Shown: positions 1 through 64,000 of the stretch, in pieces
Layout: every line of letters begins with the position of its first letter
Numbering within the stretch: position 1 is the stretch's first letter
Assembly (NCBI RefSeq): GCF_014117445.1
Contig: NZ_CP059851.1
Location: 2,294,001 to 2,358,000, forward strand
Reading direction: 5' to 3'
Length of the DNA stretch: 64,000 nucleotides
Source: Sandaracinobacteroides saxicola
GTDB lineage: Bacteria > Pseudomonadota > Alphaproteobacteria > Sphingomonadales > Sphingomonadaceae
Made by a program: the position numbers and the translations under genes
Notes under the pieces: generated by a model
Seen by the model: only the letters and a program-made list of their open reading frames with translations
Databases searched by the model: none
Told to the model about the DNA's origin: nothing

Positions 1-1
1 G

Positions 2-526
2 ATCCGCAGCCTGCTGGACGAGGATCATGGCGCGCGCTGGCTGCATCCGGAGGCGCTGCCCGACCTGGACAGCGTGCTGCGGGCGCGGCTGGACGGGGCC
101 GGCGGGCGGCTGCCGGCGGCGCAGGTGGCGGCGGACGCGGGGCTGGTGGAGGATGGCCTGGCGGATGCCGCCGCGGAAGGGCTGATCGAGCTGGCGGGTG
201 ACGGCAGCGTCAGCCCGCGCGATGCCCGGATCATCCGGCTGCTGGCGGAGGCGAGCAAGCTGGGGTTCGACCGCGAGCATGGCTATGAGCCGTTCGCCAT
301 GGTGCGGTACCTGAATGTGGCGCGGGCGCTGGCGGAGGCGGAGGTGCGCGAGTTCTTCGAGAATATCGCGCCGCATGTGGATGTGGCGCAGGCGGCGGAC
401 ATGGCGGAGAATGGCATCGGGTTGATGAATGCGCTGCTGTCTGAACTGCACACGCGGGAGATATTGCGGTTGTTGGATGCCCGCCGGCGGGTGGCGAATG
501 ACAACGGCCAAGGCGGCCGGGAATAG
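2..526 (+). CDS. Unrecognised protein, C-terminal part (runs off left edge)
   Basis: An open frame enters from the left edge and ends at a TAG at 524-526, giving 174 visible residues; the true start lies outside the window. The protein is rich in Ala, Leu, Glu and Arg and looks mostly helical, with no membrane segment or signal. I do not recognise the family. The arrangement of short helical blocks could suit a transcriptional regulator of MerR type, but no helix-turn-helix is visible in this part. Internal GTG/ATG codons exist (for example at 74), but the frame continues upstream with the same composition, so an internal start is unlikely. Confidence 0.6.
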   Translation: MRSLLDEDHGARWLHPEALPDLDSVLRARLDGAGGRLPAAQVAADAGLVEDGLADAAAEGLIELAGDGSVSPRDARIIRLLAEASKLGFDREHGYEPFAMVRYLNVARALAEAEVREFFENIAPHVDVAQAADMAENGIGLMNALLSELHTREILRLLDARRRVANDNGQGGRE

Positions 527-545
527 CGCAAGGCGCTATTCCCGG
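517..545 (+). other. Perfect 13-bp hairpin spanning a stop codon
   Basis: The arms 517-529 and 533-545 pair perfectly over 13 bp with a 3-base loop, and the stop codon of the upstream gene lies in the left arm. No T-run follows, so it is more likely an mRNA 3' stabilising or processing hairpin than an intrinsic terminator. A second 9-bp hairpin follows at 572-592. Confidence 0.5.
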
Positions 546-604
546 ACTCGCCGCAGTGCCTGGCCGGCGTGCGGTTGGCCGGTGGCCAACCGACACGTCC
601 GACA

Positions 605-640
605 AGCGGGCTTTGCCCGCTCTTTTCTGTTCTTCTTTTC
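605..640 (+). terminator. Rho-independent terminator
   Basis: A 7-bp GC stem (605-611 with 615-621, loop TTT) is followed at once by CTTTTCTG and more pyrimidine-rich DNA. This is the best terminator for the rightward gene ending at 526. Confidence 0.65.
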
Positions 641-960
641 TTCTTTCGTCTTTTCCGCTGCCACCTCCGCCCGTTTCGCGCGGCTTGGCCGCGCAGGGGC
701 TGTTGGTTTGTTGCAGGGCCGAATTCTGGAAGGTTTGTCGAAAAAAGTGACAGCTTTTATCAAGGGCTTGGCGATTTTGGGGGATCCGGGCGGCCTGCGG
801 GGAGGGAAAAGCCGCTGGCGATTGATCCGATAATTCCGATATGGTTATCATTGCCGAGCGAAAAAAGCAAGCAATTTTGCAGCGGTTTCGGGCGAGCGCA
901 CCGTGGGGCGGATTGGCCGGGGGGTTGGGGGGTGTTATGGAATGGGGGAAGGAGTGGCGC
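641..960. other. Intergenic stretch without a recognisable gene
   Basis: No frame here has a credible start, ribosome site and composition. It contains a 7-bp hairpin (678-684 with 688-694) and then AT-richer DNA at about 730-880, where a promoter for the ParD-like gene at 961 would lie. I cannot define -35/-10 elements with confidence. Confidence 0.4.
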
Positions 961-1194
961 ATGGCGAGCGTGACGGTGTCGGCGGAGGATGAGGCCTGGA
1001 TCGCGGCGCAGGTGCGGGCGGGGCGGGCGCGGGATGCGGCGTCACTGATTTCGGCGCTGATGGAGCGCGAGCGGGCGGATGCAGCGAAGCTGGCGACGTT
1101 GCGGGCCATGGTGGAAGAGGGCCGGCAGAGCGGGATCAGCAGCCGGACGATCGATGATATTTTCGCCGGTGCGATGGCGAAGGCGGGCGCCTAG
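961..1194 (+). CDS. Orphan ParD-like type II antitoxin
   Basis: This 77-residue protein begins MASVTVSAEDEAWI and continues with the ribbon-helix-helix/ParD pattern (Val-rich strand, then RAGRARDAASLISALMERE). ParD antitoxins bind their own promoter through the N-terminal strand and neutralise a ParE gyrase toxin with the C-terminal tail. An ATG at 961 is preceded by GGAAGGAG at proper spacing; a longer frame from 841 lacks this and has unlike composition. No ParE-like frame follows: only 51 bp separate the stop from the end of the next, convergent gene. It is therefore an orphan antitoxin, either a remnant or a trans-acting one. Confidence 0.65.
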   Translation: MASVTVSAEDEAWIAAQVRAGRARDAASLISALMERERADAAKLATLRAMVEEGRQSGISSRTIDDIFAGAMAKAGA

Positions 1195-1245
1195 TTTCTT
1201 CCGACGGAACAGTTCACCAGATGAACCGTCGCCGCAATTCAGCCT

Positions 1246-1758
1246 CTAGTCGTCCTTGAATCCCATGCCTCTGAGGCCGCCGCCGGTGTGGTTGCCGATT
1301 TGCGTTCCGGTAACGTCCTCTCCGTCAAAGTCGTTCGTTCGGAGCGCCAGGGCGAATTCGACAAGCTCGTCTCGGACAGTCGCGCTGTGCAGGGGATATT
1401 CGTGGGCGATGGCGTTATCCACCGTTCCCGGCAATCCCCGTTCCACGTCATCCCTGGGCGTGGCGCGGGGATAATTCCCGATCAGATAGTTTTTCATGTC
1501 CGCGATCCATTGTGCCCTTCGCGCGCCGCAGAAACCCTGAATGGTCAGGGGCGCAGGTGGCAGGGCGTTCAGGTTGAGCTTGCTGTAATATTTGAGCCGG
1601 GTGGAGCGAGCGGGATCGCGAGCGACATTTTCCTGACCCACCGCCACCTCCAGCGACGTTGCCCGGTCGGCCTCTCTTTCAAGGTCTTCGAAGGCGTTGA
1701 CGATCTCTCTGGGTGCCTGCAGCAGCCGGGCGGGCGTGAGGAGCGGTGTTCGCGCCAT
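1246..1758 (-). CDS. Protein of unknown function
   Basis: A 170-residue soluble protein that I do not recognise. The ATG at 1758 is chosen because GGAGG sits 5 bases upstream; extension to 1899 adds 47 residues of poor quality. The sequence is mixed charge, with an N-terminal helical part (residues about 12-40) and a Gly-rich C-terminus. It has no Cys/His metal motif, membrane segment or signal. It is convergent with the ParD-like gene and lies at the edge of an AT-richer accessory block that also carries the Panacea pair. Context suggests an accessory or defence-type gene, but nothing in the sequence defines a function. Confidence 0.55.
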   Translation of the reverse strand: MARTPLLTPARLLQAPREIVNAFEDLEREADRATSLEVAVGQENVARDPARSTRLKYYSKLNLNALPPAPLTIQGFCGARRAQWIADMKNYLIGNYPRATPRDDVERGLPGTVDNAIAHEYPLHSATVRDELVEFALALRTNDFDGEDVTGTQIGNHTGGGLRGMGFKDD

Positions 1759-2060
1759 GGAACCTCCATCATGTGCTGACAGGGAATTGTTAAGAAGGTG
1801 GTAGGCTTGATGGCCAGCGGCTGCAATGCGAAACGGTGAGCTTGGACGTGCAGTGCGGTAATATGCGGAGCGGCGCTTAATGCGAAGATTGCGCAGCAAT
1901 CAGCGAGTTAACGCACGACACCGGGTAGTGCGCTGCCCCCTTTCGGCAGGGCATGCTTGAAATAAACTTGCCGTGAAGTGCAAGCAATACCTAGCGGCGA
2001 TTCGTTCATTTAGCAAAATGTCAATGTAATTCAAAGTAGACTGTCACCGTAATTCTATCA
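1759..2060. other. AT-richer intergenic spacer
   Basis: About 300 bp with no credible gene. It must hold the promoter of the leftward gene starting at 1758 and the 3' end of the leftward Panacea operon. A small 6-bp hairpin lies at 1887-1901. No terminator T-run is obvious. Confidence 0.4.
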
Positions 2061-2756
2061 TTACTCATCCTCAAACATACTACGCAATTGTTTTTCAACC
2101 ATTTCCAGCGCTTGGCCGTAGCACTGCAGCTGTTGTTTCATTTCGTCATGGTCGAGCGGGGCATAGTCCGCAGTCGTCCAAACACGAACATAGCGTTCCT
2201 TCGTACCCTTGATGCGGGGGAAGAAAATGAAAATCGCTTCTGAGCCCTGAAAGTCGGACAGTCGCAGGATACTTTCTGTTACAATCGTTGACATAATTCG
2301 TTTTTGATAGTCATCAAGTGCGACCGCGACCCATCCGACCACAAAAACCGGTTTGAGCTGTCCGTCCTTTAGTATGGTAAAGGTGGGTTCGACTGGAATT
2401 GAAACATTCCGACCAACAGGATAATTCTCCTTGAGGCCGGGGAAAACGTTCAACCCATCCAGCTTCTCACGGCCATTATAGCGAAAGAAGGCGGGAACGA
2501 TCTCGTACGCCATCGCTCGGGTTCGCGGGCTTGAGATAGCCGCAACCGACCGCATAGACTCTTCATAGGTCCGGCCGAAATGCACCGCATCGCCTATAAT
2601 TCGATACACTGCCTGTAGGCTACTTCTAGGCCTGCCAAGAACAAATGCCAAAAGAGCGCGAGCAGTATCATTCACGCGCTTGTAGTTGTATCGAACCCAA
2701 TTAGCAACCGACGGAGGCCGCCGTAGCTTCCTGATCAGATCGTCCGACTCGCTCAT
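2061..2756 (-). CDS. Unknown partner of the Panacea protein (candidate toxin/effector)
   Basis: A 231-residue protein with no family I recognise. Its ATG at 2756 overlaps the stop of the upstream Panacea gene in an ATGA junction, so the two are translationally coupled. It is Arg/Lys rich at the N-terminus (residues 9-40), has a hydrophobic mixed alpha/beta middle (about 100-185), and ends in an amphipathic, Glu/Gln-rich helix (about 202-231) that may form a coiled coil. No signal, membrane span or classic nuclease motif (PD-ExK, HNH, PIN) is obvious. Panacea proteins are known as antitoxin domains paired with many unrelated toxins, so this is a candidate toxin by position only. Its GC content is visibly lower than the flanking core genes. 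Confidence 0.6.
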   Translation of the reverse strand: MSESDDLIRKLRRPPSVANWVRYNYKRVNDTARALLAFVLGRPRSSLQAVYRIIGDAVHFGRTYEESMRSVAAISSPRTRAMAYEIVPAFFRYNGREKLDGLNVFPGLKENYPVGRNVSIPVEPTFTILKDGQLKPVFVVGWVAVALDDYQKRIMSTIVTESILRLSDFQGSEAIFIFFPRIKGTKERYVRVWTTADYAPLDHDEMKQQLQCYGQALEMVEKQLRSMFEDE

Positions 2757-3271
2757 GCATTAACCCCTTTCATACTGGCATCGATAATTATTTGAGGCGT
2801 TATTTCCATTCCTGGGTTTACTGGACCATCATGGTTCCATACCATATCCCAAGCACTTCCTGGTAGGTGAGATAAGCTTCGAAGACGCGCCGCGCTCAAA
2901 GAGATAAGGGGCTCTATGATTGCGCTGAACTGGCGGGCGTCGTTTTCAGCAATGCTGGGTTTGGCGATGACCATTTGACGAGAGATAACATCAAACCTCT
3001 TGGCGTATGTGTCTATCGGTTTGTCCCCGTGAACTTTGAAGTTACGATAAATCTCGGGAAAAACAGGTCCATGCTCCCAAGCTTCAATTTTAGCCTGCGT
3101 TATGATCCTGCCAGAGGTTACCAGACACGATTCGACAAGGAAATACAAAACCTTATTCAGCGCCATGTTCGTGAGAAAAGCTTTTCGAGATCGGCCATAA
3201 TCGAGAATAAAGTTCGCCAACTCCCTTACGTCGTATCCCTGATCTTGTTGGAACAAGTAGATATCCCTCAC
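2753..3271 (-). CDS. Panacea-domain (SocA-like, DUF4065) antitoxin protein
   Basis: A 172-residue protein with the Panacea signature: an ANFIL helix near residues 19-23, a LNKVLYF helix (38-44) and the diagnostic EAWEHGPVFPEIYR block (63-76). Known members include SocA, a proteolytic adaptor for the SocB toxin, and the PanA antitoxins of many toxin-antitoxin pairs. The frame begins at GTG 3271, with only a weak purine-rich ribosome site; the domain starts soon after, so little sequence can be missing. It lies 65 bp downstream of nrdB on the same strand and overlaps the next gene by 4 bases. AT-richer codon use than nrdB suggests horizontal acquisition. Confidence 0.8.
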   Translation of the reverse strand: MRDIYLFQQDQGYDVRELANFILDYGRSRKAFLTNMALNKVLYFLVESCLVTSGRIITQAKIEAWEHGPVFPEIYRNFKVHGDKPIDTYAKRFDVISRQMVIAKPSIAENDARQFSAIIEPLISLSAARLRSLSHLPGSAWDMVWNHDGPVNPGMEITPQIIIDASMKGVNA

Positions 3272-3336
3272 TTCTTTCTTTTGATCCTGTCTTGCCCAAA
3301 CGACGTGTTAGTAGGGCATCTTCAGAGCCAGAGGGC

Positions 3337-4380
3337 TTATTCGGCCGCGCCCAGCAGGACCCCCTGCCCTTCGTCCACGGCGTCGTTGGCGGCGGCGCCC
3401 TTGGCGGCGGCGCGTTTGTCGAAGGTGTCCCAGACTTCGTTCCAGTTGCCGCGCGTCGCCGCCTTCGAATATTCGGTGGCGCGGGTTTCGAAGAAGTTGG
3501 CGTGTTCGACGCCGTTCAGCAGCGGTTGCAGCCAGGGGAGGGGGTGTTCCTCGATCAGGTAGATGGGTTGCAGGCCGAGCTGTTTCAGGCGCCAGTCCGC
3601 GATGAAGCGGACATATTTCTTGATTTCCTTGGGCGTCATGCCGGGCACCGGGCCCATTTCGAAGGCGAGGTCGATGAAGGCGTCCTCCAGGCGGACGGTG
3701 CGCTGGCAGACGTCGGCGATGTCGTCCCGGACCGCCTTGGTAAGGCAGCCGCGTTCGGCGCAGAAGGCGTGGAACAGCTTGATGATGCCTTCGCAGTGGA
3801 GCGATTCGTCGCGGACGGACCAGCTGACGATCTGGCCCATGCCCTTCATCTTGTTGAAGCGCGGGAAGTTCATGAGCATGGCGAAGCTGGCGAAGAGCTG
3901 GAGGCCTTCGGTGAAGCCGCCGAACATGGCGAGCGTGCGGGCGATGTCGGTATCGCTGGAGACGCCGAAGGTCGCCATGTAATCATGCTTGTCGCGCATT
4001 TCCTTGTAGTTGAGGAAGGCGCTGTATTCGGATTCGGGCATGCCGATGGTGTCCAGCAGGTGGCTGTAGGCCGCGATGTGGACGGTTTCCATGTTGCTGA
4101 AGGCGGTGAGCATCATCTTGATTTCGGTGGGCTTGAAGACCCGGCCGTAATTGTCATGATAGCAGTTCTGCACCTCCACATCCGCCTGGGTGAAGAAGCG
4201 GAAGATCTGCGTCAGCAGGTTGCGCTCATGCTCGTGCAGCTTCTGCGCCCAGTCGCGGCAGTCCTCGCCGAGGGGGACTTCCTCGGGCATCCAGTGGATC
4301 TGCTGCTGGCGTTTCCAGAAATCATAGGCCCAGGGATATTCGAAGGGCTTGTAGCTGTTGGAGGCCTGGAGGAGGGGCAT
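3337..4380 (-). CDS. nrdB: Class Ia ribonucleotide reductase, beta (radical) subunit
   Basis: NrdB supplies the tyrosyl radical and di-iron centre that let NrdA reduce ribonucleotides to deoxyribonucleotides. The 347-residue protein keeps every key residue: metal ligands Asp67, Glu98, His101, Glu158, Glu192 and His195, and the radical Tyr105 in HIAAYSHLL (His101 to Tyr105 spacing as in E. coli 118/122). The ATG at 4380 follows the HEPN gene stop by only 3 bases, and its ribosome site (AAAGG) lies inside the HEPN coding end. The start codon region is duplicated at 5191-5204, so this copy appears to have been separated from its original leader. The C-terminal tail GVLLGAAE is not the usual acidic NrdA-binding tail I would expect. 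Confidence 0.95.
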   Translation of the reverse strand: MPLLQASNSYKPFEYPWAYDFWKRQQQIHWMPEEVPLGEDCRDWAQKLHEHERNLLTQIFRFFTQADVEVQNCYHDNYGRVFKPTEIKMMLTAFSNMETVHIAAYSHLLDTIGMPESEYSAFLNYKEMRDKHDYMATFGVSSDTDIARTLAMFGGFTEGLQLFASFAMLMNFPRFNKMKGMGQIVSWSVRDESLHCEGIIKLFHAFCAERGCLTKAVRDDIADVCQRTVRLEDAFIDLAFEMGPVPGMTPKEIKKYVRFIADWRLKQLGLQPIYLIEEHPLPWLQPLLNGVEHANFFETRATEYSKAATRGNWNEVWDTFDKRAAAKGAAANDAVDEGQGVLLGAAE

Positions 4381-4384
4381 GGGT
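4371..4384. repeat. 14-bp direct repeat, copy at the present nrdB start
   Basis: GGAGGGGCATGGGT here contains, on the minus strand, the nrdB start codon and first codons. An exact copy is at 5191-5204. The two bracket the HEPN/MNT pair with 806 bp between them. Confidence 0.7.
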
Positions 4385-4866
4385 TAGCCTTTCACGGGAA
4401 GGAGCGCCTGGCGGCGGAGAAAATCGGCGAGTGAGCTGTGGATGGCATCGAGCAGCGGTGCGGCGGCGATGGCATCGAGCAGGCGCTGATGTTGCTGGTG
4501 CGGGTTGAGCGGATATTCGTGGGCCAGGCGGTTGCGCAGGCGGACGAGTGCCGACCAGCCGGCGGCATCGGGGATGACGCCGAGCTTTTCCATGCGGTTG
4601 GCGATATCCCGCGCGGTCATCGGCGCGATGTCGACGCCATCGGCAATGAGCGCGGTGCGGAACATGCGGGCGAGAATATCCTGCTGCTGCTCGATGCGTT
4701 TCAGAAGCGCGGTGGCGGCGGTGCGCTGCACGCGATCGAGCGCGTCGAACGCGGCGGGCGATGCCGGCGGCGGGCCGAGCAGATCGAGTGTTTCCTGAAC
4801 GCCAACGGCAATCGTGGCCGCAGAGGAATCGAGCGCCTGGAGGATGGCGGTTTCGGGGGCGGTCAC
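4384..4866 (-). CDS. HEPN-domain toxin (HepT-like RNase)
   Basis: A 160-residue helical protein carrying the HEPN active-site motif R-x4-H-x-Y: Arg111, His116 and Tyr118 in RNRLAHEY. HepT toxins are metal-independent RNases whose conserved Tyr is oligo-AMPylated by the partner MntA. The gene starts at GTG 4866, overlapping the MNT stop in GTGA, so the two are coupled, antitoxin first. Its TAA is only 3 bases before the nrdB ATG and its last codons contain the nrdB ribosome site. The pair sits between nrdA and nrdB, an unusual place for a toxin. Confidence in the family is good from the motif and partner. Confidence 0.85.
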   Translation of the reverse strand: MTAPETAILQALDSSAATIAVGVQETLDLLGPPPASPAAFDALDRVQRTAATALLKRIEQQQDILARMFRTALIADGVDIAPMTARDIANRMEKLGVIPDAAGWSALVRLRNRLAHEYPLNPHQQHQRLLDAIAAAPLLDAIHSSLADFLRRQALLPVKG

Positions 4867-5159
4867 AGGAGGATCCCGTCGCGATAGCCGATCGTCTGGA
4901 ACGGGCCAGCGGGCGCGCCGCGGACGGCGAAGATGAGGTCCACGCGCTGCGGCTCGATGGCGCCGAACAGGAGGGTTTCGAACCGGTCAATGGCGGCGTC
5001 GCTGTTCCGGCCGGGATCGATTTCGAGATGCAGGTCGATGTCGCCGCCGCGCGCCGAATCGCGGACGCGGCTGCCGAACAGGCGCACGGCGACCGACGCA
5101 CCGAAGGCGTCGCGCGCGGCGGCCTTGATGGCGGTGGCTTCGTGGGCGGTCAGGCGCAT
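4863..5159 (-). CDS. MNT-type minimal nucleotidyltransferase antitoxin (MntA-like)
   Basis: A 98-residue minimal nucleotidyltransferase with GSRVRDSARGGDIDLHL: Gly29-Ser30, then Asp40 and Asp42, and a third acidic residue in RVDLIF. MntA antitoxins transfer AMP to the Tyr of the HEPN toxin and silence it. It starts at ATG 5159 behind a weak ribosome site. Just upstream, a 9-codon reading frame beginning at the duplicated nrdB start (5200) ends at 5171, so translation may reach this gene by reinitiation. It overlaps the HEPN gene by 4 bases. Confidence 0.85.
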   Translation of the reverse strand: MRLTAHEATAIKAAARDAFGASVAVRLFGSRVRDSARGGDIDLHLEIDPGRNSDAAIDRFETLLFGAIEPQRVDLIFAVRGAPAGPFQTIGYRDGILL

Positions 5160-5170
5160 GGAGGGCTGCT

Positions 5171-5204
5171 TCAGGGGTGGGGGGTTTGAGGGAGGGGCAT
5201 GGGT
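5171..5204 (-). other. Remnant of the original nrdB start, 9-codon stub
   Basis: On the minus strand AAGGA, 8 bases, then ATGCCCCTCC repeats the nrdB start exactly for 14 bases (5191-5204), after which the sequence diverges and stops at TGA 5171-5173. It looks like the ancestral nrdB initiation site left behind when the HEPN/MNT segment entered. Confidence 0.6.
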
Positions 5205-5279
5205 GGGGTCCTTGGCAAGAGATGTTTCTAGGGCTTCAGGCTCCCGGGTTTCTCATGAAAATGACTATCCGAACACGCG

Positions 5280-5435
5280 TTACTTACCCTTAGACTGCTT
5301 GTTTGGGGCCTGTGTAAGAACCGAAGCTGCAAGCGACTGTATCTGGGATTTTGTGATACTGCTGGGGTTTTGCAACGCTTTGCTGGCAATGGATGCGACC
5401 TTTGAAGAGGTCTGCTCGTTAGACTTGTTCGCCAT
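5280..5435 (-). CDS. Small basic Ser/Lys-rich protein (51 residues)
   Basis: A 51-residue protein with an AAGGA ribosome site 6 bases before ATG 5435, starting 11 bases after the nrdA stop. It is rich in Ser, Lys, Ala and Gln with no hydrophobic span, and has the pattern of a small SKVASIASKAL...SLAASVL family of unknown function that I recall as widespread in Gram-negative accessory DNA. Codon use (ACA, TTG, TCT, ATA) is unlike nrdA and nrdB. Its place in the reductase operon means it would be co-transcribed with nrdA. Function unknown. Confidence 0.65.
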   Translation of the reverse strand: MANKSNEQTSSKVASIASKALQNPSSITKSQIQSLAASVLTQAPNKQSKGK

Positions 5436-5446
5436 GTCGTTTCCTT

Positions 5447-7312
5447 TCACTGGCAAGCTAAACACTCGTCGTAATCCGTCGTTTCCGCCTGGATCACCCG
5501 CAGGTCCGGGGTGTTGTCGGCCTCCACGCCGCCGGCGAAGCCGGCGCGCTGGATGCTCTTGCTGCGGAGGTAGTAGAGCGATTTGATGCCGAGTTCCCAG
5601 GCCCGGAAGTGGAGCATCAGGAGGTCCCACTTCTCGATGTCGGCGGGGAGGTAGAGGTTGAGGGACTGCGCCTGGTCGATATAGGGCGTGCGGTCGCCGG
5701 CGAGTTCGAGCATCCAGCGCTGGTCGATCTCGAACGCGGTGCGGAAGGTGGCCTTCTCGTCGGCGGACAGGAAATCGAGGTGTTGGACGCTGCCCCCCAT
5801 CTCCAGCATCGAGTTCCAGACGCTGTCGGCGTTGCGGCCCTTTTCGATGAGCAGCTTTTCGAGGTGCGGGTTGCGCACGACGAAGCTGCCCGAGAGCGTC
5901 TTGTGGGTGTAGACGTTGGCCGGGATGGGTTCGATGCAGGCGCTGGTGCCGCCGCAGATGATGCTGATGCTGGCGGTGGGCGCGATCGCCATCTTGCAGC
6001 TGAAGCGCTCCATCACGCCCATGTCCTGCGCGTCCGGGCAGGGGCCGCGTTCGGTGGCGAGCAGCATGGAGGCTTCATCCACCTTGGCACGGATGTGGCG
6101 GAACATCTTCATGTTCCAGGATTTTGCCGTGGCCCCCTCGAACGGGATGCCGCGCGCCTGGTAGAAGCTGTGCAGGCCCATGACGCCCAGGCCGACGCTG
6201 CGTTCGCGCATGGCGGCATAGGCCGCGCGCTCCATGCCGGGTTCGGCGCGGGCGATGTAATCGGAGAGGACATTGTCGAGGAAGCGCATCACATCCTCGA
6301 TGAAGCGGTCGTCGCCGTGCCACTGGTCCCAGGTTTCGAGGTTCAAGGACGAGAGGCAGCAGACCGCGGTGCGGTCCTTCCCCAGATGGTCCGGCCCGGT
6401 GGGGAGCGTGATTTCGGAGCAGAGGTTCGAGGTGCTGACCTTCAGCCCCAGGTCGCGCTGGTGCTTGGGCATGTGGTTGTTCACATGGTCGATGAAGATG
6501 ATGTAGGGCTCGCCGGTGGCCAGGCGGGTTTCGACCAGCTTCTGGAACAGGGCGCGGGCGTCGACCTCGCCGCGTTTTTCGCCGGTTTTCGGGCTGACGA
6601 GCGTGAAGGGCCGGCCGTCGCGCACGGCGTGCATGAAGGCGTCGGTGATGAGGACGCCGTGGTGCAGGTTCAGCGCCTTGCGGTTGAAATCGCCGCTGGG
6701 TTTGCGGATTTCCAGGAATTCTTCGATCTCCGGGTGGTTGATGTCCAGATAGACGGCGGCGGAACCGCGGCGGAGCGACCCTTGGCTGATGGCGAGGGTG
6801 AGGCTGTCCATGACGCGGACAAAGGGGATGATGCCGCTGGTCTTGCCGTTGAGGCCGACGGGCTCGCCGATGCCGCGCACCCGGCCCCAATAGGTGCCGA
6901 TGCCGCCGCCGCGGCTGGCGAGCCAGACATTCTCGTTCCAGGTGTCGACGATGCCGTTGAGGCTGTCGGACACGCTGTTCAGGTAGCAGCTGATGGGCAG
7001 GCCGCGGCCGGTGCCGCCGTTGGAGAGCACGGGGGTGGCGGGCATGAACCAGAGGTTCGAGATATAGTCGTAGAGGCGCTGCGCGTGCGGCGCGTCGTCG
7101 GCGTACGCCGCGGCGACGCGGGCGAACAGGTCCTGGCAGCGCTCCCCGGGCAGCAGGTAGCGATCCTTCAGCGTGTCGATGCCAAACGCCGTCAGCAGCG
7201 AATCGCGCGCGTGGTCGACGGTGACCGGAAAGCGCGGCGCATAGACGCTGTGGCTGTTGGAAGGGGCGGTGAGCGTGTCGGCGCTGGCCATGGTTGGTGC
7301 CTGAAAGTCCAT
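5447..7312 (-). CDS. nrdA: Class Ia ribonucleotide reductase, alpha (catalytic) subunit
   Basis: NrdA reduces ribonucleoside diphosphates using the radical from NrdB. The 621-residue protein shows active-site Cys109 (ISCYLN), Asn296/Cys298/Glu300 (NLCSE), the second redox Cys at about 318 (AVCCLSS), the radical-transfer Tyr pair in SLYY, and the C-terminal shuttle Cys617/Cys620 in DECLACQ. The N-terminus begins close to the catalytic barrel, so the roughly 90-residue ATP-cone of E. coli NrdA is absent and overall dATP feedback inhibition is probably missing. ATG 7312 has AGGGG 8 bases upstream. nrdB is not adjacent: a 51-residue gene and the HEPN/MNT pair intervene. Confidence 0.95.
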   Translation of the reverse strand: MDFQAPTMASADTLTAPSNSHSVYAPRFPVTVDHARDSLLTAFGIDTLKDRYLLPGERCQDLFARVAAAYADDAPHAQRLYDYISNLWFMPATPVLSNGGTGRGLPISCYLNSVSDSLNGIVDTWNENVWLASRGGGIGTYWGRVRGIGEPVGLNGKTSGIIPFVRVMDSLTLAISQGSLRRGSAAVYLDINHPEIEEFLEIRKPSGDFNRKALNLHHGVLITDAFMHAVRDGRPFTLVSPKTGEKRGEVDARALFQKLVETRLATGEPYIIFIDHVNNHMPKHQRDLGLKVSTSNLCSEITLPTGPDHLGKDRTAVCCLSSLNLETWDQWHGDDRFIEDVMRFLDNVLSDYIARAEPGMERAAYAAMRERSVGLGVMGLHSFYQARGIPFEGATAKSWNMKMFRHIRAKVDEASMLLATERGPCPDAQDMGVMERFSCKMAIAPTASISIICGGTSACIEPIPANVYTHKTLSGSFVVRNPHLEKLLIEKGRNADSVWNSMLEMGGSVQHLDFLSADEKATFRTAFEIDQRWMLELAGDRTPYIDQAQSLNLYLPADIEKWDLLMLHFRAWELGIKSLYYLRSKSIQRAGFAGGVEADNTPDLRVIQAETTDYDECLACQ

Positions 7313-7463
7313 TTTGTTCCCCTTTTACCCCTACGCGCTTTTGGCCGGTGTGGCCAGCCTCTGATTGGTGGCGGGGACGCGATGCCGAACCTGTTTCCCG
7401 GGGCGTGGTTCCATCGGAGGATGGGGATCACATACTAGGGGTTGTGTCGGCGACGCCGGGCCG

Positions 7464-7480
7464 CACCACAGATAGTGGTG
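7464..7480. promoter_or_regulatory. 17-bp palindrome upstream of nrdA
   Basis: CACCACAGATAGTGGTG has 6-bp perfect arms around AGATA and lies 152 bp upstream of the nrdA start. It resembles an NrdR box only loosely: the spacing between the CAC and GTG half-sites is 5 rather than 8 bases. The binding protein is unknown. Confidence 0.35.
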
Positions 7481-7520
7481 AAAAGGTCGGCGGATGCAAG
7501 CGGAAAATGCCGGCCGATGC

Positions 7521-7529
7521 TGTGGATAA
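7521..7529 (-). promoter_or_regulatory. DnaA box upstream of nrdA
   Basis: TGTGGATAA is the exact complement of the DnaA consensus TTATCCACA. DnaA is a known regulator of nrdAB in E. coli, and this copy lies about 210 bp upstream of the nrdA start. A single site could occur by chance, but its position supports a role. Confidence 0.5.
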
Positions 7530-7850
7530 CGGGGAGAAAGGCGCCGTCACAGGGGGGAAAGCATTGGCGCGGCAAGAGCTTCGGGCGCGGCCTTGGCGGG
7601 GGTGGCGAGCGGCGAAAAAATTTGCGGGTGATGGCGCGGGTGGCCGGCGCGGTGCCGTGGCCAAGGAAGGCCGCATCAGCTTTGGTGGCAGCAACCGGCG
7701 GCAAAAGCTTGGTGGGACGGGGAAAGACCGGGGCAGCGGCGGGATCGGGGGCGGAGTGGCGCGGCGCGTGGCAAACGCATCGGACAGGTTGACGAATGAA
7801 TCGCATGGGCGTTTGTGCAGCGCCGTGAAGAAAACCGACGGCGAAAGACC

Positions 7851-8516
7851 ATGGACGTTGCGATGCATGCCAGCCTGACCCCGCCCGAACAGAGTGACGC
7901 GGCACAACCGCGGCTGCCGGTGCGGGCCAATGGCCGGCGCCGGTATGAACTGCTGCTGGATGCCGCCGAGCGCCTGCTGGAGCAGGGCGAGGGACAGCCG
8001 CTGACCATCCAGCGGCTGGCGCGGGAGGCCGGCGTGCCGATGGCGTCCGTCTATCATTTCCTGCCCAGCCCGGCGGCGGTGTCGGTGGCGCTGTCGCAAC
8101 GCTATATGGCGGGCTTCGGCGAGCTGGTGATGCGGCCGGTGCCGAACCGCGAACGGCTGGGCTGGCGCGAGGTCATCGCCACCCTGAACCAGCGCGCCGT
8201 GACCTTCTATCGCGAGCATCCCTATGCGCAGAAGCTGATCCTGGGATCGGACCACAGCTGGGCGATCCGCCGTTCCGACCTGGCCAACAACCGCCGGATC
8301 GCCGGGGCCGTCGTGGAGCTGGTCGCCGACAAGTTTCCCGATGTGCCCGCCGATGTGCTGTTCGAGGCGGTGGTGGTGGGAATCAGCATCGGCGACGCGG
8401 TGTTCACCCTGTCGATCGCCGAGCATGGCGAGATCACCCCGGCGCTGGGGCAGGAGGCGGCATTGGCGATGTGCGGCTATCTGGCGATCAAGTTCGAGAC
8501 GACGCCAACCGATTGA
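7851..8516 (+). CDS. TetR-family transcriptional regulator
   Basis: A 221-residue protein with an N-terminal TetR helix-turn-helix (about residues 33-75: RRRYELLLDAAERLL, then TIQRLAREAGVPMASVYHFL) and a helical C-terminal ligand domain. It starts at ATG 7851 with a weak AAAGA site; a GTG at 7815 is possible but has no better site. A secreted amidase gene follows 111 bp downstream on the same strand and is the most likely target besides its own promoter. The ligand is unknown. Confidence 0.8.
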   Translation: MDVAMHASLTPPEQSDAAQPRLPVRANGRRRYELLLDAAERLLEQGEGQPLTIQRLAREAGVPMASVYHFLPSPAAVSVALSQRYMAGFGELVMRPVPNRERLGWREVIATLNQRAVTFYREHPYAQKLILGSDHSWAIRRSDLANNRRIAGAVVELVADKFPDVPADVLFEAVVVGISIGDAVFTLSIAEHGEITPALGQEAALAMCGYLAIKFETTPTD

Positions 8517-8627
8517 CGAATCGATATGTGTCGAATATTTTGACCGCATCCGGGGAGAGCCGTGTGGGGTTGGGTCTGGCTGTCCGGGCGAGTGCCCAAC
8601 CCCGTCCGACCATGGGAGATACAGGTC

Positions 8628-10220
8628 ATGACTGACACGCATGTGACAACCGCTGCGACGCCCGACAGCGGGGGTGTGGAACGCCGCACCTTCCTGAAGC
8701 AGGCGGGCGCGGTGACGGGTGCCGTGCTGGCCTCCGCCTCCATGGCGAATGTCGCGTTCGCCGCCACGCCGGCGGCCGAGATCACCGGCTGGGACGCGAC
8801 CGTGCTGTCGGCGCGGATCAAGGCGAAGGATGTGTCCTGCGTCGAGGTAATGGATGCCTATCTGGCGCAGATCAAACGCTTCAATCCGCGCATCAACGCG
8901 ATCATTGGCATGGCTGACGAAGGCGCATTGCGCGCGCAGGCGGCAGAGCGCGATCGGCAGCTGGCCGCGGGCCAGTATCTCGGCTGGATGCACGGTTTTC
9001 CCCAGGCCATCAAGGATACGGCACTGGCGAAGGGATTCGTCTATACGTCCGGATCGCCGCTGTTGAAGGGCAATATCGCCAAATATGATTCGGTGATTGT
9101 CGAGCGTGCGAAAGCGGCCGGCGCGATCGTCATCGGCAAGACCAATGTGCCGGAATGGGCACTGGGTTCGAACACATTCAATCCGCTGTGGGGCACGACC
9201 TGGAACCCCTATGACCTGAAGAAGACGGTAGGGGGGAGCAGCGGCGGCGCCGGGGCGGCGCTGGCGATGCGGATGCTGCCGGTGGCGGACGGCAGCGACA
9301 TGGGCGGTTCGATCCGCAACCCGAGCGCCTATAACAATGTCTATGGGCTGCGGCCAGGGGCCGGCACGGTTCCCCTTGCCCCCAGCCCCGAAGTGTTCGT
9401 CCAGCAATACGCAATCGAAGGGCCCATGGGCCGCACGGTCAAGGATGTGGCCATGCTGCTGTCGGTCCAGGCCGGCCATGATCCCCGGGCGCCGCTGTCG
9501 GTACAGTTGGACACGGCGCAGTTCACGGGCGACCTGCAAAGTGACGTGAAGGGCAAGAAGATCGCCTGGATGGGCGACTGGAACGGCTATTTCGCGATGG
9601 AGCCAGGTGTGATCGACCTGTGCAAGTCCAGCCTTAAGGTGTTCGAGTCCCTTGGCTGCATTGTTGAAGAGGCGGTGCCGGCCTTTGATCCTGCGATGCT
9701 GTGGAAGATATGGTTGACACAGCGCGCCTGGATCATGGGCAATTATCTGGGTGACTACTATGCCAACCCGGCCCAGCGGCCGTTGTTGAGCGACAACGCC
9801 CGCTGGGAGGTGGAACAAAGTTTCAAGCTGACCGCAAACGACGTGTTCCAAACCTCCGCCATGCGCTCGGCGTGGGTGACCGATGCCGTTCGCACCTTCT
9901 TCGAAAAATATGATTTCGCCATCGCACCGACCGCGCAGGTCTTCCCCTTCGACGCGACGATTCCCTGGCCGCGCGAAGTGGGGGGACGCAAAATGGAAAC
10001 CTATCACCAGTGGATGGGGATCGTGCTGCCTTGGACATTGGCGGGCACACCGGTGATGAACCTGCCGGTGGGGTTCAGCGCCGGTGGCGTGCCGATGGGC
10101 GTGCAACTGATCGGCAAGCGCCAGGCCGAGTTGGCCGTCATCAAGATGGCCCATGCCTATGAAGCGGCGACGCAGTGGGTGCAGAAGCGGCCGCCGGCGA
10201 TCCTGGGCCTGCGCGGATGA
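8628..10220 (+). CDS. Tat-exported amidase (amidase signature family)
   Basis: A 530-residue amidase-signature hydrolase. A twin-arginine signal RRTFLKQ (Arg19-Arg20) followed by a hydrophobic stretch to about residue 46 predicts folded export. The Ser-cisSer-Lys triad is visible: Lys129, Ser205 in GGSSGG and Ser228 in GGS. ATG 8628 with upstream GGGAG is preferred over 8562, because the longer frame places the twin-arginine too far in. It hydrolyses an amide bond; the substrate cannot be told. Its stop overlaps the start of an outer-membrane barrel gene (ATGA), so the two are coupled. Confidence 0.9.
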   Translation: MTDTHVTTAATPDSGGVERRTFLKQAGAVTGAVLASASMANVAFAATPAAEITGWDATVLSARIKAKDVSCVEVMDAYLAQIKRFNPRINAIIGMADEGALRAQAAERDRQLAAGQYLGWMHGFPQAIKDTALAKGFVYTSGSPLLKGNIAKYDSVIVERAKAAGAIVIGKTNVPEWALGSNTFNPLWGTTWNPYDLKKTVGGSSGGAGAALAMRMLPVADGSDMGGSIRNPSAYNNVYGLRPGAGTVPLAPSPEVFVQQYAIEGPMGRTVKDVAMLLSVQAGHDPRAPLSVQLDTAQFTGDLQSDVKGKKIAWMGDWNGYFAMEPGVIDLCKSSLKVFESLGCIVEEAVPAFDPAMLWKIWLTQRAWIMGNYLGDYYANPAQRPLLSDNARWEVEQSFKLTANDVFQTSAMRSAWVTDAVRTFFEKYDFAIAPTAQVFPFDATIPWPREVGGRKMETYHQWMGIVLPWTLAGTPVMNLPVGFSAGGVPMGVQLIGKRQAELAVIKMAHAYEAATQWVQKRPPAILGLRG

Positions 10221-11026
10221 GACGGCGCGGCGCCTGGTGGCTGGTGGCGGCGTGCCTTGCCGCCGGCCCGGCCGCCGCGCAATCGCTCGACAAGACCTGG
10301 CTGTTGCAGGTGGGGGCCTATTTCCCGGACATCGACAGCAAGCTGCGCGTGGACAGCAGCCGCGGCCTGGGCACGACGGTGGATTTCGAGCGGGACCTGG
10401 GGTTCAACCGGCACCGGACGCTGCCCGCCTTCCTGCTGGAATGGCGGCCCGGCGACGACTGGGTGTTCGACGCGCAATATTACAAGCTGGGGCGCACCAG
10501 CACGAAAAGCCTGGAGCGCGACATCAGCATCGGCGACACCACCTATCCGGTGGCGGGGCGGGTGCGGGCGGGGTTCGACAGTGACATCATCCGCTTCACC
10601 GTGGGCAACCGGCTGTTCCAGTGGCGCAACCTGGAGATCGGCGCGGGCATCGGGCTGCATGCGACCGATTTCAGCGTGTTCATCGAAGGCGAGGGATCGG
10701 TGGGGGGCGGCACGCGGAGCTTTCGCACCGAGAGCCGGTCCCTGTTCGCGCCGCTGCCCACCATCGGCGTCTTTCTGAACGCCCGGCCCGGCCGGAAGGT
10801 GCATGTCAACGCGCGGGTGGACTGGCTGTCCCTGACGATCGACGACTATAACGGCCGTCTGATCAATGCCGAGGCCTCGCTGGCCTACAGCCTGCACCGC
10901 AACATCGACGTGGGTGCGATGTACCGGCTGGTGGATTATCGTGTCCGCGTGACGAGCGCCGACTGGACGGGGCGGGTGGATTACAAGTTCAACGGGCCGG
11001 CGCTGTTCGTGCAGGTGGGCTTCTGA
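10217..11026 (+). CDS. Outer-membrane beta-barrel protein
   Basis: A 269-residue protein with a signal peptide (MRRRGAWWLVAACLAAG, cut after AAAQ near residue 19) followed by alternating beta strands and a C-terminal Phe (LFVQVGF), the signature of a BAM-assembled barrel. ATG 10217 sits inside the amidase stop (ATGA). It may be a small porin or a lipid/solute channel. Coupling to an exported amidase suggests they work on the same envelope substrate, but this is inference. Confidence 0.75.
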   Translation: MRRRGAWWLVAACLAAGPAAAQSLDKTWLLQVGAYFPDIDSKLRVDSSRGLGTTVDFERDLGFNRHRTLPAFLLEWRPGDDWVFDAQYYKLGRTSTKSLERDISIGDTTYPVAGRVRAGFDSDIIRFTVGNRLFQWRNLEIGAGIGLHATDFSVFIEGEGSVGGGTRSFRTESRSLFAPLPTIGVFLNARPGRKVHVNARVDWLSLTIDDYNGRLINAEASLAYSLHRNIDVGAMYRLVDYRVRVTSADWTGRVDYKFNGPALFVQVGF

Positions 11027-11091
11027 CGGCGCCTGGCTTGCAGCCCCCATGCCGCCCGCGCTAACCACCCGCGCAGCGAAGGAGAGCATGC

Positions 11092-12603
11092 GTGGGACTG
11101 ATCCGCAGTGAGGATGTGATCGAGAGTGTGGCGGATGCCTTGCAGCACATCAGCTATTTCCACCCCATCGATTATGTCCAGGCGCTGGGCGCGGCCTATG
11201 AGGCGGAGGAAAGCGCCGCGGCGAAGGACGCCATCGCGCAGATTCTGACCAACAGCCGCCTGTGCGCGGAGGGGCATCGGCCGATCTGCCAGGATACCGG
11301 CATCGTGGTGGCGTTCGTGAAGGTGGGGATGGGCGTGCGCTGGGACGGCGCGATGACGCTGGACGCCATGGTCAACGAGGGCGTGCGGCGCGCCTATCTG
11401 CACCCGGACAACCGGCTGCGGGCGTCCATCGTGGCGGACCCGGCCTTTTCGCGGGTGAACACGCGGGACAACACGCCGGCGGTGGTGCATGTGGAGATGG
11501 TGGCGGGCGACCATCTGGAGATCGGCCTGGCGGCGAAGGGCGGCGGCAGCGAGAACAAGTCCAAGTTCGTGATGCTGAACCCGTCCGACAGCATCGTCGA
11601 CTGGGTGGTGAAGACCGTGCCGCTGATGGGCGCCGGCTGGTGCCCGCCGGGGATGCTGGGGATCGGCATCGGCGGTTCCGCCGAGAAGGCCATGGTGATG
11701 GCAAAGGAGGCGCTGATGGCGCCCATCGACATGGCGGTGCTGAAGGCCCGCGGGCCGGCGACCGACATCGAGCGGCTGCGGGTGGAGATTTACGACGCGG
11801 TCAACGCGCTGGGCATCGGGGCGCAGGGGCTGGGCGGGCTTTCGACCATCCTGGACGTGAAGATCCTGGACTGCCCGACGCATGCGGCCTCCAAGCCCGT
11901 GGCGATGATCCCCAATTGCGCGGCGACGCGCCATGCGCATGTGCATCTGGATGGAAGTGGCCCGGCCTATCTGCCGGCGCCGGACCTCTCCGCCTGGCCG
12001 AAGGTGGACTGGAAGCCGAGCGCCGAAGCGATTCCGGTGGACCTGGACACGCTGACGCCCGAGGTGGTGGCATCGTGGAAGCCCGGCGACCGGCTGCTGC
12101 TGAACGGCCGGATGCTGACCGGGCGGGACGCCGCGCACAAGCGGATGGTGGACATGCTGGCGCGGGGTGAGGCGCTGCCGGTGGATTTCACCAACCGGGT
12201 GATTTATTATGTCGGCCCGGTCGATCCGGTGCGGGACGAGGTGGTGGGGCCGGCGGGGCCGACGACGGCGACGCGGATGGACAAGTTCACCGAAACCATG
12301 CTGGCGCAGACCGGCCTGATCGCCATGGTGGGGAAGGCGGAGCGCGGCCCGGCGGGGATCGAGGCGATTGCCCGGCACAAGGCGGCCTATCTGATGGCGG
12401 TGGGGGGTGCGGCCTATCTGGTTTCGAAGGCGATTCATGCGAGCTGCGTGGTGGCGTTCGAGGATCTGGGGATGGAGGCGATCTACGAGTTCACCGTGCG
12501 CGACATGCCGGTGACGGTGGCGGTGGATGCGAGCGGGGAGAGCGTGCACGCGACCGGGCCGGCGGTGTGGCGGGAGCGGATTGCGGCGGCGGTGGCGGCA
12601 TGA
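11092..12603 (+). CDS. Fumarate hydratase, class I (4Fe-4S)
   Basis: Class I fumarase interconverts fumarate and malate in the TCA cycle using an oxygen-sensitive 4Fe-4S cluster. The 503-residue protein has the three cluster Cys at 66 (RPICQDTG), 184 (GAGWCPPG) and 276 (MIPNCAATRHAH), and the full two-domain length. The start is GTG 11092 with GGAG 8 bases upstream; the nearby ATG at 11088 is out of frame. It is a stand-alone gene with a candidate hairpin after its stop. Confidence 0.92.
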   Translation: MGLIRSEDVIESVADALQHISYFHPIDYVQALGAAYEAEESAAAKDAIAQILTNSRLCAEGHRPICQDTGIVVAFVKVGMGVRWDGAMTLDAMVNEGVRRAYLHPDNRLRASIVADPAFSRVNTRDNTPAVVHVEMVAGDHLEIGLAAKGGGSENKSKFVMLNPSDSIVDWVVKTVPLMGAGWCPPGMLGIGIGGSAEKAMVMAKEALMAPIDMAVLKARGPATDIERLRVEIYDAVNALGIGAQGLGGLSTILDVKILDCPTHAASKPVAMIPNCAATRHAHVHLDGSGPAYLPAPDLSAWPKVDWKPSAEAIPVDLDTLTPEVVASWKPGDRLLLNGRMLTGRDAAHKRMVDMLARGEALPVDFTNRVIYYVGPVDPVRDEVVGPAGPTTATRMDKFTETMLAQTGLIAMVGKAERGPAGIEAIARHKAAYLMAVGGAAYLVSKAIHASCVVAFEDLGMEAIYEFTVRDMPVTVAVDASGESVHATGPAVWRERIAAAVAA

Positions 12604-12627
12604 TGCGCGTTTTGGTTGCCGGTTTTT

Positions 12628-12644
12628 GCCGCCGTCACGGCGGC
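12628..12644 (+). terminator. Candidate hairpin terminator after fumarase
   Basis: A 7-bp GC stem (12628-12634 with 12638-12644) is followed by GTTTGT. The T-run is short, so it is a weak terminator candidate. Confidence 0.4.
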
Positions 12645-12710
12645 GTTTGTGCAGATATGATTGCTTTTTCCGGCCAGGTTGGCTAAGTGCTTGGCCAAGG
12701 AGATGTCGTG

Positions 12711-12998
12711 ATGAACGCGTCCGTGAAGAGTGCCGACCCCGTGTCTGTCGGGCAGGCCAAGACCACCTTGTCGAAGCTGATCGCGGCTGCCGAGGCGGGC
12801 GAGGAGGTGGTGATCAGCCGTGGGAAGGTGCCGGTGGTAAAGCTGGTGCCGGTGGCTCCGGTGGCCAAGCCCAAGCGCGTGCCTGGCAGCATGAAAGGCC
12901 TGATTGCCCTGGACGATAGTTTTTTTGATCCCTTGCCCGATGACGAGTTGGCGATGTGGGGAACGGGCGATGCGGCGGAGGCGGATGTTCCGGCGTGA
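12711..12998 (+). CDS. Phd/YefM-type antitoxin of a PIN-domain toxin
   Basis: A 95-residue antitoxin with the Phd/YefM N-terminal fold: SVGQAKTTLSKLIAAAEAGEEVVISRGKVPVVKLVPV (shown here in part by VVISRGKVPVVKL). Such proteins bind their promoter as dimers, and the acidic C-terminus wraps the toxin. ATG 12711 has AAGGAG 8 bases upstream and is preferred to GTG 12687. Its stop overlaps the toxin start (GTGA). Confidence 0.85.
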   Translation: MNASVKSADPVSVGQAKTTLSKLIAAAEAGEEVVISRGKVPVVKLVPVAPVAKPKRVPGSMKGLIALDDSFFDPLPDDELAMWGTGDAAEADVPA

Positions 12999-13375
12999 CG
13001 CTGTTGCTGGACACGCATGCGTTGATCTGGTGGCTTGCTGATGACCCGCAGTTGACCCCGGCCGCCTGCGCCGAGATTGCCGACTCCGATGTTTTTGTGA
13101 GCGCGGTATCGGCCATGGAAATCTGCACAAAGGTCAGGATCGGCAAATTGCCGTCAGCGAAGCGGCTGGCGGAGCGGTTCGAGGAAAAGATACTGGCGGA
13201 AGGGTTCAAGCTGTTGCCCTTGACCGTGCGACACGGTCAACGCGCGGGCAGTTTCCCTGACGTCCACAAGGATCCGTTTGACCGCATGCTGATCGCCCAG
13301 GCATTGCTGGAAAATCTGACGATCGTATCGAATGAGACGATGTTCGATCGCTTTGGCGTATCGCGGCTATGGTGA
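12995..13375 (+). CDS. PIN-domain toxin (VapC-like)
   Basis: A 126-residue PIN nuclease starting at GTG 12995, overlapping the antitoxin stop. Acidic residues Asp6 (LLLDTHALIWW), Glu42 (AMEICTK) and Asp96 (DPFDRML) are in place; the fourth position is Asn113-Glu114 (VSNETMF) rather than the usual Asp. PIN toxins cleave RNA, often tRNA or rRNA, when freed from the antitoxin. Pairing of Phd/YefM with a PIN toxin is a common combination. The ATG of the RidA-like gene overlaps its end. Confidence 0.85.
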   Translation: MTLLLDTHALIWWLADDPQLTPAACAEIADSDVFVSAVSAMEICTKVRIGKLPSAKRLAERFEEKILAEGFKLLPLTVRHGQRAGSFPDVHKDPFDRMLIAQALLENLTIVSNETMFDRFGVSRLW

Positions 13376-14409
13376 TACATCCTACAATTCGGTGCGCGGC
13401 CTTGGCGTTGATGGGCGCCATGTCAGCGCCGTCCCTGTCTCAGACGCCGGAAGCCCGCCTGACCGCGGCGGGGCATGTGTTGCCGGCGCCGACGCGGGCG
13501 GTGGCGACCTATTTGACCTTTGCGCGCTCGGGCAATCTGCTGTTCCTGTCCGGCCATGGCGAGTGCGGGCCCGGCGCGTCGGGCAAGCTGGGGCGGGAGC
13601 TGACGGTGGCGCAGGGGCAGGCGGTGGCCGGTCGGGTGGCGCTGTGCATGCTGGCCACCATCAAGGCGGCGACGGGCGACCTGGGCAAGGTGAAGCGCTT
13701 CGTCCGCGTGCTGGGGTTCGTGAACAGCACGGCCGATTTCACCCAGCATTCCGCGGTGATGAACGGCTTTTCCGACATGATGGTGCTGGCCTTCGGCGAG
13801 GGCGGCAAGGCGCCGCGCAGCGCGGTCGGCGCGCCGTCGCTGCCGTTCGACATTCCGGTGGAGGTGGAAGCGGTGGTCGAGCTGTCGGAACAGCGGCGGT
13901 CAGGGCACGGCCGGCGCGGGTTCCGCCAGCAGGGACACGATCAGTTCGTTGAGGTCATCGAGCTCGAGCGAGGCGGCCTTCGCGTAGCGGACGGTGCCGG
14001 CGCGGTCGATCAGGTAGCTGGTGGGAACGGCGCGCACGCTGCCATAGGGCCCGCGGAAACGGCGCGCGAAGGTGATGCCGGGCAATGCGTCGGCGACGGC
14101 CTTCAGGCGATAGGGCGGCAGCGAATCCTCGGTGGTGACGGCGATGACGCGAAAGCCATGTTTGCCCTGGGCGCGGGCATAGGCGTCGAGCAGCGGCATC
14201 TCCTTGCGGCAGGGCGCGCACCAGGTGGCCCAGATGTTGATCAGCACGACCTGGCCCTTCAGCCCGGCGGAATCGAGCCTGGTGCCATCGAGCGCGGTCA
14301 GTTCGTAGGGCGGCGCCGGTTCGCCGACGGTGGGCGGGTTGGCGCAGGCGATGTTGGCGCAGAAAGCGGCGGCAAGGACGAGTGCGGCGCGGCGCGGCGA
14401 AACCATTGA
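13369..14409 (+). CDS. RidA/YjgF-family protein with an over-long reading frame
   Basis: The first 175 or so residues form an exported RidA-like protein: a signal-like N-terminus (CAALALMGAMSAPS), then the YjgF core ending FDIPVEVEAVVELSE. RidA proteins hydrolyse reactive enamine/imine intermediates. The frame then has no stop and runs about 170 codons antisense through the convergent thioredoxin gene to TGA 14407-14409; that part is low-complexity Gly/Ala/Asp and surely not an evolved domain. The natural end should be near 13895, so a stop codon has been lost or a frameshift is present. The ATG overlaps the PIN toxin stop. Confidence 0.6.
   Translation: MVIHPTIRCAALALMGAMSAPSLSQTPEARLTAAGHVLPAPTRAVATYLTFARSGNLLFLSGHGECGPGASGKLGRELTVAQGQAVAGRVALCMLATIKAATGDLGKVKRFVRVLGFVNSTADFTQHSAVMNGFSDMMVLAFGEGGKAPRSAVGAPSLPFDIPVEVEAVVELSEQRRSGHGRRGFRQQGHDQFVEVIELERGGLRVADGAGAVDQVAGGNGAHAAIGPAETAREGDAGQCVGDGLQAIGRQRILGGDGDDAKAMFALGAGIGVEQRHLLAAGRAPGGPDVDQHDLALQPGGIEPGAIERGQFVGRRRFADGGRVGAGDVGAESGGKDECGAARRNH
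13900..14406 (-). CDS. TlpA/ResA-like exported thioredoxin
   Basis: A 168-residue protein with an N-terminal signal (LVLAAAFCANIACA, cut near residue 22) and a thioredoxin fold with active-site WCAPC in INIWATWCAPCRKEMP, followed by VPTSYLIDRAG (cis-Pro loop). Such proteins reduce disulfides in the periplasm, for example in cytochrome c maturation. ATG 14406 is chosen because the signal peptide starts there; the ribosome site is weak. Longer upstream frames are unlike protein. It lies wholly opposite the 3' extension of the RidA-like frame. Confidence 0.85.
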   Translation of the reverse strand: MVSPRRAALVLAAAFCANIACANPPTVGEPAPPYELTALDGTRLDSAGLKGQVVLINIWATWCAPCRKEMPLLDAYARAQGKHGFRVIAVTTEDSLPPYRLKAVADALPGITFARRFRGPYGSVRAVPTSYLIDRAGTVRYAKAASLELDDLNELIVSLLAEPAPAVP

Positions 14410-14466
14410 TTCAGCATAGCCGGCAGGCGGTTGCGGCGGAAGCGGTGTTGTGACAGGTTCCGCGTC

Positions 14467-15630
14467 ATGAGGGGATGGTGGCTGGCAACTCTGCTGCTGG
14501 GGGGCTGCGCGATGGCGCCGCAGCTGGGCCGCGTGGCGGTGGACCATAACGAGCTGGTGGCGAACACCACCAATCAGCTGCTGCTGGTGAATGTGCTGCG
14601 CGCGCGGGAACGGCTGCCGATGCATTTCACCAGCATTTCGGCGCTGCGTGGACAGGCCAATGTGAAAGGTGACCTCGGCCTGGGCGGCGGGGTGGCCGGC
14701 AAGGGGTCGACGGCGAACCTGGACGCCGCGGGGTTGGGAACGGGGGGCAGCATCAGCCAGGCGGCAGCGACGCTCTCGCCCTCGATGGGGATCGAGGTGA
14801 CGAGTGGCAGCAGCTTCGATGTCGCCGTGCACAACACGCAGGAATTCTACGCCGGCATCACCACCTCGATCCCGCAGGCAACGGTCGCGGGCTATCTTTA
14901 TGCCGGATGGCCGGCCGACCTGGTGACCTTCATGTTCGTCACTGACGTCGAGATACGGGTGTCGGCGCGCCATGTGCCCGCCGGGCCGGACGACCTGGCA
15001 CCGGGCGCCGTGCTGGCGCGGGTGGTGAATGCGCCCGACATGGCGGGCTGGACGCAGGGATTCGCGGCACTGGCGCGCTGTTTCCAGGTGCAGCCGGACA
15101 GCGGGGACGGTGATGCCAAGGCGCCCCCGCTGCGCTGGATGCCGGCCGGGGATGCGCCGTGCCGTGTGGCGGTGACCGAGGGAGCCAGGCTGCGCGGCGG
15201 CGCGGTGGTGCGGGAGGTGGTGCTGTCCCGCGACGCTCGCGGGTTGCAGGCGGAACTAGTGGCCGCCGGGGCCGCGAGCCAGAAGGTGGAGGTGCGGTTC
15301 GTCTCGACCATCCGATCGGTGGAGGGGCTGGTCTATTACATGGGGGCGCTGGCGCGGCGCGGGGATGCGCCGCGCGTGCTGCGCACCACGCTGCCCAGCG
15401 GCGAAAGCATCGACATGCCGATCCTGGTGGTGCGGCCGGGGGCGGCGCCGGATGCCTTTGTCAGCGCGCGCTTTGGCGGCAGGCTGTGGTCGGTGCCGGC
15501 CTCCGGCGCCGTGCAGAACAGCGTGGCGGGCAGCAGCAGCGCGGTGTTCGTGCTGGTGCAGCAGCTGATGAACCTGCAACGCTCGGCACGTGAACAGGTG
15601 ATGACGCCGACTGTCCGGATCGCGCAGTAA
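14467..15630 (+). CDS. Lipoprotein of unknown function
   Basis: A 387-residue protein with a lipobox (LLLGGC, Cys near residue 14), so probably anchored in the outer membrane or the outer leaflet of the inner membrane. ATG 14467 starts the signal peptide. The mature part has a Gly-rich region (about 65-110) and mixed beta sequence, with paired Cys near residues 205 and 235 that could form a disulfide. I do not recognise the family. It is convergent with phoB, with 4 bp between stops. Confidence 0.7.
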   Translation: MRGWWLATLLLGGCAMAPQLGRVAVDHNELVANTTNQLLLVNVLRARERLPMHFTSISALRGQANVKGDLGLGGGVAGKGSTANLDAAGLGTGGSISQAAATLSPSMGIEVTSGSSFDVAVHNTQEFYAGITTSIPQATVAGYLYAGWPADLVTFMFVTDVEIRVSARHVPAGPDDLAPGAVLARVVNAPDMAGWTQGFAALARCFQVQPDSGDGDAKAPPLRWMPAGDAPCRVAVTEGARLRGGAVVREVVLSRDARGLQAELVAAGAASQKVEVRFVSTIRSVEGLVYYMGALARRGDAPRVLRTTLPSGESIDMPILVVRPGAAPDAFVSARFGGRLWSVPASGAVQNSVAGSSSAVFVLVQQLMNLQRSAREQVMTPTVRIAQ

Positions 15631-15634
15631 GGCG

Positions 15635-16342
15635 TCAGCTCGCCATGCGCAGCGTGGCGTCGCTGTCCAGCGCATAGCCGGCGGAGCGGACGGTGCGGAT
15701 CATGTCCGGCAGGTCCTCGCCATTGATCGCCTTGCGCAGGCGGCGGATGTGGACGTCCACGGTGCGCAACTCGACATAGACGTCGCGGCCCCACACCGCA
15801 TCGAGCAGCTGTTCGCGGCTGAAGACGCGGCCGGGATGTTCCAGGAAATGGCGCAGCAGGCGGAATTCGGTGGGGCCGAGCTGCACCGGCAGGCCGTCGC
15901 GCGTCACCTTGTGCGCGGCAGTGTCCATGATGATACCGCCATAATCGAGGTTGCCGCCGGACAGCGCCGGGCGCAGGCGGCGCAACAGGGCGCGGACGCG
16001 GGCGATCAGCTCCCGCGGGGAGAAGGGTTTGGTGACATAATCGTCGGCGCCGGTCTCCAGCCCGCGGATGCGGTCGCTTTCCTCGGCCCGGGCGGTCAGC
16101 ATGATGATCGGGATGCCGGCGGTGGCGGGGGCGCGGCGCAGGCGGCGGCAGACCTCGATGCCCGAGAGGTTGGCGATCATCCAGTCGAGCACGACCAGGT
16201 CGGGCGCCTCTTCCTGGGCCAGCACCAGCGCTTCCTCGCCGTCATGGGTCTGGACGACGTCGAAGCCCTCCTTGTCGAGGTTGTAGCGGACCAGCTCGAC
16301 AAGATGGGCGTCGTCTTCGACCAGCAGGACTTTCGGGCGCAT
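15635..16342 (-). CDS. phoB: Phosphate regulon response regulator
   Basis: A 235-residue OmpR-type regulator: receiver domain with phospho-acceptor Asp53 (VVLDWMI), Lys in VTKPFS, and a C-terminal winged helix (TVDVHIRRLRKAI). Phosphorylated PhoB binds Pho boxes such as the one before pstS. It is the last gene of the phoR-pst-phoU-phoB group and starts 4 bases after the phoU stop. Confidence 0.95.
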   Translation of the reverse strand: MRPKVLLVEDDAHLVELVRYNLDKEGFDVVQTHDGEEALVLAQEEAPDLVVLDWMIANLSGIEVCRRLRRAPATAGIPIIMLTARAEESDRIRGLETGADDYVTKPFSPRELIARVRALLRRLRPALSGGNLDYGGIIMDTAAHKVTRDGLPVQLGPTEFRLLRHFLEHPGRVFSREQLLDAVWGRDVYVELRTVDVHIRRLRKAINGEDLPDMIRTVRSAGYALDSDATLRMAS

Positions 16343-16346
16343 CGGA

Positions 16347-17066
16347 TCAGCCCTGCGGGGTGGTGACGAACGCGGTATCGTCGGCCTTCGCCCGCTCGGC
16401 GGCATGCTCGCCGGTGACGCTGAAGGTGACCAGCTCGGCGATGTTGGTGGCATGGTCGCCGATGCGTTCCAGATTCTTGGCGATGAACAGCAGGTGCGCC
16501 GACGGCGTGATGTGGTGCGGGTTTTCCATCATGTAGGTGAGCAGCGAGCGGAACAGCGAATTGTAGAAATCATCGACCACGGCATCGCGCGCCATCACCG
16601 CTTCGGCCAGTTCGGCATCGCGGTCGACATAGGCGTCGAGCGCGTCGCGCACCATCGCGGCGGCGGCGCGGCCCATCTCCGGGATGATGACCACCGGCTG
16701 CACCGGCTGCGCCTGGGCGAGCGTGGAGGCGCGCTTGGCGATGTTCTTGGCATAGTCGCCGATGCGCTCCAGCAGCGCCGACATCTTCAGGCCGGCGATG
16801 ATCTCGCGCAGGTCATCGGCCAGCGGGGCGCGCAGCGCGATGGTGGCGACCGCCAGCTTCTCCACTTCGGCCTCCAGCGTGTCGATGGCGGCGTCCTGCG
16901 CCACCACCTTCATCGCGGCATCGGCATCGCGCCGCATCAGCGCGTCGATGGCGCCGGCGATCTGCGCCTCCGCCAGGCCGCCCATCTGGCTGATCAGGCT
17001 GCGGATCGTTTCCAGGTCGCTGTCGAAACTCTTGACCGTGTGCGCGGTCGTCGGGGTCTGTGCCAC
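16347..17066 (-). CDS. phoU: Phosphate signalling protein PhoU
   Basis: A 239-residue helical protein with two PhoU repeats (about 15-110 and 120-215) holding the acidic metal-binding motifs (ERIGDYAKNIA and ERIGDHATNIAE). PhoU links the Pst transporter to PhoR and keeps the regulon off when phosphate is ample. The start is a GTG at 17066 with AGGA 6 bases upstream; no in-frame ATG fits. 19 bp separate it from pstB. Confidence 0.93.
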   Translation of the reverse strand: MAQTPTTAHTVKSFDSDLETIRSLISQMGGLAEAQIAGAIDALMRRDADAAMKVVAQDAAIDTLEAEVEKLAVATIALRAPLADDLREIIAGLKMSALLERIGDYAKNIAKRASTLAQAQPVQPVVIIPEMGRAAAAMVRDALDAYVDRDAELAEAVMARDAVVDDFYNSLFRSLLTYMMENPHHITPSAHLLFIAKNLERIGDHATNIAELVTFSVTGEHAAERAKADDTAFVTTPQG

Positions 17067-17085
17067 AAATCGTCCTTTCAACGCC

Positions 17086-17907
17086 TCAGCCGTAGCGGCC
17101 GGTGATGTAATCCTTGGTGCGCGGCTCACGCGGATTGGTGAAGATATCCTTGGTGTTGCCATATTCCACCAGCGTGCCCAGGTGGAAAAAGGCTGTCTTC
17201 TGGCTGACGCGCGCCGCCTGCTGCATGTTGTGCGTGACGATGACGATGGCATATTTGCCGCGCAGGTCGTCGATCAGCTCCTCGATCTTGGCGGTGGCGA
17301 TGGGGTCGAGCGCGGAGCAGGGCTCGTCCATCAGGATCACCTCGGGATCGACGGCGATGGCGCGTGCGATGCACAGCCGCTGCTGCTGGCCGCCCGACAA
17401 TGCCGTGCCGCTGTCGTTCAGCCGGTCCTTCACCTCTTCCCACAGGCCGGCGCGGCGCAGCGAGCGTTCGACGATGGCATCCATTTCCACCTTGGTGCGG
17501 GCGAGGCCGTGGATGCGCGGGCCATAGGCGATGTTTTCATAGATGCTTTTCGGGAAGGGGTTCGGTTTCTGGAACACCATGCCGACCCGGGCGCGCAGCT
17601 GCACCACATCCATCTTCGGCGAATAGATGTCCTCCTGGTCAAGCTCGATGCGGCCGGTGACCTTGGCACTGTCCACCGTGTCGTTCATGCGGTTCAGGCA
17701 GCGCAGGAAGGTGGACTTGCCGCAACCCGACGGCCCGATGAAGGCGGTGACATTCTCGGTCGAGACGTCGATCGACACCTCTTTCAGCGCCTGTTTCGGG
17801 CCGTAGAAGACGCTGACGTCGCGCGCCGTCATCTTGGTGGTTTCGATGGCCGAAGCCTGCTGTTTCGCGGCGATGTCGTCGCCTGCGGTCACGGTCATGT
17901 CGCTCAC
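17086..17907 (-). CDS. pstB: Phosphate ABC transporter ATPase
   Basis: A 273-residue ATPase with Walker [10 protein letters not shown] (58-66), signature LSGGQQQR (from 170) and Walker B ILMDEP (191-196). It powers the PstSCAB high-affinity phosphate importer at the inner membrane. The GTG at 17907 overlaps the pstA stop in GTGA; an ATG three codons later is an alternative. Confidence 0.96.
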
Positions 17908-19223
17908 CAGCGCACCTCGAACTTGTTGCGGAGATAGATGGCCAGGCTGTTCATCAGCATCAGGAAGACGAGAAGAACGATGATGGCCGCGGAGGTTTTC
18001 TCGACAAAGCCGCGGGCGACATTGTCGGACCAGATATAGACCTGCACCGGCAGCACCGTCGCCGGGTTGGTAAGGCCGCTGGGCACGTCGGTCAGGAAGG
18101 CGCGCATGCCGATCATCAGCAGCGGCGCCGTTTCGCCGAGCGCGCGCGCCATGCCGATGATGGTGCCGGTCAGCAGGCCGGGAAGCGCCAGCGGCAGCAC
18201 ATGGTGGAACACCACCTGCACCCGGCTGGCACCGACGCCGAGCGCCGCGTCGCGGATGCTGGGGGGCACCGCCTTGATGGCGGCGCGGCCGGCGATGACG
18301 ATGGTGGGCAGCGTCATCAGCGCCAGCGTCAGCCCGCCGACCACCGGCGCCGAGCGCGGCATGTCGAACGTGTTCAGGAAGACCGCCAGGCCGAGCAGGC
18401 CGAAGATGATGCTGGGCACGGCGGCGAGGTTGTTGATGCTGACCTCCACGATATCGGTCCAGCGGTTCTTCGGCGCGAACTCCTCGAGATAGACGGCGGC
18501 GAGCGCGCCGATCGGGAAGCTGAGCGCCAGGGTGACGAACAGGGTGAGGAAGCTGCCTTTGGCGGCGCCCCAGATGCCGGCGCTTTCGGGGTCGGTCGAA
18601 TCGGCACCGGTGACGAAGGTCTCGTTGAAGCCGGTGGTGAGCAGGCCGCGGTCGCGCAGCAGTTTCCAGTCGGCGACCTCATCGTCCCGCACGCCGCGGT
18701 TGTCCTCGGTGATGTCGAGATCGAAGCCGCCCTTCTGCAGCTGGTCGATATTGCCCTTGGCCTTCAGTTCCAGCTCGACCGTCTTGCCAAGCAGCGACGG
18801 GTCGGCGGTGAGCGCGTCGCGCGCCGCGAGCCAGGCGCCTTCGGAGACGACATCCGTCTGCGTGCCGAGTTTCGCGACCGAGGCGCGCACGGCCTCCTGG
18901 TAATTGGCGCTGGCGAGCGCGCTGGCGGCGTTGGGGCCGGTGAGCGCGGCGGCGTCCACCCCCAGCACCGCCGCGTCGAAGGTGACGGGCACGCGAACCT
19001 CGGTGGCGCGGAAGCCGTTCCAGCCGTTGCCGATGATGGTGGACAGCAGGAAGATCAGGAAGGCGCCGGCGATGCTGAGCGCGGCGAGACCGAGGAAGCG
19101 GAAATTGCGTTCCGAGCGATAGCGTTTGCGGATGCGGTTCTGCATCTCGCCCCCCGCCCAGTCGGTCGGGGCGCGGCGGGCGGCGTCGGGCACCGCGCCG
19201 GTCATGGTGAGGGCCTCAGTCAT
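17904..19223 (-). CDS. pstA: Phosphate ABC transporter permease PstA
   Basis: A 439-residue permease. The N-terminal part (to about residue 200) has one membrane span and a large periplasmic DUF3333-like domain typical of alphaproteobacterial PstA; the rest is the six-span permease core with the ATPase-contact loop ([19 protein letters not shown]). It overlaps pstC by 8 bases and pstB by 4. Confidence 0.95.
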
Positions 19224-20616
19224 AAGCCTCCCGATAGCGCTTCACGACGGAGAGCGCGTAGATGTTGAGACAGAGCGTGACGATGAACAGCACCAGGCCG
19301 AGGGCGAAGGCCGAGAGCGTCTTGGCGCTGTCGAATTCCTGGTCGCCGGTCAGCAGCGCGACGATCTGCGCGGTGACAGTGGTGACCGAGCTGAAGGGGT
19401 TGGCGGTGAGGTTGGCGGCGAGGCCGGCCGCCATCACGACGATCATCGTCTCCCCGATGGCGCGGCTGACCGCGAGCAGCACGCCGCCGACGATACCGGG
19501 GAGCGCGGCCGGAATCAGCACCTTGCGGATGGTCTCGCTCTCGGTCGCGCCCATCGCCAGGCTGCCATCCTTCATTGCCTGCGGCACGGCGGTCAGCGCG
19601 TCGTCCGCCATCGAGCTGACGAAGGGGATGATCATGATGCCCATCACCATGCCGGCGGCAAGCGCGCTTTCGGAACTGGCGTTGGTGATGCCGATCGAGA
19701 CGGCGAAATCCCGTACCGCCGGCGCGACGGTGAGCGCGGCGAAGAAGCCATAGACGACGGTGGGAACGCCGGCCAGAATCTCCAGCACCGGCTTCGCCAC
19801 GCGGCGGAAGGCGGGCGCCGAATATTGCGTCAGGTAGATGGCGGTCATCAGGCCAAGCGGGATGGCGACGATCATGGCGATGATGGCGCCGATGAAGATG
19901 GTGCCCCAGAACAGCGGCACCGCCCCGAACGCGCCCGAACTGCCGACCTGGTCGGCGCGGATGGCGGTTTGCGGCGACCATTGCAGGCCGAACAGGAACT
20001 CGATCGGCGAGACCTTCTGGAAGAAGCGGAAGCTTTCGAAGACCAGCGAGGCGACGATGCCGAAGGTGGTGAGGATGGCGACAAGCGAGGCGATGATCAG
20101 CGTCCACATGATGGCGCGTTCGACCGCGGTTCGCGCGCGGAAATCCGGGCGGATGCGGGTCCAGGCCCAGGCGGCGCCGATCAGCGCCAGCGCCAGCGCG
20201 GCGGAGGCGGCGATGCCATTGTAGGTGGCGCGGGTGGATTTATAGACCTCCGCCGCCTGTCCGGCGTTGGGGTCGAAGGCTTCTTCGATCTCGCCCGTCG
20301 CCAGCCCGCGGACATCGGCCATGAAGGCGTCGCGGTCGAGCGCGGTGGCGGGGCGCGCGTCCGCCGGCAGCGAGTTGATGACATGGCCGGTGACCACGCC
20401 CTCGCCGTAAAGCCCCCAGGCGCTGATCAGCAGCAGCGCCGGCACGGCGGCGAGGAGCGCGACGAAGGCGCCATGGTAATGGGCGCGGCTGTGCACCTGG
20501 CCGATGGCGGCGCCGCCGGCGGGCCGTTTCGCGAAGGCCAGCGCCTTGGCCCGGCCGACATAGAAGGCCAGCAGGGCGAGGCCGAACGCGGCAAGAAACA
20601 TGAACGAAACGGACAT
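19216..20616 (-). CDS. pstC: Phosphate ABC transporter permease PstC
   Basis: A 466-residue permease, long for PstC because of an N-terminal extension with two spans and a periplasmic segment (about 75-135). The core permease shows the coupling loop (SLAMGATESETIRKVLIP). It follows pstS after an 80-bp gap that holds a GC hairpin, and overlaps pstA by 8 bases. Confidence 0.95.
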   Translation of the reverse strand: MSVSFMFLAAFGLALLAFYVGRAKALAFAKRPAGGAAIGQVHSRAHYHGAFVALLAAVPALLLISAWGLYGEGVVTGHVINSLPADARPATALDRDAFMADVRGLATGEIEEAFDPNAGQAAEVYKSTRATYNGIAASAALALALIGAAWAWTRIRPDFRARTAVERAIMWTLIIASLVAILTTFGIVASLVFESFRFFQKVSPIEFLFGLQWSPQTAIRADQVGSSGAFGAVPLFWGTIFIGAIIAMIVAIPLGLMTAIYLTQYSAPAFRRVAKPVLEILAGVPTVVYGFFAALTVAPAVRDFAVSIGITNASSESALAAGMVMGIMIIPFVSSMADDALTAVPQAMKDGSLAMGATESETIRKVLIPAALPGIVGGVLLAVSRAIGETMIVVMAAGLAANLTANPFSSVTTVTAQIVALLTGDQEFDSAKTLSAFALGLVLFIVTLCLNIYALSVVKRYREAYD

Positions 20617-20665
20617 TCAGCCCCCCGGAACCCCTCGGCACGGACCGCCGCGCCGCTGCAACGAA

Positions 20666-20689
20666 GGGGCGGGTGTCACCACCCGCCCC
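20666..20689 (-). other. GC-rich hairpin between pstS and pstC
   Basis: 10-bp perfect arms (20666-20675 and 20680-20689) with a 4-base loop lie in the pstS-pstC gap and lack a T-run. This suits partial termination or mRNA 3'-end protection, which would give more PstS than permease. Confidence 0.5.
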
Positions 20690-20696
20690 CCTCGCC

Positions 20697-21734
20697 TTAC
20701 TTGATGTCGCCGTCGGCGAGCGGCGTCAGCGCCGCCGCCTTCTGTGCGAACTCGGCACGCGTGGCATCGGGCGACGCGACCAGGCCGCGCCGGACGAGAT
20801 AGCCGCGCGGGCCCCAGGTCGTGTCTTTGGTATATTCGGCGATGAATTCGCGCATGCCGCGGACGGCGCGGACATGCTGCGCCTTCACATAGATGTAGAG
20901 CGGGCGCGAGGCCGGATATTTGAAGGTGGAGATGGTGTTGTAATTGGCCTCCACGCCGTTGATCTTCACGTCACGCAGCTTGTCGAGATTTTCCTCGAGA
21001 TAGCTGTAGCCGAAGACGCCGACCGCGTTGGGGTTGGCGACCAGCTTCTGCACGATCAGATTGTCATTCTCGCCGCCCAGGATGAAGGCGCCATCCTCGC
21101 GGATCTTCTGGCAGACGGTGTCGAACCGCGCCCGGTCGCTGCGGCGCAGCGCCACCATCGACGGGTTGGTCATGCAGCCGGCGATCATGTAGAGTTCGTT
21201 GAAGGCATCGCGCGTGCCGCTGGTTGGCGGCGGCCCGATCACTTCGATCTTGTTCGCGGGCAGGGCGCTGTTCACATCCTTCCAGGTGCGCGCCTTCTGC
21301 GTGCCGCCGAACGGGTTGGCGGCAAGCGCGGCATAGACGTCGCGAACCGTCAGGCCGAGCGGCGCGCCGGCCTTGGATTCGGCCATCACCAGACCGTCGA
21401 TGCCGATCTTGATCTCCACGACCTGCGTGACGCCGTTCGCCTTGCAGGTGTTGAACTCGGCAAGCGTCATGCGGCGCGAGGCGTTGACGATGTCGGGATG
21501 CTGCGCGCCGATGCCGGCGCAGAACAGCTTTACCCCGCCGCCGGTGCCGGTCGATTCGACGATCGGCGGCTGGAACTGCGGGTTGGAGCGCTTGAAGTTT
21601 TCCGCAACCGCGGTGGTGAACGGGAACACCGTGGACGAACCGACGATGCGGATCTGGGTGCGAGCGTCGGCACTGGTGGCGCCGGCGGCCGCGATGGCGA
21701 GCGCGGTGGCGCCCAAAATGGCCTTGGTCTTCAT
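20697..21734 (-). CDS. pstS: Phosphate-binding periplasmic protein
   Basis: A 345-residue substrate-binding protein with a signal peptide cut after ATSADA. The phosphate-binding turns are visible: IVGSSTVFPF near the N-terminus and SGTRDAF in the middle. It captures phosphate for PstCAB. ATG 21734 is chosen because AGGAG lies 5 bases upstream; the adjacent ATG at 21737 is too close to it, and the 367-residue frame starts in non-coding DNA. A three-repeat Pho box lies about 95 bp upstream. Confidence 0.95.
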   Translation of the reverse strand: MKTKAILGATALAIAAAGATSADARTQIRIVGSSTVFPFTTAVAENFKRSNPQFQPPIVESTGTGGGVKLFCAGIGAQHPDIVNASRRMTLAEFNTCKANGVTQVVEIKIGIDGLVMAESKAGAPLGLTVRDVYAALAANPFGGTQKARTWKDVNSALPANKIEVIGPPPTSGTRDAFNELYMIAGCMTNPSMVALRRSDRARFDTVCQKIREDGAFILGGENDNLIVQKLVANPNAVGVFGYSYLEENLDKLRDVKINGVEANYNTISTFKYPASRPLYIYVKAQHVRAVRGMREFIAEYTKDTTWGPRGYLVRRGLVASPDATRAEFAQKAAALTPLADGDIK

Positions 21735-21827
21735 CATCTCTCCTGTTCGCATGTCGCCCGGCGACCTGGCGCGTGGCTGCGCGGCGCTCCGGTGACCCAT
21801 GCCGTAGAAGCGGCGTGTTGGAGTAAT

Positions 21828-21856
21828 GTGACTTTATTGTTACGGTTTCGTGACAG
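21828..21856 (-). promoter_or_regulatory. Pho box (three 7-mers with 11-bp period) for pstS
   Basis: On the minus strand CTGTCAC (21856-21850), CCGTAAC (21845-21839) and AAGTCAC (21834-21828) recur every 11 bp, separated by AT-rich 4-mers. This is the classic PhoB-binding arrangement (consensus CTGTCAT). The first 7-mer overlaps the last codons of phoR. Confidence 0.8.
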
Positions 21857-23096
21857 CGTCCGTGGCCGGATATTCGGGCAGCAGCGGCAGGGTGAAACTT
21901 ACCTCGGTGCCCTCCCCCTGGCGGCTGTGGATGTCGAGGCGGCCGCGGTGGCGTTCGACGATATGCTTGACGATGGCGAGACCCAGCCCGGTGCCGCCCA
22001 TCGAACGCGATCGGCTGGTGTCGACGCGGTAGAAACGTTCGGTCAGGCGCGGCAGATGCTCGGGCGCGATGCCTTCGCCCTCGTCCGCGACCGCGACGCG
22101 GATCATCGCCTCGCCCTTCACGCCGTGCGGGCCGGCGGCGGCGGACAGCCGGATCGGCGTGCCGGCACGGCCATATTTCAGGCTGTTGGAAACCAGGTTG
22201 TGCAGCACCTGCAGGATCTGGTCGCGGTCGGCGATCACCTTGGGCAGGGGTTCCACGGTCTCGATGCGCAGCGCGCGGCCATCGGCCTCGAGCCGCATTG
22301 CCAGCGTCTTGCCGACATCGGCCAGGAGCGGCGCCAGATCGACGGCATCCTGGGGCCGGACATATTTGTCGAGTTCGATGCGGCTCAGGCTCAGCAGGTC
22401 GTCGATCAGGCGGCTCATCCGCGCCGCCTCGCGCGCCATGATGTCGAGGAAGCGGCGGCGGGCGGGTTCGTCCTCGGCGGCCGGGCCTTGCAGCGTTTCG
22501 ATGAAGCCGCCGATGGTGGCGAGCGGCGTGCGCAGCTCGTGGCTGGCGTTGGCGACGAAATCGACCCGCATGCGCTCGGTCAGGCGCGCCTGGGTGATGT
22601 CGGCGAAGGTCAGCAGCAGCAGCGTAGGCGCGGCGGCGACGGCGCGGACCCGAAAGGCGGCATCGTTGCGGCCGACGCCGCTGACCTCGCGCACGACCGG
22701 CGCCGGCGCGGCGAAGGCGAGCCGCACCGCCTCCAGCACCTGCGGGTGGCGCAGCACCAGCCGGACATCGCCGCTGGTGATGCGCGGCCCGAACAGGTCG
22801 ATCGCCGGCGGGTTGGCGGCGAGCACGCGCCATTCCGGATCGATCAGCAGCGCCGGTTCCGCCAGCGCATCAATGGGGACCGCGGGATCGGGCAGGGCCG
22901 GATCGGGCGCCACGGGGGCGGGCGGCGGGACCGGTTCGCGTCGGGCAAAGAAGCGCATCAGCGCAGCATAGACCAGCAACATGACAGTCAGGCTGACGGC
23001 CAGGGCCGGAAATCCCGGCCCGCCCGGCCAGGCGAGCAGCAGCGACAGCCCGAGCGCCGCGGCGATGAGGCTGTGACCGGGGCGGGGATCGCTCAT
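21840..23096 (-). CDS. phoR: Phosphate regulon sensor histidine kinase
   Basis: A 418-residue kinase: two N-terminal membrane spans (about 9-24 and 29-47), a PAS-like region (75-165), dimerisation domain with phospho-accepting His186 (ANASHELRTPL) and an ATPase domain with N-box (HNLVSNSLKYG) and Gly-rich boxes (DEGEGI, GGTGLGLAI). It lacks a large periplasmic sensor, as usual for PhoR. It lies upstream of pstS, and its 3' end carries part of the pstS Pho box. Confidence 0.93.
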   Translation of the reverse strand: MSDPRPGHSLIAAALGLSLLLAWPGGPGFPALAVSLTVMLLVYAALMRFFARREPVPPPAPVAPDPALPDPAVPIDALAEPALLIDPEWRVLAANPPAIDLFGPRITSGDVRLVLRHPQVLEAVRLAFAAPAPVVREVSGVGRNDAAFRVRAVAAAPTLLLLTFADITQARLTERMRVDFVANASHELRTPLATIGGFIETLQGPAAEDEPARRRFLDIMAREAARMSRLIDDLLSLSRIELDKYVRPQDAVDLAPLLADVGKTLAMRLEADGRALRIETVEPLPKVIADRDQILQVLHNLVSNSLKYGRAGTPIRLSAAAGPHGVKGEAMIRVAVADEGEGIAPEHLPRLTERFYRVDTSRSRSMGGTGLGLAIVKHIVERHRGRLDIHSRQGEGTEVSFTLPLLPEYPATDAVTKP

Positions 23097-23120
23097 CCCC
23101 GCGCCGTGCCAGTGGTGGCG

Positions 23121-24401
23121 TCAGCGTGCAAGCAGCGCGCCGAGGATCGCCTCCTCCCAGGCCTGGAAGCGGCTGCGGCGGCCGGGATATTTCGCCGGAT
23201 CCCGGGCCACGCCGGTGACGGCATAGGCAACGACGGTGCCGCGGGCGCGGTCGATCCACAGGCCGGAGGTCAGGCCCCAGGCCTCCCCCAGATGGCCGCA
23301 CAAGGCGGTGGCGCGCGGCGCCAGCGGCTGGTCGCCATCCGGACGGCCGTTGCCGGCGAGGCATTGCATGCCAAGACCATAGCTGAGCATCAGGCCGCCA
23401 TAATCGTCGGGCGGCAGGCCGGCATTGGTGGGCGTGGCGTGGAACAGCCGGTCGAGGCTGGCGGGCGACAACAGCCCCCCCTTGCCGCGCGGGCGCAGCA
23501 GGGCGGCGCCGAGACGGGCGAGGTCGGTGACGCCGATGCGAAGGCCGCCGGCGGGCGAGAAGATGAAACCGTTGCTGCCCGGAACATAGCGGTCGAGCGC
23601 GCAGGGCGCATCGGGCGCGATGTTGGCGAAACACCCCTGACGCGGGCGGACATCATCGATCTGGGCGATCCACCGGTCGCCCCAGCGTTCCTGCGCGTCG
23701 CGCTTGCGATAGAGCGCGCCGCCGCGCGCGATCCCGGCGACGCCCGACCAGTTGAAGCCGGCGTCGAGCCGGAGCGGCGTGAACAGCAGGCGGGTCATCA
23801 GCCGGTCGAAGCGCTCGCCGGTCGCGCCCTCCATCGCGCTGGCGATGATGGCCCAGGCATTGTTGCTGTATTCGAACCGTGCGCCGGGCGCGGCGACGAA
23901 GCGGCTGGCGCCCTCCCCCGCCAGGATGTCCTGCCAGCGCCCCCCCAAGGGCACGCTGAAGCGCGCGCCGTCGCTGAGGCCGCTGCGGTGGCCGAGCAGC
24001 ATGCGCAGGGTGACGGCGACATCGGGCGCGAGCGGATTGCGCAGCGGCGCCTTCAGATAGGCCGACACATCGCGGTCCAGGTCGAGCACGCCGTCCTCCA
24101 CCAGGCGAAGGACGGCGACCGCGATGGCCAGCTTGCTGATGCTGGCGATGCGGACGGGCGTATCGGGTTGCAGCGGCCGCGCGATGCCGCCATCCGCCGT
24201 GCGTTCCGCGGCGCCCCAGGCGCGGGCGGTCAGCCTGCCCCGCGCATCGATGGCGGCGACCGCCAGCCCGGACAGTTCCGGGGCGGCGGCGGTCTGCCCG
24301 GCGACCAGCGGCGCCAGATCGGGAATGGTTGCGGCGGGCGCGGCGGCAGCGCATAGCAGGGCGATGACGGCAAAGAGAGTGGGGCGCTTGCTGATGCTCA
24401 T
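23121..24401 (-). CDS. Beta-lactamase-family serine hydrolase (class C-like fold)
   Basis: A 426-residue exported enzyme with a signal peptide (FAVIALLCAAAAPAA) and the penicillin-recognising motifs S-x-x-K (ASISKLAI, nucleophile Ser) and Y-x-N (EYSNNAW). A Cys pair may form a disulfide. The family includes esterases, D-aminopeptidases and AmpC-like enzymes; the substrate is not evident. The ATG at 24401 starts the signal peptide, but a start at about 24437 is possible. Its 5' end overlaps the 5' end of the divergent metallo-beta-lactamase gene. Confidence 0.85.
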   Translation of the reverse strand: MSISKRPTLFAVIALLCAAAAPAATIPDLAPLVAGQTAAAPELSGLAVAAIDARGRLTARAWGAAERTADGGIARPLQPDTPVRIASISKLAIAVAVLRLVEDGVLDLDRDVSAYLKAPLRNPLAPDVAVTLRMLLGHRSGLSDGARFSVPLGGRWQDILAGEGASRFVAAPGARFEYSNNAWAIIASAMEGATGERFDRLMTRLLFTPLRLDAGFNWSGVAGIARGGALYRKRDAQERWGDRWIAQIDDVRPRQGCFANIAPDAPCALDRYVPGSNGFIFSPAGGLRIGVTDLARLGAALLRPRGKGGLLSPASLDRLFHATPTNAGLPPDDYGGLMLSYGLGMQCLAGNGRPDGDQPLAPRATALCGHLGEAWGLTSGLWIDRARGTVVAYAVTGVARDPAKYPGRRSRFQAWEEAILGALLAR

Positions 24402-25509
24402 CGTGGCGGCGATCCTGCTGGGGCTGCTGGTCCTGTTCATCGCGGTTCGCGTGTCGCTGGACAAGCCCGCCTATGTCGGCCCGGTGAGCGACCATTTCGA
24501 CGGCGAGCGCTTCTTCCTGCCGGGCGCGCCGAATGTCGGCGACAAGGGGGTCGGCGAGTTGCTGCGCTGGCGGATCGGGCGGACGCCCGCCGTGTGGCCG
24601 GCGAGCGTGCCGGTGACGCCGGTGGTGCCGGCGGCGCGGGTGGACGGCGAGGCGATGGTGGTGACGATGGTGGGCCACGCCAGCGTGCTGGTGCAGACGC
24701 AGGGGCTGAACATCCTGACCGACCCGCTGTGGAGCGCGCGCGCCAGCCCCGTCGCCTGGGCGGGGCCGCAGCGGGTGCGCGCGCCCGGCGTGCGGTTCGA
24801 GGACCTGCCCAGGATCGACCTGGTGCTGGTGAGCCATGGCCATTACGACCATCTCGACCTGCCGACGCTGAAACGCCTGTGGGCACGCGACCGGCCGCTG
24901 ATCGTCACGCCGTTGGGCAACGGCACGCTGCTGGCGGCGCATGGTGTCACCGCGCTGGCGCGGGACTGGGGCGAGCGGGTGGTGGTGCGCGACGGCATCG
25001 AGGTGATCGTGGAACCCGTGCAGCACTGGAGCAGCCGCTGGGGGGTGGACCGCAACCGCGCGCTGTGGGGCGGGTTCACCGTGGTGCTGCCCGGCGGCAA
25101 CCTCTATTTCGCCGGCGACTGCGGTTACAACGCGGCGCTGTTCCGCGCCGCCGCGCGGCATGGCCCGGTGCGGCTGGCGCTGCTGCCGGTCGGCGCCTAT
25201 GAACCGCGCTGGTTCATGGCCGAACAGCATATGAACCCCGCCGAGGCCGTTGCCGCCATGGCCGACCTGGGCGCAGCGACCGCGGTCGGCATCCACTGGG
25301 GCACCTTCCAGCTGACCGATGAGGCCATCGACGCGCCGCGGGCGGACCTGGCGGCGGCGCTGGCCGATGGCGCCATCGCCGCCGAACGCTTCCCCGCCCT
25401 GGCGGCGGGGGACGTTATGACGATCGCAGCATTACCGACGGGCAGCGAACGGCCCGCCGGACAGCTGTTGCCGCGGGCGGCCGCGCCTCAGGCCGGGCCG
25501 ACGCGATAG
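24364..25509 (+). CDS. Metallo-beta-lactamase-fold hydrolase, NAPE-PLD/UlaG-like
   Basis: A 381-residue protein with an N-terminal membrane anchor (LLMLIVAAILLGLLVLFIAV, about 9-28) and the metallo-beta-lactamase motif HGHYDHLD, preceded by VGHASVLVQ and followed by VQHWSSRW, AGDCGY and IHWGTF. This order matches the N-acyl-phosphatidylethanolamine phospholipase D-like group, membrane-associated phosphodiesterases. The start is ATG 24364, or ATG 24394 with a GGGGC site. Both choices overlap the divergent hydrolase gene. The 3' end overlaps the next gene by 22 bases. Confidence 0.85.
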   Translation: MTAKRVGRLLMLIVAAILLGLLVLFIAVRVSLDKPAYVGPVSDHFDGERFFLPGAPNVGDKGVGELLRWRIGRTPAVWPASVPVTPVVPAARVDGEAMVVTMVGHASVLVQTQGLNILTDPLWSARASPVAWAGPQRVRAPGVRFEDLPRIDLVLVSHGHYDHLDLPTLKRLWARDRPLIVTPLGNGTLLAAHGVTALARDWGERVVVRDGIEVIVEPVQHWSSRWGVDRNRALWGGFTVVLPGGNLYFAGDCGYNAALFRAAARHGPVRLALLPVGAYEPRWFMAEQHMNPAEAVAAMADLGAATAVGIHWGTFQLTDEAIDAPRADLAAALADGAIAAERFPALAAGDVMTIAALPTGSERPAGQLLPRAAAPQAGPTR

Positions 25510-25874
25510 GCGCAGAGCTTGTTGCCGTCGAGATCGCGGAAATAGGCGCCATAGAAGGCCTGCGGTCCCTCCTCGCCGCGCACACCGGGAGGCCCCTCGC
25601 ACGTGCCGCCCAGCTCCAGCGCCCTGGCGTGCAGCGCGTCGACCTGCGCCCGCTCGGCCATCGCCAGCGCCACCATGCTGCCATTGCCGACCGTGGCCGG
25701 TGCGTCGTCATAGGGAATGCCGATCGCCAGCATCGGCTTGTCCCAGCTGAGGCCATAGGCCGGACCCTTGGGAAACTCCATCAGCGGCTTGATGCCGACG
25801 GTTTCGAACAGCGGATCATAAAAGCCCCGCGCCCGCGCAAGGTCGTTGGTCCCCAGCATCGCATAACCGATCAT
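25488..25874 (-). CDS. VOC/glyoxalase-fold protein
   Basis: A 128-residue vicinal-oxygen-chelate fold protein: MIGYAMLGTNDLARARGFYDPL at the start and FYGAYFRDLDGNKLCAY at the end. Members include glyoxalases, dioxygenases and resistance proteins; the specific function is unknown. ATG 25874 has GGAGAG 5 bases upstream. It is convergent with and overlaps the metallo-beta-lactamase-fold gene. Confidence 0.8.
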   Translation of the reverse strand: MIGYAMLGTNDLARARGFYDPLFETVGIKPLMEFPKGPAYGLSWDKPMLAIGIPYDDAPATVGNGSMVALAMAERAQVDALHARALELGGTCEGPPGVRGEEGPQAFYGAYFRDLDGNKLCAYRVGPA

Positions 25875-25926
25875 GTCGCTCTCCCCATGAACATAGGGAG
25901 AACATTGCCGGCGCGATCCCGGCCTG

Positions 25927-27186
25927 TCAAGCCGCCAGATCGAAACTCTCGCGGTAATCGGCGAAGCGGTCGCGGATGTCGTGCGGGCACAGGCCGTAAT
26001 CGCTGAGATCGTAGCGGTGCGAGCGATGCGGGTGCTCGCGTTCGGCCCGCACCAGCCAGGCCTGCATGGCGAACAAGGTCGCCGGCGGCAATTCCCGCCC
26101 CAGCCAGCCATAGAGCGTCCGCAGCGATCCCTGCCAGTCGCGCTCCATCGATTCGTAATGGATGTCCGTCACCTGCGCGGCGGGCAGCGTCTCGCGCACC
26201 GCGGCGGTCACGTCGATCCTGAGCCGCGTCTTGTGCAGCCATTCCTGCCCCACCCAATAGGGGCAGACATCGTCCGACTGCACCACCATCTGGTTCCACG
26301 CGAGCGAGGCCGAGCTGCCGACGACCTTCACGGGATCGCGATGGGTGAACACCAGTTTCGCATCGGGAAAGACGTTCAGCAGCGCCCGCAGGTCCTGCAT
26401 GTGCTGCGGCGTCTTCAGCACATAGGGTCGCGCCGGGTCGATGCCGCGGAACCAGGTGCGCAGCTGCAACAGCCGCTTCATATGGGCATAGGCCGGTGTC
26501 TGGTCGGTGACCTCGCCATAGCGGGCGAAACTGGGCACGCGGCGCTGCGCCTCGATCTGGCTGCCCGAGGCGCTGGCTTCCAGCAAGCCCAGTTCCTCGT
26601 CCACCTCGTGCACGCCGGTCGGGTGCACGGCGGCGTTGGCCGGGTTCACCCAGTTGACGAACTGCAGGCCCTTTGCGGTGAAGGCGATGCGCGGGTCGCG
26701 GGCGCGGCGCTCGCTGCTGGGCCAGGGCACCGGGCACATCGATTCATAGAGCGTCAGCGCCGTGAAGCGCGTGTCCTGCGCCAGCAGCCGGTGCAGGCGG
26801 GTGGTGCCGCTGCGCATCGGCCCGACGATGACGATCGGCGGCGCCAGCGGGATGTCGAGGATTTCCGGGTGCCGGGTGAACAGCGCCTGCGCCCACAGCC
26901 GTTCCTTCATCACCTTCAGCAGCTGGCCATGCGCCAGCATGCGGCCGAGCGGGTTGAGGCGCGCTTCCTCCGCCAGGCTGGCGAGCAGGATGCGCAGCTG
27001 CTTGCGGAAGAACAGGTCGTCGCCGAAATCGCTGAGGCCCGTGCGGCGCGTCGCCATCGCGGTGATGCTGTGTTCCAGAAGGTCGGGCGGCGGCAGCAGC
27101 CGGTTGGCCCAGAGCGGCGGCAGCGTGCCGTTGAGCGCCTTCAGCGCGCGCGGCCGGAAACTGGTGGCGGGGGGCAGAGTGGACAT
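25927..27186 (-). CDS. Sulfotransferase family protein
   Basis: A 419-residue PAPS-dependent sulfotransferase-like protein. The 5'-phosphosulfate loop GPMRSGTT spans 122-129, and the 3'-phosphate block THRDPVKVVGSSAS lies near the middle. No signal or transmembrane span is seen, so it is probably cytoplasmic. The acceptor is unknown; relatives in sphingomonads are often in lipid or aromatic metabolism. ATG 27186 has no clear ribosome site. Confidence 0.85.
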   Translation of the reverse strand: MSTLPPATSFRPRALKALNGTLPPLWANRLLPPPDLLEHSITAMATRRTGLSDFGDDLFFRKQLRILLASLAEEARLNPLGRMLAHGQLLKVMKERLWAQALFTRHPEILDIPLAPPIVIVGPMRSGTTRLHRLLAQDTRFTALTLYESMCPVPWPSSERRARDPRIAFTAKGLQFVNWVNPANAAVHPTGVHEVDEELGLLEASASGSQIEAQRRVPSFARYGEVTDQTPAYAHMKRLLQLRTWFRGIDPARPYVLKTPQHMQDLRALLNVFPDAKLVFTHRDPVKVVGSSASLAWNQMVVQSDDVCPYWVGQEWLHKTRLRIDVTAAVRETLPAAQVTDIHYESMERDWQGSLRTLYGWLGRELPPATLFAMQAWLVRAEREHPHRSHRYDLSDYGLCPHDIRDRFADYRESFDLAA

Positions 27187-27249
27187 GGTTTCAGGCGCTG
27201 TTAAGGGCCGGGGTCGGGAAATGCCAGCGCAAGTGAAGGGAATTCGCCG

Positions 27250-27564
27250 ATGAAACGGGTTTTGATGACAGGTTTGGCGCTGGTGTTGCTGGCAGGCTGC
27301 ACTGCCACCAAGGAGATGCGGGTGCGGTCCGCCCTGCAGGATGCCGGAATGCCGCCCTCTCAGGCCGCCTGCATGGCGCGGCCGCTGGCGGAGCAGTTGA
27401 GCGTGGAGCAGTTGCGCCAGCTGCAATCGCTGGTGCGCATGGGTGAGGCCCAGGCGCGCGCCCTGCCACCGGGTGAACTGGCGGCACGGTTGGGGCGCGT
27501 GCTGGATGGACCGACCCTGGCCGTGGTGCTGCGCGCGGGGTTCGGCTGCGCCCTGCGAGGTTGA
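27250..27564 (+). CDS. Small lipoprotein of unknown function
   Basis: A 104-residue protein with a clear lipoprotein signal MKRVLMTGLALVLLAGC (lipobox LAGC, Cys17). The mature part is helical with two further Cys residues. AAGGGA lies upstream of ATG 27250. I do not recognise a family. It ends 2 bases before the start of a palindromic repeat that probably belongs to the vapBC promoter. Confidence 0.7.
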   Translation: MKRVLMTGLALVLLAGCTATKEMRVRSALQDAGMPPSQAACMARPLAEQLSVEQLRQLQSLVRMGEAQARALPPGELAARLGRVLDGPTLAVVLRAGFGCALRG

Positions 27565-27598
27565 TGGCATATGCCTTTGCGCGATGCCATGGCATATG
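27564..27598. promoter_or_regulatory. Direct repeats before vapB (probable autoregulatory operator)
   Basis: ATGGCATATG occurs at 27564-27573 and 27589-27598, exactly 25 bp apart; the first copy sits in the palindrome GGCATATGCC. Repeats just upstream of a VapB gene commonly bind the VapBC complex. Confidence 0.55.
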
Positions 27599-27605
27599 AT
27601 ATTTG

Positions 27606-27863
27606 ATGTTCATGAACGCGATGATCCCCATGCGCCTGTTCCGCAACAACCGTTCCCAGGCCGTGCGGATCCCACGCGCGCTGGCCTTTCCCGACGATGT
27701 TCGGGACGTGACGATCCGTCGCGAAGGTGACCGCCTTGTGCTGGAACCCTTGCGGCCGAAAACTGCCACGAACTGGGAAGAGTTTTTTGCCATGCCCGGC
27801 GCCGAGGACTTTCCTGAACGGGAACAGCCGCCTGAACAGGTCCGTGATCGATATTTCGATTGA
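27606..27863 (+). CDS. vapB: VapB-type antitoxin (AbrB/SpoVT fold)
   Basis: An 85-residue protein with the swapped-hairpin DNA-binding start MRLFRNNRSQAVRIPRALAF and an acidic C-terminus (PEREQPPEQVRDRYFD) that would cap the toxin. Several in-frame ATGs (27606, 27612, 27621, 27630) precede the domain and none has a strong ribosome site, so the exact start is uncertain; the fold itself begins at 27630. It overlaps vapC by the TTGA junction. Confidence 0.8.
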   Translation: MFMNAMIPMRLFRNNRSQAVRIPRALAFPDDVRDVTIRREGDRLVLEPLRPKTATNWEEFFAMPGAEDFPEREQPPEQVRDRYFD

Positions 27864-28279
27864 CTGCGATCACCCGCCTGCTCGACACCAGCACCTGTCT
27901 CGACATCATCCGCGACCGGCCAGTTTCCCTGTTCGAACCCTTCGCCCGGCTGCTTCCGTCTCTCGCCGTGTCAGCCGTCACCGTCGAAGAGTTGCGCTTC
28001 GGTGCCAACCGATCCGCTCGGCCCCCGCACCATCATGCTGTCGCGGATCGGTTTCTGGGCAGGCTGCACATTTTGTCCTTCGACGCGGACGATGCGGCGG
28101 AGGCAGCCCGCGTTCGCGCGGAATTGACGGCCCGGGGCCAGAGGATCGGTGCGCTCGACATGCTGATCGGAGGGCATTGCCGCCGGCATGGGTTGATCCT
28201 GGTCACGTCCGATCGCGACTTTCGGCGCATCGCCAATCTCGTCATCGAGGATTGGCGCTCCCCTACCCCAGACCCTTGA
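27860..28279 (+). CDS. vapC: VapC-type PIN ribonuclease toxin
   Basis: A 139-residue PIN-domain RNase with acidic residues Asp9 (RLLDTSTCLDIIR), Glu43/44 (VTVEEL), Asp100 (GALDMLIG) and Asp118/120 (TSDRDF). The start is TTG 27860, overlapping the vapB stop. Related VapC enzymes cleave initiator tRNA or other RNAs. The 3' end overlaps the convergent pntB gene by 17 bases. Confidence 0.88.
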   Translation: MTAITRLLDTSTCLDIIRDRPVSLFEPFARLLPSLAVSAVTVEELRFGANRSARPPHHHAVADRFLGRLHILSFDADDAAEAARVRAELTARGQRIGALDMLIGGHCRRHGLILVTSDRDFRRIANLVIEDWRSPTPDP

Positions 28280-29678
28280 CGATTTCCTCCGTCATCTTCT
28301 TCGCGTCGCCCAGCAGCATCATCGTGTTGTCCATGTAGAACACGTCATTGTCCACCCCGGCATAGCCCACGCCGCCCATGGAGCGCTTCACGAACAGCAC
28401 GGTCTTCGCCTTGTACACGTCCAGGATCGGCATGCCATAGATGGGGCTGGTCTTGTCCGTCTTCGCCGCCGGGTTGGTCACGTCGTTGGCGCCGATGACA
28501 TAGGCGATGTCCGCCTGCGCGAACTCGCCATTGATGTCCTCCAGCTCGAACACCTCGTCATAGGGGACGTTCGCCTCGGCCAGCAGCACGTTCATGTGGC
28601 CGGGCATGCGGCCCGCCACCGGGTGGATGGCATATTTCACCTCCACGCCCTCTTTCTTCAGCAGGTCGCCCATCTCGCGCAGCTGGTGCTGCGCCTGGCT
28701 GACGGCCATGCCGTATCCGGGGACGATGATGATCTTCTCGGCATTCTTCATCACGAACGCCGCGTCCTCGGCACTGCCGCGCTTCCACGGCCGGTCGGTC
28801 TTGGCCACCGCCGCGCCGCCGCCATCCTCCGCGCCGAAACCCCCGGCGATGACGCTGATGAAGCTGCGGTTCATCGCCTTGCACATGATGTAGGACAGGA
28901 TCGCGCCCGACGAACCGACCAGCGCGCCGGTGATGATCATCGCGCTGTTCTGCAAGGTGAAGCCCATGGCCGCCGCCGCCCAGCCGGAATAGCTGTTCAG
29001 CATCGAGACGACGACCGGCATGTCCGCGCCGCCGATCGGGATGATCAGCAGGAAACCGATGGCGAAGGACAGCGCCGTGATCGTCCAGAAGATCCACGGG
29101 CTGCTGTCGAAGATGAAATAGGCGACCAGGCCCAGGATGCCGGCGAGCACGCCCAGGTTGATGACATGCCGCGCCGGCAGCAGGATCGGCGCGCCGGACA
29201 TGTTGCCGTTCAGCTTCAGGAAGGCGATGACGGAGCCCGAGAAGGTGATGGCACCGATGGCGATGCCCAGCCCCATCTCCACCTTCGACACGGCCAGGAT
29301 GTCACCCGCCGCGTCCACGATGCCGAACGCCGCCGGGTTCAGGAAGGCGGCAGCCGCCACCAGCACCGCGGCGAGGCCGACCAGGCTGTGGAAGGCGGCG
29401 ACCAGCTGCGGCATGGCGGTCATCGCGATGCGCCGCGCCATCACCAGCCCGAACGCGCCGCCGATGGCGATGGCGATGGCAATTTCCAGGATGCTCGCCA
29501 GCTGGTGCGTGACCAGCGTGGTGACGACGGCAATCGCCATCCCGGCCATGCCATAGCGGTTGCCGGCGCGGCTGGTTTCAGGACTGCTGAGGCCGCGCAG
29601 CGCCAGCACGAACAGGATGCCGGCGATCAGATAGGCGAGCATTGCCCAGGCAGGTGTGGCCGAAAGTGCATGTTCCAT
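28263..29678 (-). CDS. pntB: NAD(P) transhydrogenase, beta subunit
   Basis: A 471-residue protein: eight or so membrane spans in residues 1-265, then the NADP(H)-binding domain III (IIVPGYGMAVSQAQ, VIGANDVTNPAA). With PntAA/PntAB it uses the proton gradient to drive hydride transfer from NADH to NADP+. The ATG at 29678 is 3 bases after the pntAB stop. Confidence 0.95.
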   Translation of the reverse strand: MEHALSATPAWAMLAYLIAGILFVLALRGLSSPETSRAGNRYGMAGMAIAVVTTLVTHQLASILEIAIAIAIGGAFGLVMARRIAMTAMPQLVAAFHSLVGLAAVLVAAAAFLNPAAFGIVDAAGDILAVSKVEMGLGIAIGAITFSGSVIAFLKLNGNMSGAPILLPARHVINLGVLAGILGLVAYFIFDSSPWIFWTITALSFAIGFLLIIPIGGADMPVVVSMLNSYSGWAAAAMGFTLQNSAMIITGALVGSSGAILSYIMCKAMNRSFISVIAGGFGAEDGGGAAVAKTDRPWKRGSAEDAAFVMKNAEKIIIVPGYGMAVSQAQHQLREMGDLLKKEGVEVKYAIHPVAGRMPGHMNVLLAEANVPYDEVFELEDINGEFAQADIAYVIGANDVTNPAAKTDKTSPIYGMPILDVYKAKTVLFVKRSMGGVGYAGVDNDVFYMDNTMMLLGDAKKMTEEIVKGLG

Positions 29679-29681
29679 CGA

Positions 29682-29975
29682 TCAGTGCCCGCCCTTCTTC
29701 TCTTTTTTCTTGTACATGGCGAGCATCCGTTCCGTGACCGCGAACCCGCCGAAGATGTTCACCGAGGCCAGCACGACGGCGATCAGCCCGAGCCATTTCG
29801 ACGTCGCACTCCCCGCCGCGGCGGACGCGATCAGCGCGCCGACAATGATGACGGACGAAATGGCATTGGTGACCGCCATCAGCGGTGTGTGCAGCGCCGG
29901 CGTGACGCTCCACACGACATAATAGCCGACGAAACAGGCCAGTACGAAGATGGAGAGGATGCTTATGAAATCCAT
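29682..29975 (-). CDS. pntAB: NAD(P) transhydrogenase, alpha subunit 2 (membrane part)
   Basis: A 97-residue membrane protein with three or four spans, the small domain II part of the split alpha subunit found in alphaproteobacteria. The ribosome site GGAAG precedes ATG 29975. It is separated from pntAA by an element of about 450 bp with a broken DUF559 gene, so expression must pass through two palindromic repeats. Confidence 0.93.
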   Translation of the reverse strand: MDFISILSIFVLACFVGYYVVWSVTPALHTPLMAVTNAISSVIIVGALIASAAAGSATSKWLGLIAVVLASVNIFGGFAVTERMLAMYKKKEKKGGH

Positions 29976-30012
29976 GGTTCAGACTTCCGTTGGCGAGTTC
30001 GGTTTGGCGTCG

Positions 30013-30064
30013 ATGCCCCCTCCGTCCGCTTCGCGGCCACCTCCCCCTGCGGGGGAGGACAGCG
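30013..30064. repeat. 52-bp inverted repeat, left copy (REP-like)
   Basis: Matches the reverse complement of 30408-30459 with 3 differences in 52. Internally it forms two hairpins: GTCCGC-TTC-GCGGCC (imperfect) and CCTCCCC-CTGC-GGGGAGG. Two of the differences (A/C and T/G) fall on facing sides of the first hairpin and preserve pairing, a sign that structure matters. Confidence 0.75.
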
Positions 30065-30407
30065 CGGTACAGCGGGCGAGGATCGTTCCAAGGGCATCAC
30101 GCGGGCGGTAACGAACCATTTCAGCGCGCAGCCGAAGCACCTCAACGCCCTGCCCGGCCAACCAGGCATCACGACGCCTATCATGTTCGGCACGATCAGC
30201 GATGTCGTGGCTTGCACCGTCATTTCGACGGCAAAAGCAAGACTGGAACAGAAAAAATCCAGGATATACGGCCCAAGCGGATGTTGCCTGCGAAACTTCA
30301 AGCCTTCCGGGCGCCGGCGAAGGATCTGCCAGAGTTGAGCTTCGTCCTGCGTCATCGACCTCCGCAGGGCACGCGCACGCTCCAATGTTGCCGGGCGCGG
30401 AAATCGC

Positions 30408-30459
30408 CGCTGTCCTCCCCCGCAGGGGGAGGTGTCAGCGAAGCTGACGGAGGGGGCAT
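30408..30459. repeat. 52-bp inverted repeat, right copy (REP-like)
   Basis: Inverted copy of 30013-30064. Its outer end abuts the last base of the pntAA stop codon (30460-30462). It carries the hairpins GTCAGC-TTC-GCTGAC and CCCC-GCAG-GGGG. Confidence 0.75.
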
Positions 30460-31578
30460 TCATGCCAACCCCCCATGCACCACCGCCCCACCCTCGGTCA
30501 GCTTCACCGCCTTGATGATCTCGTCCTCGGCATCCCATTTCGGCGCCTTGCCTTCCTTGTCCCAGAAGGTGCTGACGAAGGTGAACAGGTTGCGGGCGTA
30601 GAGGTTGCTGGCGTCGGTTGCCAGCCGGCTGGCGTAGTTGCGGTGGCCGATGATGGTGATGCCGCCGTCCGTCACCACCACCTCGCCCGGCACGCTGCCT
30701 TCGACATTGCCGCCGGCCTCCACCGCCAGGTCGACGATGACGCTGCCAGGCTTCATCGTCGCCACCTGCGCCGCGGTCACCAGGCGCGGCGCCGGCCGGC
30801 CGGGGATCAGCGCCGTCGTGATCACAATGTCCTGCTTGGCGATGGTCTCGCTCACCAGCGCGGCCTGCTTCGCCTTGTAGGCGTCGGACATTTCCTTGGC
30901 ATAGCCGCCGGCGGTCTCGGCGGCCTTCGTCTCCTCATCCTCGATGAAGATCGGCTTGCCGCCCAGCGACATGATCTGCTCTTTCGTGGCCAGCCGCACG
31001 TCGGTGGCGCTCACCACCGCGCCCAGGCGCTTGGCCGTGGCGATCGCCTGCAACCCCGCCACCCCCACGCCCATCACGAACACGCGCGCGGCAGAAACCG
31101 TGCCCGCAGCCGTCATCATCATCGGAAAGGCGCGGCCATAGGCTTCGGCGGCATCAATGACCGCCTTGTAGCCGTTCAGGTTCGATTGGGAGGACAGGAT
31201 GTCCATGGATTGCGCCCGCGTGATGCGCGGCATGAATTCCATCGCGAACGCCGTCACGCCGGCCGCGGCATAGGCCGCCACCCGCTCCCGCGTCTGGTGG
31301 GGGTTCAGCGCGGCGATCACGCTGGCGCCCTGCGGCAGGCCCGCCGGCTCCGGCCCCTGCACGCCCAGCACGATGCCGGCGTCGGCCAGCGTGCCGGCGC
31401 GATCCGCGATGCTCGCGCCCGCCGCCTCGAACGCCGCATCGGGGATGTTGGCGCCCTGGCCCGCGCCCGCCTCAACACCCACGCTGGCGCCCAGGCCGAT
31501 GAACTTCTTCACGGTTTCCGGGGTCGCGGCAACACGCTTCTCACCCGCGGCGGTTTCCTTCAGCACCGCAATCTTCAT
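30460..31578 (-). CDS. pntAA: NAD(P) transhydrogenase, alpha subunit 1 (NAD-binding)
   Basis: A 372-residue soluble domain I protein, homologous to alanine dehydrogenase, with the NAD-binding Rossmann motif (VMGVGVAGLQAIATAKRLGA) and the RQD-loop-type region. It binds NAD(H) and docks on the membrane subunits. The stop TGA is immediately followed by the inverted repeat of the DUF559 element, so the insertion did not shorten the protein visibly. Confidence 0.95.
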   Translation of the reverse strand: MKIAVLKETAAGEKRVAATPETVKKFIGLGASVGVEAGAGQGANIPDAAFEAAGASIADRAGTLADAGIVLGVQGPEPAGLPQGASVIAALNPHQTRERVAAYAAAGVTAFAMEFMPRITRAQSMDILSSQSNLNGYKAVIDAAEAYGRAFPMMMTAAGTVSAARVFVMGVGVAGLQAIATAKRLGAVVSATDVRLATKEQIMSLGGKPIFIEDEETKAAETAGGYAKEMSDAYKAKQAALVSETIAKQDIVITTALIPGRPAPRLVTAAQVATMKPGSVIVDLAVEAGGNVEGSVPGEVVVTDGGITIIGHRNYASRLATDASNLYARNLFTFVSTFWDKEGKAPKWDAEDEIIKAVKLTEGGAVVHGGLA

Positions 31579-31605
31579 GTCTGTCCCCCGAAGTGAACGC
31601 CGCCC

Positions 31606-31746
31606 TTAGGGCGTCGGCGCGTGATAGAGAAAGCTGACCATTCCGATAAGCACGATCACCACCAGCACGATCAGCCACATCGTCAACTTCAGGAACCCGG
31701 AATAGGTTTCCTGATTGTCCTTACCCGTCTTCTCGATCTCGGCCAT
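31606..31746 (-). CDS. aa3-type cytochrome c oxidase subunit IV-like peptide
   Basis: A 46-residue protein with one membrane span (LTMWLIVLVVIVLIGMVSFL, 21-40) after a polar N-terminus with the ETYSGFLKL pattern of bacterial aa3 oxidase subunit IV. Such single-span peptides are common just upstream of pntAA in alphaproteobacteria. AAAGGGG precedes ATG 31746. The match to subunit IV is by pattern and context only. Confidence 0.65.
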   Translation of the reverse strand: MAEIEKTGKDNQETYSGFLKLTMWLIVLVVIVLIGMVSFLYHAPTP

Positions 31747-31757
31747 GGCGGTCCCCT

Positions 31758-33128
31758 TTACAGCGTCGCCGCGCTTTTGCCGTCCGCGCCTTCCGCTGAC
31801 AAGCCCGCATCGTGCAAAGCCCGGCTCTGCCGGGTGGCAACCTCCGCTTCGTCGAAATCGTCCATCAGGCCGCGGAACAGCCGGTGCCAGTTCAGCCGCG
31901 CGTCCATATGGATGAACACGCCGCCCAGCCCGATCGCGGCGCGGTCCATGAACACGAACTCTGCCGGCACGGTCACCGTCCCCAGCGTGCGCAGCCGGGC
32001 ATGGACCTTCGCCGCGGTCGCCCGGCCATATTCGCCCGGCGCGATGTTGTCGGCGATGGGCCGCACCCGGTCGTCCAGCAACGGGCCATAGAGGAACTCC
32101 GCCCAGATCAGCAGCGTCTCGATGATCTCGCGGCTCAGGTCGCGGAAGCCCCACAGCTCGAAGGCGTGCACCGCGGCGTCGCGGTCGTTCGCCTCGATGG
32201 CGTGATACAGCCGGTTCACCCCGCCGATGAAGCGCGGCGGAAAGATGCGCACACAGCCGAAATCGAGGAGGTTGATGCCCAGGTCCGGGCGCACGCTGTA
32301 ATTGCCCATGTGCGGGTCGCCATGGATGATGCCATAGCGATAGAAGGGCGCATACCAGGCGTTGAACAGCCGCTCGGCGATGGTATCGCGCGTCGCCTGG
32401 TCGGCACCCTTGAAGGACATCAGCGGCGCCCCGTCCAGCCAGTCCATCGTCAGCAGGCGGGTGGTGGACAGGTCGGGGTGCACGCCCGGCACATGGGCAT
32501 GGGGATTGTCCGCCAGCATCGCGCGATAGAGCGAGAGATGTCGGGCCTCCCGCGCATAATCCAGTTCCTCGCGCAGGCGGGCGGCCAGTTCCTCGCGGAT
32601 TTCGGACGGGTCGATGCTCTTGTCCACCATCCGCAGCGCGCCGAACAGCATGTCGAGCTGCTTCAGGTCGGCCTCCACCGCGCTGCTCATATCGGGATAT
32701 TGCAGCTTCACGGCCACCGGCGCGCCCCCGGGCAGGGTCGCGCGATGCACCTGCCCCAAAGACGCCGCCGCGACCGCCGTGTCGTCGAAGGTCCCGAACC
32801 GGTTCCGCCAGTCCGGCCCCAGCTCCGCCCCCATGCGCCGGCGCAGGAAGCCCGGCCCCATCGGCGGCGCATTTGCCTGCAACTGCGCCAGCTCGGCGGC
32901 GAACTGCGGCGGCAGGGCATCGGGAATCGTCGACAGGATCTGCGCGATCTTCATCACCGGGCCCTTCAGGCTGCCCAGCGCCCGCCGCAGCTCGGCGGCA
33001 TTCTTCGGATCGGCGAAATCCCGCCCGCCCAGCCGCGCCGCCCCCGCCTGCGCGGCAAAGCCCCCCAGTTGCAACCCCACCTTGCCAAAACGCGCCAGGG
33101 TACCGGTGAGCGAGGAATGATCAGCCAT
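31758..33128 (-). CDS. ABC1/UbiB-family atypical kinase
   Basis: A 456-residue ADCK-type kinase: an N-terminal KxGQ-like segment (GPVMKIAQILS), Ala-rich loop (AAASLGQVHRA), VAVKLQYP lysine, IIHGDPHMGNY catalytic loop and LLDFGCV metal motif. UbiB proteins support ubiquinone biosynthesis or lipid homeostasis as ATPases. It lacks the C-terminal UbiB membrane helices, so it belongs to the broader ABC1 group. ATG 33128 has a GGGGG-type site. Confidence 0.88.
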   Translation of the reverse strand: MADHSSLTGTLARFGKVGLQLGGFAAQAGAARLGGRDFADPKNAAELRRALGSLKGPVMKIAQILSTIPDALPPQFAAELAQLQANAPPMGPGFLRRRMGAELGPDWRNRFGTFDDTAVAAASLGQVHRATLPGGAPVAVKLQYPDMSSAVEADLKQLDMLFGALRMVDKSIDPSEIREELAARLREELDYAREARHLSLYRAMLADNPHAHVPGVHPDLSTTRLLTMDWLDGAPLMSFKGADQATRDTIAERLFNAWYAPFYRYGIIHGDPHMGNYSVRPDLGINLLDFGCVRIFPPRFIGGVNRLYHAIEANDRDAAVHAFELWGFRDLSREIIETLLIWAEFLYGPLLDDRVRPIADNIAPGEYGRATAAKVHARLRTLGTVTVPAEFVFMDRAAIGLGGVFIHMDARLNWHRLFRGLMDDFDEAEVATRQSRALHDAGLSAEGADGKSAATL

Positions 33129-33260
33129 GCCCCCACATAGGGCAGGACGAGCAGGGCGCGAAGTGCGGCCAAACGGTCGCAGGGCCCCGCCCGGGCATTC
33201 GACGGCGCAATGACCCCATGCTACCGTCATGCCGGGCAAGGCTGCAGGGGAGTTTCGGTC

Positions 33261-33770
33261 ATGCGGACGTGGATCGCGGCGTTGACGGCGGCGGGCATCA
33301 TCCTGGCGGGCGCGGCGCCGGCCCTGGCGAACTGGAAAGCCGCCAATGCCACGGTAGAAGCCGCGGCAAAGGATCCGGTCATCGCGGCCGTGCTGGCGGC
33401 AACCGTCCGCATGGACGAGGCGATCCTGAAGCGCGATGCCGAGGCCTTTGGCGGCCTGTTCGATCCCGCGGCGGTCGTCAACAGCCCGTACAACAATGTC
33501 GCCACCCGCGACATGGCGATGCAGCGCATCCGCAATGGCATGATCGACTACACCAGCCTGGAGCGCTCCATCGAATTCGCCGCCCGTCGCGGGGCGCATG
33601 ATGTCATCCTGATGGGAGAGGAGCGCTACACCCCCGTCGGCGTGTCGCAATATGCCGGCCAGGTCCTGCGCCGCCGCACAAGCGAGTTGTGGAGCAACGA
33701 AAGCGGCGGCTGGAAACTGGTGCTGCGCCAGGCCACCGTGATCAAGGTGGAGCCGATGCAACCAAAATGA
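33261..33770 (+). CDS. Exported SnoaL/DUF4440-like protein
   Basis: A 169-residue protein with a signal peptide (IAALTAAGIILAGAAPALA) and an NTF2-like domain with a DEAILKRDAEAFGGLFDP start typical of DUF4440. The role of such exported NTF2-like proteins is unknown; they may bind small ligands. ATG 33261 has GGGGAG upstream. Confidence 0.7.
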   Translation: MRTWIAALTAAGIILAGAAPALANWKAANATVEAAAKDPVIAAVLAATVRMDEAILKRDAEAFGGLFDPAAVVNSPYNNVATRDMAMQRIRNGMIDYTSLERSIEFAARRGAHDVILMGEERYTPVGVSQYAGQVLRRRTSELWSNESGGWKLVLRQATVIKVEPMQPK

Positions 33771-33835
33771 AGTTTGCGTGGCAAATCCCTGCCATGATAA
33801 AATGCGTGCACAGGTCGTGATCTGAAAGGATGGCC

Positions 33836-33976
33836 ATGCAGCTCAACCCGATCGAACGCTGGTTCCGCCCGAAGACCTTCGGCTTTGGCTGGACCCCCGT
33901 GACCTGGGAAGGCTGGGCCGTCACGCTGGGGGCGGTGCTGCTCGTCGTGGGGGCGGTTCAGCTGCTGGCCCGTTGA
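33836..33976 (+). CDS. Small single-span membrane protein (46 residues)
   Basis: ATG 33836 is preceded by AAAGGA at good spacing, and an alternative ATG lies two codons upstream. The 46 residues begin MQLNPIERWFRPKTFGFGW and end in one membrane span (GWAVTLGAVLLVVGAVQLLA). It resembles a small hypothetical family I have seen in sphingomonads (RWFRPKxFGFGW motif). Its last 56 bases overlap the convergent folP gene. Confidence 0.65.
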   Translation: MQLNPIERWFRPKTFGFGWTPVTWEGWAVTLGAVLLVVGAVQLLAR

Positions 33977-34760
33977 GCGCCCGCCACACCGCCAGCGCCT
34001 GCGCCGTTTCCGCCACATCATGCACCCTGAGCCAGGCGGCGGCCTTTGTGGCCCCGTGCAGCGCCAGCGCCAGGCTGCCGGGCAGCCGGTCCGACACCGG
34101 CGCCGCGCCGGCGATCGCCGGGATCAGGCTCTTGCGGCTGGCGCCCAGCAGCAGCGGGCAGCCGGTCTCAACTGCAATCCGGTCCAGCCCGCGCAGCAGC
34201 GCGAGGTTGTGCGCCAGCCCCTTGCCGAACCCGATGCCGGGATCGACGATCAGCCGCGCGCGGTCGATGCCCGCCGCCTCGCACGCCGCCACCCGTGCCC
34301 GCAGCCATTCGATCACCTCCGCCAGCGGGTCGGCATAGGCCGGCGCGCGCTGCATCGTTTCAGGGGTGCCCTGATGATGCATCAGTACAATGGCCGCGTC
34401 CGACGCCGCCGCCACGGCCAGGCTCTCCCGGTCATGGGTCAGCGCGCTGACATCGTTCAGCATCGTCGCGCCGGCCGCCAGCGCCGCCCGCATCACCGCC
34501 GCCTTGCGGGTATCGATGCTGACCGGAATCCCCTCCGCCACCAGCGCCGCGACCACCGGGATCGTCCGCCGCAACTCCTCCGCGACGGCCACCGGGGCCG
34601 CGCCGGGCCGCGTCGATTCCCCGCCGACATCGATGATGGCCGCGCCCGCCGCGCGCATCGCCCGCGCCGCCACCACCGCCTCCTCCACGCTCCCCAGCCG
34701 GCCGCCATCGGAAAAACTGTCCGGCGTGACGTTCAGGATACCCATGATATGCGGTTTCAT
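33921..34760 (-). CDS. folP: Dihydropteroate synthase
   Basis: DHPS joins p-aminobenzoate to dihydropterin pyrophosphate in folate synthesis and is the sulfonamide target. The 279-residue protein has both signatures: GILNVTPDSFSDGG (7-20) and GGESTRPGA, plus VDPGIGFGK, LLGASRKS and the closing RVHDV. It overlaps the upstream hexapeptide gene in ATGA. Confidence 0.95.
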   Translation of the reverse strand: MKPHIMGILNVTPDSFSDGGRLGSVEEAVVAARAMRAAGAAIIDVGGESTRPGAAPVAVAEELRRTIPVVAALVAEGIPVSIDTRKAAVMRAALAAGATMLNDVSALTHDRESLAVAAASDAAIVLMHHQGTPETMQRAPAYADPLAEVIEWLRARVAACEAAGIDRARLIVDPGIGFGKGLAHNLALLRGLDRIAVETGCPLLLGASRKSLIPAIAGAAPVSDRLPGSLALALHGATKAAAWLRVHDVAETAQALAVWRALNGPAAEPPPRRAAPPPA

Positions 34761-35380
34761 GGGTGAAACGCCTGATCCACCAGATGCAGCCGCGGCACCA
34801 CCGTGCGCGGCGCCAGCAGCGCGCCGGGCGCGATCACCGCATTGGCGCCGATGCGGACGTGATCGCCCACCAGCGCGCCGAACTTCTCCACGCCGGTCTC
34901 GATCACGCCATGCGCCGTCCGGATGCGGATGCGCTTGTCCTCCCGCTCGTTGCGGTAATTGGCGATCATTGCCCCGGCCTCCACATTCACCCCGGCCCCC
35001 AGGATCGAATCACCCACGAAATTCAGATGCGCCAGCTTGGCTCCGGCAAACATCAGGCTGCTTTTCAGCTCGCACGCCGGGCCGATAATGCAGCCGGCGC
35101 CCAGCCACACCCCGCCGCGCAGCAGCGCCGTCGCGGCGATAAAACAGTCCGGCCCGACGATGAGCGGACCTTTCAGCGCCGCGCCGGGCTCCACCGTGGC
35201 GCTGCGGTGCACGGCGGCATCCCCCGTGCGAACATAGTCATCGCAGAGGGACGGCAGCAGCGCCGCCACCAGCGCCGGCAGGTCATTTGTGACCCCCCAG
35301 GGCGAGCGCTCCACCGCGCCGAACGGGCTGTCCAGCCAGGCGGCGACAAAGCGCGGCAGCAAGTCGGTCACGTCGTCCAT
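34757..35380 (-). CDS. Left-handed beta-helix (hexapeptide) acyl/nucleotidyltransferase-like protein
   Basis: A 207-residue protein with hexapeptide repeats (about 60-180) like the C-terminal half of GlmU-type pyrophosphorylases, including GAMIANYRNERED. No N-terminal nucleotidyltransferase domain is present. It may act as a sugar-nucleotide acyltransferase; the substrate is unknown. It is upstream of and coupled to folP. Confidence 0.75.
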   Translation of the reverse strand: MDDVTDLLPRFVAAWLDSPFGAVERSPWGVTNDLPALVAALLPSLCDDYVRTGDAAVHRSATVEPGAALKGPLIVGPDCFIAATALLRGGVWLGAGCIIGPACELKSSLMFAGAKLAHLNFVGDSILGAGVNVEAGAMIANYRNEREDKRIRIRTAHGVIETGVEKFGALVGDHVRIGANAVIAPGALLAPRTVVPRLHLVDQAFHP

Positions 35381-35424
35381 CGCACGGACTTGCCCTCGCC
35401 CGCCGCAGCGCGCAAGCTGCCCGC

Positions 35425-36159
35425 ATGACAGGAAAGGGCAGTATTGCCATCGTCGGCGCCGGGGATTTCATCGGCGCCGCCATCGCCCGGCGTTTCGCGC
35501 GGGAGGGTCACCCCGTCCACGGCGGCCGCCGCCGCGCCGAGCGGCAGGACGCGCTCGCCGACAGCATCGCCGCGACCGGCGGCCGCTACACCCCACACCG
35601 GCTCGACGCGCGGCTGGAGGACGAGGTCGTCGCCTTCCTCGATGCCGCCGAGGCGGACGCGCCGCTCGACGCCGTCATCTTCAATATCGGCGCCAATGTC
35701 CGCTTCGCGCTGACCGACACGACCGAGCGCGTGTTCCGCAAGGTCTGGGAAATGGCCTGCGCCGCCGGCTTCCTGACGACGCGCGAAGCCGCCCGCCGCA
35801 TGCTGCCGCGCGGTCGCGGCGCCATCTTCCTGACCGGCGCCACCGCCAGCGTGCGCGGCGCATCCCATTACGCCGCCTTCGCCAGCGCCAAGGCGGGGCT
35901 GCGCGCGGTCGCGCAGTCCGCCGCCCGCGAGCTGGGGGCCCAGGGCATCCATGTCGCCCACCTGATCATCGACGGCGGCGTCGACACCGATTTCGTTCGC
36001 GAGCGCATCCGCGAAACCGGCCGCGATCCCGAGACCCTGCCGCCCGACACGCTGCTGCGGCCGGAGACCATCGCCGACACCTATTGGACCCTGTTCAACC
36101 AGCCGCGCGACGCCTGGACGTTCGAGCTGGACCTGCGACCTTTCTCGGAGACCTGGTGA
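35425..36159 (+). CDS. Short-chain dehydrogenase/reductase
   Basis: A 244-residue SDR with an atypical nucleotide loop (VGAGDFIGAAIARRF instead of TGxxxGxG) and active-site YAAFASAK, where Tyr and Lys are seven apart rather than the classical four. The C-terminus WTFELDLRPF is typical of this subgroup. First gene of a three-gene set joined by TGATG overlaps, which suggests a shared degradation or modification pathway. Substrate unknown. Confidence 0.85.
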   Translation: MTGKGSIAIVGAGDFIGAAIARRFAREGHPVHGGRRRAERQDALADSIAATGGRYTPHRLDARLEDEVVAFLDAAEADAPLDAVIFNIGANVRFALTDTTERVFRKVWEMACAAGFLTTREAARRMLPRGRGAIFLTGATASVRGASHYAAFASAKAGLRAVAQSAARELGAQGIHVAHLIIDGGVDTDFVRERIRETGRDPETLPPDTLLRPETIADTYWTLFNQPRDAWTFELDLRPFSETW

Positions 36160-36755
36160 TGCCCCCTGCCTTCCTGTTCGATTTCGCCAGCCCCAACGCC
36201 TATCTGGTGTGGCGTGTCCTGCCGGGCATCGAGGCGCGCACGGGTGTCACCTTCGACCATCGCCCGGTGCTGCTGGGGGGCCTGTTCAAGCTGACCGGCA
36301 ACAGCGCGCCGATGGTGGCGTTCGCCGGCATCCCGAACAAGCTCGCCTATGAGATGCTGGAAATGCGCCGCTTCATCGCCAGACATGGGCTGAGCGAATT
36401 CGCCATGAACCCGCATTTCCCGATGAACAGCCTGTTGCTGATGCGCGCCGCGGTCGCCGCCGACGCGGCCGGGCAACTGAAACCCTATTGCGCCGCCATC
36501 TATCCGGCGATGTGGGAACGCAGCCTGAAGATGGACGATCCCGCCGTCGCCACATCCGTGCTGACCGACGCCGGGCTGGATGCACAGGCGCTGTTCGCCG
36601 CCGCCACCACCGATGCCGTGAAGGCAAAGCTCGCCGCCAACACGCAGGCCGCCGCCGACGCCGGCGCCTTCGGCATCCCCAGCTTCCTCGTCGGCGACCA
36701 GCTTTATTTCGGCAAGGATCGACTGGCCGACGTTGAAGCGGCATTGGCCCGCTGA
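36159..36755 (+). CDS. 2-hydroxychromene-2-carboxylate isomerase / DsbA-like (kappa GST) protein
   Basis: A 198-residue thioredoxin-fold protein of the DsbA/kappa-GST type: FDFASPNAYL near the start, and FGIPSFLVGDQLYFGKDRL near the end, as in HCCA isomerases of naphthalene pathways. A Ser rather than a Cys pair occupies the active-site turn, in line with glutathione use. The ATG overlaps the SDR stop. Confidence 0.82.
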   Translation: MPPAFLFDFASPNAYLVWRVLPGIEARTGVTFDHRPVLLGGLFKLTGNSAPMVAFAGIPNKLAYEMLEMRRFIARHGLSEFAMNPHFPMNSLLLMRAAVAADAAGQLKPYCAAIYPAMWERSLKMDDPAVATSVLTDAGLDAQALFAAATTDAVKAKLAANTQAAADAGAFGIPSFLVGDQLYFGKDRLADVEAALAR

Positions 36756-37204
36756 TGCTCTATTTCGAGGATTATGCCGTCGGCCAGGTGCGGCACATGG
36801 GACCTTATACCCTGACCCGCGAGGAAGCGTTGGATTTCGCGCGCAAATATGACCCGCAGCCCTTTCACCTGGACGACGAAGCCGCCGCCGCCCACCCCTT
36901 TTTCGGGCGGATTTCGGCGAGCGGCTGGCATGTCTGCGCCATGGCGATGCGGATGATCGTGGACAGCCATGCCGACGCGCCGACCGCCTCGCTCGGCTCA
37001 CCGGGCGTCGACAAGGTGCGCTGGCTGAAACCCGTCTATCCGGGCGACACGCTGCACATGGAGGTGGAGGTCGAAAGCGTCCGCGCCTCGCGCAGCCGCC
37101 CCGAAATGGGCATGGTCAACCAGCACTACCGGCTGTTCAACCAGCATGGCGTGCTGGTGATGACGATGGAAGGCGTCGGCCTGTTCCGCACCCGGCCGGC
37201 CTGA
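36755..37204 (+). CDS. MaoC-family hot-dog dehydratase
   Basis: A 149-residue hot-dog-fold protein with the MaoC hydratase 2 motif: DFARKYDPQPFHLDDEAA (Asp and His catalytic pair) followed by SGWHVCAMAMRM. It would hydrate enoyl-CoA or a related thioester. Translationally coupled (TGATG) to the preceding isomerase. Confidence 0.85.
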   Translation: MLYFEDYAVGQVRHMGPYTLTREEALDFARKYDPQPFHLDDEAAAAHPFFGRISASGWHVCAMAMRMIVDSHADAPTASLGSPGVDKVRWLKPVYPGDTLHMEVEVESVRASRSRPEMGMVNQHYRLFNQHGVLVMTMEGVGLFRTRPA

Positions 37205-37207
37205 GCG

Positions 37208-38161
37208 TCAGGCAAAATCTGGCGTCCAAAGCCCGACCCGTTCCGGCGACGGCGCCGCCCAGCGCGACCGCCGCGCCAATGCCTGCGGCAGCGACCCGGC
37301 GACCGAGCGCAGCTTGCGTTGCGGACTGGTGACCACCCGCTCAGACAGCGCCGCCATCCCCCGCCGCCGGACCTTGCGGCCGATGTCGCCATAGATCCGC
37401 GCCGCCGACAGCACCGCCCAGGCCGAGCGGAAATCGAGCGCCGCCACGCCCCAGTCCGCCGATTCCTCATAGACTTCCGCCAGCGCCACCAGCCGCGCCA
37501 CCACCTTCGCCAGCCGCGCGCGATGCGCCGGTTCGGCGAAATCCCCGACCGGAATCCCCGCCTCCCGCAGCCAGTCCGCCGGCAGGTAGCGCCGGCCGTT
37601 GGCGGCATCCTCCATCACGTCGCGCGCGATATTGTTCAGCTGGAACGACAGCCCCAGGTCGCTCGCCCGCGCCAGCGTGGCGTGGTCGGACGGTTCCACC
37701 CCCATCACCAGCGCCATCAGCACGCCGACGCAACCGGCGACATGATAGCAATAGGTCAGCAGCTCGGCTTCCGTCTGATAGGCTGTTTCCGCCACATCCA
37801 TGGCAAAACCGTCGAGCAGGTCATGGGCATAACGGCGGGGCAGCGGGCAGACCGCGTTCAGCGCCGCCAGCGCGCGAAACGCCGGCTCGCTGCCGCCGTC
37901 GCCGGCCAGCGCCCGGTCGGTCGCGTCACGCAGCATCGCCAGCCGTTCCGCCGGGCTGTCCGCCGACGCTACCCTTCCTTGCCCCAGATGCTGGCCATCG
38001 ATGACATCGTCGCAATGCCGGCACCAGTGATAGAGCAGCGTCGCCCGGTCGCGCGTGTCCGGATCGAACAGCCGGGCCGCCAGCGCGAAGCTCTTGGAGC
38101 CGGCGGCGATCGCCGCGCGGCTCGCCGCGATTGCCTCAGGCGGCAAGCGCGGGCCCGCCAT
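37208..38161 (-). CDS. crtB: Phytoene synthase
   Basis: A 317-residue squalene/phytoene synthase that condenses two geranylgeranyl diphosphates to phytoene. The first Asp-rich motif (HCDDVIDG) and the second (NIARDVMEDAANGR) are present. It overlaps crtI by 26 bases at its 5' end and is the last gene of the crtY-crtI-crtB operon. Confidence 0.93.
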   Translation of the reverse strand: MAGPRLPPEAIAASRAAIAAGSKSFALAARLFDPDTRDRATLLYHWCRHCDDVIDGQHLGQGRVASADSPAERLAMLRDATDRALAGDGGSEPAFRALAALNAVCPLPRRYAHDLLDGFAMDVAETAYQTEAELLTYCYHVAGCVGVLMALVMGVEPSDHATLARASDLGLSFQLNNIARDVMEDAANGRRYLPADWLREAGIPVGDFAEPAHRARLAKVVARLVALAEVYEESADWGVAALDFRSAWAVLSAARIYGDIGRKVRRRGMAALSERVVTSPQRKLRSVAGSLPQALARRSRWAAPSPERVGLWTPDFA

Positions 38162-39662
38162 TTCCCACCAACGGATAGGCCGCGCCCATGTCGGCGAGCA
38201 TCAGCTTGGCGGTCGCCTTGGCGCTGCCCACCACGCCCGGAATGCCGGCGCCCGGATGCGTGCCTGCGCCCACGAAATAGAGGTTGGACAGCACATCGTC
38301 GCGGTTGTGCGTGCGCAGATAGGCGCTCTGCCACAGCACCGGTTCCAGGCTGAAGGCGCTGCCCTTGTGCGCGTTCAGCTCGGTCGCGAAATCCTGCGGC
38401 GTGAAGGTGCGCATCGTCACCAGGTCCTCGCGCAGCCCGGGGATCAGCCGCTTTTCCAGATAGGCCAGGATTTTCTCGGCATATTTCGGTGCCACCGCGT
38501 TCCAGTCCACCGGCAGCTTCCCCAGGTGCGGCACGGGGGAGAGCACATAGAAGCTGCTGCACCCCGCCGGCGCCAGGTCGGGATCGCTCGCCGTCGGATG
38601 GTGCAGGTAGAGCGAGAAGTCATCCGCCAACATGCCGTGGCTGTAGATGTCGTCCAGCAGCTCGCGATAGCGCGGGCCGAACAGGATGCTGTGGTGCGGA
38701 ATGGCCGGATGCTGCCGCTTCAGGCCGAAGTATGTCACGAACAGGCTGGGCGAATAGCTTTTGCGCAGCAGCGATTTCGCCATCTTCGCGCCGCGCGGGT
38801 GATGGCCCAGCAGGTCGCGATAGGTGTGCACGACGTCACCGTTGCTGGCGACCGCGTCGAAGCGCAGCTCCTCCCCGCCGGCCAGCCGCACGCCGGTGAC
38901 ATGGCCGGCCAGCGCCTCGATCGCCTCCACCTTGGTGCCGATGATGGTGCGCCCGCCCAGATCCTCGAACAGCTTCACCAGCCCGCGCACCAGGGCATGC
39001 GTGCCGCCCTTGGGAAACCAGACTCCCCATTTCTTCTCCAGCGCGTGGATCAGCGTATAGACGCTGCTGGTCTTGAACGGGTTGCCGCCGACCAGCAGCG
39101 TGTGGAAGCTGAACGCCTCGCGCAGCTGCGGGTCCTTGATGTAGCTGCTGACCATCGAATAGACGCTGCGATAGGCCTGGTAGCGCGCCAGCTGCGGCGC
39201 TGCCTTCAGCATGGATTTGAAATCCAGGAAGGCCTCGTGCCCCAGCTTCTGATAGCCTTCGCGAAAGACATTTTCGCTGAAGCCCAGGAACTTGCGATAG
39301 CCTTCGACATCGCCGGGGCTTTTTGCGGCGATCTGCGCGAACAGCGCCGTCTCGTCGTTGCTATAGTCGAAGACGCTGCCGTCCTCCCACATCAGCCGGT
39401 AGAAGGGCGTCACCGGCATCAGGTCGACATAGTCGGCGAGCTTACGCCCCGACAGCGCGAACAGCTCTTCAAGGCAGGTGGGATCGGTGATCACCGTCGG
39501 CCCGGCGTCGAAGGTGAAGCCCTCGTCGTGCCAGACATAGGCGCGCCCGCCCGGCTTCTCCCGCGCCTCGATCAGCGTCGTGGCGATGCCGGCCGATTGC
39601 AGGCGGCAGGCGAGTGCCAGGCCGCCGAAGCCGCTGCCGATGACTGCTGCCGTCCGTTGCAT
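38136..39662 (-). CDS. crtI: Phytoene desaturase (CrtI type)
   Basis: A 508-residue FAD enzyme with an N-terminal dinucleotide fold (VIGSGFGGLALACRLQ) and the C-terminal bacterial-type phytoene dehydrogenase signature around FVGAGTHPGAGIPGV. It turns phytoene into lycopene. It starts 2 bases after the crtY stop. Confidence 0.94.
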   Translation of the reverse strand: MQRTAAVIGSGFGGLALACRLQSAGIATTLIEAREKPGGRAYVWHDEGFTFDAGPTVITDPTCLEELFALSGRKLADYVDLMPVTPFYRLMWEDGSVFDYSNDETALFAQIAAKSPGDVEGYRKFLGFSENVFREGYQKLGHEAFLDFKSMLKAAPQLARYQAYRSVYSMVSSYIKDPQLREAFSFHTLLVGGNPFKTSSVYTLIHALEKKWGVWFPKGGTHALVRGLVKLFEDLGGRTIIGTKVEAIEALAGHVTGVRLAGGEELRFDAVASNGDVVHTYRDLLGHHPRGAKMAKSLLRKSYSPSLFVTYFGLKRQHPAIPHHSILFGPRYRELLDDIYSHGMLADDFSLYLHHPTASDPDLAPAGCSSFYVLSPVPHLGKLPVDWNAVAPKYAEKILAYLEKRLIPGLREDLVTMRTFTPQDFATELNAHKGSAFSLEPVLWQSAYLRTHNRDDVLSNLYFVGAGTHPGAGIPGVVGSAKATAKLMLADMGAAYPLVGNGGPALAA

Positions 39663-39664
39663 CT

Positions 39665-40819
39665 CTATCCCCTCAGGATCGCCGCCAGGCCGCGGTGGAT
39701 CGGAATCGGCGGTTTGCCGGTGAGAATCCGCACCTTGTCGCGCCAGTTGGTATGACCGGCGTAGAAGCGCTCGATCAGCGAGGCGTCAAGCTTGTAGAAT
39801 CGGTCCAGAATGCGCCAGCGCTCGTCAGGTCGCGCACCGCGGAATAGCATCTTGTTGAGAACGCGAAGGAAAGCCTGGTCCTGCCAGCTCTGCCGGGCGT
39901 GGTCGCGGATGGCGCGGTCCAGCGTCGCACCGCTGAGTTCGGGGAGGGTAGCGACAAGGTCGGCGACGCGGACGGCATGCGGCAGGCTGTAGCCCGTCAC
40001 CGCGTTGAACAGCGCGGCGTTCATGCCCGACGGCGCGATGCCGGCGGCGCGGCTGGCGAGATGCGCGGTGATGTCACCGCCGATGGCGATCGGCAGCACG
40101 CCCTTTTCCGTGCGCAGCGTGCGCGCGATCCGCCAGCCTTGCGATGCCGCATAGGCATGGGTGCGCTGCTCCAGCGTCGCCGCGCTCAGCTCGGGACCGT
40201 CGGTATAATAGGTGTCATAGATCAGGCAGCTGGTCGGCCCGAACGGCAGGGTATAGACGAAGCGATAGCCGTCATGCTGGTCGACCGTCGCATCCATGAT
40301 GATCGGGTCGTTCAGCCCGTGCGGTTCGGCCAGTTCCACTTCCAGTCCGACGAATTTCTGCCAGCCGAGGTCGAGCGCCGGTGCGCCCCCCTGCCCGCGA
40401 CCATCGACAACCGCGTGGGCGGAAAGCACCCGCTGGTCGCCCAGCGTCACGCTGTCGGGCGTCACATGAACGATCGGTACACCGGTGAAACGGCAGTTCG
40501 CTGGCAAAACGTCGCACAGCGCCGCATGCAGCAGCGGCGACGTGGCGCTGTAATAGCCGTTGTGCAGGGTCCGGCTGTGCGTGGGAAAGCGCACCGTGTA
40601 GCGTTGCCAGCGATGCGCCACCAGCGGCGCGATCCAGTCATGCTGCGCCGGCGTCAGGTCGCTGGCGAAAAAACTCCAGGTGTGGTTGCCGCCGAAATGC
40701 TCGCCAGCCTCCACCAGCGCCACGCGCAAATCCGGCCGCACCTGCGCCAGCCGCAGCGCGATCAGGCCATTGGCCAGTCCGCCACCGGCAAGGATCAGGT
40801 CGAAATCGGGCTGCGTCAC
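39665..40819 (-). CDS. crtY: Lycopene beta-cyclase (CrtY type)
   Basis: A 384-residue flavoprotein with the FAD motif LILAGGGLANGLIALRL and the CrtY-type HTWSFF segment. It closes both ends of lycopene to beta-carotene. It is the first gene of the leftward operon; only 39 bp lie between it and the divergent hydroxylase gene, so promoters must overlap. Confidence 0.92.
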   Translation of the reverse strand: MTQPDFDLILAGGGLANGLIALRLAQVRPDLRVALVEAGEHFGGNHTWSFFASDLTPAQHDWIAPLVAHRWQRYTVRFPTHSRTLHNGYYSATSPLLHAALCDVLPANCRFTGVPIVHVTPDSVTLGDQRVLSAHAVVDGRGQGGAPALDLGWQKFVGLEVELAEPHGLNDPIIMDATVDQHDGYRFVYTLPFGPTSCLIYDTYYTDGPELSAATLEQRTHAYAASQGWRIARTLRTEKGVLPIAIGGDITAHLASRAAGIAPSGMNAALFNAVTGYSLPHAVRVADLVATLPELSGATLDRAIRDHARQSWQDQAFLRVLNKMLFRGARPDERWRILDRFYKLDASLIERFYAGHTNWRDKVRILTGKPPIPIHRGLAAILRG

Positions 40820-40858
40820 CGGCTGCGCCTAGCCGCTTTGGCCCGGCAAGGCTAGAAG

Positions 40859-41614
40859 ATGCGGATGGCACCGACCCTGATTGCGACAATGCTGCTGATG
40901 AGCCTGATCGTGGCCTTGCGCTATCTGGCGCTGTCGGGGCTGTTCGCGGCCATCACCGCGCGCGTGCGGCCGGGCCTGTACCGCCCCGCGCTGCCGGCCA
41001 AGGCGGCGCGGATGGCGCGGCAGATCCGGCGCGAGATCGGCTGGTCGCTGCTGAGCGCGGTGATCTATGGCGCGCCGGCGGGGCTGGCGGTGTGGGCTTG
41101 GCAGGCAAAGGGCCTGACCCTCATCTATACCGATCCGATGCACCATCCGCTGTGGTGGCTGCCTCTCAGCGTCCTCGTCTATCTGCTGGCGCACGACGCC
41201 TGGTTCTATTGGACGCACCGTGCCATGCATGGATCGGCGAAAATCTTCCGAACCATGCACGCGGTGCATCACGAAAGCCGCCCCCCCACCGCCTGGGCGG
41301 CGATGGCCTTCCACCCGACGGAGGCGCTGTCTGCCGCCTGGCTCTATCCGGTGATGGTGTTCCTCGTCCCCATCCATGTCGGCGCGCTGGGCGTGGTGCT
41401 GGCGATCGCCAGCTTCTTCGCCGTCACCAACCACATGGGCTGGGAGATTTTTCCGCGCCGCTGGATCGACGGCTGGCTGGGGCGCCACCTGATCTCCGCC
41501 AGCCACCATCACCTGCACCATGGCAATTATGGCGCCAATTTCGGGCTGTATTTCCGCTTCTGGGACCGCTGGATGAACACCGACGCCGGCATCAGCCGCG
41601 AGTTGCTGCGCTAG
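40859..41614 (+). CDS. Sterol desaturase/fatty acid hydroxylase-superfamily membrane di-iron enzyme
   Basis: A 251-residue membrane protein with four or so spans and the His clusters HDAWFYWTHRAMH, HAVHHES and HHHLHH that bind two irons. This superfamily includes carotenoid hydroxylases as well as sterol C5 desaturases and fatty acid hydroxylases. Its divergent position next to crtYIB suggests a carotenoid ring hydroxylase, but it is longer than classical CrtZ. ATG 40859 or ATG 40865 can serve as start. Confidence 0.8.
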   Translation: MRMAPTLIATMLLMSLIVALRYLALSGLFAAITARVRPGLYRPALPAKAARMARQIRREIGWSLLSAVIYGAPAGLAVWAWQAKGLTLIYTDPMHHPLWWLPLSVLVYLLAHDAWFYWTHRAMHGSAKIFRTMHAVHHESRPPTAWAAMAFHPTEALSAAWLYPVMVFLVPIHVGALGVVLAIASFFAVTNHMGWEIFPRRWIDGWLGRHLISASHHHLHHGNYGANFGLYFRFWDRWMNTDAGISRELLR

Positions 41615-41675
41615 CGTGACCCTGTAGAGGCCGCTCCGGCGGCGAGCTTGCGCCGGCCTGAAACTCCTCTATCAT

Positions 41676-41695
41676 TTTATCCGGAATCGGAAGAA
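41676..41695. promoter_or_regulatory. Shared palindrome-like operator, copy upstream of the first SnoaL gene
   Basis: TTTATCCGGAATCGGAAGAA resembles the better palindrome at 46522-46541; both keep TTTRTCCG, four bases and CGGA. It lies 12 bp before the gene start at 41707. Confidence 0.5.
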
Positions 41696-41706
41696 AGCAC
41701 GGGTCG

Positions 41707-42726
41707 ATGATGGCGCATGATGCGGGCCGCACGAAAAGGCGGATGCTGGAGGGATTGCGGGCGCTGGCGCTGGCCCCCGTGGATGCCATCGACGCCGCGG
41801 CAGGGGCCATTTTCGCCCCCGATGCCGGCTATCTCGGCGCACATCCGGTGAACCAGCTGCAGGGAATCGCGGCGATTGCCGCGCATGTCTGGCGCCCGCT
41901 GAAGCAGAGTTTCCCCGACATAGAGCGCTATGACGATATCTTCATGAGCGGGCATTGGCAGGGCCATGACTGGATTTCGGCCACCGGCTATTATTACGGC
42001 AGTTTCGAACGGGACCTGTTTGGCATCCCGGCGCACCAGGGCTGGGCCTATCTGCGCTTCGGCGAATTCTACCGGATCGTGGAGGGCAGGATCGTCGACG
42101 GCTACGTCATCTTCGACTGGATCGACCTGATGCGCCAGGCCGGCGTCAATCCCCTGCCGCCCGCGCGCGGGATCGAGGGGCTGTGCCCGGGGCCATCCAC
42201 CCGCGACGGGGTGATGCTGGCGACCATGCCCGCCGGGCAGAGCGCGGCCAGCCTCGCCTGTGTGGAACGGATGATTTTCGAAGGCATGCACGGCTTCGAC
42301 GGCGTGGATCATTCGACCATGAACATGGACCGTTACTTCACGCGGAACCTGATGTGGTACGGCCCGGGCGGGATCGGCACGACGCGCAGCTTCGACGGTT
42401 TCATGCGCTTTCACGAAATCCCGTGGAACGAGGCCTTCCCGGATTTCCGCGGCGGCAACCATGTCGCGCGTTTCGGCGATGGCGACTATGTCTGTTCGAC
42501 CGGCTGGCCCTCGATCCGGGGCACGCATAGCGGCAAGGAACTCTTCAGCGTGCCCGCCACCGGCAAGCCGATCACCATCCGCGTGATGGACTGGTGGCGC
42601 GCGCAGGACGGGCTGCTGATCGAGAACTGGATCTTCATCGACATTCCCGAACTGCTGATGCAGCTGGGCTATGACCTGTTCGCCCGCATGCGCGAGCTTG
42701 GCGACCGGCGGCGCGGGCGGGCGTGA
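41707..42726 (+). CDS. SnoaL/NTF2-like double-domain protein
   Basis: A 339-residue protein with two NTF2-like (polyketide cyclase SnoaL-type) domains, roughly 15-150 and 190-335, the second ending MQLGYDLFARMRELGD. It is related to the protein at 46556 (FNLFEKAREFGD). No signal. SnoaL-like enzymes cyclise or hydrolyse small substrates; here the substrate is unknown. ATG 41707 follows the shared operator closely. Confidence 0.75.
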   Translation: MMAHDAGRTKRRMLEGLRALALAPVDAIDAAAGAIFAPDAGYLGAHPVNQLQGIAAIAAHVWRPLKQSFPDIERYDDIFMSGHWQGHDWISATGYYYGSFERDLFGIPAHQGWAYLRFGEFYRIVEGRIVDGYVIFDWIDLMRQAGVNPLPPARGIEGLCPGPSTRDGVMLATMPAGQSAASLACVERMIFEGMHGFDGVDHSTMNMDRYFTRNLMWYGPGGIGTTRSFDGFMRFHEIPWNEAFPDFRGGNHVARFGDGDYVCSTGWPSIRGTHSGKELFSVPATGKPITIRVMDWWRAQDGLLIENWIFIDIPELLMQLGYDLFARMRELGDRRRGRA

Positions 42727-42807
42727 CGGCGGGGGCAACAGGGTTCGGGTGAAACAGGGCGCGGGTTGGCGCGTTGAACGCGGGGATCATCTGGAGCCTG
42801 GAGGACC

Positions 42808-43077
42808 ATGGACGCTGATTTGGATTCGATGGATCGCGCCGCGCTTCTCAACGAAGTGAAAAGGCTGCGTCAGGCCATCCGGGAGCATCGCGACGCCTCC
42901 GGGCACGACCTGTGCTGGCATCACCCCAGGCTATGGTCGATGCTGCCCGAGCCGGTTCAGCCGCACATCGAGGTGCCGGAATGGCCGCAATTCCTGCGGG
43001 GATGCCTGGCCTACCGCCAATCGCTCGATCAACAGGCTGCTGATGCGCCAAGGATCACGGCGGAGTATGGGCGTTAG
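42808..43077 (+). CDS. Conserved small protein with HDLCWHHP motif
   Basis: An 89-residue protein: a helical N-terminus (LLNEVKRLRQAIREHRDASG) followed by HDLCWHHPRLW, whose Cys and His residues suggest metal binding. I recall similar short conserved proteins in proteobacteria without known function. GGAGG lies 4 bases before ATG 42808. Confidence 0.7.
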   Translation: MDADLDSMDRAALLNEVKRLRQAIREHRDASGHDLCWHHPRLWSMLPEPVQPHIEVPEWPQFLRGCLAYRQSLDQQAADAPRITAEYGR

Positions 43078-43161
43078 GGACAAGTATTGGTCGTTCCGAA
43101 ATACCCGCCACAGTGCCAAATGCGGAGGTCAGCAACCGCTGTCAACGACCGTTTGGTTCAA

Positions 43162-43791
43162 TCACTGGCCGGGTGGCGGTGGCATTGTCGCCAATATGCT
43201 GGACCTTGCAAGGCCGCGATCGACGTAGGAGCTGAGGCGCCGCCTCGCACTGATCATCGCTCCGCCTTCGGGTAAAGTGCGCGCATAAAAGAGGATTGGA
43301 AACAGATAAGTGTCGCTGCGCGTAAAGGCTTCACCGCCTAGCTTACCTGCTGCAAAGCTGTCGTCGAGAATGTCAAGCGCCGCCTCAACCTTAGGCAACA
43401 AGATGTCAATGGCGGTACGGTCAGGCGCGCCGCCAGCACCCTGCGGAAACATGTAGGCGAACAGATATTGACGGATCAGCAGCGGTTCGATCGTGGTCGC
43501 AATGATTGACGTCCATTGCGCATCGTTGAGTGCGGCTTCGCGTGTCGTAGGAACCAGAGGCGGCCCTTCGAATGTCTCATCAATATAATCGATAATGGTG
43601 CGGGATTCGCAGAGCGTCACATTGCCGTGGCGGAACACGGGCAATTTCCCGAACGGGTGAATGGCGTTAACCTCGGCACTGTGCGGTGGCGCGACCACCA
43701 ATTCATGTGCGATGCCTTTTTCGGCGAGTGCGATGCGCACTGCCCAGACAAAATTGCTCTGTGGCAGACCGATGACTTGAACTTGCGACAT
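43162..43791 (-). CDS. Glutathione S-transferase
   Basis: A 209-residue GST: N-terminal thioredoxin domain with FGKLPVFRHG and the glutathione-contact ESRTIIDYI, then a helical C-terminal domain. Catalytic Ser/Tyr near the start (QSNFVWAVRIAL). AAGGAG precedes ATG 43791. An ECF-type promoter identical in layout to that of the DGPF gene lies just upstream, which places it in the same regulon. Confidence 0.88.
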   Translation of the reverse strand: MSQVQVIGLPQSNFVWAVRIALAEKGIAHELVVAPPHSAEVNAIHPFGKLPVFRHGNVTLCESRTIIDYIDETFEGPPLVPTTREAALNDAQWTSIIATTIEPLLIRQYLFAYMFPQGAGGAPDRTAIDILLPKVEAALDILDDSFAAGKLGGEAFTRSDTYLFPILFYARTLPEGGAMISARRRLSSYVDRGLARSSILATMPPPPGQ

Positions 43792-43815
43792 CTGGCTTCT
43801 CCTTGGGTTTCGAAG

Positions 43816-43846
43816 CCATGACGTTGGAGTAGGCCAGATTGGGACA
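43816..43846 (-). promoter_or_regulatory. ECF-type promoter of the GST gene
   Basis: Minus strand TGTCCCAAT (43846-43838), 14 bases, CGTCATGG (43823-43816). The same two blocks with the same 14-base spacing occur before the DGPF gene at 45437-45467. CGTC as a -10 element is typical of ECF sigma factors. Confidence 0.7.
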
Positions 43847-43854
43847 GGCCGTTT

Positions 43855-45076
43855 TCAGTTAGCCAGCGCCGCGCGCCGGGCGAGCAACCAACTGCGCACT
43901 TCAGGCTGTGAGGCGAGGCCCGCCGCCCGTTGATAGGCATCGGCAGCCTCCGACGCCTCCTCGAGCGCCGCAAGCACATGCGCGCGGGTGGCCCAATAGG
44001 GTTGATGAGCGGCAATCCTCTGGTCTTCGATGGCATCAAGAGCGGCAAGCGCAGCAGCGTGATCGCCGGTTTGTGTCAGCGCAGCAGCGCGGGCGACACG
44101 CGCGCCGACGGTCGGGGCGAGCGCCAGCAGGCTGTCGTATAGGTGGAGGATTGTGTCCCAGTCGGTTCGCCCGCTGCGGCGGCGATTGGCATGAACCGCC
44201 TGGATCGCCGCTTCGAGCTGAAAGCGGCCCGGCTGCGCCATTGCACCGGCGGTATGCAGCCATTGCTCGGCCCTGATCGTCGCTGCCTCATTCCATGTGG
44301 TCAAATCCTGTTCACCTAGTGGCACATAATGGCCTTGCGTTGCCATCGATGGCCGCGCCGATACGAACAGCATAAGCGCATAGAGCCCGAGTGCTTCGGG
44401 TTCCTCGGGCACAAGATAGACCACCAATTGCCCTAGCCACAGTGCCTCACCTTCCAGATCGGCCTGACGCGAGGCGTCGCGGGCAAGCGTGAAAGCGGCA
44501 TAAATGGCATCAAGCAAGTGCGCGAGACGTGGCGCCAAGTCTTCGTGACCAGGCACGGCGAAGCCGATGCCGCTCGCCGCCAGCTTGACCTTTGCCCGGA
44601 CGAGTCGCTTGGTCATCGCAGCGGGCGAAGTGAGAAAAACCGGTGCCATCCGTTCGGCGGTAAGGCCCAGTACGACTTGGAGCATCAACGGGGTCCGCGC
44701 CGCCTCTTCGATGGCCGGATGCGCGCAAGCGAGCATCAGTCCCAACCGCTCGTCGGGAAATAACAGATCGGCGTTCATCATCGCTTCCGCCTCTTCGTGC
44801 ATTCGCATGAGTTCGGCTTGCGCGGCATCGTGCCGCATGCGTCGACGAGAGCGATCGATCGCGCGGCGCCGGGCGACCGTCAGCAGCCAGGCCTGCGGAT
44901 TGGCGGGAACACCGTCCTGTGGCCACCGCTCAAGTGCTGCGACAAGCGCGTCCGCCAGCATGTCCTCGGCGGTCGCAAGGTCCCCGGAGCGAGCGGCAAG
45001 CAATGCAAGTACGCGACCATAGGCCTGCCGCGCTTCTGCCTCGACGCTTGCCCGGACGCTAATCGCCCAAACTCAC
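43855..45076 (-). CDS. ECF42-type sigma factor with C-terminal extension; apparent N-terminal frameshift
   Basis: An ECF sigma with sigma-2 (AWLLTVARRRAIDRSRRR), sigma-4 and a long TPR-like C-terminal extension, as in the ECF42 group that accompanies DGPF proteins. GTG 45076 overlaps the DGPF stop (GTGA) and reads five sensible codons (MSLGD), then hits TAG at 45059-45061. Removing one T at 45061/45062 restores a continuous product with SVRASVEAEARQAYGRV before LALLAARSGDLA. As written, only a shorter 382-residue frame from 45003 remains, which lacks the first part of sigma-2. It is either a real frameshift or a sequence error. Confidence 0.8.
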
Positions 45077-45417
45077 ATCTGCATAACGGGCCGCACCTCG
45101 ACCGCGCCATAAGATGCCGCCGGATTGCGCGCCGCCCATTGCAGCGCGGTATCGAGATCGGGAACCTCGATGATGTAGTATCCGCCCAATTGCTCCTTGC
45201 TGTCCGCATAGGGCCCGTCTTGAATGTCGCGCTGGCCGTCACGGATGCGCAGCGTCGTGGCTTTCGAGCTTGATTCCAGCGCGTTGCCGCCGCGCATCAC
45301 GCCGGCATCGATCATCGCTTTGGTATAGGCGCCCCATGCCTCCATATCGGCGTGAACTGCAGCGCTGGCGTCCCCCGGCTGTGCCGAAGGAACGATATTG
45401 AGGATCATATATTGCAT
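45073..45417 (-). CDS. YCII/DGPF-domain protein
   Basis: A 114-residue protein of the YCII-related DGPF family (DGPYADSKEQLGGYYIIE in the middle). Such proteins are the standard genomic partner of ECF42 sigma factors; their biochemistry is unclear. AGGAG lies 7 bases before ATG 45417. Its stop overlaps the sigma factor start. Confidence 0.87.
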   Translation of the reverse strand: MQYMILNIVPSAQPGDASAAVHADMEAWGAYTKAMIDAGVMRGGNALESSSKATTLRIRDGQRDIQDGPYADSKEQLGGYYIIEVPDLDTALQWAARNPAASYGAVEVRPVMQM

Positions 45418-45436
45418 GGGTGTCTCCTTTCTATGC

Positions 45437-45467
45437 CCATGACGCGCAGCGCAAGCCAATTGGGACA
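45437..45467 (-). promoter_or_regulatory. ECF-type promoter of the DGPF-sigma operon
   Basis: Minus strand TGTCCCAAT (45467-45459), 14 bases, CGTCATGG (45444-45437). It matches the promoter before the GST gene and suggests that the ECF factor activates its own operon. Confidence 0.7.
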
Positions 45468-45548
45468 GCTTGGATTTCGATTCCTCTACTCATGTTCGGC
45501 AGCTTTCTTCTGGCCAACGCTCAATAGCCGACGTTTCGAAATCCCCGA

Positions 45549-46433
45549 CTAACCCGTCACCCGCGTCGGCACCGGTCGTTCCAGCCTGGCGCTTTTGCCC
45601 ACAATCAGTTCGCCGGCGAACAGGCGGGTTTCGGGCTGGTGGTCGGGGTGCTCGATGCGGTCGGCGATGGCCGCCGCGGCCGCTTCCGCCATGCGGCGCA
45701 GGGGTTGCCGCATCGTCGTCAACTGATAGGCGGGCCAGCGGGCGATGCCGATGCCGTCGAAGCCGACGAAACTGATCTGCCGTGGCACGCGGATGTCGAG
45801 CGCGCGTGCGCGTTCCATGGCACCGATCGCCATGGCATCGTTCGCGGCGATGATCGCGGTCGGTCGCCGGGGCACGCGGGCGAAGATGCGGTCAAGCGCA
45901 TCCTGTCCGGATTCGTAGGAAAAATCGCCGGGTTCGATCAGGATTTCGCGCGCCCGGCGCTGTTCCAGGGCTTCGACCGCGCCTGCCACGCGCTCGCGGC
46001 CGACCAGCGAATCGGCGGGGGATGAAATGATCCCGAAGCGGCGATGCCCGGCATCGATCAGCCGCATGGCGATCGACCAGCCGCACTCGCGGTGGTTGCA
46101 GCTGACGACATTGGCCCGCACGCTGGGGGTGAAACAGTTGTAGAGCAGTAGCGGCAGGCCGGCCTTCTCCAGCGCGAACACCTCCGTCAGCGAGGGCAGC
46201 GCCGCGGCGATGACACCGACGATGCCGACACCCGCCACATGGTGCAGGGCGGAATCGACATCGCCCTCATGCTCCAGGACCGACAGGACCGCGCGATAGC
46301 CGCGCCGCTCCAGGCGCCCCGCCAGCTCCGGCAGCAGTTCCGGATAGGCCAGCATGGTGGCGCGCGCGATCAGCAACGCCACCTGGCCCCGGCTGCCGCC
46401 ACTGTTCGCGCTCTTGTCCCGCACCAATGCCAT
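45549..46433 (-). CDS. LacI-type sensor domain lacking the DNA-binding domain
   Basis: A roughly 294-residue protein with the periplasmic-binding-like core of LacI/GalR regulators (AGHRRFGIISSP, PTAIIAANDAMAIGAMERA, ISFVGFDGIGIARW, TTMRQPLRRMAEAA). The usual N-terminal helix-turn-helix of about 55 residues is missing, and no remnant appears in any frame upstream to 46560. Start is uncertain: ATG 46433 has GGGAG too near; TTG 46427 is better spaced. It is divergent from the SnoaL gene at 46556. It cannot bind DNA in the usual way. Confidence 0.7.
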   Translation of the reverse strand: MALVRDKSANSGGSRGQVALLIARATMLAYPELLPELAGRLERRGYRAVLSVLEHEGDVDSALHHVAGVGIVGVIAAALPSLTEVFALEKAGLPLLLYNCFTPSVRANVVSCNHRECGWSIAMRLIDAGHRRFGIISSPADSLVGRERVAGAVEALEQRRAREILIEPGDFSYESGQDALDRIFARVPRRPTAIIAANDAMAIGAMERARALDIRVPRQISFVGFDGIGIARWPAYQLTTMRQPLRRMAEAAAAAIADRIEHPDHQPETRLFAGELIVGKSARLERPVPTRVTG

Positions 46434-46521
46434 TCTCCCGATGCCATTGTTTCGGGTCTGGCGAGCCCTGGTCAAGCCTTCGCAACAAATCGGTTGCGTC
46501 CGGGCGGCAATGCGTGCACAT

Positions 46522-46541
46522 TTTGTCCGAATCCGGATAAA
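46522..46541. promoter_or_regulatory. 20-bp palindromic operator upstream of the second SnoaL gene
   Basis: TTTGTCCGAATCCGGATAAA has 8-bp arms with one mismatch around AATC. A close relative lies at 41676-41695 before the other SnoaL gene. It is in the divergent region between the LacI-type gene and the SnoaL gene, 15 bp before the latter. Confidence 0.6.
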
Positions 46542-46555
46542 TTGAAGGATGAACG

Positions 46556-47761
46556 ATGGCTTTGGCCGATCATGATCTGGGCAGCAGGACGCAGGGCAAC
46601 AGCTCGTCGCGGCCGGTGAAGCTGGCGGAACCGCTTGAGAATCCTGTGGCGAATCCGCTGCGCATCGCCCGATCGGCGATGCCGGACGGTTATGACATCG
46701 CGCTGCGAAAATCCGTCCGCGGTGGGACGGATTCGCTGCTGCGCCCCGATCAGGGCCAGCGCCGCCAGCCGATGCGGGGCTTCGAGGAGCAGTATGTCGA
46801 CATCATCGACTACATCGTCCGCATCACCCACCGCATCTGGGAAGAAAAGGACATCGGCTACATCTACGACACCTATCGGCACAATTGCCGGGTGACCGAT
46901 GACGCCGGGCTGCAATATGGCCGCGACAAGATCGTTGCCGACACCGTCCATACCGTGAACGCCTTTCCCGACATCCGCCTGTACGCGGACGAGATCGTCT
47001 GGGCGGGGAATGAGGACAGCGGCTTCTTCACCTCCCACCGCACTGTCATTACCGGCACCAACACCGGCTGGAGCCGTTTCGGCCCGCCGACGGGCAGGAA
47101 GATCACCGTCTGGTGCATCGCCAACTGCCTGGCACAGGACAATGAGATTTTCGAGGAATGGGTGATCTACAACCAGTCCTCGATGCTCCAGCAGCTGGGG
47201 TTCAACCTGTTTGAAAAGGCGCGCGAATTCGGTGATGCGCGCGTCCGCGATGCCGCGCCGAAGCTGCTGCCGAGCGAGCCGACGCGGCTTGCCGGGCAGG
47301 GCAAGCCGATCCATCTGCCCTCAGCGCCCGCGGGCTTCGACATCGAGGACGCGGTGCGGCGTGCGCATCACTACAGCTGGAATTGGCGCAACATGGCGGC
47401 GCTCGACCGGCTTTATGATCCGAACCTGGTGTTCCACGGGCCGACCGACCGCGAGCTGCGCGGCCTGGCCGCCTACAAGAGCTTCATCCTGAGCATGATC
47501 GCCATGTTCCCGGACATCGCGACCCAGGTCGATGAAATCTACTGGATGGGCAACGACGTGGACGGATACCTGACCTCGGTGCGCTGGTCGGGCGTCGGCA
47601 CGCACCGCGGCTTCGGCGTCTATGGCCCGCCGACCGGTCGCCAGGTCCGCATCTGGGGCATCCTTCAGCAGCATATCGTCCGCGGCAAGGTCGTGGAGGA
47701 ATGGATGATGTTCAACGAATTCGACCTGCTTCAGCAGATCATGGCGTCGGAGCCGATCTAG
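46556..47761 (+). CDS. SnoaL/NTF2-like double-domain protein
   Basis: A 401-residue protein with two NTF2-like domains, about 75-225 and 265-395, each with a PPTGR(K/Q) turn (FGPPTGRKITVW and YGPPTGRQVRIW). It is a relative of the protein at 41707. AAGGA lies 6 bases before ATG 46556. The TonB receptor gene follows 36 bp later and is probably co-transcribed. Substrate unknown. Confidence 0.75.
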   Translation: MALADHDLGSRTQGNSSSRPVKLAEPLENPVANPLRIARSAMPDGYDIALRKSVRGGTDSLLRPDQGQRRQPMRGFEEQYVDIIDYIVRITHRIWEEKDIGYIYDTYRHNCRVTDDAGLQYGRDKIVADTVHTVNAFPDIRLYADEIVWAGNEDSGFFTSHRTVITGTNTGWSRFGPPTGRKITVWCIANCLAQDNEIFEEWVIYNQSSMLQQLGFNLFEKAREFGDARVRDAAPKLLPSEPTRLAGQGKPIHLPSAPAGFDIEDAVRRAHHYSWNWRNMAALDRLYDPNLVFHGPTDRELRGLAAYKSFILSMIAMFPDIATQVDEIYWMGNDVDGYLTSVRWSGVGTHRGFGVYGPPTGRQVRIWGILQQHIVRGKVVEEWMMFNEFDLLQQIMASEPI

Positions 47762-47803
47762 CCGCCGATCACCGAACGAGACCAAAAGCAAAGGGGAATG
47801 ACG

Positions 47804-50173
47804 ATGAAGAGCAGACTCACGGCCTTGCTGATCGGAACGTCGCTTCTGGCGGTCGCCGCGCCGGCCACCGCCCAGGCCCCCGCCCCCGCCCCGGCGCCGC
47901 AGGCATCGGCCGATGGCCTGGACGACATCGTCGTGACCGCGCAGCGCCGCGAGGAGCGGCTGCAGAATGTGCCGATCGCGATCAGCGCCTTCACGCAGGA
48001 GGAGCTGACGAAGAATGATGTGCGCGACATCAGCCGCCTGGCGCAGTTCACCCCCGGCTTCAATTTCGGCCAATCCGGTTTCGATACCCGCCCCGCGATC
48101 CGCGGCGTCCGTACCGACAGTGTCGACGGCAACGGCGATCCGACGATCGGCTTTTACATCGACGACGTTTATCAAAGCCTGGCGGTGCAGGCGTCCGCGC
48201 CGATCGTCGATGTGGCGCGCGTGGAAATCGCCCGCGGTCCGCAGGGCACGCTGTTCGGCCGCAACACCTTCGGCGGCGCGATCTCCATCGTCAGCGCCCT
48301 GCCCACCAACGAGCTGGAGGGCGGGTTCGATCTGACCTATGGCAATTATGACCGGATCAAGGCGACCGGCTATATCAGCATCCCGGTCAGCGACAGCTTC
48401 GGCATCCGCCTGGCAGGGTCGCGCGAACGGCGCGACGGCTATGTCATCAACGTCAATCCCGTGGCGCGCGGCAACGATCTCTACAGCCGCGATTCCGACT
48501 TCATGCGCAGCACCGCGCGCTGGACGCCGACCGACAGCCTGGAGGTGATCGTGCGCGGCACCTACTGGCGCGAGGGCGGCACCGGGGCGGGGGCGTTCGG
48601 TTACAAACAGGGCGGTGTCATCGCCAACCCGAACGTCACCCCTGAGACCGCGGGCGTGCGCGGCGGACGCGGCCTTCTGACCGGCACACCGCTCTTCTTT
48701 TTCGCCGGCGCGCCCCGAGACGGCATTCCCGACATCAACGGGGTCGACATCGGCAGCCCCGATTCCCCCGACCCCTACAGCTGGGTGGGTGAGTTCCGCC
48801 CGTCCGCGGCGTTGAAGCAATATGCCGGATCGGGGCAGATCCGCTGGTCGAACGACAGCATCTTCGTGCGCTCGATCACCAGCTATCAGGATTTCAAATA
48901 TCAGAGCAATGCCGGTGAAGCACGCGGCTCCCCGCGCACCGAATATGTCGCGATCCGCAATACCCGGACCTTTACTCAGGAGCTGCAGGTCGGCAGCGTC
49001 ACTTCAAAGCCATTCCAGTGGATCGCCGGTCTATATTATCTCGACGATAAATATTATGACTCCTTCTACATCAACGATCCGGGCTATTTCTTTCAGTCCG
49101 GGCAGACCATTTCCACCAAGTCATATGCGGCCTATGGTCAGGCGTCGCTCTATCTCAGCGACATGTTCCGGATCACCGCCGGCGGGCGCTACACGTCGGA
49201 CGAGAAGAATTTCATCTACAATGAGCTTTATGCCGACACGATCAGCCCGTTTCCCTCGGCATTCACCAACCAGGCCGCCTTTCAGGCCTATCGCTGCCCG
49301 GGCGCCAGCCTGAATGCCACCTGCTTCCCGGCGGCCTTTCCCGCCAAGGGAACCTTCAAGAAATTCACCTGGCGGCTGGGGGCAGAGGCGTTCCTGACGC
49401 CTGAAAACCTGCTTTATGCCAGCGTTTCGACCGGCTTTCGCTCCGGCGGCTTCAACGGCGCCAGCCTGAACAACCCCAACCTGCCGGCGGCCTTTCAGCC
49501 GGAGAATATCACGGCCTATGAAATCGGATCGAAGAACCGGTTCGCGGGCGGAACGATCCAGCTCAACGCCTCGGCCTATTACAACCAGTTCCGGAACCTC
49601 CAGTTGCAGAACCAGTTCTCGATCCCGGGATCCACGGTCTCCTCGTCGGGAGTCCTCAACGCCGGTTCCGCGCGCGCCTATGGCCTTGAACTCGAAGCGG
49701 TGGTGCGGCCGATGCCGGAATTGACGCTGAATGCAACGGCCGCGCTCGTCAACGCGCGCTTCACCGACTATCGCTTCCGCGGCCGGCCCTCGACCTTCTA
49801 TCCCCTGCAGGACATCAACCTGTCCGGCAATTCGCTCGGCCACACGCCGGACTATAAGTTCACGGCCGGGGCGAGCTATGACTTCGTGATCCCCGGTTTT
49901 GGCACGATCACGCCACGTGCCAGCGCGGTGTTCTCGGGTAAATATTTCAACACCGATTACAATACGGTGATCGATGTGCAGCGCGCCTACACCACGATCG
50001 ATGCGGGGCTGGGCTGGAAATCGGAAGATCAGCGGTTCGGGCTGGAGGCCTTCGTGACGAACCTCACCGACAAGGCGGTGCTCAACTATGCCGCCTTCGG
50101 CTCCCAGACACTGCTGACAAGCTATGAGCCGCCGCGCTTCTATGGCATCCGGTTTAGCTTCAAAAGCCGCTGA
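47804..50173 (+). CDS. TonB-dependent outer-membrane receptor
   Basis: A 789-residue receptor: signal peptide cut after ATAQ, an Ala/Pro linker, TonB-box-like DDIVVTAQ (40-47), plug domain (PAIRGVRTDS) and a large barrel ending in FSFKSR. Start ATG 47804 is better spaced from AAGGGGA than ATG 47798. Its neighbours (SnoaL, GH42, MFS) suggest uptake of a galactoside or related glycoside. Confidence 0.92.
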   Translation: MKSRLTALLIGTSLLAVAAPATAQAPAPAPAPQASADGLDDIVVTAQRREERLQNVPIAISAFTQEELTKNDVRDISRLAQFTPGFNFGQSGFDTRPAIRGVRTDSVDGNGDPTIGFYIDDVYQSLAVQASAPIVDVARVEIARGPQGTLFGRNTFGGAISIVSALPTNELEGGFDLTYGNYDRIKATGYISIPVSDSFGIRLAGSRERRDGYVINVNPVARGNDLYSRDSDFMRSTARWTPTDSLEVIVRGTYWREGGTGAGAFGYKQGGVIANPNVTPETAGVRGGRGLLTGTPLFFFAGAPRDGIPDINGVDIGSPDSPDPYSWVGEFRPSAALKQYAGSGQIRWSNDSIFVRSITSYQDFKYQSNAGEARGSPRTEYVAIRNTRTFTQELQVGSVTSKPFQWIAGLYYLDDKYYDSFYINDPGYFFQSGQTISTKSYAAYGQASLYLSDMFRITAGGRYTSDEKNFIYNELYADTISPFPSAFTNQAAFQAYRCPGASLNATCFPAAFPAKGTFKKFTWRLGAEAFLTPENLLYASVSTGFRSGGFNGASLNNPNLPAAFQPENITAYEIGSKNRFAGGTIQLNASAYYNQFRNLQLQNQFSIPGSTVSSSGVLNAGSARAYGLELEAVVRPMPELTLNATAALVNARFTDYRFRGRPSTFYPLQDINLSGNSLGHTPDYKFTAGASYDFVIPGFGTITPRASAVFSGKYFNTDYNTVIDVQRAYTTIDAGLGWKSEDQRFGLEAFVTNLTDKAVLNYAAFGSQTLLTSYEPPRFYGIRFSFKSR

Positions 50174-50291
50174 CGACCAGGCGGAGGGTGGTTTTCCGCC
50201 GGAGGGACGCACGACAACAAGGGCCTGAACCCGCATCTCGATTGCCGTCGAAATGCAGTATGGCCCGGGCCGGCGGAAAGGGGAGAGGCGC

Positions 50292-52358
50292 GTGAGACAT
50301 GGGTTGGGCCGGGTTCGCGCACTTCTCGCCGGCGTTGCGCTGACCGGTGCGCTGCTCGGTGCGCAGACCGTGGCGGCGGCGCCACCCGCCTCGCAACCGG
50401 TCTTTCCCTATGGCGTTTCCTGGTATCCCGAGCTGTGGCCGGAGGACAGCTGGGGCAGCGACCTGGCAGCCATGAAGCGCGCGAATATCAGTTTCGTACG
50501 GATGGCCGAATTTTCCTGGAGCAGGCTGGAGCCCGAGGAAGGGCGGTTCGAGTTCGGCTGGCTCGACCACGCGATTGCCCAGGCGAAGGCGGCCGGCATG
50601 AAGGTCGTGCTGGGCACGCCGACCGCCGCGCCGCCCGCCTGGCTGACGACAAGATATCCCGATACGCTGCTGGTCGAAGCCGACGGGCAGCGCGCGCGCC
50701 ATGGCGGTCGACGGCACTTCTCCGTTGCCAGCGGCACCTATCGCGCCAAGGCGGCGGGGATCGCGGCCAGGCTTGCCGAACGCTATGGTCATGATCCTGA
50801 CGTGCTCGGCTTCCAGATCGACAATGAATATGGCCGCGACACCTTCGACCCCGAAATGCGATCGCGTTTCCAGACCTGGCTTCGGGCGAAATATGGCACG
50901 CTCGCCGCGCTGAACCGCGCCTGGTACACCGGCAACTGGAGCGTGAGCTACAGCGACTGGGCGCAGGTCGACCTGCCCCGCCCCTTCGATTTCCCCGGCC
51001 ATGTCGTCGATGGCAAGCGTTTCAAGAGCGACATGTGGCGCGACTATCAACAGGCGCAGATCGACGCGATGCGGCCGCACCTGTCGCCGGACAAGTTCAT
51101 CACGCACAATTATGTGTCGAAATACAGCGAGTTCGATTTCAGCGTTCCGGCCCGGCGCCTCGATCTCGTGTCGTGGGATTTCTACAGCGAGGGCGAACGG
51201 CTCGACCCGCCTGAAGGCGCGCTGATGAGCGGCCTGTACCGCGGCTTCCTCAACAGGAACCCGTGGGTGATGGAATCGTCAGCCGGCAACATCGTCTTCG
51301 TCGACCGCAACTTCACCCAGCAGCGCGGCGAGGTGCGCGCGATGGCGTGGCAATCGATCGCGCACGGGGCGGACGGCTACGCCTATTGGGTGTGGAAATC
51401 ACCGCTGGGCGGCAACGAACAATTTCACGGCTCGATGGTCGATGCCGGCGGCCGCGACCGCCCGGTGTTCGCCGAAATCGCACAGGCAGGTGCCGAGATC
51501 AAACGCGCCTGGCCGGTCCTGCGCGGCTCGAATCCGGTCGCGGAGGTCGCGTTTCTCCACGATTATCCCAGCCGCTGGGCACTCGAACGCCTGCCGATGA
51601 CCCGCGACTATGATCCCTGGAAGGTGCAGGTCGATCTTTACCGCGCGGTCGCGCCGGCGGTCGGCGGAATCGACGTGCTGGGCACACCCGAGTCCCTTGC
51701 CCGCTATCGCCTCGTCGTCGCGCCCACGATGCACATGATCAGCGCGGGCGCGGCAAGGGCCCTCGACAGCTATGTCCGCGCCGGCGGTCACCTGTTGGTG
51801 GGGCCGCGTGCGGGGGTGAAGGACGAGTTCAACCTGCTGTGGCAGCCGGGCGCGCCGGGGCCGCTGGGCGCATTGATCGGCGCGCGCGTCGATCATACGC
51901 AGGTGCTTGACCGGCCGCTGGCGCTGGCCGGCGCACTGGGTGAGGCGAAGGCGAATGTCTGGGCCGAACGCCTGACCGCCACCGCGCCCGGCTTGGAAAC
52001 CCTGCTCAGCTACGCGCCGCGCGACGGGTTCCTCGATGGCCAGCCGGCCGTGGTGTCGCGCCGCGTCGGCAAGGGCCGCATCACCTATGTCGGCGCCTGG
52101 CTCGACGCGCCGTCGCTCGCACGGGTCGCGGCCTGGGCGGCACAACAGGCGGGCGCGAAACCGCTGATCGCCGGCGTGCCCGGCGGCGTTGAAATCGCCG
52201 CGCGCGAAGGGCCACTGGGGCGTACGACGGTGGCGATCAACTGGACCGATGCGGATCAGAGTTTCGCCCTGCCCGCGCCGATGCGCGACATCGTCGACGG
52301 CACGACCAAGGCGCGCGTGACGCTGCCCAAACACGGCGTCGCGGTGCTGGTGCGATGA
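50292..52358 (+). CDS. Exported GH42 beta-galactosidase
   Basis: A 688-residue GH42 enzyme with a signal peptide (RALLAGVALTGALLG, cut after VAAA). The acid/base is Glu179 (FQIDNEYGRDT) and the nucleophile Glu328 (WVMESSAGN); a trimerisation domain (about 400-600) and a C-terminal beta domain follow. It starts at GTG 50292; no in-frame ATG fits. It cleaves terminal beta-galactosides in the periplasm or outside. The stop overlaps the MFS start (ATGA). Confidence 0.93.
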   Translation: MRHGLGRVRALLAGVALTGALLGAQTVAAAPPASQPVFPYGVSWYPELWPEDSWGSDLAAMKRANISFVRMAEFSWSRLEPEEGRFEFGWLDHAIAQAKAAGMKVVLGTPTAAPPAWLTTRYPDTLLVEADGQRARHGGRRHFSVASGTYRAKAAGIAARLAERYGHDPDVLGFQIDNEYGRDTFDPEMRSRFQTWLRAKYGTLAALNRAWYTGNWSVSYSDWAQVDLPRPFDFPGHVVDGKRFKSDMWRDYQQAQIDAMRPHLSPDKFITHNYVSKYSEFDFSVPARRLDLVSWDFYSEGERLDPPEGALMSGLYRGFLNRNPWVMESSAGNIVFVDRNFTQQRGEVRAMAWQSIAHGADGYAYWVWKSPLGGNEQFHGSMVDAGGRDRPVFAEIAQAGAEIKRAWPVLRGSNPVAEVAFLHDYPSRWALERLPMTRDYDPWKVQVDLYRAVAPAVGGIDVLGTPESLARYRLVVAPTMHMISAGAARALDSYVRAGGHLLVGPRAGVKDEFNLLWQPGAPGPLGALIGARVDHTQVLDRPLALAGALGEAKANVWAERLTATAPGLETLLSYAPRDGFLDGQPAVVSRRVGKGRITYVGAWLDAPSLARVAAWAAQQAGAKPLIAGVPGGVEIAAREGPLGRTTVAINWTDADQSFALPAPMRDIVDGTTKARVTLPKHGVAVLVR

Positions 52359-53614
52359 CAGCCGCTGCCCCGTTGCGCCGTGCCGATCAGCTGCGGCGCG
52401 GCGAACAGGTGGCGATCTATTGCGTCATGCTGATCGCCAGCCTCGGCTATAATTTCAGCTTCATCCTGGTCGACTATATCCGCCCGTTCCTCCGCAACGA
52501 CGGGGTGATGACCTTCGCGCAAACCGCACAGCTCTACACAGTCCAGGCGTTGGGGGTGATCATCGGCTCGTTCGCCATCCCGCCGCTGGTGGCGCGCCTG
52601 GGATCGAAAAACGTGCTGATCGGGTCGAGCCTGCTGCTCGGACTGTGCACCTTTGCCAATGAAGTCGTGACCGGCTTCGCACCCTGGGCGGCCACGCGCT
52701 TCATCGTGGGGATCGTGCTGCCGGGCTGTTACATCGCGTCGGTCACGATGCTCGCCAACCTGTTTCCGCCGCGCGCCCGCGGCCGGTTGCTCTCGGTCAA
52801 CATGGCGATGTTCTCGGTCTCGCTGATGGTGTTCGGGGCGCTGGGATCGGCGATCGGCGGCGAGTGGCGCTGGCTGGTGCGCGTCGCCGCGATCCTGCCG
52901 CTGGTGGTTGCCGTGGCAACGCTGGTCTTCCTGCCCGACGACCGCAGGTTCCAGGTCTATGCCAATGACGACCAGTCGGGCGCGGACAATCGCGCGCGCG
53001 GAAGCTGGGGCGAAATGTTCGCCTCGGCACGGATCAGGCTGACGGCCGCATGCCTGGTGATCGCCGGCCTCAATTTCAGCGCCTATCAATTCTACAGCGG
53101 CTTCATCACTACCTATCTGAAGGATGTGCGCGGTTTCTCGAACGAGCTGACCGGCCTGTTCGTCACCGTGGACGGCATCGGCACGCTGGTGGGGACGGTG
53201 ATCTGGGGCATCATCGCCGACCGCTACGGCCGCCGCGCGAACCTGTGGGGCTTCGTGCTGGCGGCGGTCGCGATCGGGGCCCTGCTGGCCGCCCCCACGA
53301 TCGTGCCGCTGCTGCTGGCGATCGAGCTTTGCTATGCCATCGGCCTGTCGTGCACCAACTGCTGGGCCGCCTATTTCGCCGAGCTGTTCCCGGTGCGGCT
53401 GCGTTCGATGGGCACGTCGCTCTTCCATGGCGGGCACATCGTCTCCGCCTTCGCGCCCATCCTCGTCACCGTCGTTGCGGCGCAGGCACCGCTGGCATTC
53501 GGCATGGCGCTGGCGCCGCTCAGTTTCCTGATCGCGGCCGCAATCTGGTTCGGCCTGCCCGAAACGCTGCGCCGGGCCCGCGGCTATCGGGGGTTCGATC
53601 CGGAGACGCCGTGA
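52355..53614 (+). CDS. MFS transporter
   Basis: A 419-residue major-facilitator protein with 12 predicted spans, halves 1-200 and 225-410, and the loop motif GIIADRYGRRANLWG. The sugar-porter style and coupling to the GH42 gene suggest import of the released galactoside or sugar across the inner membrane. Confidence 0.88.
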   Translation: MTAAAPLRRADQLRRGEQVAIYCVMLIASLGYNFSFILVDYIRPFLRNDGVMTFAQTAQLYTVQALGVIIGSFAIPPLVARLGSKNVLIGSSLLLGLCTFANEVVTGFAPWAATRFIVGIVLPGCYIASVTMLANLFPPRARGRLLSVNMAMFSVSLMVFGALGSAIGGEWRWLVRVAAILPLVVAVATLVFLPDDRRFQVYANDDQSGADNRARGSWGEMFASARIRLTAACLVIAGLNFSAYQFYSGFITTYLKDVRGFSNELTGLFVTVDGIGTLVGTVIWGIIADRYGRRANLWGFVLAAVAIGALLAAPTIVPLLLAIELCYAIGLSCTNCWAAYFAELFPVRLRSMGTSLFHGGHIVSAFAPILVTVVAAQAPLAFGMALAPLSFLIAAAIWFGLPETLRRARGYRGFDPETP

Positions 53615-53648
53615 GGGCGGCCCGCCCGACCCCGCCCGTCAGCCGATG

Positions 53649-54452
53649 CTATGCTAGCGCAATATCGGGCGCATCCTCGGCCTTCATGCCGATCACATTG
53701 TATCCGGCATCGACATAATGCACCTCGCCCGTCACCCCGCTCGACAGGTCGGAGCACAGATAGAGCCCGGCACCGCCCACATCGTCCAGCGTGATGTTGC
53801 GGCGCAATGGGCTGTTCAGCTCGTTCCACTTCAGGATGTAGCGGAAATCGCCGATGCCGCTCGCCGCCAGCGTCTTGGCCGGCCCCGCGGAAATCGCGTT
53901 GACCCGTACCTTGTCGGGCCCCAGGTCCATGGCAAGGTAACGGACGCTCGCCTCCAGCGCCGCCTTCGCCACCCCCATGACATTGTAGTGCGGCACCACC
54001 TTTTCCGCGCCATAATAGCTGAGCGTCAGCAGCGCGCCGCCATCCGGCATCATCGCCAGCGCACGCCGGGCGACCGCGGTGAAGCTGTACACGCTGATGT
54101 TCATGCTGGTCAGGAAATTGTCGAGGCTGGTGTCGACATAGCGCCCGCGCAGCTCATTCTTGTCGGAAAAGCCGATGGCGTGCACCAGGAAGTCGATGGT
54201 CGGCCAGCGCGCCGCCAGCCGGGCGAAGGCGGCATCGATGCTCGCCATCTCGCCGACGTCGCAGTCGATCAGCAGGTCACTCCCCAGGCTCTCCGCCAGC
54301 GGCCGCACCCGTTTCTCCAGCGCTTCGCCCTGATAGCTGAAGGCGACCTCCGCGCCGTGCGCGCTCAGCGCCCGCGCGATGCCCCATGCCAGCGAGCGGT
54401 CATTCGCCACCCCCATCACCAGCCCGCGCTTGCCCGCCATCAATCCGCTCAT
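53649..54452 (-). CDS. fabI: Enoyl-ACP reductase (NADH)
   Basis: A 267-residue FabI with the SDR-type nucleotide site (GLVMGVANDRSLAWGIA) and active-site YNVMGVAK (Tyr-x6-Lys). It completes the fatty acid elongation cycle and is the triclosan target. ATG 54452 has AAGGAG 6 bases upstream, better than TTG 54467. Its first 53 bases overlap the upstream gene. Confidence 0.94.
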   Translation of the reverse strand: MSGLMAGKRGLVMGVANDRSLAWGIARALSAHGAEVAFSYQGEALEKRVRPLAESLGSDLLIDCDVGEMASIDAAFARLAARWPTIDFLVHAIGFSDKNELRGRYVDTSLDNFLTSMNISVYSFTAVARRALAMMPDGGALLTLSYYGAEKVVPHYNVMGVAKAALEASVRYLAMDLGPDKVRVNAISAGPAKTLAASGIGDFRYILKWNELNSPLRRNITLDDVGGAGLYLCSDLSSGVTGEVHYVDAGYNVIGMKAEDAPDIALA

Positions 54453-55296
54453 GCGCGCTCCTTTCAACCACCGCCCTTAGCGCAGCATCATGCCGCTGCG
54501 CCAGCGCCGCATTCAGTTCCGCGCCCACGACAAAGCCGAACCCCACCACATAGAAAAACAGCAACGCCACCATCACCCCCGACAGCGCGCCATAGGTCAG
54601 TGAATAGCCGCCGAAACTCGTCAGCAGCCACGGCATCAGCGCCGTGGCCCCCACCCACACCAGCGTGGTCGCCACGGCGCCCGGCCAACTGGCATGGTGG
54701 CGAAACTTCCGCGGTGTCAGCAATTCGAACAGCGCCCACAGCGCCAGGAACAGGATGACCGGCGGCACCAGCCGCGACAGCCCCAGCCAGCCCGCCACGC
54801 TGTCCGCCATCGGCAGCAGCCGCAGCACGAACTGCAACGCCGCCGTCAGGATGATCTGGCTGGCAAAGGCCAGCAGCATCAGCAGCACCGCCAGCAACAC
54901 CGCGCCCATGCTCAAGAGCCGTGTCTGCCAGGGCGGCCGCGCCGGCGGCACGCCCCAGGGCCGCGCCATCAGGTCGCGCAACGTCTCAACAAAGGTACTG
55001 ACCGTCCACAACGCCACCAGCGCGCCCAGCGTCAGCAGGCCGCCGCTCTTGCCGCCGATCACCCCTTCGATCGCCGGCCCCAGCAGCGTCGCCACATCGG
55101 GCGGCACCGCCTGGAAGAACGCCTCCAGCGCCGCCGCGCCGGCCTCCGTCCGGCCAAAGGCGCCTCCCACCGCCGCGAGCAGGATGAACAGCGGAAACAG
55201 CGTGACCAAAGAGAGGTAGGCAAGGTTGCCGGCATGGATGAAGCCGTCCCGAAAGCAGTTGCGCGCAACATCCAGCAACAGGCGGGGCAGCTTCAT
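54400..55296 (-). CDS. YihY/BrkB-family inner-membrane protein
   Basis: A 298-residue protein with six membrane spans and the family pattern GNLAYLSLVTLFPLFILLAA at 23-42, then a conserved SLTYGALSG before the last span. Function in most bacteria is unknown. It overlaps dnaJ-like by 4 bases and fabI by 53. Confidence 0.87.
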   Translation of the reverse strand: MKLPRLLLDVARNCFRDGFIHAGNLAYLSLVTLFPLFILLAAVGGAFGRTEAGAAALEAFFQAVPPDVATLLGPAIEGVIGGKSGGLLTLGALVALWTVSTFVETLRDLMARPWGVPPARPPWQTRLLSMGAVLLAVLLMLLAFASQIILTAALQFVLRLLPMADSVAGWLGLSRLVPPVILFLALWALFELLTPRKFRHHASWPGAVATTLVWVGATALMPWLLTSFGGYSLTYGALSGVMVALLFFYVVGFGFVVGAELNAALAQRHDAALRAVVERSAHERIDGGQARAGDGGGE

Positions 55297-56201
55297 ACCC
55301 CGCCGAACGCCTCTCCCCGCACGCCGGTTGCCCAGGCCTGCAACGCTTCCAGCGATTTTTCCTCGGCGGGCAGCGCCAGCAGCAGCCGCACGATGGCATC
55401 GCCGCGGCTGCCATCCTTGCGCGTCCAGCCCTTGCCGCGCAGGCGCAGCAGCCGCCCGCTGCTGGTGCCTTCCGCCACGTTCAGCATCACCGCGCCATCC
55501 AGCAGCTCGGCGCGCACCTTGCCCCCCAGCACGGCATCCGCCAGCGGCACCATCACATCCAGGCGCACATCGTCGCCGGCGCGCTCGAACCGCGCATCCG
55601 GACTGATGGCCAGCGTGACGATGGCATCACCCGGACCACCCGGCCCCGGCTCGCCCTTGCCGGCCAGCCGCATCTTCTGTCCGTCCTCCACGCCCTTGGG
55701 AATGGCGAGATCGATGGTCTTGCCATCGGCCAGCGTGATCCGCTGCGGCCGCGCCAGCGCCGCGTCGACGAAGGGAACCGCCAGTCGATAGGCCCGATCC
55801 GGGCCTTTCGCCGGCGGCTGCCGGAACCCCGCGCCGCCGAACGGGCTGCCCTGCTGCCGGAACAGCTCGGAAAAAATATCGCCGGGATCGCCGGAAAACT
55901 CGAAACCGCCCGGCCGCTGCCGGAAGCCGCCGCCACCGAAACCACCGCCGAAACCCCCTCCCGGCGCGAACCCCTTCGGATTGCCCTCGCCATCGATCTC
56001 GCCGCGGTCATATTGCGCGCGTTTCCCGGCATCGCTCAACAGTTCATAGGCGCTGCTGACCGCCTTGAACCGCTCCACCGCCTTTGGATTGTCCTTGTTG
56101 CGGTCAGGATGCAGTTCCTTCGCCAGCTTGCGATAGGCGCGCTTGATCGCCTCCGCATCCGCCGACTTCGCCACGCCCAAAACGCTATAGGGATCCGCCA
56201 T
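55293..56201 (-). CDS. DnaJ-type co-chaperone (CbpA-like)
   Basis: A 302-residue type II DnaJ: J domain with HPD at 31-33, Gly/Phe-rich linker (about 75-130) and C-terminal substrate domains; no zinc finger. It would stimulate DnaK. ATG 56201 begins the J domain. The stop overlaps the BrkB start (ATGA). Confidence 0.9.
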   Translation of the reverse strand: MADPYSVLGVAKSADAEAIKRAYRKLAKELHPDRNKDNPKAVERFKAVSSAYELLSDAGKRAQYDRGEIDGEGNPKGFAPGGGFGGGFGGGGFRQRPGGFEFSGDPGDIFSELFRQQGSPFGGAGFRQPPAKGPDRAYRLAVPFVDAALARPQRITLADGKTIDLAIPKGVEDGQKMRLAGKGEPGPGGPGDAIVTLAISPDARFERAGDDVRLDVMVPLADAVLGGKVRAELLDGAVMLNVAEGTSSGRLLRLRGKGWTRKDGSRGDAIVRLLLALPAEEKSLEALQAWATGVRGEAFGGV

Positions 56202-56292
56202 CGCACGCCTCATCCGGCAACAACCGTTGCAAATATATCACACATATAGGCCAGCAGTTGCCGCCCGACAAGCCGAACGATAAGCCGTCCCG

Positions 56293-56865
56293 ATGACCGA
56301 CCCCTTCGCCCGCTTCGCCGACTGGTTCGCTGCTGCCACCGCCGCCGAAGCCAATGATCCCAATGCCTGCGCGCTCGCCACCGTCGATGCCGCCGGTCGC
56401 CCCGATGTCCGCATCGTCCTGATGAAGGAATGGGACCGCCAGGGTTTCGTCTTCTACACCAACAGGCAGAGCGCGAAGGGCCGGCAGCTCGCCCATACCC
56501 CGTACGCCACGCTCGATTTCCACTGGAAATCGCTGCGCCGCCAGCTGCGCATCAGCGGCGCGGTCACGCCGGTCGACGCGGCACAGTCGGACGCCTATTT
56601 CGCCACCCGCCCGCGTGAAAGCCAGCTCTCCGCCTGGGCCTCGCTGCAATCGGAGCCGCTCGCCGACCGCGAGACCTTTGAATCCCGCCTCGCCGAAACC
56701 GCCGCCCGCTTTCCCGATGCCGTGCCCCGTCCGCCGCATTGGGGCGGCTACCGCGTCACGCCGGACTGGTTCGAATTCTGGGAAGACCGGCTGGGCCGCC
56801 AGCACCACCGCGAACGGTTCGACCGCGCCGGCGATGGCTGGCAGTTGCGCCTGCTTTACCCGTAA
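56293..56865 (+). CDS. pdxH: Pyridoxine/pyridoxamine 5'-phosphate oxidase
   Basis: A 190-residue FMN enzyme that makes pyridoxal 5'-phosphate. Conserved blocks: RIVLMKEWDRQGFVFYTN, SAKGRQL, RQLRISG and the C-terminal RLHRER-like QHHRERFDR, then RLLYP. Divergent from dnaJ-like; its end overlaps the convergent gene by 10 bases. Confidence 0.93.
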   Translation: MTDPFARFADWFAAATAAEANDPNACALATVDAAGRPDVRIVLMKEWDRQGFVFYTNRQSAKGRQLAHTPYATLDFHWKSLRRQLRISGAVTPVDAAQSDAYFATRPRESQLSAWASLQSEPLADRETFESRLAETAARFPDAVPRPPHWGGYRVTPDWFEFWEDRLGRQHHRERFDRAGDGWQLRLLYP

Positions 56866-59174
56866 AGCTCCGCCGCCGCGTCCAGCACCGCCTCCACGTC
56901 AAGCCGATAGGTGCGGTACAGGTCGGGCAGGTCGCCGGTTTGGCCAAACCGGTCCACCCCCAGCGGCGCCACCCGCTGCCCGCGCACCCCGCCCAGCCAG
57001 CTGAGCGCCGCCGGCGAGCCATCGATCAGCGTCACCAGCCGCGCGTCCGCCGCCAGCGGGTCCAGCAACGCCTCGACCTGCGCCTGCGGCCGCGTGCCCG
57101 CCGTCCAGCGCGCCGCCTGCGCCGCGGACCAGCCGCGGTGCAGCAGGTCGGGCGAGGTGACATTCAGCAGCCCGGTGCCCGGCTCCTCCGTGTTCAACGC
57201 CTGCCACGCCGCCAGCGCTTCCGGCATCAGCGCGCCGCTCGCCACCAGGGCCAGCCGCGCGCCCGGCGCCGGCGGCCGCAGCCAATAGCCCCCGGCCAGC
57301 GCGCCCTCCCGCCAGCCATCATCCGCCCGCGCCACCTGCGCGACCGCGCGCGTCGACAGGCGCAGATAGACGCTGCCGCCATCGTCGGCCTGCATATGCC
57401 CGAATGCCCACGCCATCATCGCCGCCAGCTCGTCGGCGAAGGCCGGCTCGAATGCCGTCAGTCCCGGCTGTCCCATGCCGATCAGCGGCGTGTTGATCGA
57501 CTGGTGCGCGCCACCCTCCGGCCCCAGGGTCAGGCCGCTGGGCGTTGCCACCAGCAGGAAGCGGGCATCCTGGTAACAGGCATAGTTCAGCACATCGAGG
57601 CCACGCGCGATGAACGGGTCATAGACCGTCCCCGCCGGCAGCAGCCGGTGCCCGAACAGCGGCCCGCTCAGCCCCGCCGCCGCCAGCATCAGGAACAGGT
57701 TATGCTCGGCGATCCCCAGCTCGATATGCTGCCCGGTGCCGGTCGCCGCCCATTTCTGCGGGCTGGGGATATTGTTGGCGCGGAACACATCCGGATGATC
57801 CCGCCGCCGGAACAGGCCGCGCTGGTTCACCCAGGCACCCAGGTTGGTGCTGACCGTCACGTCCGGAGACGTGGTGACGATCCGCTCCGCCAGCGCGCTG
57901 CCGCCCTTCGCCAGCTCGAACAGGATCTTGCCGAACGCCGCCTGCGTCGATTGCTCCGCGCCCTCGGGCGTCGGCAGCGCTGGCACCGCCACGGTCGCCG
58001 CCGGCCGAGCCGCGCGCGCGCGCGCCAGTGCCGATTGCCCCACGAACGCCCGCAACGCCGCCGCGCTGTTGTCCCCCAGCCCCGCCCAGGGCTCCCACTC
58101 CTCGCCCGGCGCAATCCCCAGGCTGGCGCGCAGTCCCTCGATCTGCGTCGGGGTCATCAACCCGGCATGATTGTCCTTGTGCCCGGCAAAGGGCAGGCCC
58201 TGCCCCTTGATGGTATAGGCGATGAACAGCGTGTTGCGTTCGTCGGTCACGCCATCGAACGCCGCCATCAGCGTCTCGATGCAGTGCCCACCCAGATTGG
58301 TCATCAACGCCTGCAACGCCGCATCGTCACGCCGCGCCAGCAACTCGCGGATGCCCGGCACCCCGCCGAGTTCCGCCGTCAGTCGCGTGCGCCAGGCCGC
58401 GCCGCCATTATAGGTCAGCGCGGCATAATCCGCGTTCGGACAGGCATCGATCCACGCCTCCAGCGCCTCGCCCCCCGGCTCCGCGAACGCCGCGCGTTGC
58501 AACCGCCCTGATTTCAGCGTCACCACCCGCCAGCCGGTGGTGGCAAAGATATCGTCGAACCGCCGGAACATCCGGTCCGCCGTCGTCGCATCCAGCGATT
58601 GCCGGTTGTAGTCGACGATCCACCAGCAGTTGCGGATGTCATGCTTGTAGGCCTCGATCAGGCACTCGTAGATGTTGCCCTCGTCCAGCTCGGCATCGCC
58701 CATCAACGCGATCATCCGGCCGGCATCGGTCTCGGCCAGGGCATTGTGGGCGATCAGATAATCCTGCACCAGGCTGGCGAACGCCGTCACCGCCACGCCC
58801 AGCCCCACGCTTCCGGTGGAGAAATCCACCGGGATCCGGTCCTTGGTGCGGCTGGGATAGCTTTGTGCCCCGCCGAAACTGCGGAACGCCTGCAACTGCT
58901 CGCGGGTCTGCTGCCCCAGCAGATAATGGATGGCGTGCAGCACCGGCCCAGCGTGCGGTTTTACCGCCACCTTGTCCTGCGGCCGCAGGGCATGGAAATA
59001 GAGGACAGCCATGATCGCCGTGATCGACGCGCAGCTTGCCTGATGCCCGCCGACCTTCAGCCCGTCGCGGCTGGGCCGCAGGTGATTGGCGTTGTGAATG
59101 GTCCAGGCTGACAGCCAGCGCAACCGTTCGTCGAGGGCGGCCAGCGCCGCGGCGCGATCAATTTCCGTTGCCAT
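56856..59174 (-). CDS. AceE-like transketolase (thiamine diphosphate enzyme)
   Basis: A 772-residue TPP enzyme resembling homodimeric pyruvate dehydrogenase E1: TPP/metal motif from GDAELDEG (159-166) to Asn190, and the catalytic-Glu block HIELGIAEHN. It is about 110 residues shorter than AceE and has no E2/E3 neighbours, so it may be a transketolase-like paralogue with another acceptor. ATG 59174 begins the coding region. Confidence 0.8.
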   Translation of the reverse strand: MATEIDRAAALAALDERLRWLSAWTIHNANHLRPSRDGLKVGGHQASCASITAIMAVLYFHALRPQDKVAVKPHAGPVLHAIHYLLGQQTREQLQAFRSFGGAQSYPSRTKDRIPVDFSTGSVGLGVAVTAFASLVQDYLIAHNALAETDAGRMIALMGDAELDEGNIYECLIEAYKHDIRNCWWIVDYNRQSLDATTADRMFRRFDDIFATTGWRVVTLKSGRLQRAAFAEPGGEALEAWIDACPNADYAALTYNGGAAWRTRLTAELGGVPGIRELLARRDDAALQALMTNLGGHCIETLMAAFDGVTDERNTLFIAYTIKGQGLPFAGHKDNHAGLMTPTQIEGLRASLGIAPGEEWEPWAGLGDNSAAALRAFVGQSALARARAARPAATVAVPALPTPEGAEQSTQAAFGKILFELAKGGSALAERIVTTSPDVTVSTNLGAWVNQRGLFRRRDHPDVFRANNIPSPQKWAATGTGQHIELGIAEHNLFLMLAAAGLSGPLFGHRLLPAGTVYDPFIARGLDVLNYACYQDARFLLVATPSGLTLGPEGGAHQSINTPLIGMGQPGLTAFEPAFADELAAMMAWAFGHMQADDGGSVYLRLSTRAVAQVARADDGWREGALAGGYWLRPPAPGARLALVASGALMPEALAAWQALNTEEPGTGLLNVTSPDLLHRGWSAAQAARWTAGTRPQAQVEALLDPLAADARLVTLIDGSPAALSWLGGVRGQRVAPLGVDRFGQTGDLPDLYRTYRLDVEAVLDAAAELYG

Positions 59175-59240
59175 GCACGCTCCATAACCGTTCGTCGGCG
59201 ATGGTCCATGATTTCCATGCGGGCGCGGGCCGGACTCACG

Positions 59241-59268
59241 AAAAAGGGCGCATGGTTTCCCATGCGCC
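59241..59268 (-). terminator. Rho-independent terminator of the PEPxxWA-CTERM gene
   Basis: Perfect 10-bp stem (59246-59255 with 59259-59268) with a 3-base loop, followed on the minus strand by TTTTT (59245-59241). It lies 27 bp after the stop of the leftward gene. Confidence 0.85.
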
Positions 59269-59294
59269 CCGATTTCGGAGGTAATCCGCCAGGA

Positions 59295-60053
59295 TCAGGC
59301 GGTGACGCGCGCCGTGTTGGTGCGGCGACGCATCGCCACGCCGACCAGACCGAAGCCCATGATGAGCATCGCCCAGGTGGCGGGCTCAGGCACGAACGAC
59401 GGCGGCGGGTCGGAAGCGAAGCCACCGCTGGTGTTGGCGCGGAACGCGCGGCCATAGCCACCGTTACCCGGCGACGCGAACGGCGGCAGGATCGAGGTCA
59501 CGGCCAGCGAGAAGTCGAAGTTCGACGTCGGGCTGAAGGTGATGAAGTCCGAGCTCATCGAGATGGTGCTGCCCGGCGTGGAGCCGAAGAAAGAACCCGA
59601 CGAACCGCCTTGCAGGGTCGACAGTGTCACATTGCTGAAGGTCACCGTCAGCAGATTGTCGAGACCACCCAGCGGCGTGACCCGCTTGAAGCTGACCGAA
59701 CCTGAATAACCGGCCTGGTTGCGCGACGTGCCGTTCGAGGTAACGATCTGCGACGTCGAGGCATCGAGCGTCATCAGGGCGTTCTGCAGGCCTTGCAGCG
59801 CCGGCGGCACCGAGATCAGATAGAAGAAATTGACCGCCGCGGCACCAGGCGCACCGCCAACGGTCGCCGAGGTGTAGAGACGGTTGCCGGTCGGCGTCGC
59901 CACCGGCCCCAGGCGCACATAGTTCAGAAGGCGCGCATTGGTCTTCTGCGTGTAGTTCGCAAACGTCGTGATCGCGGCATCAGCCGGGACCGAAACGGCC
60001 ATGGAGGCAGCAACCGCTGCACCCGCAAGACCAAGAGACGACCAGAATTTCAT
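59295..60053 (-). CDS. PEPxxWA-CTERM sorted surface protein
   Basis: A 252-residue exported protein: signal peptide cut after PADA, a Ser/Thr/Gly-rich beta domain, and a C-terminal sorting tail PEPATWAM, hydrophobic helix and Arg cluster (MRRR). Exosortase should cut and transfer it through the PEP motif, and exosortase V lies 3 kb away. GGAGG lies 7 bases before ATG 60053. A sigma-54 promoter is about 195 bp upstream, as in other PEP-CTERM genes controlled by PrsR/RpoN. Confidence 0.88.
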   Translation of the reverse strand: MKFWSSLGLAGAAVAASMAVSVPADAAITTFANYTQKTNARLLNYVRLGPVATPTGNRLYTSATVGGAPGAAAVNFFYLISVPPALQGLQNALMTLDASTSQIVTSNGTSRNQAGYSGSVSFKRVTPLGGLDNLLTVTFSNVTLSTLQGGSSGSFFGSTPGSTISMSSDFITFSPTSNFDFSLAVTSILPPFASPGNGGYGRAFRANTSGGFASDPPPSFVPEPATWAMLIMGFGLVGVAMRRRTNTARVTA

Positions 60054-60246
60054 TATATACCTCCGAATTCGCTGCCCCCGGGAGGTCCGCGAGAATCGCG
60101 GCACCCGATATGCCATTGATTAAAGCCAATCCGCACATGACCGTCAAGGTCTTGGACAAAACCATCTGCCACGCAAACCAGCCAGGCCTTCGCAGCGACA
60201 GCTTTTCCACCTCTAAAGGTCGGTGAAACCGCTTCATAAATGGGGA

Positions 60247-60262
60247 TGCAAGGCTCGTGCCA
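60247..60262 (-). promoter_or_regulatory. Sigma-54 (-24/-12) promoter of the PEPxxWA-CTERM gene
   Basis: Minus strand TGGCACG-AGCC-TTGCA matches the RpoN consensus TGGCACG-N4-TTGCW at every fixed position, with the GG and GC dinucleotides 10 bp apart. Transcription would begin near 60236, leaving a leader of about 180 bases. Confidence 0.8.
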
Positions 60263-60326
60263 AACTTTAGAAACAAGGCAAGCCATTGAAATGCATAATA
60301 TCTTGTAGTTCCCCGCTTACAGTGAC

Positions 60327-60377
60327 TGTCAAGAAATCCGACACTCGGCAAGACGTCGTTCTGACGGATTTCCGACA
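60327..60377. promoter_or_regulatory. Candidate upstream activator sites for the sigma-54 promoter
   Basis: Two partial palindromes, TGTCAAGAAATCCGACA (60327-60343) and TGACGGATTTCCGACA (60362-60377), share the half-site TCCGACA. They lie 65-115 bp upstream of the -24 element, the usual range for an enhancer-binding protein such as PrsR. Confidence 0.5.
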
Positions 60378-60465
60378 TCTGCGCGTACGGCCTGCCGACA
60401 GGCCTCATGCTCCCGGCAACACCGCCATCGCGTGACTCCGAAAAAGGCTTATCCCGCCGGCCCGC

Positions 60466-61938
60466 TCAAAAGGCGTTTCGCGGAACCATCACCGCGAACA
60501 CCGTTCGCACCAGGATGTAGAGGTCGAAACCGATCGACCAGTTCTCGATGTAGTGAAGGTCATGCTCCAGCCGCTTCACCAGCTTGTCCTCGGTGTCGGT
60601 CTCACCGCGCCAGCCGCACACCTGCGCCCAGCCGGTGATCCCCGGCTTCACCTTGTGCCGCGCCGCATAGGTCGCCACGACATCGTTGAACAACCGCCCC
60701 CCCGCCCGCGTCGATGCGGCGTGAGGGCGGGGCCCCACCAGCGACATGTCGCCGGTCAGCACGTTGAACAGCTGCGGCAGCTCGTCGATGCTCGTCCGGC
60801 GCAGCACCGCCCCCACCCGCGTCACCCGCTTGTCATTGCGCGTCGCCTGCCGGATGCCGTCCACCTCGCATTCGTCATGCGTCATCGAACGGAACTTCCA
60901 CACCCGGAAGGGCTGGTTGTTGAACCCTTCGCGCGGCTGCCGGAAAAACACCGGCCCCGGGGTGTCCAGCTTGATCGCGATCGCCGCCAGCAGCATGACC
61001 GGCCACACGAAGAACAGGATGCCCAGCGTCAGCGCCCAGTCCTCCACGCGCTTCAGCACGGCATCCATGCCGGAAATCGGCCGCTCGAACAGGGTCAGCA
61101 CCGGCACATCGCCCAGCAGCACCAGCGGCCGGTGCAGGAAGGCAAAGCTCGCCAGGTCGGGCGCCAGCCGGATTCGCACCGGGGTCATGGCGAATTTCGC
61201 CACCAGCTGCTGGATGCGCGCCTCCGCGGACCAGGGCAGCGCCACGATCACCTGGTCGACATGCCCCTGCCGGATGCAGGCGATCAGGTCATCGCTGGTG
61301 CCCAGCAGCGGCAGCCCGTCCACCACCATCGGCACCCGCCCGTCCTGCCGGTCGTCGAAAAAGCCGACGAGCGAGATCGTCAGCCGCTGGTTTCCGCGGA
61401 TGTAGCGCGCCATGCGCTCGCCCTGCGCCGCCGCGCCGAAGATGGCGACGCGGCTGTTGAACACCCCCTGTCGCTTCATCCGGCGCATCCACAGCGTCAT
61501 CGCCGCCCGCGTGCCCAGCAGCATCACCGTCGCCGAGGCAAACCAGGTCAGCGCCCACCCGCGGGAGAAATCCTCCGACGCCTTCAGCAGGAAGCCCATG
61601 ATGACCATGAAGGCCGCCGCCATGCCCCAGGCCATCATCACCCGCTGCCAGGCCCGGCGCAGGCTGAAATGGGCATCGATGTCATAGCTGCCCAGCATCT
61701 CGGCAAACAGCGCGAAGATCAGCCCGCCGCCGATGATCGCGCGGGTATAGGTCTGAAACTCCACCTCCGGGATGCGCTGCGCCCACAGGTACAGCGCGAC
61801 GCCGCCCGCAAGGACGACGCTCAACCCCTCCACCAGCCGCACGCCCAGCACCAGCAGGTCGATGGGCACGCTGATGCGGCCATCCTTCTGCGGCACGCTG
61901 TCCGCCAGCATCGTGCGTTCGGGCGTCATCTTGTTCAT
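60466..61938 (-). CDS. Undecaprenyl-phosphate sugar-phosphate transferase (exopolysaccharide initiation)
   Basis: A 490-residue polyprenyl-phosphate hexose-1-phosphate transferase: four N-terminal spans (about 28-150), a CoA-binding-like domain (160-275), one further span and the catalytic C-terminal domain with KFRSMTHD, RTSIDELPQLFNVL and GDMSLVGPRP. It starts exopolysaccharide repeat units on the lipid carrier. Such genes accompany exosortase loci. The ATG at 61938 or the one at 61929 may be used. Confidence 0.9.
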   Translation of the reverse strand: MNKMTPERTMLADSVPQKDGRISVPIDLLVLGVRLVEGLSVVLAGGVALYLWAQRIPEVEFQTYTRAIIGGGLIFALFAEMLGSYDIDAHFSLRRAWQRVMMAWGMAAAFMVIMGFLLKASEDFSRGWALTWFASATVMLLGTRAAMTLWMRRMKRQGVFNSRVAIFGAAAQGERMARYIRGNQRLTISLVGFFDDRQDGRVPMVVDGLPLLGTSDDLIACIRQGHVDQVIVALPWSAEARIQQLVAKFAMTPVRIRLAPDLASFAFLHRPLVLLGDVPVLTLFERPISGMDAVLKRVEDWALTLGILFFVWPVMLLAAIAIKLDTPGPVFFRQPREGFNNQPFRVWKFRSMTHDECEVDGIRQATRNDKRVTRVGAVLRRTSIDELPQLFNVLTGDMSLVGPRPHAASTRAGGRLFNDVVATYAARHKVKPGITGWAQVCGWRGETDTEDKLVKRLEHDLHYIENWSIGFDLYILVRTVFAVMVPRNAF

Positions 61939-62033
61939 GGCGCGCAGTTAACCAACCCCACGCCAACTCGCGTCTGGCGCGCCAAGGAAATGATGCTATA
62001 TCGCCCCCAATAGTCACGGGGAGGCAACAGACA

Positions 62034-62297
62034 GTGCAGACGGTTTACGACTGGGTGACGGTTGCCATCTTCGCCGGCATCATCGTGCTCTTCCTGCAAC
62101 GCTCGGTCGGCCCCGAACGCGATTCGATGTGGCATTATCTGGTTGCCTCGGTTGCTTGCGCCGTGACCAATCAGATCGGCAACAAGGCGATCGAGGACAA
62201 CAGCATCCTCTGGCACGGCTTCGCCATCGCCGGCCTGGTCGCCACGCTCGCCTTCATCCAGTATTTTCTGCGCCCCTTCGACAATTTCGGGGACTGA
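62034..62297 (+). CDS. XrtV sorting system accessory protein
   Basis: An 87-residue protein with two or three membrane spans (VTVAIFAGIIVLFL and AIAGLVATLAFIQYFL) that matches the small accessory protein seen beside exosortase V in Sphingomonadales. It starts at GTG 62034 with GGGGAGG upstream. Function unknown; probably supports sorting. Confidence 0.7.
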   Translation: MQTVYDWVTVAIFAGIIVLFLQRSVGPERDSMWHYLVASVACAVTNQIGNKAIEDNSILWHGFAIAGLVATLAFIQYFLRPFDNFGD

Positions 62298-62341
62298 CCC
62301 CCTGCCATCGTCCAGCCGGGCATCGCTCGCCATCGCGCTCA

Positions 62342-63040
62342 TCACGCTCCCGCCAGCTTCGCCGCCAGTGGCCGCCCGATCAGCGCGCTGCGCGAGGCCG
62401 GCGCGATCGCCCCGATCATCGCCCGCGCAAAGCGCTGCAGGCCCTGGAACCGCTCCGCCGTCGCCTCGCCCACCGTCGACATGCGGACCAGCACCCCGTC
62501 GGAGATATAGCCGTCCAGCTCGCCCCGCAGCTTGACGCTGCGCTGCTCGCTCCCCGTCGTCGGCAGGGAGTCACCGATCCGCGTCCAATAGAGGATCGGC
62601 TCGATGCGGCGGTCATTCTCCGCCGTCAGCTCGCGCGCCGGCAACATCGCACGGCCGCCCAGCGGCACCTCCACCTTCGCGGACGCGGAAATCTGGAATC
62701 CCACCGCGGTATAGCAGACCTCCGGGCGATGCAGCTGCAATTGGTCGCTCTGCGTGCTGCCATAGGCAATCACCAGCATGACCGGCAGGTCGGTCTCCGA
62801 ATCGTACAGCCGGCTCACCGTCTGGCTGTACAGCCGGTCGGCCAAGCTGCCGGGCGAGGGCTTGGGCAGCACCAAGGCGTTCGAGGGCACCGTTTTCCAG
62901 GCCCCGAAGCGTTCCGGCACCAGCGCCTCCATCTTCTTGTCGCCCAGCAGGTTCAACCGCTCGCGCGGCGTCAGCGCCAGCGCCGCGCCGGCGCCCAGCA
63001 ACAGGCCGCCGCCCAGCAACAGGTCGCGCCGATCCATCAT
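62342..63040 (-). CDS. epsI: Exosortase-associated EpsI family protein
   Basis: A 232-residue protein with a signal-like N-terminus (MMDRRDLLLGGGLLLGAGAA) and the EpsI motif HRPEVCY (104-110; Cys109). EpsI proteins are partners of exosortases, sometimes fused to them. It overlaps the exosortase by 4 bases. Confidence 0.88.
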   Translation of the reverse strand: MMDRRDLLLGGGLLLGAGAALALTPRERLNLLGDKKMEALVPERFGAWKTVPSNALVLPKPSPGSLADRLYSQTVSRLYDSETDLPVMLVIAYGSTQSDQLQLHRPEVCYTAVGFQISASAKVEVPLGGRAMLPARELTAENDRRIEPILYWTRIGDSLPTTGSEQRSVKLRGELDGYISDGVLVRMSTVGEATAERFQGLQRFARAMIGAIAPASRSALIGRPLAAKLAGA

Positions 63041-63930
63041 GCCACGCCTCCCTCGCGCGCGTCGCCGCTCAACCAGCGCCGCAGCGGGCTCAACACCCAG
63101 TCCACCGCGAAAATCGTCAGCAGCGCCGACACGAAGGTCACGATGCCGGCGAAATTGTGCAGATAGCCCTGCGCCGCCGCGTCACCGAAATAATAGGTGA
63201 TCAGCACCAGCCCGATGACCCGGATGACATTCGCCACCACCGCCACCGGAATCACGAACAGCAGCAGCAGCAGCGCATAGCGGGCCGAGGCGTTGTACAG
63301 CAGATAGATATAGAACAGCCCGATCGCCGTCAGGCTGATGATCGAGTTGAGCCCGGCGCAGGCATCCTCCACCAGCAGCTGATATTGCGCGATGTACAGC
63401 GTCACACCGATCCGGGCGATCGGATAGCCGGCGGTGGCCAGCAGCCACGTCACCCATTCCGACACCAGGATTTTCAGCGGCTGCGTGATCCCGTCCACGA
63501 ACCAGCCCGGCAGCGGCACCACGAACCCCATGTAGAGGATGGGAAACCACAGCTTCAGCAGCAGCCGGTGGCCGACGAAGACATAGGCGATCGCCAGCAG
63601 CGCCAGCAGCATCGCCCCGACCTCGACGCTCAGGAAATTGAAGGCGCGGCCAAAGGCATAGATGCCCGCCGCCGCCAGCAACACCGCCAGGCCCAGCCAC
63701 AGGTTGCCCGGCCGGGCCTCCGCCACGATCTCGTCCCAGCGGCGCCAGATCAGCCACAGCGCCGTCGCCAGCACCAGCGGCCCGTGCACGCCCGCTTCCG
63801 TCGACCAGCTCTGCGTGGCGATCGCCAGCAGCGTCGGGATCACCACCGCCAGCAGCGCCAGCGTCAGCAGCGGGAAGCGCCGCGCATGCGCCAGCGCACT
63901 CGACCCCTTGATGCGCGCCAGGCCCGCCAT
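63037..63930 (-). CDS. xrtV: Exosortase V-type transpeptidase
   Basis: A 297-residue membrane protease/transpeptidase with about eight spans and the exosortase triad: Cys191 (VEDACAGLNS), Arg237 (NVIRVIG) and His258 (LHNFAG). It should cleave the PEP-CTERM tail of the protein at 59295-60053. The V-type assignment rests on the adjacent accessory protein and EpsI. It overlaps the upstream gene in TGATG. Confidence 0.88.
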   Translation of the reverse strand: MAGLARIKGSSALAHARRFPLLTLALLAVVIPTLLAIATQSWSTEAGVHGPLVLATALWLIWRRWDEIVAEARPGNLWLGLAVLLAAAGIYAFGRAFNFLSVEVGAMLLALLAIAYVFVGHRLLLKLWFPILYMGFVVPLPGWFVDGITQPLKILVSEWVTWLLATAGYPIARIGVTLYIAQYQLLVEDACAGLNSIISLTAIGLFYIYLLYNASARYALLLLLFVIPVAVVANVIRVIGLVLITYYFGDAAAQGYLHNFAGIVTFVSALLTIFAVDWVLSPLRRWLSGDAREGGVA

Positions 63931-64000
63931 CAGCGATAATCGTTCAGGACGGCGCCGATGACCGAGCTGCGCGACGCCGCCAGCTGCTTCGACAGCGTCG
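63930..64000 (-). CDS. C-terminal end of an upstream gene (runs off right edge)
   Basis: An open minus-strand frame ends at TGA 63930-63932 with about 23 visible residues ending SVIGAVLNDYR. This resembles the end of a CpsD/CapB-type tyrosine autokinase or P-loop protein of exopolysaccharide operons, which fits the context, but too little is visible to be sure. The stop overlaps the exosortase start. Confidence 0.45.
   Translation of the reverse strand, partial: TLSKQLAASRSSVIGAVLNDYR

Follow-up and report, generated by a model that had tools for sequence, protein, structure and literature searches.

A type VII HEPN/MNT toxin-antitoxin cassette, of a lineage otherwise resident, within its family, in the glutamate synthase operon gltDB, appears to have entered the ribonucleotide reductase operon nrdAB of Sandaracinobacteroides saxicola at the start of nrdB, leaving a copy of a 14-bp start region on each side. 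We put the probability of this reading at roughly two in three. It is built on five observations: the repeat is unique, the pair lies between its copies, 80 relatives lack the pair at this place, 12 of 12 other pairs lie in gltDB, and the pair of Sphingomonas folli is its sister. The analysed window is a stretch of 64,000 nt (contig NZ_CP059851.1, positions 2,294,001 to 2,358,000), and all coordinates below refer to it.

A HEPN/MNT pair between nrdA and nrdB

The locus is read on the minus strand and comprises the following features, given from nrdA to nrdB:

5447-7312, minus strand: nrdA, ribonucleotide reductase large subunit, 621 aa (Pfam PF02867, 1.7e-114; PF00317)
5280-5435, minus strand: small ORF of 51 aa in the stretch from nrdA to the insert, preceded by a good ribosome site (ORF list)
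5209-5213, minus strand: AAGGA, putative ribosome-binding site of the ancestral nrdB start (anti-SD energy -5.1)
5191-5204, minus strand: upstream repeat copy, ACCCATGCCCCTCC (exact match, genome count, simulation)
5171-5200, minus strand: leader ORF MPLPQTPHP, nine codons from the old nrdB start codon (ATG 5200), with presumed reinitiation
4863-5159, minus strand: MNT, predicted minimal nucleotidyltransferase antitoxin, 98 aa, GSX9DXD, with almost no ribosome site of its own
4384-4866, minus strand: HEPN, predicted HepT-like ribonuclease toxin, 160 aa, RX4HXY, in GTGA overlap with MNT
4388-4392, minus strand: AAAGG within the HEPN end, present nrdB ribosome site (anti-SD energy -3.2)
4371-4384, minus strand: downstream repeat copy, holding the working nrdB start codon at 4380 (exact match, genome count)
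3337-4380, minus strand: nrdB, ribonucleotide reductase small subunit, 347 aa (Pfam PF00268, 1.4e-73)

Only the MNT and HEPN genes are found between the two repeat copies, and they overlap each other by the 4 nt GTGA. The HEPN gene ends at the junction itself, because its stop codon TAA takes its last base from the downstream repeat copy, of which it is the first base. The start of nrdB follows two codons past the HEPN end, in the same frame. On the coding strand, no terminator-like site was detected from nrdA to nrdB and no promoter inside the nrdA-nrdB gap, and the leader RNA structure at the junction was no more stable than those of shuffled sequences. The 51-aa ORF upstream of the insert is present as a single copy in the genome; the sole relative found is a distant, unannotated one on a Geminicoccaceae plasmid (50% identity).

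The assignment of the pair to the type VII HEPN/MNT systems (HepT/MntA class I) is supported by sequence and model comparisons. The HEPN protein scores slightly below the Pfam cut-off for HepT-like proteins, and all 11 HEPN members give weak Pfam matches to the HEPN fold (HepT or NTase substrate-binding). Within RX4HXY, the residues R111, H116 and Y118 are invariant in the 11 sequences. A profile search of the PDB with HEPN matched HEPN toxins and HI0074. The AF2 model of HEPN (pLDDT 79) found 8yuf, 8xdj and 1jog as best matches, with a probability of 1.00 and a query TM of 0.63-0.70 at E-values of 2e-3 or worse; the matched structures were the Legionella HEPN, HI0074, the Aphanizomenon HEPN and HepT, all with modest E-values. 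In MNT, GS and DXD are invariant and spaced by 9 residues in 10 of 10 sequences, the described motif being GSX10DXD. NTP_transf_2 is matched weakly by all 10 MNT members (best 7.5e-6), with the window MNT at 0.0083, below the cut-off. The fold search with the MNT model (pLDDT 75) was not decisive.

Like HepT/MntA of Shewanella oneidensis (SO_3166/SO_3165; class I, type VII; PMC7641770), the window pair consists of two small genes with MNT upstream of HEPN, has RX4HXY in HEPN and GS..DXD in MNT, and yields a HEPN model that matches solved HEPN toxins. It differs in the MNT spacing (X9, not X10), in Pfam and NCBIfam scores below the curated cut-offs, and in being embedded in nrdAB. The best structural and profile neighbours of the window HEPN are HI0073/HI0074 and the Legionella pneumophila HEPN-MNT (PMC11586414), although the structural identity is 14-18% and the genomic setting is another one. 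Where such systems have been studied, MNT silences the HEPN RNase by attaching AMP to its motif tyrosine (PMC7641770, PMC11586414). By analogy, the window MNT would add AMP to Tyr118 of HEPN and hold the RNase inactive.

The apparently duplicated nrdB start and the absence of the pair from this place in relatives

A preliminary description of this DNA had proposed that a HEPN/MNT unit, bounded by a direct repeat with the nrdB start codon in it, was inserted at the start of nrdB. Its account of the 14-bp match, of the two genes enclosed by it and of the old start with its ribosome site and short reading frame was borne out, and the HEPN/MNT identity that it gave is supported. A whole-genome count found ACCCATGCCCCTCC exactly twice in 3.36 Mb, at 4371-4384 and 5191-5204 on the minus strand, which disposes of the possibility, raised in that description, that the repeat is common in this genome. 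In Markov simulations, 14 nt or more of the nrdB start region recurred in the gap in 4 of 20,000 trials with the window model and in 10 of 20,000 with the gap model, so that the chance of such a repeat is about 2e-4 to 5e-4. The longest repeat of this kind in relatives with a measurable nrdA-nrdB gap was 10 nt. Beyond the exact 14 bp, the two copies agree at 8 of 14 further positions (28 bp, 79%), a likeness that carries no weight in C-rich sequence.

Could the match have arisen by chance, given a common start motif in C-rich surroundings, with a plain gene pair between nrdA and nrdB? The sequence is indeed of low complexity, and copies with up to two mismatches are expected about once per window by chance. 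However, the uniqueness of the exact copies, the simulated probabilities and the shorter repeats of the relatives all make this unlikely, as does the upstream leader, which scores as an nrdB leader by itself. The latter result was obtained with a position model of start sites, for which the nrdB starts of 80 genomes were used and that of the window was withheld. Of the 2,148 ATGs in the window, all of which were scored, the working start at 4380 ranked first and the upstream copy at 5200 second. When the 16-nt leader, which has just four bases common to both repeat copies, was scored alone, 5200 ranked 8th and 4380 ranked 14th. The second rank of 5200, and the eighth rank of its leader alone, support the reading of ATG 5200 as the ancestral nrdB start. 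From there, translation would stop at 5173-5171, 11 nt ahead of the MNT start.

In a search reaching as far as 4.5 kb upstream of nrdB, 80 of 80 relatives lacked a HEPN/MNT match; for 13 of these the stretch read did not include nrdA. An insertion at the nrdB start is well supported, because these relatives lack the pair at this place, the start-site model recognises 5200 as an nrdB start and the genome has no further copy of the repeat. The opposite view, a pair ancestral in nrdAB and lost from the other genomes, could appeal to the variable nrdA-nrdB gaps of the family, which can be as short as 60 bp or exceed 4,000 bp and often hold unrelated genes. With none of the 80 relatives carrying the pair there, and with its closest kin residing in gltDB, we consider such a history scarcely credible.

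In the comparison with related nrdA-nrdB gaps, suggested earlier, the pair was missing, and the likeness to the window extends to length only. Without the insert, the window gap measures 246 bp, and those of three near relatives 251, 232 and 228 bp; the spacers are unlike in sequence. The predicted empty site is the leader at 5205-5220 joined to nrdB codon 1; one copy of ...AAGGACCCCACCCATGCCCCTCC would there lead directly into nrdB. No exact empty site was found among the relatives, and none is demonstrable because the spacer is not conserved and the genus comprises a single genome.

Other elements were seen in these spacers. Four near relatives (loci L037, L039, L041 and L042) have a common hairpin-like element after nrdA with TCCACGAC in the loop region; the loci of the four, this element included, gave no Rfam match. 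In 17 of the larger gaps (among loci L063-L116) there is a gene from a single family of small proteins (IKEHMEVIGADGVHVGTVD...), in most cases oriented the other way.

Related pairs at gltD-gltB

When 398 genomes of the family (Sphingomonadaceae) were searched with the HEPN profile, 11 had the protein, one of them being the window genome. Two more, Sphingomonas folli and Sphingomonas sp. BK345, came from a scan of named genomes. All 12 other pairs found in the family lie between gltD and gltB, the genes of the glutamate synthase subunits, with HEPN directly before gltB (S. folli, BK345 and genomes G357, G032, G193, G313, G405, G030, G150, G415, G027 and G063; in G357 the contig ends within MNT, so that the gltB side alone is visible). 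Most of them show start/stop overlaps, and their identity to the window pair is 23-66%. Distant relatives outside the family occupy other genomic places. The lineage of the window pair is thus otherwise found only at gltD-gltB in the family, a point missed by the preliminary description, and the window copy is the only pair found in nrdAB.

The window genome's own gltD-gltB gap contains no pair and holds three other genes, presumably DUF2059-like. One to three secreted DUF2059-like genes occupy this gap in many Sphingomonadaceae (loci L136 and L138-L166), and their start codon often overlaps the gltD stop; in other genomes of the family, gltD and gltB overlap directly.

The sister genomes G193 and G063 differ sharply at this place. 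Their gltD and gltB are mostly 82-98% identical, the MNT centre and HEPN 33-65%, and the drop in identity has a sharp edge at the gltB start. In the two loci (L127 and L188), the 5' and 3' ends of MNT are conserved, and the MNT centre and the whole of HEPN are strongly divergent. Since the flanks are conserved and the MNT centre and HEPN are not, the pair at gltD-gltB is, judged from these alignments, a polymorphic cassette exchanged there with matched toxin and antitoxin parts.

In a combined MNT and HEPN tree, the S. folli/BK345 pair comes out as the sister of the window pair (support 99/98). In the gltD host tree, the S. folli side falls into a 16-row clade without the window (100/100), and a pair tree constrained to the S. 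folli host clade was rejected (p-AU 7e-8). Because the pair tree conflicts with the host gltD tree, the pairs evidently move between lineages. As the root of the pair tree is weakly supported, the direction of movement, from gltDB to nrdAB, is favoured mainly by the count of 12 to 1. The window copy is best read as a displaced copy of a gltDB-resident cassette, now inside another essential operon.

Possible modes of entry and of translation in place

The preliminary description had taken the repeat for a duplicated entry site. The exact 14-bp repeat, unique in the genome and present at both ends, is what a transposon would leave, but the insert has no terminal inverted repeats, encodes MNT and HEPN only, hence no transposase, and has no second copy in the genome. 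The repeat may be a 14-bp target-site duplication. Joining of foreign DNA by short-homology (illegitimate) recombination, with the repeat as a duplicated junction or as what remains of a once larger duplicated stretch around the nrdB start, comes close to an even chance in our estimate. It would fit the missing inverted repeats and transposase, insert ends that by eye are unlike the gltD and gltB ends, and the cassette-wise swapping of gltDB pairs whose flanks are conserved, a pattern suggestive of recombination by homology, long or short. Transposition, however, would also produce a clean duplication of 14 bp that encloses the insert precisely. The G+C content of the insert is similar to that of the host, which speaks against acquisition from a foreign source in the very recent past.

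Candidate sources were sought. No donor copy was found elsewhere in the genome; the only other HEPN-like match belongs to a second, distant MNT/HEPN-like pair near a pckA-like gene (locus L034, about 1150-1915; G000:C1, about 562900-563600). Viral contigs searched with the HEPN profile and plasmids searched for MNT held no relative.

Anti-SD energies in the locus are -1.1 for MNT, -5.1 for the old nrdB site (leader) and -3.2 for the nrdB site in the HEPN end. These values are modest by comparison with random 20-mers (median -2.8, best 5% -7.6). The cassette is probably transcribed together with nrdA, from that side. Translation of the nine-codon leader would then start from the old nrdB ribosome site, and at the leader's end ribosomes could restart at MNT. 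HEPN would follow MNT through the GTGA overlap, and nrdB would restart from AAAGG within the HEPN end. The cassette thus probably uses nrdB's old ribosome site through the leader, and nrdB would be coupled to HEPN/MNT expression. Embedding in an essential operon would give a steady supply of antitoxin, tied to nrdAB expression, and would make most imprecise deletions of the pair harmful to nrdB.

The same arrangement could be seen as regulation of the host operon rather than selfish addiction, with HEPN cutting the nrdAB (or gltDB) message under stress. The restriction of 12 of 12 other pairs to a single operon, in most cases with overlapping start and stop codons and despite their divergence from the window pair, speaks for this, and the use of ATP by MNT in studied systems (PMC7641770) would suit a control in which MNT restrains HEPN according to the ATP level. 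Against it stand the sparse presence (11 of 398 family genomes), the cassette-like exchange at gltDB and the conflict with the host tree, which suggest a mobile module. We regard host regulation of this kind as unlikely.

A HEPN-MNT pair inside a metabolic operon is already known: in Thermus thermophilus, one is reported to be inserted in the lysine biosynthesis operon of HB8 and not of HB27 (PMC2701414). That pair is strain-variable at its place in the operon; the window pair differs in its site at nrdB, in the start codon apparently copied on entry and in a source lineage tied to gltD-gltB. The part of the literature covered held nothing on point on HEPN/MNT with gltB/gltD or nrdA/nrdB, and neither the residence in gltDB nor the site in nrdAB was described in it. 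One lineage keeps a single glutamate synthase junction across many genera, where it is exchanged cassette-wise; in a single genome the pair instead adjoins the start of the essential gene nrdB and may now control its translation. The idea that embedding in an operon fixes a toxin-antitoxin pair can thereby be tested directly. More doubtfully, the family's HEPN/MNT cassettes might specialise in start-codon junctions of essential two-subunit enzyme operons, being swapped before gltB and movable to nrdB, taking over the target's ribosome site and making host translation pass through the toxin gene, a kind of operon-locked addiction.

Directly 3' of nrdB, at 2061-3271, lie a SocA/Panacea-type antitoxin gene and a 231-aa partner of no known family. 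No flanking repeat similar to the 14-bp one was found there, and no such pair was seen around nrdB in the 80 relatives. With about 44-53% G+C in its DNA and about 59-68% in the nrd genes, this is a second, probably recent toxin-antitoxin-like pair flanking nrdB.
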